Assembly (NCBI GenBank): GCA_017995495.1
Contig: JAGOIS010000029.1
Span: forward strand, 1-11,976
Direction: 5' to 3'
DNA length: 11,976 bases
Source of the DNA: Candidatus Cloacimonadota bacterium
GTDB taxonomy: Bacteria; Cloacimonadota; Cloacimonadia; Cloacimonadales; Cloacimonadaceae
Positions within the stretch are counted from its first letter, which is position 1, and the number at the start of each line of letters is the position of its first letter. Below, piece by piece: positions 1 to 11,976 of the stretch. Made by a program: the position numbers and the translations under genes. The notes beneath the pieces were generated by a model that was given only the letters and a program-made list of their open reading frames with translations, was not told where the DNA came from and made no database searches.

Positions 1-47
1 ACCCACTGATTAAGAGTCAGTTGCTCTACCAACTGAGCTAGAGATGC
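1..47 (-). tRNA. tRNA-Lys (anticodon CUU), 3' part cut by window edge
   Basis: Read on the minus strand, this has a 7-base acceptor strand GCATCTC, then TA, a D-arm GCTC-AGTTGGTA-GAGC, and an anticodon arm with stem ACTGA/TCAGT around loop CTCTTAA. The loop gives anticodon CTT (CUU), which reads lysine codon AAG. The variable loop begins GGGT just as the window ends, so the T-arm, the 3' acceptor strand and the CCA end (if encoded) are outside. The 5' end is set at base 47 by counting back from the D-stem. The D-arm and anticodon loop are canonical, so the identity is secure. A GCTTGACA motif lies 36 bases upstream. Confidence 0.93.
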
Positions 48-59
48 ACAATCGCGAGC

Positions 60-90
60 CAGTTTTTTTCTGCCGCCCGTGATGTCAAGC
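60..90 (-). promoter_or_regulatory. candidate promoter for tRNA-Lys
   Basis: On the minus strand, GCTTGACA at 90-83 contains a perfect -35 hexamer (TTGACA, 88-83). With a 17-base spacer the -10 would fall at 65-60 (AAACTG), a poor match to TATAAT. Its position, 13 bases before the mature tRNA 5' end, is right for a promoter. The call rests on the -35 box and the spacing only. Confidence 0.35.
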
Positions 91-174
91 TAAATGCTGG
101 CCGGGGGCTGTAAATCAAGCGGCAGGAATGATCCGGGGCGCGCTGCGGGCCGGAAGCAAGATCGCGACCCCAGG

Positions 175-831
175 CTATTTTTTCAGCAGGTTGAGAACCA
201 CTCCCGGTTCCGTTCCGTCCTGAACTTTGGTCCCAAAGGGAATGATCGTGGTTTTGAAGCTTTGGGAGACCATTTTGAAAGTGGGTTGATCGGTGTTTTG
301 CCAGCCTTTGAAGAGCGGGTCAGCGCGCAGGGAGGAGATGTTGCAGCTCATTCTCAGGAGGTTCGATGCCCCCACTGTTTCATAAGAGATATCCGCGATC
401 CGCTTGATATTTTTCTGGTTCTTCACCTCGATCCGGTAGAGCCCGGGCTTGAAACCGGCCACTGGCACATTGATGAGAGTGAGCGCCCAGATGTATTCCT
501 GATCGCCTATATTGGCAAACACCGCCATGTAGGAGTAATACTCCGTGCCCAGATGTCCGGAGGTGGGAAAACCTCCGCCCCGGTTCTGGATGGCAGCGTA
601 GAGTTTGGTGTCCGACCAGCAGAAATAATCCGCCACGATGTCGAGGTGGTCTTTTTTCTGATCATTTTTGGCATCGGTGGAGGTTCTGGTCATCTGGCTC
701 AGCGCGGGCCAGGCCTTGCCGCTGAAAAAGACCGGATTGACCCCTGCCGATCCTTTGGGCGCCGCAAATCCTGCTCCCGCGAGGATCAACAGCGCCAGCG
801 CCAGGGCGGATCTCAGCCTGGTTTTTCTCAC
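175..831 (-). CDS. exported protein of unknown function, paralog of its upstream neighbour
   Basis: 218 aa, GTG start at 831-829 with GAGAG 7 bases upstream. The start is supported because the N-terminus is a textbook Sec signal peptide: basic MRKTRLR, a hydrophobic core to about residue 20, then a GFAA-type cleavage region around residue 24. The mature protein is almost entirely one domain (about residues 31-196) shared with the 480-aa protein encoded just upstream. Aligned by eye, about 80 of roughly 167 positions are identical. Shared signatures include NPV[FY]FSG, AIQNRGGGFP (residues 80-89), YSYM, a D-I-S-x-E block and MSCNI. The pattern looks like an extracellular beta-sandwich, but I do not recognise the family and assign no function. 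It lies 15 bases after the stop of its neighbour, so the two are probably one transcript. It lacks the N-terminal and FN3-like parts of the neighbour. No terminator is obvious downstream. Confidence 0.85.
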   Translation of the reverse strand: MRKTRLRSALALALLILAGAGFAAPKGSAGVNPVFFSGKAWPALSQMTRTSTDAKNDQKKDHLDIVADYFCWSDTKLYAAIQNRGGGFPTSGHLGTEYYSYMAVFANIGDQEYIWALTLINVPVAGFKPGLYRIEVKNQKNIKRIADISYETVGASNLLRMSCNISSLRADPLFKGWQNTDQPTFKMVSQSFKTTIIPFGTKVQDGTEPGVVLNLLKK

Positions 832-846
832 GCCGCTGCTCTCAAA

Positions 847-2289
847 TCAGGGAACCTGCTCGAAGGCCCGCACCCGGAAAAAACGCCGGGCGGGGTCGAG
901 ATCGGCGTCCTGCCAACTGTTGCCAGTCACGGGCGATGCTGTGACCGGAGCGCTGAAATAGGGATCGGAATCGTATTCCACGATAAAATGATCGGGAGTG
1001 AAACTCACATCGGTTATGCTCTGGACGGTTGGGTCCCAACTCAGTTGCCAGGCGCCGCCGGCATTGTTGAGGCTGATGTTTTGCGGGGGCAGCAGGAGGA
1101 TCGCGTAGGAATGGGTGGGGCTGTCTGAATAGGCCCAGTCAAGGTTATCCAAAGAGGCTTTGGCGAAGGTGAGAACGTCGTCGTATTCCTCCAGGTCGCC
1201 GGTGAGGTTGGCTGTCCGGTAGATCACCGGCTGGCTGTGTTCCAGGCTTTGGGGCAGCAGCCCGAACTCCTGTCCGTCTTGCCAACTGGCCGAAATGGAG
1301 AGCGGAAAACGGCCATAGGAATCCTGATAGGTGGGTTGGAACCAGATGTCAGCTTCAGTCACGTGGAAACTGAAATTGCTCAAAACCGGCAGGACTCCCG
1401 GATGCAGGGTGTTGTTCAGCCGTTTGGGATACACTTTGGCGCCTGGGCTGATATCCATCAGTTGAACCACCGGAGTCAAGCCGTTGAGAGTGGTTTTTTG
1501 GGTCATGCTGATGATCCCGAACCGGGGGTCGTCAACGTTGTACCAGGCAGCGAAGGCGGGATCGTTCAGCAGATCTGCGATGTTGCAGCTCATTTTCAGA
1601 ATATTTGAACCGCTCACGATCTCGGTGCTGATGTCGCCGATCCTTACCAAGCCATCCGTTCCGGTGCCTTGTATGCGGAACAGGCCTGGTGAAATGCCTC
1701 CCAAAGTCACATTCATATAGTTCATGGCCCAGACAGTGGAGGTATCCGCCGGATTGGCAATGATCACCATGTATGAATAGAATGGAGGCAGGCCAAATGT
1801 TCCGCCCAAGGGGAATCCGCCGCCCCGGTTCTGGATGGCGGCGAAAAATTTGGTAGCGGAAAAGCTGAAAAAATCCTTAACAATATCCATGTAATTGGTG
1901 GATTGTTCATTCAGCGTGTCAGCGGACGCTTCCGTGAACTGAGCCGGCGCGGGCAGACCTGCCCCACTGAAATAGACGGGGTTGATTTTTTTTGTCTCGC
2001 CTGCCACTATCAGTCCCAGATCGGCATTTGAGCCCACAGGGGTATACTGCGCCTGCATGGTGCCGGTCAGGGCATTCAGGGTGGAGAAGCTCTGCTCGGT
2101 GATGGAAGTGCCGTTGTAATACAGCAGTTTGTTTTGGTCAGCCGAAGCCGTTTCGTTTTCCAGCCGGACAAAAACTTCATTGGCGGAGGTTTTGCCGCTG
2201 AAGCGGATGTTCTGCCAATCGCCGATGTCCACTGCGGACAGCAAGGTCACCAGGATCAGGCAGACAAATATAAAAGCTCTTTGTAGCAT
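847..2289 (-). CDS. exported multi-domain protein with FN3-like C-terminus, function unknown
   Basis: 480 aa, ATG start with RBS AGAGGAA 4 bases upstream. Residues 1-19 form a Sec signal peptide ending LLSA before VDIG. I see no lipobox, so the protein is probably periplasmic, outer-membrane-associated or secreted. Three parts are visible. Residues about 20-100 are a beta-rich segment of unknown type. Residues about 102-267 are the domain shared with the downstream 218-aa protein, with AIQNRGGGFP at 151-160. The remainder ends in an FN3-like module (about 390-480) showing the W-x-L-S-W and F-F-R-V-R-A strand signatures usual in secreted FN3 repeats. No catalytic motif is apparent, so an adhesive, binding or structural role is the conservative inference. 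It is the first gene of a two-gene minus-strand unit and diverges from the GNAT gene across 184 bases. Confidence 0.85.
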   Translation of the reverse strand: MLQRAFIFVCLILVTLLSAVDIGDWQNIRFSGKTSANEVFVRLENETASADQNKLLYYNGTSITEQSFSTLNALTGTMQAQYTPVGSNADLGLIVAGETKKINPVYFSGAGLPAPAQFTEASADTLNEQSTNYMDIVKDFFSFSATKFFAAIQNRGGGFPLGGTFGLPPFYSYMVIIANPADTSTVWAMNYMNVTLGGISPGLFRIQGTGTDGLVRIGDISTEIVSGSNILKMSCNIADLLNDPAFAAWYNVDDPRFGIISMTQKTTLNGLTPVVQLMDISPGAKVYPKRLNNTLHPGVLPVLSNFSFHVTEADIWFQPTYQDSYGRFPLSISASWQDGQEFGLLPQSLEHSQPVIYRTANLTGDLEEYDDVLTFAKASLDNLDWAYSDSPTHSYAILLLPPQNISLNNAGGAWQLSWDPTVQSITDVSFTPDHFIVEYDSDPYFSAPVTASPVTGNSWQDADLDPARRFFRVRAFEQVP

Positions 2290-2325
2290 TTGTTCCTCTT
2301 TTCAGGGATAATTCATTATTTTATC

Positions 2326-2354
2326 ATTCCAAACGATGGCTTGGAAGTGTCAAG
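2326..2354 (-). promoter_or_regulatory. candidate promoter for the 480-aa exported protein
   Basis: On the minus strand, CCTTGACA contains a perfect -35 TTGACA at 2353-2348. A 16-base spacer leads to TGGAAT (2331-2326), which matches TATAAT at four of six positions. A more AT-rich stretch (GATAAAAT) follows a few bases later and could be the real melting region at a longer spacing. The start codon is at 2289, leaving a plausible 5' leader of about 30 bases. Confidence 0.4.
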
Positions 2355-2384
2355 GAATTTCTGCTGCCGCCGTGTTGCTGTCAT

Positions 2385-2399
2385 TCAAGCGGCTTGACA
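2385..2399 (+). promoter_or_regulatory. -35-like box overlapping a 13-bp palindrome, upstream of the GNAT gene
   Basis: A perfect TTGACA (2394-2399) in the context GCTTGACA lies 74 bases before the GNAT start codon. It overlaps the palindrome TCAAGC-G-GCTTGA (2385-2397). No acceptable -10 hexamer occurs at a 15-19 base spacing; the closest AT-rich stretch is CATAAAA, about 24 bases on. The site could be a promoter with an operator-like overlap or a chance palindrome created by the GCTTGA core. Low confidence. Confidence 0.3.
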
Positions 2400-2473
2400 A
2401 AATCATCCCGCGCAGGGATTGGTCATAAAAGTCCCTTTTAGGGGAAACAATAAAGCCTGGCAAAGGACGCTAC

Positions 2474-2896
2474 ATGGCAGCGGAAATTCAATACAACATA
2501 GTGAAGGAAGCGGATCCGGCGGAGATCCTGGCCCTCTACCGCCATCCCGGATGGTGGCAAACGGACGACAACCCCCAGTATCTGGAAACGGTGCGCAGGA
2601 TAGTCTCGGACAGCTTTTGTTTCGTGGTGGCGCGCCAGGCTGGGAAACTGGTGGGAATGGGGCGCTCCATCAGCGACGGAGTGAGCGACGCCTACATCCA
2701 GGACGTGGTGGTTTACAGCGATTTCCGCGGAAAGGGCATCGGCGCTGAAATAGTGCGCAGACTGATCGCCTTCCTCCGGGAGCACAATATCCAGTGGATA
2801 GGCTTGATCTCTGAACCGGGCCATGAAGATTTTTACGGAAGGCTGGGCTTCCTCCAGATGCCGAATTACGTTCCCATGCTGCTTAAAACGGACTGA
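2474..2896 (+). CDS. GNAT-family N-acetyltransferase
   Basis: 140 aa, ATG start with AAAGGA 6 bases upstream. This is a single-domain GCN5-related N-acetyltransferase, a family that transfers an acetyl group from acetyl-CoA to an amine. Motif A is clear: the strand YIQDVVVYSDF (residues 74-84) leads into the acetyl-CoA pyrophosphate-binding turn R85-G-K-G-I-G90 and the following helix. The C-terminal FYGRLGF (120-126) is the usual GNAT motif, and its tyrosine (Y121) is the residue that often protonates CoA. The length is typical of small stand-alone GNATs. The substrate cannot be read from sequence. The DUF2156 gene starts 11 bases after its stop, suggesting a two-gene transcript. Confidence 0.92.
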   Translation: MAAEIQYNIVKEADPAEILALYRHPGWWQTDDNPQYLETVRRIVSDSFCFVVARQAGKLVGMGRSISDGVSDAYIQDVVVYSDFRGKGIGAEIVRRLIAFLREHNIQWIGLISEPGHEDFYGRLGFLQMPNYVPMLLKTD

Positions 2897-2907
2897 AGCG
2901 CCCTGAA

Positions 2908-3780
2908 ATGCTGGACCTGAAACCTCTCAGCACCAAAGATGTGCCGCTGCTGAAACAGTATTTGGGCAGCTGGCCCCGCCAAAACTGCGATTATTCAATC
3001 GTGAACATCCTCACCTGGGGCCGCATCTACGGCAACCAATATGCCCTCTGGCGGGATCATCTGGTGATCTACAATCCCAAATACGCCTATGTATTTTATC
3101 CTGTGGGGCCCGGACTGAAGTCTTTCGAATTACGCGAGCTGCTGGACGGCTTCCTCGAAATTGACAAAGCGGCGGAACTTATCCTCATTCCGGAAAACTG
3201 GCGGGAAACCCATCCTGACCTGGAGGACTTTTTCAGACTGAAGGAAGAACGCGATTGGGCCGATTACGTCTATGCCGTGGACAAGATGTTCAACCTCAGC
3301 GGCAAAAAACTGGCCAAGAAAAAGAACCTCGTGTCGCAGTTCACAAGAACCTATCCGGATTACCATGTGTTGCCCGTAACCCCTGCCAAACATGAGGTGC
3401 TGCTGCGCTTCACAGAAAAATGGAAACGCGAGCGCAACGCCGAAGGGATCTATCTGAACACCGAATTCCAGGCCATCAAGAACACCCTGGAACTGTGGGA
3501 CGAGTTGCCCGTTGAGGGGATCATCATCTGCCACCAGCACAAGATCTCAGCCTATTCGGTCTTCTCGCCGATCAATGCCGGCATGGTAACCATCCACTTC
3601 GAAAAATTCGATCCGGACATGAAGGGCAGCGCCCAGCTGATCAACTGGGAAACCGCGCGCCATCTGCAGGGAAGATACGCCTGGATCAACCGCGAGCAGG
3701 ATATGGGGCTTGAGGGGTTGCGCCAGGCCAAGCTCACCTACCAACCCGAGTTCATGGTGAAATTCATCACCGGTAAATAA
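2908..3780 (+). CDS. DUF2156 / LPG-synthase C-terminal-like protein
   Basis: 290 aa, ATG start; the upstream ribosome-binding signal is weak and may rely on coupling to the GNAT gene 11 bases before. It resembles stand-alone DUF2156 proteins, which share the fold of the catalytic domain of phosphatidylglycerol lysyltransferase (MprF), a double GNAT-like fold. Supporting signatures are NLSGKKLAKKKNLVSQF (residues 129-145) and the conserved C-terminal block INREQDMGLEGLRQAKL (260-276), followed by Y-Q-P. No transmembrane segment or signal peptide is visible, unlike full MprF, so it should be cytoplasmic. Family membership is recognised from these motifs. The actual acceptor, whether lipid, peptide or other aminoacyl acceptor, is unknown, and DUF2156 proteins are mostly uncharacterised. 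Confidence 0.82.
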   Translation: MLDLKPLSTKDVPLLKQYLGSWPRQNCDYSIVNILTWGRIYGNQYALWRDHLVIYNPKYAYVFYPVGPGLKSFELRELLDGFLEIDKAAELILIPENWRETHPDLEDFFRLKEERDWADYVYAVDKMFNLSGKKLAKKKNLVSQFTRTYPDYHVLPVTPAKHEVLLRFTEKWKRERNAEGIYLNTEFQAIKNTLELWDELPVEGIIICHQHKISAYSVFSPINAGMVTIHFEKFDPDMKGSAQLINWETARHLQGRYAWINREQDMGLEGLRQAKLTYQPEFMVKFITGK

Positions 3781-3963
3781 TACTCCCAGCCGCCTTCTTC
3801 CAGCGGGCCCGAGAATCCTGGTGAGGTGGTTTTCCCCCTTTCCATCAGGTTCTTCCCTCCTAAACACCAAATTCTCACCCAGAGCTGCCTCCGTCCCCAA
3901 GCAAGTGGGTTGAGCGCCTCCAAAACCTGCAAAAACCACAACTGAAAAGGGCTGTTCTTTTTC
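3781..3963. other. gene-free upstream part of the 287-base gap before mreB
   Basis: No reading frame with family resemblance, no RNA gene and no convincing terminator is visible here. The plus strand is pyrimidine-rich. A weak complementarity, GAAAAG with CTTTTTC near 3943-3963, is AT-only and would not terminate well. The candidate mreB promoter begins directly after. Confidence 0.5.
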
Positions 3964-3994
3964 GCTTGACAGAGCTCGGCTGGGAAAATTCAAT
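3964..3994 (+). promoter_or_regulatory. candidate promoter of the mreBCD-PBP2-rodA operon
   Basis: GCTTGACA at 3964-3971 holds a perfect -35 hexamer (3966-3971). An exact 17-base spacer leads to TTCAAT (3989-3994), four of six matches to TATAAT. An alternative -10, TACAAT (3999-4004), matches better but would need a 27-base spacer. The start codon of mreB is 74 bases downstream of the -10. This is the best sigma70-like promoter candidate in the window. Confidence 0.5.
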
Positions 3995-4067
3995 GCATTA
4001 CAATTAGGAATTATCTGATCCCAAGAGCTTTGATCATTGGTCAAGGCTTTGATATAGAGGAGTTTAA

Positions 4068-5105
4068 ATGTCTTTTTTCGATTTCGTCGGTATGAAAGCC
4101 AATGATATTGCCATCGATCTGGGCACCGCCAACACTCTGGTTTACAAGAAGAACGGAGGGATCGTGATCGACGAGCCCTCGGTGGTGGCAGTTTCCAACG
4201 ACAGCAAAAAGATCATCGCCATTGGCCAGCAAGCCAAGGTGATGCTGGGCAAAAACCCGGATGAAGTTCGGGTGATCAAACCCATGAAGGATGGGGTGAT
4301 AGCGGATTTCCAGGTGACGGAGCTGATGCTGCGCGACCTGATCCTGAGAGCCCAGAAAAAGCGCCTGCTGGTGCGTCCCCGGGTGATCGTCTGCGTACCT
4401 TCCGGGATCACGGAAGTGGAAAAACGGGCTGTGCGGGACAGCGCCCTCCACGCCGGCGCCCGCGAGGTCTATCTGGTCTCCGAACCTGTGGCCGCGGCCA
4501 TCGGCGCAGACCTGCCCATCGAAGAGGCCTTTGGCAACATGGTGATGGACATCGGCGGCGGCACCAGTGAAATTGCCGTCATCTCGCTTTCCCACATCGT
4601 GGTGCACAATTCCATCCGCGTGGGCGGGGACAAGATGGACAATGATATCATCAGCTATCTGCGCAAAAAGAACAACCTCCACGTGGGCCTGCAAACGGCC
4701 GAGAAGATCAAGATGCAGATCGGCAGCGCCTACCCGCTGAAACAGGAAATGACGATGGACGTGCGGGGCAGGGACATCGTTTCCGGCTTCCCCGTGACCA
4801 TCAAGATCAGCTCCGAGGAGATCCGGGAAGCTCTGTCCGAGACCGTGGCCATGATGGTGGACGCCATCAAGAGGCTGTTTGAGCGCACCGCTCCTGAACT
4901 TTCAGCCGACATCGCCGAACGGGGGATCTTCCTCACTGGCGGCGGCGCCATGCTGAAAGGCCTGGACGAAAAGATCTCCAAGACGGTGGATCTGCCCGTA
5001 TATGTGGTGCCCGACGCGCTTGAGTGCGTGGTGAAAGGCGCGGGCAAGGTTTTGGACGAGCTTGACCGCTACCGCGAAGTTCTGATCAAACGCATCGAAG
5101 ACTGA
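4068..5105 (+). CDS. mreB: rod shape-determining protein MreB
   Basis: 345 aa, the family's normal length; ATG start with a strong GAGGAG 5 bases upstream. MreB is a bacterial actin homolog that polymerises on the inner face of the cytoplasmic membrane and guides the cell-elongation machinery. All actin-fold nucleotide motifs are present: phosphate-1 DLGTANT (residues 17-23), the PSGITEVEKRAV segment (111-122), SEPVAAAIG (138-146), phosphate-2 DIGGGTSEIAV (161-171) and the adenosine motif GGGAMLKGLD (291-300). The N-terminal MSFFDFVG is suited to an amphipathic membrane-binding helix. It is the first gene of the elongasome operon. A 79-base gap with a possible stem-loop separates it from mreC, so its dosage could be set apart from the downstream genes. 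Confidence 0.98.
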   Translation: MSFFDFVGMKANDIAIDLGTANTLVYKKNGGIVIDEPSVVAVSNDSKKIIAIGQQAKVMLGKNPDEVRVIKPMKDGVIADFQVTELMLRDLILRAQKKRLLVRPRVIVCVPSGITEVEKRAVRDSALHAGAREVYLVSEPVAAAIGADLPIEEAFGNMVMDIGGGTSEIAVISLSHIVVHNSIRVGGDKMDNDIISYLRKKNNLHVGLQTAEKIKMQIGSAYPLKQEMTMDVRGRDIVSGFPVTIKISSEEIREALSETVAMMVDAIKRLFERTAPELSADIAERGIFLTGGGAMLKGLDEKISKTVDLPVYVVPDALECVVKGAGKVLDELDRYREVLIKRIED

Positions 5106-5135
5106 GATCGCTCAAGACACAGATATTCATAAGCA

Positions 5136-5161
5136 CTGGCGCTCCCGCACGGGGTTGCCAG
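5136..5161 (+). other. possible stem-loop in the mreB-mreC gap
   Basis: CTGGC (5136-5140) pairs with GCCAG (5157-5161), and inside it CCC pairs with GGG around the tetraloop GCAC, separated by a small symmetric internal loop. No U-tract follows, so it is not a standard intrinsic terminator. It could be a partial attenuator, a processing site or a chance pairing in GC-rich DNA. Confidence 0.3.
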
Positions 5162-5184
5162 AGGCGACGTGAGAGGATAAGGCC

Positions 5185-5937
5185 GTGAAACGTTTCATTC
5201 TGCCCCTGGCGCTGGTGTTGGTCTCTCTGGCCCTGATCATCGGGAGCACGGAGAGCAGGGTCAGACGCGCCTCCCTGCTGGGGCAAACCGTCTTTTATCC
5301 CTTCACTCATTCCGTGAAATTGTTTCGCACCAATGCCACCCTCAAGGCCGAGATAGCCAGCCTGCGCGAACAGCAGGCGGCTGAAACTCTGGAAAACCTC
5401 AATCTGCGCAACGCCCTCAAGGAGAATCAGACCCTGCAGGCGATCACTTTTGATATTGGACAGATCTCTTTTGAAGTGGGCGAAGTGATCGGCTACGCGG
5501 GGCAGTTTCAGCAACGCAACCTCGTGGTGAACAAAGGATCGGCGGCGGGGGTGAAGGTGGACAATCCGGTGATCTCGGCGCGAGGCATCGTGGGGAAAGT
5601 GATCTCGGTCTCGGCCGCCAGCTGCGTGGTGCTGCCCTTCAGCAATCCGCGCTTCCAGATCCCTGTGATGGACAAGTTGACCAGCGTTCAGGGCATTCTC
5701 CAATCGGACCTGGCCGGCAAGACGAACATGAACATGATCAAACTCGGTTCCGAGATCGCCGCTGGTGACACTATCGTAACCTCCAACCTCTCAACGCTTT
5801 ATCCCAAGGGTTATCCTGTCGGGAAGGTCGCCCGCATCAGCGATTCCCAGGATTACCTGTTCATCAGCGCGGAGATCGAGCCCTTCACCCAGGTGGAAAA
5901 CCTGGAGCACGTTTTCATCCTCCGGGGCAGGCGATGA
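5185..5937 (+). CDS. mreC: rod shape-determining protein MreC
   Basis: 250 aa, GTG start with AGAGG 8 bases upstream. MreC is a bitopic inner-membrane protein whose periplasmic part forms filaments and activates PBP2-RodA. Visible architecture: a short basic N-terminus, a transmembrane helix (residues about 4-20), a coiled coil of about 40 residues (44-85) that mediates dimerisation, then the two-lobed beta domain. The block NKGSAAGVKVDNPVI (116-130), with RGIVGKV just after, is the MreC family signature, and the C-terminal EPFTQVENLEHVFIL is also typical. The length is at the short end, without the Pro-rich tail seen in some species. Its TGA stop overlaps the start of a tiny reading frame leading to mreD. 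Confidence 0.96.
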   Translation: MKRFILPLALVLVSLALIIGSTESRVRRASLLGQTVFYPFTHSVKLFRTNATLKAEIASLREQQAAETLENLNLRNALKENQTLQAITFDIGQISFEVGEVIGYAGQFQQRNLVVNKGSAAGVKVDNPVISARGIVGKVISVSAASCVVLPFSNPRFQIPVMDKLTSVQGILQSDLAGKTNMNMIKLGSEIAAGDTIVTSNLSTLYPKGYPVGKVARISDSQDYLFISAEIEPFTQVENLEHVFILRGRR

Positions 5938-6008
5938 CTGTGTTTGGCAAGGTTTTGGGAGTTGCCACCGGAGCCAGCCAACCCGCCGGAACGAGGGGGC
6001 GTTTGTGA
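5934..6008 (+). CDS. possible 24-codon bridging peptide between mreC and mreD
   Basis: An ATG at 5934 overlaps the mreC stop as ATGA. The frame runs 24 codons (MTVFGKVLGVATGASQPA...) to a TGA at 6006-6008, which overlaps the mreD GTG start as GTGA. An AGG lies close upstream within the end of mreC. The peptide has no recognisable domain. Both termini being 4-base stop/start overlaps suggests it may carry ribosomes across the 67-base gap and couple mreD translation to mreC. A frame of this length can arise by chance, so this is offered cautiously. Confidence 0.28.
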   Translation: MTVFGKVLGVATGASQPAGTRGRL

Positions 6009-6499
6009 TCTGGAAACACATCTGGACCTTTGTTTTTGGGCTCATCTGTTTTTACTTGCAGGTGCTGGTGATGCCGGCTTTTGAGCTGTTCAACGTGATC
6101 CCGAACATCCTCATCCCCTGGGTGGTGTACCTGATCTGGACGCGGGAGCTCAATCCCTTGTTGGTTGTGGTTTTCATCATCGGCCTGCTCTACGACACCA
6201 CCTTGCCGGAATCCTTCGGCATGAACGCCCTGGTACTGCTCTTGATCGCGATCGCCGTGGACCAGTTCCGCCGGCCCTTTGAGAGCGAAAGCGTCCTGGC
6301 CCGGATGCTCTCCTTGCTTCTGGCCAATCTCATTTATGGCTTGATCGGGTGGCTGGTTTTTGGGGTGGAGAATGGCTTCAACGCTGAATTGATCGGGCTT
6401 TCGCTGATCGGCATGGCTTACAATCTGGTCATTAGTTTCGTGGTTTTTTGGATCATGCAGCTGGTTTCCCGGCTGCGGATAGTGATGGTCGATGACTAA
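6005..6499 (+). CDS. mreD: rod shape-determining protein MreD
   Basis: 164 aa, GTG start with a GAGGGGG purine run about 5 bases upstream. MreD is a small polytopic inner-membrane protein of the Rod complex that works with MreC. The sequence is almost entirely hydrophobic, with about five predicted transmembrane segments. The segment GLLYDTTLPESFGMNALVLL is the conserved MreD signature (G-L-L-Y-D followed by G-x-N-A-L). Its stop lies inside the PBP2 gene, with an 8-base overlap at 6492-6499. Family sequence conservation is low, so the call rests on hydropathy, the signature and position between mreC and PBP2; together these are convincing. Confidence 0.93.
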   Translation: MIWKHIWTFVFGLICFYLQVLVMPAFELFNVIPNILIPWVVYLIWTRELNPLLVVVFIIGLLYDTTLPESFGMNALVLLLIAIAVDQFRRPFESESVLARMLSLLLANLIYGLIGWLVFGVENGFNAELIGLSLIGMAYNLVISFVVFWIMQLVSRLRIVMVDD

Positions 6500-8408
6500 G
6501 AGCGTTTCCGTTCTGGTTTTCCGGATCGCGTTGGGGGTCCTGAGTCTGCTGCTGCTGGTGTCGCTGTTCCGGCTGCAGGTGCTGAAGGGAGAATACTACG
6601 GCCGCATCGCCGAGAGCAACTTTGTGCGCATCCGGAGGGTGGTGGCCACCCGCGGCGAGATCTACGACAGCAAATACCGCCCCATCGTGGTCAACATTCC
6701 CTCCCACAACCTCTATCTGACCAGCGGCAGGATTGGCAACACGGAAAAACTGGCGGTTTTTCTGAAGCAGAACTTCGGGATCGAACCGGCGGAACTGCGC
6801 AAGCTGGTGTTTGAACAGCGTTTCAAGACCTACGAAGAGATCCTCCTGGCGGACAACCTTCCCTACGAGATGATCCTGGCACTGTCCGAACGGATCGGCG
6901 ATTTCCCCGAGCTCACCTTCCGCAGCGGCACCACGCGCAGCTACATGTATCCCAATCATTTCACCGGCTACGTAGGCCGCATCAACGAAGAGGAATACAG
7001 CCAATACCGCGAGGAGGATTATTCACTCAATGCCTACCTCGGCAAAACGGGGCTGGAAAACTATTACGAGGTGCTGTTGCGCGGCCGGGACGGCAAAGAG
7101 ATCATGCAGGTGGATGCCCAGGGCAGGAGTTTGGAGATCTTCAGCGAAAACACCTCCGTCCCCCCGCAAAACGGGCTGAGCCTGATCCTGAGCATCGACA
7201 ACGACCTGCAGGAATACGCCAATTCGGTGTTTCCGCCCGGCATCAAAGGCTGCGTCATCGTCACGGACGTGAAATCGGGCGGGATCCTGGCCTATCTGAG
7301 CAAACCGGATTACGACCCCAACGTATTCATGCAAAAGATCAGCACCGAGGTCTGGGCAAATCTGAATTCCCCTGCCAAGCCGCTTCTGGACAGGATCATC
7401 AACGCCAGCTACCCTCCCGGCTCCGTGTTCAAGACGATCACTGGATCCAAGGGCCTGGAAACCAGGGTTATAGACCGCAACACGAGGCTGGCATCCTGCG
7501 GGGGCGGCATGAGGATCGGCACCCGCTATTTCCGTTGCTGGAGCTCTGCCGGGCATGGTTCGCTTAACGTTGTAAACGCTTTCAGGGTTTCCTGCGATGT
7601 CTTTTTTTACGACCTGATCCAGAAGCTGGACCTCGACGCCTTTGCCGCCCACGCCAAGGCCTGCGGAGTGGTGAACAAGACCGGGATCGATCTGCCCAAC
7701 GAACGCGCAGGCTCCTTTCCGGATACCAAGTTTTACCGGGACAAGCTGGGTGTAAGTTCCAGCCTCAGAGGTTACAAGGCCAATCTGGCCATCGGGCAGG
7801 GTGAGGTGCTCACCACCCCGCTGCAGATCAACGCTCACTACGCCGCCATCGCGCGCGGCGGGTTCTGGATCCAGCCGCATCTGCTGGTGCAAACCATAGG
7901 CAGCAACCGGATCACCCGCGAAGAGCTCAAAACCCTGGACAAACACCGCCTGCCCTGGTCTGCCAGCACTCTCCAAAACATCCGGGACGGGCTCTGGGCC
8001 GTCACCAACGCCCCCGGCGGCACAGCCCGCGCGGTGAATGTGCGCGGCGCCACCAGCTTTGGCAAAACCGGCTCCGCGCAAAACTCCATGGGGAGGGTCT
8101 CGCATGCCTGGTTCTCCGGATTCATCGAGACGGACGAACCCCAGATCGCCGTCACCGTGTTCATGGAAAACGCCGGCGGCGGCGGAGCAATGTGTGCTCC
8201 AGTGGCCAACAAGATCTTCAACTACTACATCGGCAACATCGAAAAGATCAGGAAACCCGCCCCCATTCCTGCGCAATTCAGGACCAGCGCCGATCTTTCC
8301 GGCAATCAATCCCCACCGGCGGCGGCTCCGGAATCCACCCCCCCCAGGGAGGCCGTGCCCGGTCCTGAACCCGCGTCCGAAAGCCCTTCCGAGGCCACCG
8401 GCACATGA
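6492..8408 (+). CDS. mrdA: penicillin-binding protein 2, elongation-specific transpeptidase
   Basis: 638 aa, ATG start overlapping mreD by 8 bases, so translation is probably coupled. This class B PBP crosslinks peptidoglycan during side-wall growth as the partner of RodA. Features: N-terminal transmembrane anchor (about 6-26), the dimerisation-domain signature RGEIYDSKYRPI (54-65), then the transpeptidase domain. All three active-site motifs are intact: S311-V-F-K314 (acyl-enzyme serine), S367-C-D369 (the SxD form usual in PBP2 rather than SxN) and K525-T-G527, continuing S-A-Q. The last about 51 residues (588-638) form a Pro/Ala/Glu/Ser-rich, apparently disordered periplasmic tail not needed for catalysis. 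The stop overlaps the rodA start as ATGA. Confidence 0.97.
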   Translation: MTKSVSVLVFRIALGVLSLLLLVSLFRLQVLKGEYYGRIAESNFVRIRRVVATRGEIYDSKYRPIVVNIPSHNLYLTSGRIGNTEKLAVFLKQNFGIEPAELRKLVFEQRFKTYEEILLADNLPYEMILALSERIGDFPELTFRSGTTRSYMYPNHFTGYVGRINEEEYSQYREEDYSLNAYLGKTGLENYYEVLLRGRDGKEIMQVDAQGRSLEIFSENTSVPPQNGLSLILSIDNDLQEYANSVFPPGIKGCVIVTDVKSGGILAYLSKPDYDPNVFMQKISTEVWANLNSPAKPLLDRIINASYPPGSVFKTITGSKGLETRVIDRNTRLASCGGGMRIGTRYFRCWSSAGHGSLNVVNAFRVSCDVFFYDLIQKLDLDAFAAHAKACGVVNKTGIDLPNERAGSFPDTKFYRDKLGVSSSLRGYKANLAIGQGEVLTTPLQINAHYAAIARGGFWIQPHLLVQTIGSNRITREELKTLDKHRLPWSASTLQNIRDGLWAVTNAPGGTARAVNVRGATSFGKTGSAQNSMGRVSHAWFSGFIETDEPQIAVTVFMENAGGGGAMCAPVANKIFNYYIGNIEKIRKPAPIPAQFRTSADLSGNQSPPAAAPESTPPREAVPGPEPASESPSEATGT

Positions 8409-9622
8409 TCCACCGCAAGAAATTCGATTTTGTGCTGGCCGGCTTTCTGGGGGCGCTCATCCTCATGGGCTGCTTGGCCATCTTCACCGCCTCCACCACC
8501 ACCATTGGCGAATACACCACCACCCAGAGCCACTGGTGGAAGCAGTTGATCTTCGCGGCGATTTCCCTGGGCATGGTCTGGCTGCTGATCAGGCTGCCGA
8601 TGCCGATCCTGGACCTCATCATCGTGCCGGCATATGTGATCAACATCCTGGCCCTCATCGCCGTGCTGTTCACCCCTGCGGTGAACGGTTCCCATCGCTG
8701 GTTCAGTCTTTTCGGGATCAACTACCAGCCCTCGGAAAGCGCCAAATTGTTCACCCTGTTGGTGGTCGCGAGGGTGATCTGCAAAGACAACATGAGCGAA
8801 CTGAGGCAGATCCTTTACGGGCTGGCGCTCATCCTGGTGCCGGTGCTGCTGATCCTGATCGAGCCGGACTTTGGCACCACCCTGGTCTTCTTTTTCAGCC
8901 TGCTGGCGATGCTGGTGGCGGCCGATGTCCCGCTGGTCTGGCTGCTGCTGCTGGTGAGTCCTGTGGTCAGCATGGTCTCCTCGCTCTGGTGGCCGGCGAT
9001 GATCATCTGGATCGCGGTCTTGGTGGGCTTGCTGCTCTGGTCCCGCCTTTCCTGGGTCACCACCAGCATCTCCGCCATTCTGAACGGCTTTATTGCGCTG
9101 ATCATGCCGGTTTTCTGGAATGGCCTCAAGGATTACCAGCAAAGCCGCATCGTCTCTTTCCTCAATCCCATGGCCGATCCTCTGGGCGCGGGGTACCAGA
9201 TCATCCAGGCCAAGATCGCCGTCGGCAGCGGCTCCATCATCGGCAAAGGCTGGCTGCAGGGAACCCAGAAAAACATGAATTTCCTGCCGGAACACCACAC
9301 GGACTTCATCTTTAGCGTGATCGGTGAGGAATTTGGCTTCCTCGGTGCCCTGCTGTTGTTGACCGCCTTTGGTCTCTTTTTCTGGCGGATCATCACCGAC
9401 ATCAGCGAGATCAAGGTCCGCGAGCGCAAGATCGCCTCCGCGGGGATCTTCGCCTATCTGATGTTTCAAACTTTCATCAACATCGGCATGAATATCGGCC
9501 TTGTTCCGGCCACCGGCATTCCCCTGCCCTTTGTAAGTTACGGCGGGTCCAATCTGCTGTTCAACACCCTGGCTGTGGGCGTGATCCTTAAATATCTGAA
9601 CGAAAGGGGTTTAATGAAATGA
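8405..9622 (+). CDS. rodA: SEDS peptidoglycan glycosyltransferase RodA
   Basis: 405 aa, ATG start in an ATGA overlap with the PBP2 stop; a GAGG lies about 10 bases upstream. RodA polymerises lipid II into glycan strands in the inner membrane as part of the Rod complex with PBP2. It has the multi-pass hydrophobicity (about ten helices) of the SEDS family. Conserved blocks include NGSHRWF (94-100), QPSESAK (108-114), EPDFGTT (153-159), the periplasmic loop EHHTDFIFSVIGEEFG (296-311), whose D300 is the position of the essential SEDS aspartate, and the C-terminal LPFVSYGGSNLL. Direct linkage to PBP2 and absence of FtsW neighbours (murG, ftsQ, ftsA) favour RodA over FtsW. Its stop overlaps the next gene by 4 bases. 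Confidence 0.97.
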   Translation: MIHRKKFDFVLAGFLGALILMGCLAIFTASTTTIGEYTTTQSHWWKQLIFAAISLGMVWLLIRLPMPILDLIIVPAYVINILALIAVLFTPAVNGSHRWFSLFGINYQPSESAKLFTLLVVARVICKDNMSELRQILYGLALILVPVLLILIEPDFGTTLVFFFSLLAMLVAADVPLVWLLLLVSPVVSMVSSLWWPAMIIWIAVLVGLLLWSRLSWVTTSISAILNGFIALIMPVFWNGLKDYQQSRIVSFLNPMADPLGAGYQIIQAKIAVGSGSIIGKGWLQGTQKNMNFLPEHHTDFIFSVIGEEFGFLGALLLLTAFGLFFWRIITDISEIKVRERKIASAGIFAYLMFQTFINIGMNIGLVPATGIPLPFVSYGGSNLLFNTLAVGVILKYLNERGLMK

Positions 9623-10230
9623 AAAAACGCGCCATGTTCTGGTTCCTAAACCTGCTGCTCCTGCTTGGGCTGTCCTCCTGCCTCTTGCACACCAGTCTGG
9701 TCTATTTCGACAAAGACACCGAAGGAGTCCCCAATCTCATCTCCAATCCCGGTTTCAGCGCCTATTCGCTGGATCCCAGGGAAGCGCTGCTGGGCTGGAG
9801 CGTGGCCTTGCAGGGCGAAAGCGACTCCGTTAAAAACCTGGTGTTCGTGGATGGGCGCGAGGCGGTGCAGGGAAATTCCTCGCTGCGCATCGACGCCTCG
9901 CCGCACACGGTGGTGGTGACCTCCGACGCCTTCAGGATCAGCCGTTATGGCGGCTACTACACCCGGTTCTGGGCCAAATCCTCCAGCCCGGTGGGCCCGC
10001 GCGTCAACCTCCGTTTCATCGCTTTCAAACGTAACGGCAAGATCGACCGCCAGTTCAAAACCAAGCTCAATACCACAGACACGTGGGAAAAGCAGTCCAT
10101 CAGCGCCGGATTTCTGCGTCCGGGAGCCAACTACGGGCGTCTGCAGATCGTGATCCCGCCTTTCGAAAAAGGTTCCGTCTGGCTGGATGACACCGGCTGC
10201 TGGGAAGTGCACCGCTTCAGAATAGACTGA
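9619..10230 (+). CDS. lipoprotein with a jelly-roll, carbohydrate-binding-like domain
   Basis: 203 aa. Its ATG overlaps the rodA stop (ATGA), with AGGGG about 9 bases upstream. Residues 1-21 are a lipoprotein signal: MKKR, a Leu-rich core and lipobox L18-S-S-C21. Residue +2 is Leu, so sorting to the outer membrane would be expected under the E. coli rule. The mature part resembles a CBM4/9-type beta jelly roll: an NLISNPGFS opening, a central G-W-S-V strand, the V-Q-G-N-S-S-L-R-I segment, the F-W-A-K strand, and the closing G-S-V-W-L-D-D-T strand characteristic of that fold. I infer a binding role, perhaps glycan or peptidoglycan, but no specific family is certain. Its position between rodA and dtd, overlapping both, suggests co-expression with the elongasome. 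Confidence 0.85.
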   Translation: MKKRAMFWFLNLLLLLGLSSCLLHTSLVYFDKDTEGVPNLISNPGFSAYSLDPREALLGWSVALQGESDSVKNLVFVDGREAVQGNSSLRIDASPHTVVVTSDAFRISRYGGYYTRFWAKSSSPVGPRVNLRFIAFKRNGKIDRQFKTKLNTTDTWEKQSISAGFLRPGANYGRLQIVIPPFEKGSVWLDDTGCWEVHRFRID

Positions 10231-10667
10231 TGCGGGTGCTGGTCCAGAGGGTACTGTCCGCCAGGGTGGAAGTGGAGGGCGAGGTCCGCGCGGAAATTGG
10301 TGCCGGACTGTTGCTCTTTGTGGGTTTTGGCCGCTCCGATACGGAACTGCTGCCGCCGGTGGCGGCGCGCAAGATCTGCGCGATGCGCCTGTTCAGCGAC
10401 GATCGGGGCAAACTGAACCTCAGTATTGGCGATACTGGAGGTTCCCTGTTGGTGGTTTCGCAGTTCACCCTCCAAGCCAATTGCGGCCGGGGCCGCAGGC
10501 CGGATTTCACCCCCGCCGCGCCGCCGGAACTGGCCCACAAGCTCTACGACGACTTCGTGGAACTTCTCAAACAGCACGGCATCCCTGTTCAGACGGGCAT
10601 CTTCGGCGCGGACATGAAGGTGGCGCTGGTCAACGACGGCCCTGTGAGCTTCATCCTCGATTTCTGA
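10230..10667 (+). CDS. dtd: D-aminoacyl-tRNA deacylase
   Basis: 145 aa, the family's usual length. The ATG shares one base with the previous stop (TGATG), indicating coupled translation. DTD hydrolyses D-aminoacyl-tRNA (and Gly-tRNA-Ala), recycling tRNA and keeping D-amino acids out of proteins; it works as a cytoplasmic homodimer. The N-terminal MRVLVQRV, the S77-Q-F-T-L81 active-site motif and the C-terminal N135-D-G-P138 motif, carrying the cross-subunit Gly-cisPro dipeptide, are all present. The residue after GPV is Ser140 where Thr is common, a conservative change. It appears to be the last gene of the elongasome operon; a 40-bp-stem palindrome begins 13 bases after its stop. Confidence 0.97.
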   Translation: MRVLVQRVLSARVEVEGEVRAEIGAGLLLFVGFGRSDTELLPPVAARKICAMRLFSDDRGKLNLSIGDTGGSLLVVSQFTLQANCGRGRRPDFTPAAPPELAHKLYDDFVELLKQHGIPVQTGIFGADMKVALVNDGPVSFILDF

Positions 10668-10679
10668 ACCAGCTCCGCC

Positions 10680-10762
10680 CCGGCGATCAATACGGAATAA
10701 ATACGGAATCAATACGGATGAAATCCGTATTGATTCCGTATTTATTCCGTATTGATCGCCGG
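10680..10762. repeat. perfect 40-bp-stem palindrome with 11-base-phased TACGGA hexamers
   Basis: Bases 10680-10719 are perfectly complementary to 10723-10762 around the 3-base loop GAA (10720-10722). I checked every pair and found no mismatch. TACGGA starts at 10691, 10702 and 10713 and its complement TCCGTA at 10724, 10735 and 10746, so the six hexamers are exactly 11 bases apart, including across the centre. The element is richer in AT than its surroundings. It lies 13 bases after dtd between convergent genes, where a strong hairpin in either transcript could block exonucleases or halt transcription, but no U-tract follows on either strand. It may equally be an inserted palindromic repeat or a protein-binding array. 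Confidence 0.95.
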
Positions 10763-10802
10763 AGGGAAATCAGGGTGGAGCAGGCCAAAATCTGCCATCG
10801 TT

Positions 10803-10934
10803 GTGGCTGAAACCCTTATATCAGCCTCACGTAGCGCAGGATTCTGATCCTGCGGACGCGGAATCTTCGCAGCATTTGAATGCTGCGCCACGCCGGTGCT
10901 GATGGTCTTTGGTGCCGGCTGTTCAGAGGGTTTC
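10803..10934. repeat. REP-like twin hairpins nested in outer complementarities
   Basis: Two 8-bp perfect hairpins sit 13 bases apart: CGCAGGAT/ATCCTGCG with loop TCTG (10835-10854) and CGCAGCAT/ATGCTGCG with loop TTGA (10868-10887). Both stems begin CGCAG. The flanks CGTAGCGCAG (10830-10839) and CTGCGCCACG (10883-10892) are complementary with one mismatch, an alternative long-range fold. Further out, GGCTGA (10805-10810) pairs with TCAGCC (10821-10826), and GAAACCCT (10809-10816) with AGGGTTTC (10927-10934). The arrangement resembles paired REP elements, which are usually dispersed and flanked by short inverted repeats. A structured RNA or a bidirectional terminator region is the alternative. 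No coding sequence is visible. Confidence 0.6.
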
Positions 10935-10988
10935 GGTTAGGGGTCAGTTTATTCCGATAGTGGTGGTCGTGATCCTCTGTCCGGGCGG

Positions 10989-11976
10989 CTAATTGTCCAA
11001 AAAGTTGCCCAGAGCGGCGGGCACGTCCTCGCCCCGGTAGAATTTAACCGCCTTCACGTGATAGAACATCATGTCCGCGCCCAGGTCCAGACTGTAACTC
11101 AGGCCCTGGGTGACGCCAAAGAGCTCATAGACGCCGAAGGGCTGGGAGCAGCGGTAGATGAAGTAATAGCTTGGTTCCAGCGGCGTTCCCTGCACGGTTT
11201 GGGTGACAGGTTCCCAGCTCAGGGTGGCGCCGCTTTGGCCTTGGATGAGCGTCACGCCCGCGGGGGCCAGGGGTTCGGGGATCTGGCAGCTGCCATACAC
11301 GTTCAGCGAAGCCAGGGGCAGGCTGGGAGCGTTGCTGTGGATCTGGATGAGATTGGCAAATTCACCCGCGGCCTCAGGCGTGAAAGCAAGGTGGAGAGTG
11401 GTGCTTTCGCCCGGGGCGAGTTCGATGGGATAGCTGCGGTCGGCGATCTCAAAGGGGCCGGCGCTGATGAGCAGTTCGGCTGAATTGATCAGAAGGTCGG
11501 CCGTGCCGGTGTTTTGGAGCGTCAGTTCCGCCGAGCCGCTGGTGCCCAGCCAAACCAGGCCAAAATCGATGCTCTCAGCGGGAGACAGGGCCAGCACGGG
11601 ATAGCGGGGCAGGATTGTGATGTAGCCTGTCTTTTCGATAGTGTCCGTCGCGTTAAAGGAATTGGTGACGGTGAGGCTGACGTTGTAGCTGCCTGCCTCC
11701 AGCCAGGAGTGGAGAGGATGCTGCAGGGTGGAGCTGTTGCCGTCGCCGAAATCCCAGAGCCAGGAAACGATGCTGCCGGATCCCGGTTCAGATGTGTCCG
11801 AGAATTGGATCTCCACCAGTTCCAGCACCTCGGTCGCGGCAGCGGTGAAATCCGCCGTGGGCGCCAGCACCGGCGTGGCGCTGGCTTCGTTGGAATAGCC
11901 GGAATAGACGTTCACGTTGAGCGCCCGCACCCGGTAATAATAGGTGTATCCGTGCTGCAGACCGGTGTTGCTGTAG
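10989..11976 (-). CDS. secreted FN3 / PKD / choice-of-anchor-D protein, C-terminal part (5' end outside window)
   Basis: The frame stays open to the window edge, so the true start is beyond base 11976. An internal GTG at 11930 is not a credible start because the upstream in-frame residues (...GYTYYYRVRALN) are the last strands of an FN3 domain. Numbered from that GTG: FN3 end to about residue 17; a PKD domain (about 24-107) with its hallmark WLWDFGDGN (57-65); a choice-of-anchor-D / ASPM-SPD2-Hydin-like domain (about 111-220) with IDFG, the L-x-N-T-G-T-A-D-L turn and F-T-P-E-A-A-G-E-F; then a final FN3-like domain to residue 313. These are extracellular beta-sandwich modules of large adhesins or surface enzymes; any catalytic or anchoring region would lie N-terminal. 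No recognisable C-terminal sorting signal follows the last domain. Confidence 0.88.
   Translation of the reverse strand, partial: YSNTGLQHGYTYYYRVRALNVNVYSGYSNEASATPVLAPTADFTAAATEVLELVEIQFSDTSEPGSGSIVSWLWDFGDGNSSTLQHPLHSWLEAGSYNVSLTVTNSFNATDTIEKTGYITILPRYPVLALSPAESIDFGLVWLGTSGSAELTLQNTGTADLLINSAELLISAGPFEIADRSYPIELAPGESTTLHLAFTPEAAGEFANLIQIHSNAPSLPLASLNVYGSCQIPEPLAPAGVTLIQGQSGATLSWEPVTQTVQGTPLEPSYYFIYRCSQPFGVYELFGVTQGLSYSLDLGADMMFYHVKAVKFYRGEDVPAALGNFLDN

Follow-up and report, generated by a model that had tools for sequence, protein, structure and literature searches.

A family of near-perfect palindromes with an 11-base internal period, possibly a miniature mobile-like element, between genes of Cloacimonadaceae

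The stretch of DNA analysed here (the window, 11,976 nucleotides from a Candidatus Cloacimonadota bacterium) carries genes for MreB, MreC, a penicillin-binding transpeptidase and a RodA-type protein, which lie upstream of a dtd-like gene. The closest organism-named relative of the window MreC is that of Candidatus Syntrophosphaera (72% identity), and further named ones belong to Cloacimonadaceae. A palindrome begins 13 bases past the last base of the dtd-like gene and faces a minus-strand open reading frame, in agreement with a first-pass annotation that had placed it after the end of an operon and opposite a convergent gene (Table 1). Over positions 10680-10762 the palindrome is free of mismatches: two arms, 100% complementary over 40 nt, enclose a loop of GAA, and six TACGGA/TCCGTA hexamers recur at a spacing of 11 everywhere, across the dyad too. 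The perfect 40-bp stem and the 11-base spacing reported in that annotation proved exact when the hexamer starts were found again, and the claim that the phasing runs on through the dyad centre is borne out by the starts on either side of it.

Table 1. Features at and around the palindrome (positions in the window; a point marks features without strand).
Feature	Position	Strand	Remark
dtd-like gene (D-Tyr-tRNA deacylase; Pfam Tyr_Deacylase), last gene before palindrome	10230..10667	+	
Left flank: tetranucleotide (CCCC in window) and 4-base variable block (GGCG)	10678..10685	.	
Left arm of perfect palindrome	10680..10719	+	
71-bp family core	10686..10756	.	27/40 copies identical over core, window copy among them
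TACGGA x3, at 10691, 10702, 10713	10691..10718	+	
Loop GAA	10720..10722	+	same loop, in either orientation, in 40/40 genome copies found by dyad pattern
Right arm of perfect palindrome	10723..10762	+	
Inverted hexamers x3 (TCCGTA on +), at 10724, 10735, 10746	10724..10751	-	
Right flank: 4-base variable block (CGCC) and GGAG	10757..10764	.	
Convergent ORF, open at window end	10989..11975	-	

Folded as RNA, the window palindrome reaches -74.9 kcal/mol, compared with -26.6 (sd 3.6) for shuffled sequences (z = -13.5), and a single arm folded alone reaches -0.1 kcal/mol, indicating that it does not pair with itself. Near the palindrome, the window also holds two small palindromes, a short GTAG-tagged REP-like one at 10831-10854 and another at 10868-10887. 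Using a motif pattern of our own, we found GTAG-tagged palindromes four times in 240 kb of the window genome, twice in 342 kb of genome G011, and not once in 474 kb of other bacteria.

The genome from which the window derives (G000, a 1.49-Mb draft that is 71% complete) contains 40 near-identical copies of the palindrome, with 40 of 45 first-look candidates scored. The dyad motif ACGGAN5TCCGT occurs 40 times, compared with three occurrences of its reversed control, and its five central bases never differ except in orientation; the doublet TACGGAN5TACGGA occurs 69 and 71 times on the two strands compared with none on either for the reversed control. No lone arm stood among the 100 of these 140 doublet matches that were listed for the 71%-complete genome. 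Each copy is built around a core of 71 bp that reads ATCAATACGGA-ATAAATACGGA-ATCAATACGGA-T-GAA and then the inverse; outside the core, on each side, lies a variable block of four bases, followed outward by GGAG or GGGG in 54 of 78 flanks. When pairing between the outer flanks was assessed at 30 distances (36-65 from the centre), three showed nominal excesses (P < 0.05, uncorrected) and the others none. Since the flanks do not otherwise co-vary as pairs, we rejected the idea of an outer stem that is kept by pairing. Contig ends coincide with or lie close to some copies (C46 and C172 of G000 are examples, as are several in genome G003), and the palindromes may help to break assemblies.

These copies bear on several suggestions of the first-pass annotation. 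A fold-back assembly artefact is unlikely, because the 40 copies have differing flanks and the same design is found in other genomes. A dispersed functional family had been thought improbable should the element prove unique in its genome and absent at the orthologous locus of relatives; instead there are 40 copies, and a palindrome adjoins dtd in all five copy-rich members of the genus. The same observations support the proposal that so long a palindrome is either mobile or maintained.

On predicted gene maps, the copies in G000 and G011 lie outside genes. None of the 40 in G000 falls within a predicted gene, though 86% of the sampled sequence is coding, and none of the 91 in the two genomes together does so, on gene maps made with a home-made hexamer score and not a standard gene finder. 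The 76 copy-bearing gaps of the two genomes comprise 43 tandem, 20 convergent and 13 divergent ones, with 15 further copies at locus edges. Copies stand less than 60 bp from 21 of 83 gene ends versus none of 69 gene starts. Loop orientation does not track gene strand (5 same and 9 opposite, and 14 and 15); a strand bias with respect to replication, judged by GC skew, is weak in G000 (p = 0.045) and was not detected in G011 (p = 0.84) or among nine copies in genome G009 (p = 0.36).

Places as well as sequences are partly held in common. Nine of the 40 G000 copies adjoin the same gene end as a G011 copy, by a definition set after the table had been seen (65% identity, 90% coverage, same gene end, 400 bp) that excludes copies 10, 35 and 38 as partial or farther away. 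Approximately 13% of gene ends that face gaps of at least 100 bp carry a copy, as estimated from 342 kb of G011, and by that estimate perhaps five shared gene ends would be expected by chance versus twelve seen. Among the pairs listed, the flank is alike as well in pair 13, and the loop is inverted in three of 13 aligned G000/G011 pairs (10, 13 and 35). The cases of dtd and eno are clearer than the rest, dtd having been chosen because it lies in the window. A palindrome follows dtd in G000, G003, G007, G009 and G011, which are all the genus members with many copies of the window family; the gene further downstream is the same in G011 and, by eye, different in G003, G007 and G009. The dtd proteins of G003 and G011 match that of the window at 79 and 83%. 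After eno, a palindrome is present in G000, G003 and G007 and absent from the G009 locus (three of four genomes), and eno was not found in G011. There is a TTAATCAAG palindrome at this place in G010 and a degenerate TTAATCAAG-like stretch after eno in G012.

Upstream of purA, a palindrome is present in G000 and G007 and absent from the other loci fetched, including those of G003, G009 and G011. CGTTA stands directly before GCGAGGGC in G011; G000 has CGTTA, the palindrome and then GTGAGGGC. The G011 junction may be an empty site, for which the five common bases are weak evidence. Separately, one G000 copy (L173) is flanked by two genes, both of which also have a copy at the corresponding end in G011, but at different places (L247 and L249), and palindromes may mark points of rearrangement there.

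At two positions the copies of G000 and G011 carry nearly fixed, differing bases. At base -14, 37 of 40 G000 copies have A and 49 of 50 G011 copies have G; at base -25 the corresponding counts are 36 of 40 (A) and 48 of 50 (G), in each case with the partner base on the opposite arm. Arms are perfect in 36 of 39 complete G000 copies, compared with a mean of 19.8 and a maximum of 25 in 1000 arm shuffles, and in 31 of 50 G011 copies, compared with a mean of 18.5 and a maximum of 29. On the sequences compared, these species-fixed bases and the gene ends common to G000 and G011 argue that copies are homogenised within a genome while their places persist in part. Homogenisation is incomplete, with three of 40 G000 copies retaining the G011-type G at -14; two of these are shared copy 12 (L154) and the copy before purA (L172), which has G at -25 as well.

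Beyond the window genome, matches to the palindrome were found in 10 of 60 genomes, the window's own included: within the genus in G000, G003, G007, G009 and G011 and, at a single weak place, G002; the rest are G018, G020, G029 and G033, of other genera. These are first-look candidates, with at most 14 scored per genome. Exact dyad counts, made for four genomes and missing variant copies, are 40 in G000, 55 in G003, 51 in G011 and 12 in G009. The units of the copies that were read are TACGGG in G009 and G011, TACGGT together with TACGGA in G003, and another mix in G007. Unit number varies too: arms are of two and three units in G020 and of four in G018, and one G003 copy (L311) has three units on one arm and four on the other. 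Three exactly spaced TACGGA occur in six of 124 genomes of the phylum, all of them within the window's family. G021, a one-contig genome, holds eight arrays of three TACGGA at 11-base spacing, all on the plus strand, and the single array that was read (L307, approximately 1501-1528) is not the window-type palindrome. A search of bacterial contigs with the dtd protein returned other bacteria at 47-57% identity and no close relatives, and its 80 loci served as a control for the period. A phage or plasmid origin was rejected: of 26 viral-contig stretches with three spaced TACGGA, none has an inverted TCCGTA within 40 nt, and the 83-base element had no match in plasmid and phage collections at E 0.01.

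The same layout occurs with other units. At one Y1-transposase locus of G009 stands a palindrome with three TTAATCAAGNC units, and TTAATCAAGNC (TTAATCAAG-type) doublets are found in six of 13 genus genomes (reversed control 0), with 34 matches in G001 and 56 in G005, both of which are without a TACGGA-family match. G013, from a different genus, has a CCTTAGTATAA doublet at 54 forward and 53 reverse places (approximately 54 copies); of the 49 family genomes searched, none of the 48 besides G013 has it at one mismatch. Twenty G013 copies, picked for an exact match of both 22-base halves, have mirrored bases outside the core in several versions (GATCA, CATCA, GATTA and CATTA). Single palindromes with a best period of 11 were also seen in G016, G028 and G033. 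Across 36 loci of the genus (127 kb), which are non-independent because they were picked as dtd, eno and purA in 12 genomes and which include one short eno fragment, seven of eight palindromes with arms of at least 19 have a best period of 11. The corresponding figure in the 80 dtd loci of other bacteria (474 kb) is none of six at a cut of 0.6, with one control palindrome (L092) showing period 11 at 0.59, just under that cut.

Thus the period and layout are kept across these families, and most of the unit sequence is not. The families are not wholly unlike, ATCAA being common to TACGGA-type and TTAATCAAG-type units and TAATCAAG standing outside the G013 core, and with such short strings in common it is possible that all descend from one ancestor. 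A further palindrome family of G007 (CCCCACCCC...) was seen on both sides of a Y1 gene (L209, 1176-1218 and from 2190) and after eno (L315, 1259-1311); it is without an 11-bp period at the cut used.

We consider it slightly better than an even bet (probability approximately 0.55) that the window palindrome is a copy of a non-coding, miniature, mobile-like intergenic element that resembles REPINs and MITEs in its way of life. Pointing to this are the 40 dispersed intergenic copies, the mirrored arms, the homogenisation by species, the presence and absence at purA, and the recurrence of the layout with other units. The element would be a hairpin-forming palindrome whose arms consist of two to four head-to-tail 11-bp units in register through the centre. 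Long palindromes are cut by SbcCD. Copies would be spread and homogenised in trans by a protein, acting as a transposase or through recombination once a palindrome has broken; that protein would read the units on one face of the helix, and its co-evolution with the element would account for the differences in unit between lineages. Inspection by eye of the flanks of the 40 copies, whose exact end bases are not fixed, showed no target-site duplication. The candidate empty site at purA in G011 is suggestive only, no clean one having been proved, and no Y1 clade was, by eye, common to all element-rich genomes. Persistence after dtd (five of five) and eno (three of four) fits a kept function as well as it fits old insertions.

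The trait that sets the mobile-like element apart is an 11-bp period across largely different units, which fits a putative protein that recognises one helical turn per unit. We tentatively extend this to a class of genomic palindromes that a bacterial family would keep and that spacing, not sequence, would define, in which a lineage-specific 11-bp unit would be quickly replaced and homogenised at dozens of sites under a fast-evolving protein of this kind; the weight of this wider proposal is lowered by the short strings that the unit families share, since they may be related by descent. If true, spacing-defined palindromes would be a bacterial counterpart of satellite DNA with its co-evolving binding proteins. 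Long, perfect palindromes are as a rule unstable. Here a single genome retains dozens with arms of at least 34 bp (in G000 and G011 the majority are perfect), and these change sequence in concert without losing the 11-bp layout, which separates spacing from sequence as the conserved trait and offers a handle for finding the responsible protein. Searches of one open-access library, judged by titles and the openings of abstracts, turned up no description of this element.

A doubtful alternative, and the one that survives best, is that the palindromes are an array for the organisation of the host chromosome, with a co-evolving protein binding the 11-bp units cooperatively along one helical face at dozens of intergenic sites; roles in the nucleoid, in segregation or in insulation can be imagined. 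This reading gains weight from the recurrence of the 11-base period in palindromes with largely different units. It also agrees with the phase that continues through the dyad in the copies read, with the helical spacing of 11 bp that the window sites share with those of the other families read, and with the dtd-adjacent copies in five of five genomes rich in the TACGGA family. Against it, positions are only partly common (nine of 40 with G011), near-perfect palindromy and mirrored changes in the arms are not required of an array, and in G002, G008 and G012 the searches used gave at most one match to either genus-level family. The phased protein-binding array of the first-pass annotation therefore stands in part: the period recurs with different units, and no binding protein was found.

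It is improbable, in our judgement, that the palindromes are REP- or REPIN-type elements moved by a Y1 transposase, of RAYT or IS200 type, that their own genome encodes, and the link to Y1 genes is only suggestive. In the five genomes rich in the TACGGA family, an 11-bp-period palindrome lies 135-409 bp downstream of five of 14 Y1 loci. Any probability attached to this count supposes that copies are free to land at any place in the genome, contrary to their distribution, and two of the five loci (L205 and L214) hold nearly the same gene. In G009, where a single Y1 gene was detected, a palindrome of the TTAATCAAG type, which this genome seldom carries, lies 189 bp downstream of it, and a Y1 gene is present in seven of seven genus members with many copies of either family versus two of six others (Fisher p = 0.021, post hoc). 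However, GTAG, CTAC, CGTC or GACG occurs within 12 nt only four times in 78 outward flanks, the single arm is without self-pairing, the window genome has separate GTAG-tagged REP-like palindromes, the L205 and L214 RAYTs carry their own CACCGGAT repeats, and only 11 of 48 Y1 loci have an 11-bp-period palindrome within the stretch examined. Y1 transposases are found in 43 of 60 genomes (of three examples named, two are of IS200/IS605 type and one is REP-associated), and the palindrome-adjacent genes are of differing types. A single cognate Y1 transposase is not supported, there being by eye no type common to all element-rich genomes. The transposases at L205 (1146-1778, G003; REP-associated by NCBIfam) and L214 (1166-1798, G011) are near-identical, with CACCGGAT..ATCCGGTG repeats alongside, and perhaps reflect a recent transfer.

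We regard as similarly unlikely a role in RNA, in which a transcribed hairpin would end or protect transcripts and 11 bp would correspond to one turn of A-form RNA. The RNA hairpin is very stable and copies are tolerated right after stop codons. However, a crude scan found TTTT in the 25 nt after the palindrome at few gene ends (4 of 38 and 11 of 52), and a terminator-like hairpin before it at 7 of 38 and 12 of 52. No terminator-like site was found at the window palindrome, and after eno an ordinary hairpin with a T tract already precedes the palindrome. That placement, together with the 13 of 76 copy-bearing gaps that are divergent and the lack of a tie between loop orientation and gene strand, argues against a simple terminator role, and an intrinsic terminator was rejected. 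A comparison of positions 10200-11200 with Rfam gave seven matches to miRNA-precursor models, the best at 44.1 bits against a gathering threshold of 83, and none above threshold. Finally, growth by mutation alone, through slippage of 11-bp units and hairpin-templated copying with neither transposition nor function, is highly improbable: the varying unit number (three versus four in L311) and the mirrored arms agree with the slippage origin that the first-pass annotation had offered, but such growth cannot by itself yield 40 dispersed, homogenised, near-identical copies or an 11-bp length that recurs with other units.

The mobile-like element can be set beside several known systems. MITEs are short and non-coding and have long terminal inverted repeats. 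Terminal inverted repeats are present in the window palindrome; a target-site duplication was not apparent by eye, and the 71%-complete genome yielded no parent element. A survey of perfect inverted repeats in 118,019 genomes reports them near bacterial gene ends (Chantzi et al. 2026, PMC13155455), and the palindrome resembles these in its perfect arms and its proximity to gene ends; its main text contains neither "Cloacimon-" nor "periodic". GTAG/CGTC REPs, according to Di Nocera et al. 2013 (PMC3733652), are palindromic intergenic sequences of 20-40 bp with a tetranucleotide tag, some families being species-specific, and TIRtrons are described there as long terminal inverted repeats beside tyrosine transposases that may be mutually unrelated and partly self-complementary. 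The window element, in contrast to REPs, has a 71-bp core, no GTAG/CGTC tag and an 11-bp period, and we have not filed it as a REP because two tested features, the tag and the self-paired arm, fail. REPINs are presented by Bertels and Rainey 2011 (PMC3116915) as two REPs that form a hairpin, dispersed in extragenic space, non-autonomous and linked to specific RAYTs. The window element differs from them in its arm, which is an 11-bp tandem array without self-pairing, and in a candidate RAYT link that is suggestive only; it is like them in being an inverted-repeat hairpin dispersed between genes in many similar copies per genome.
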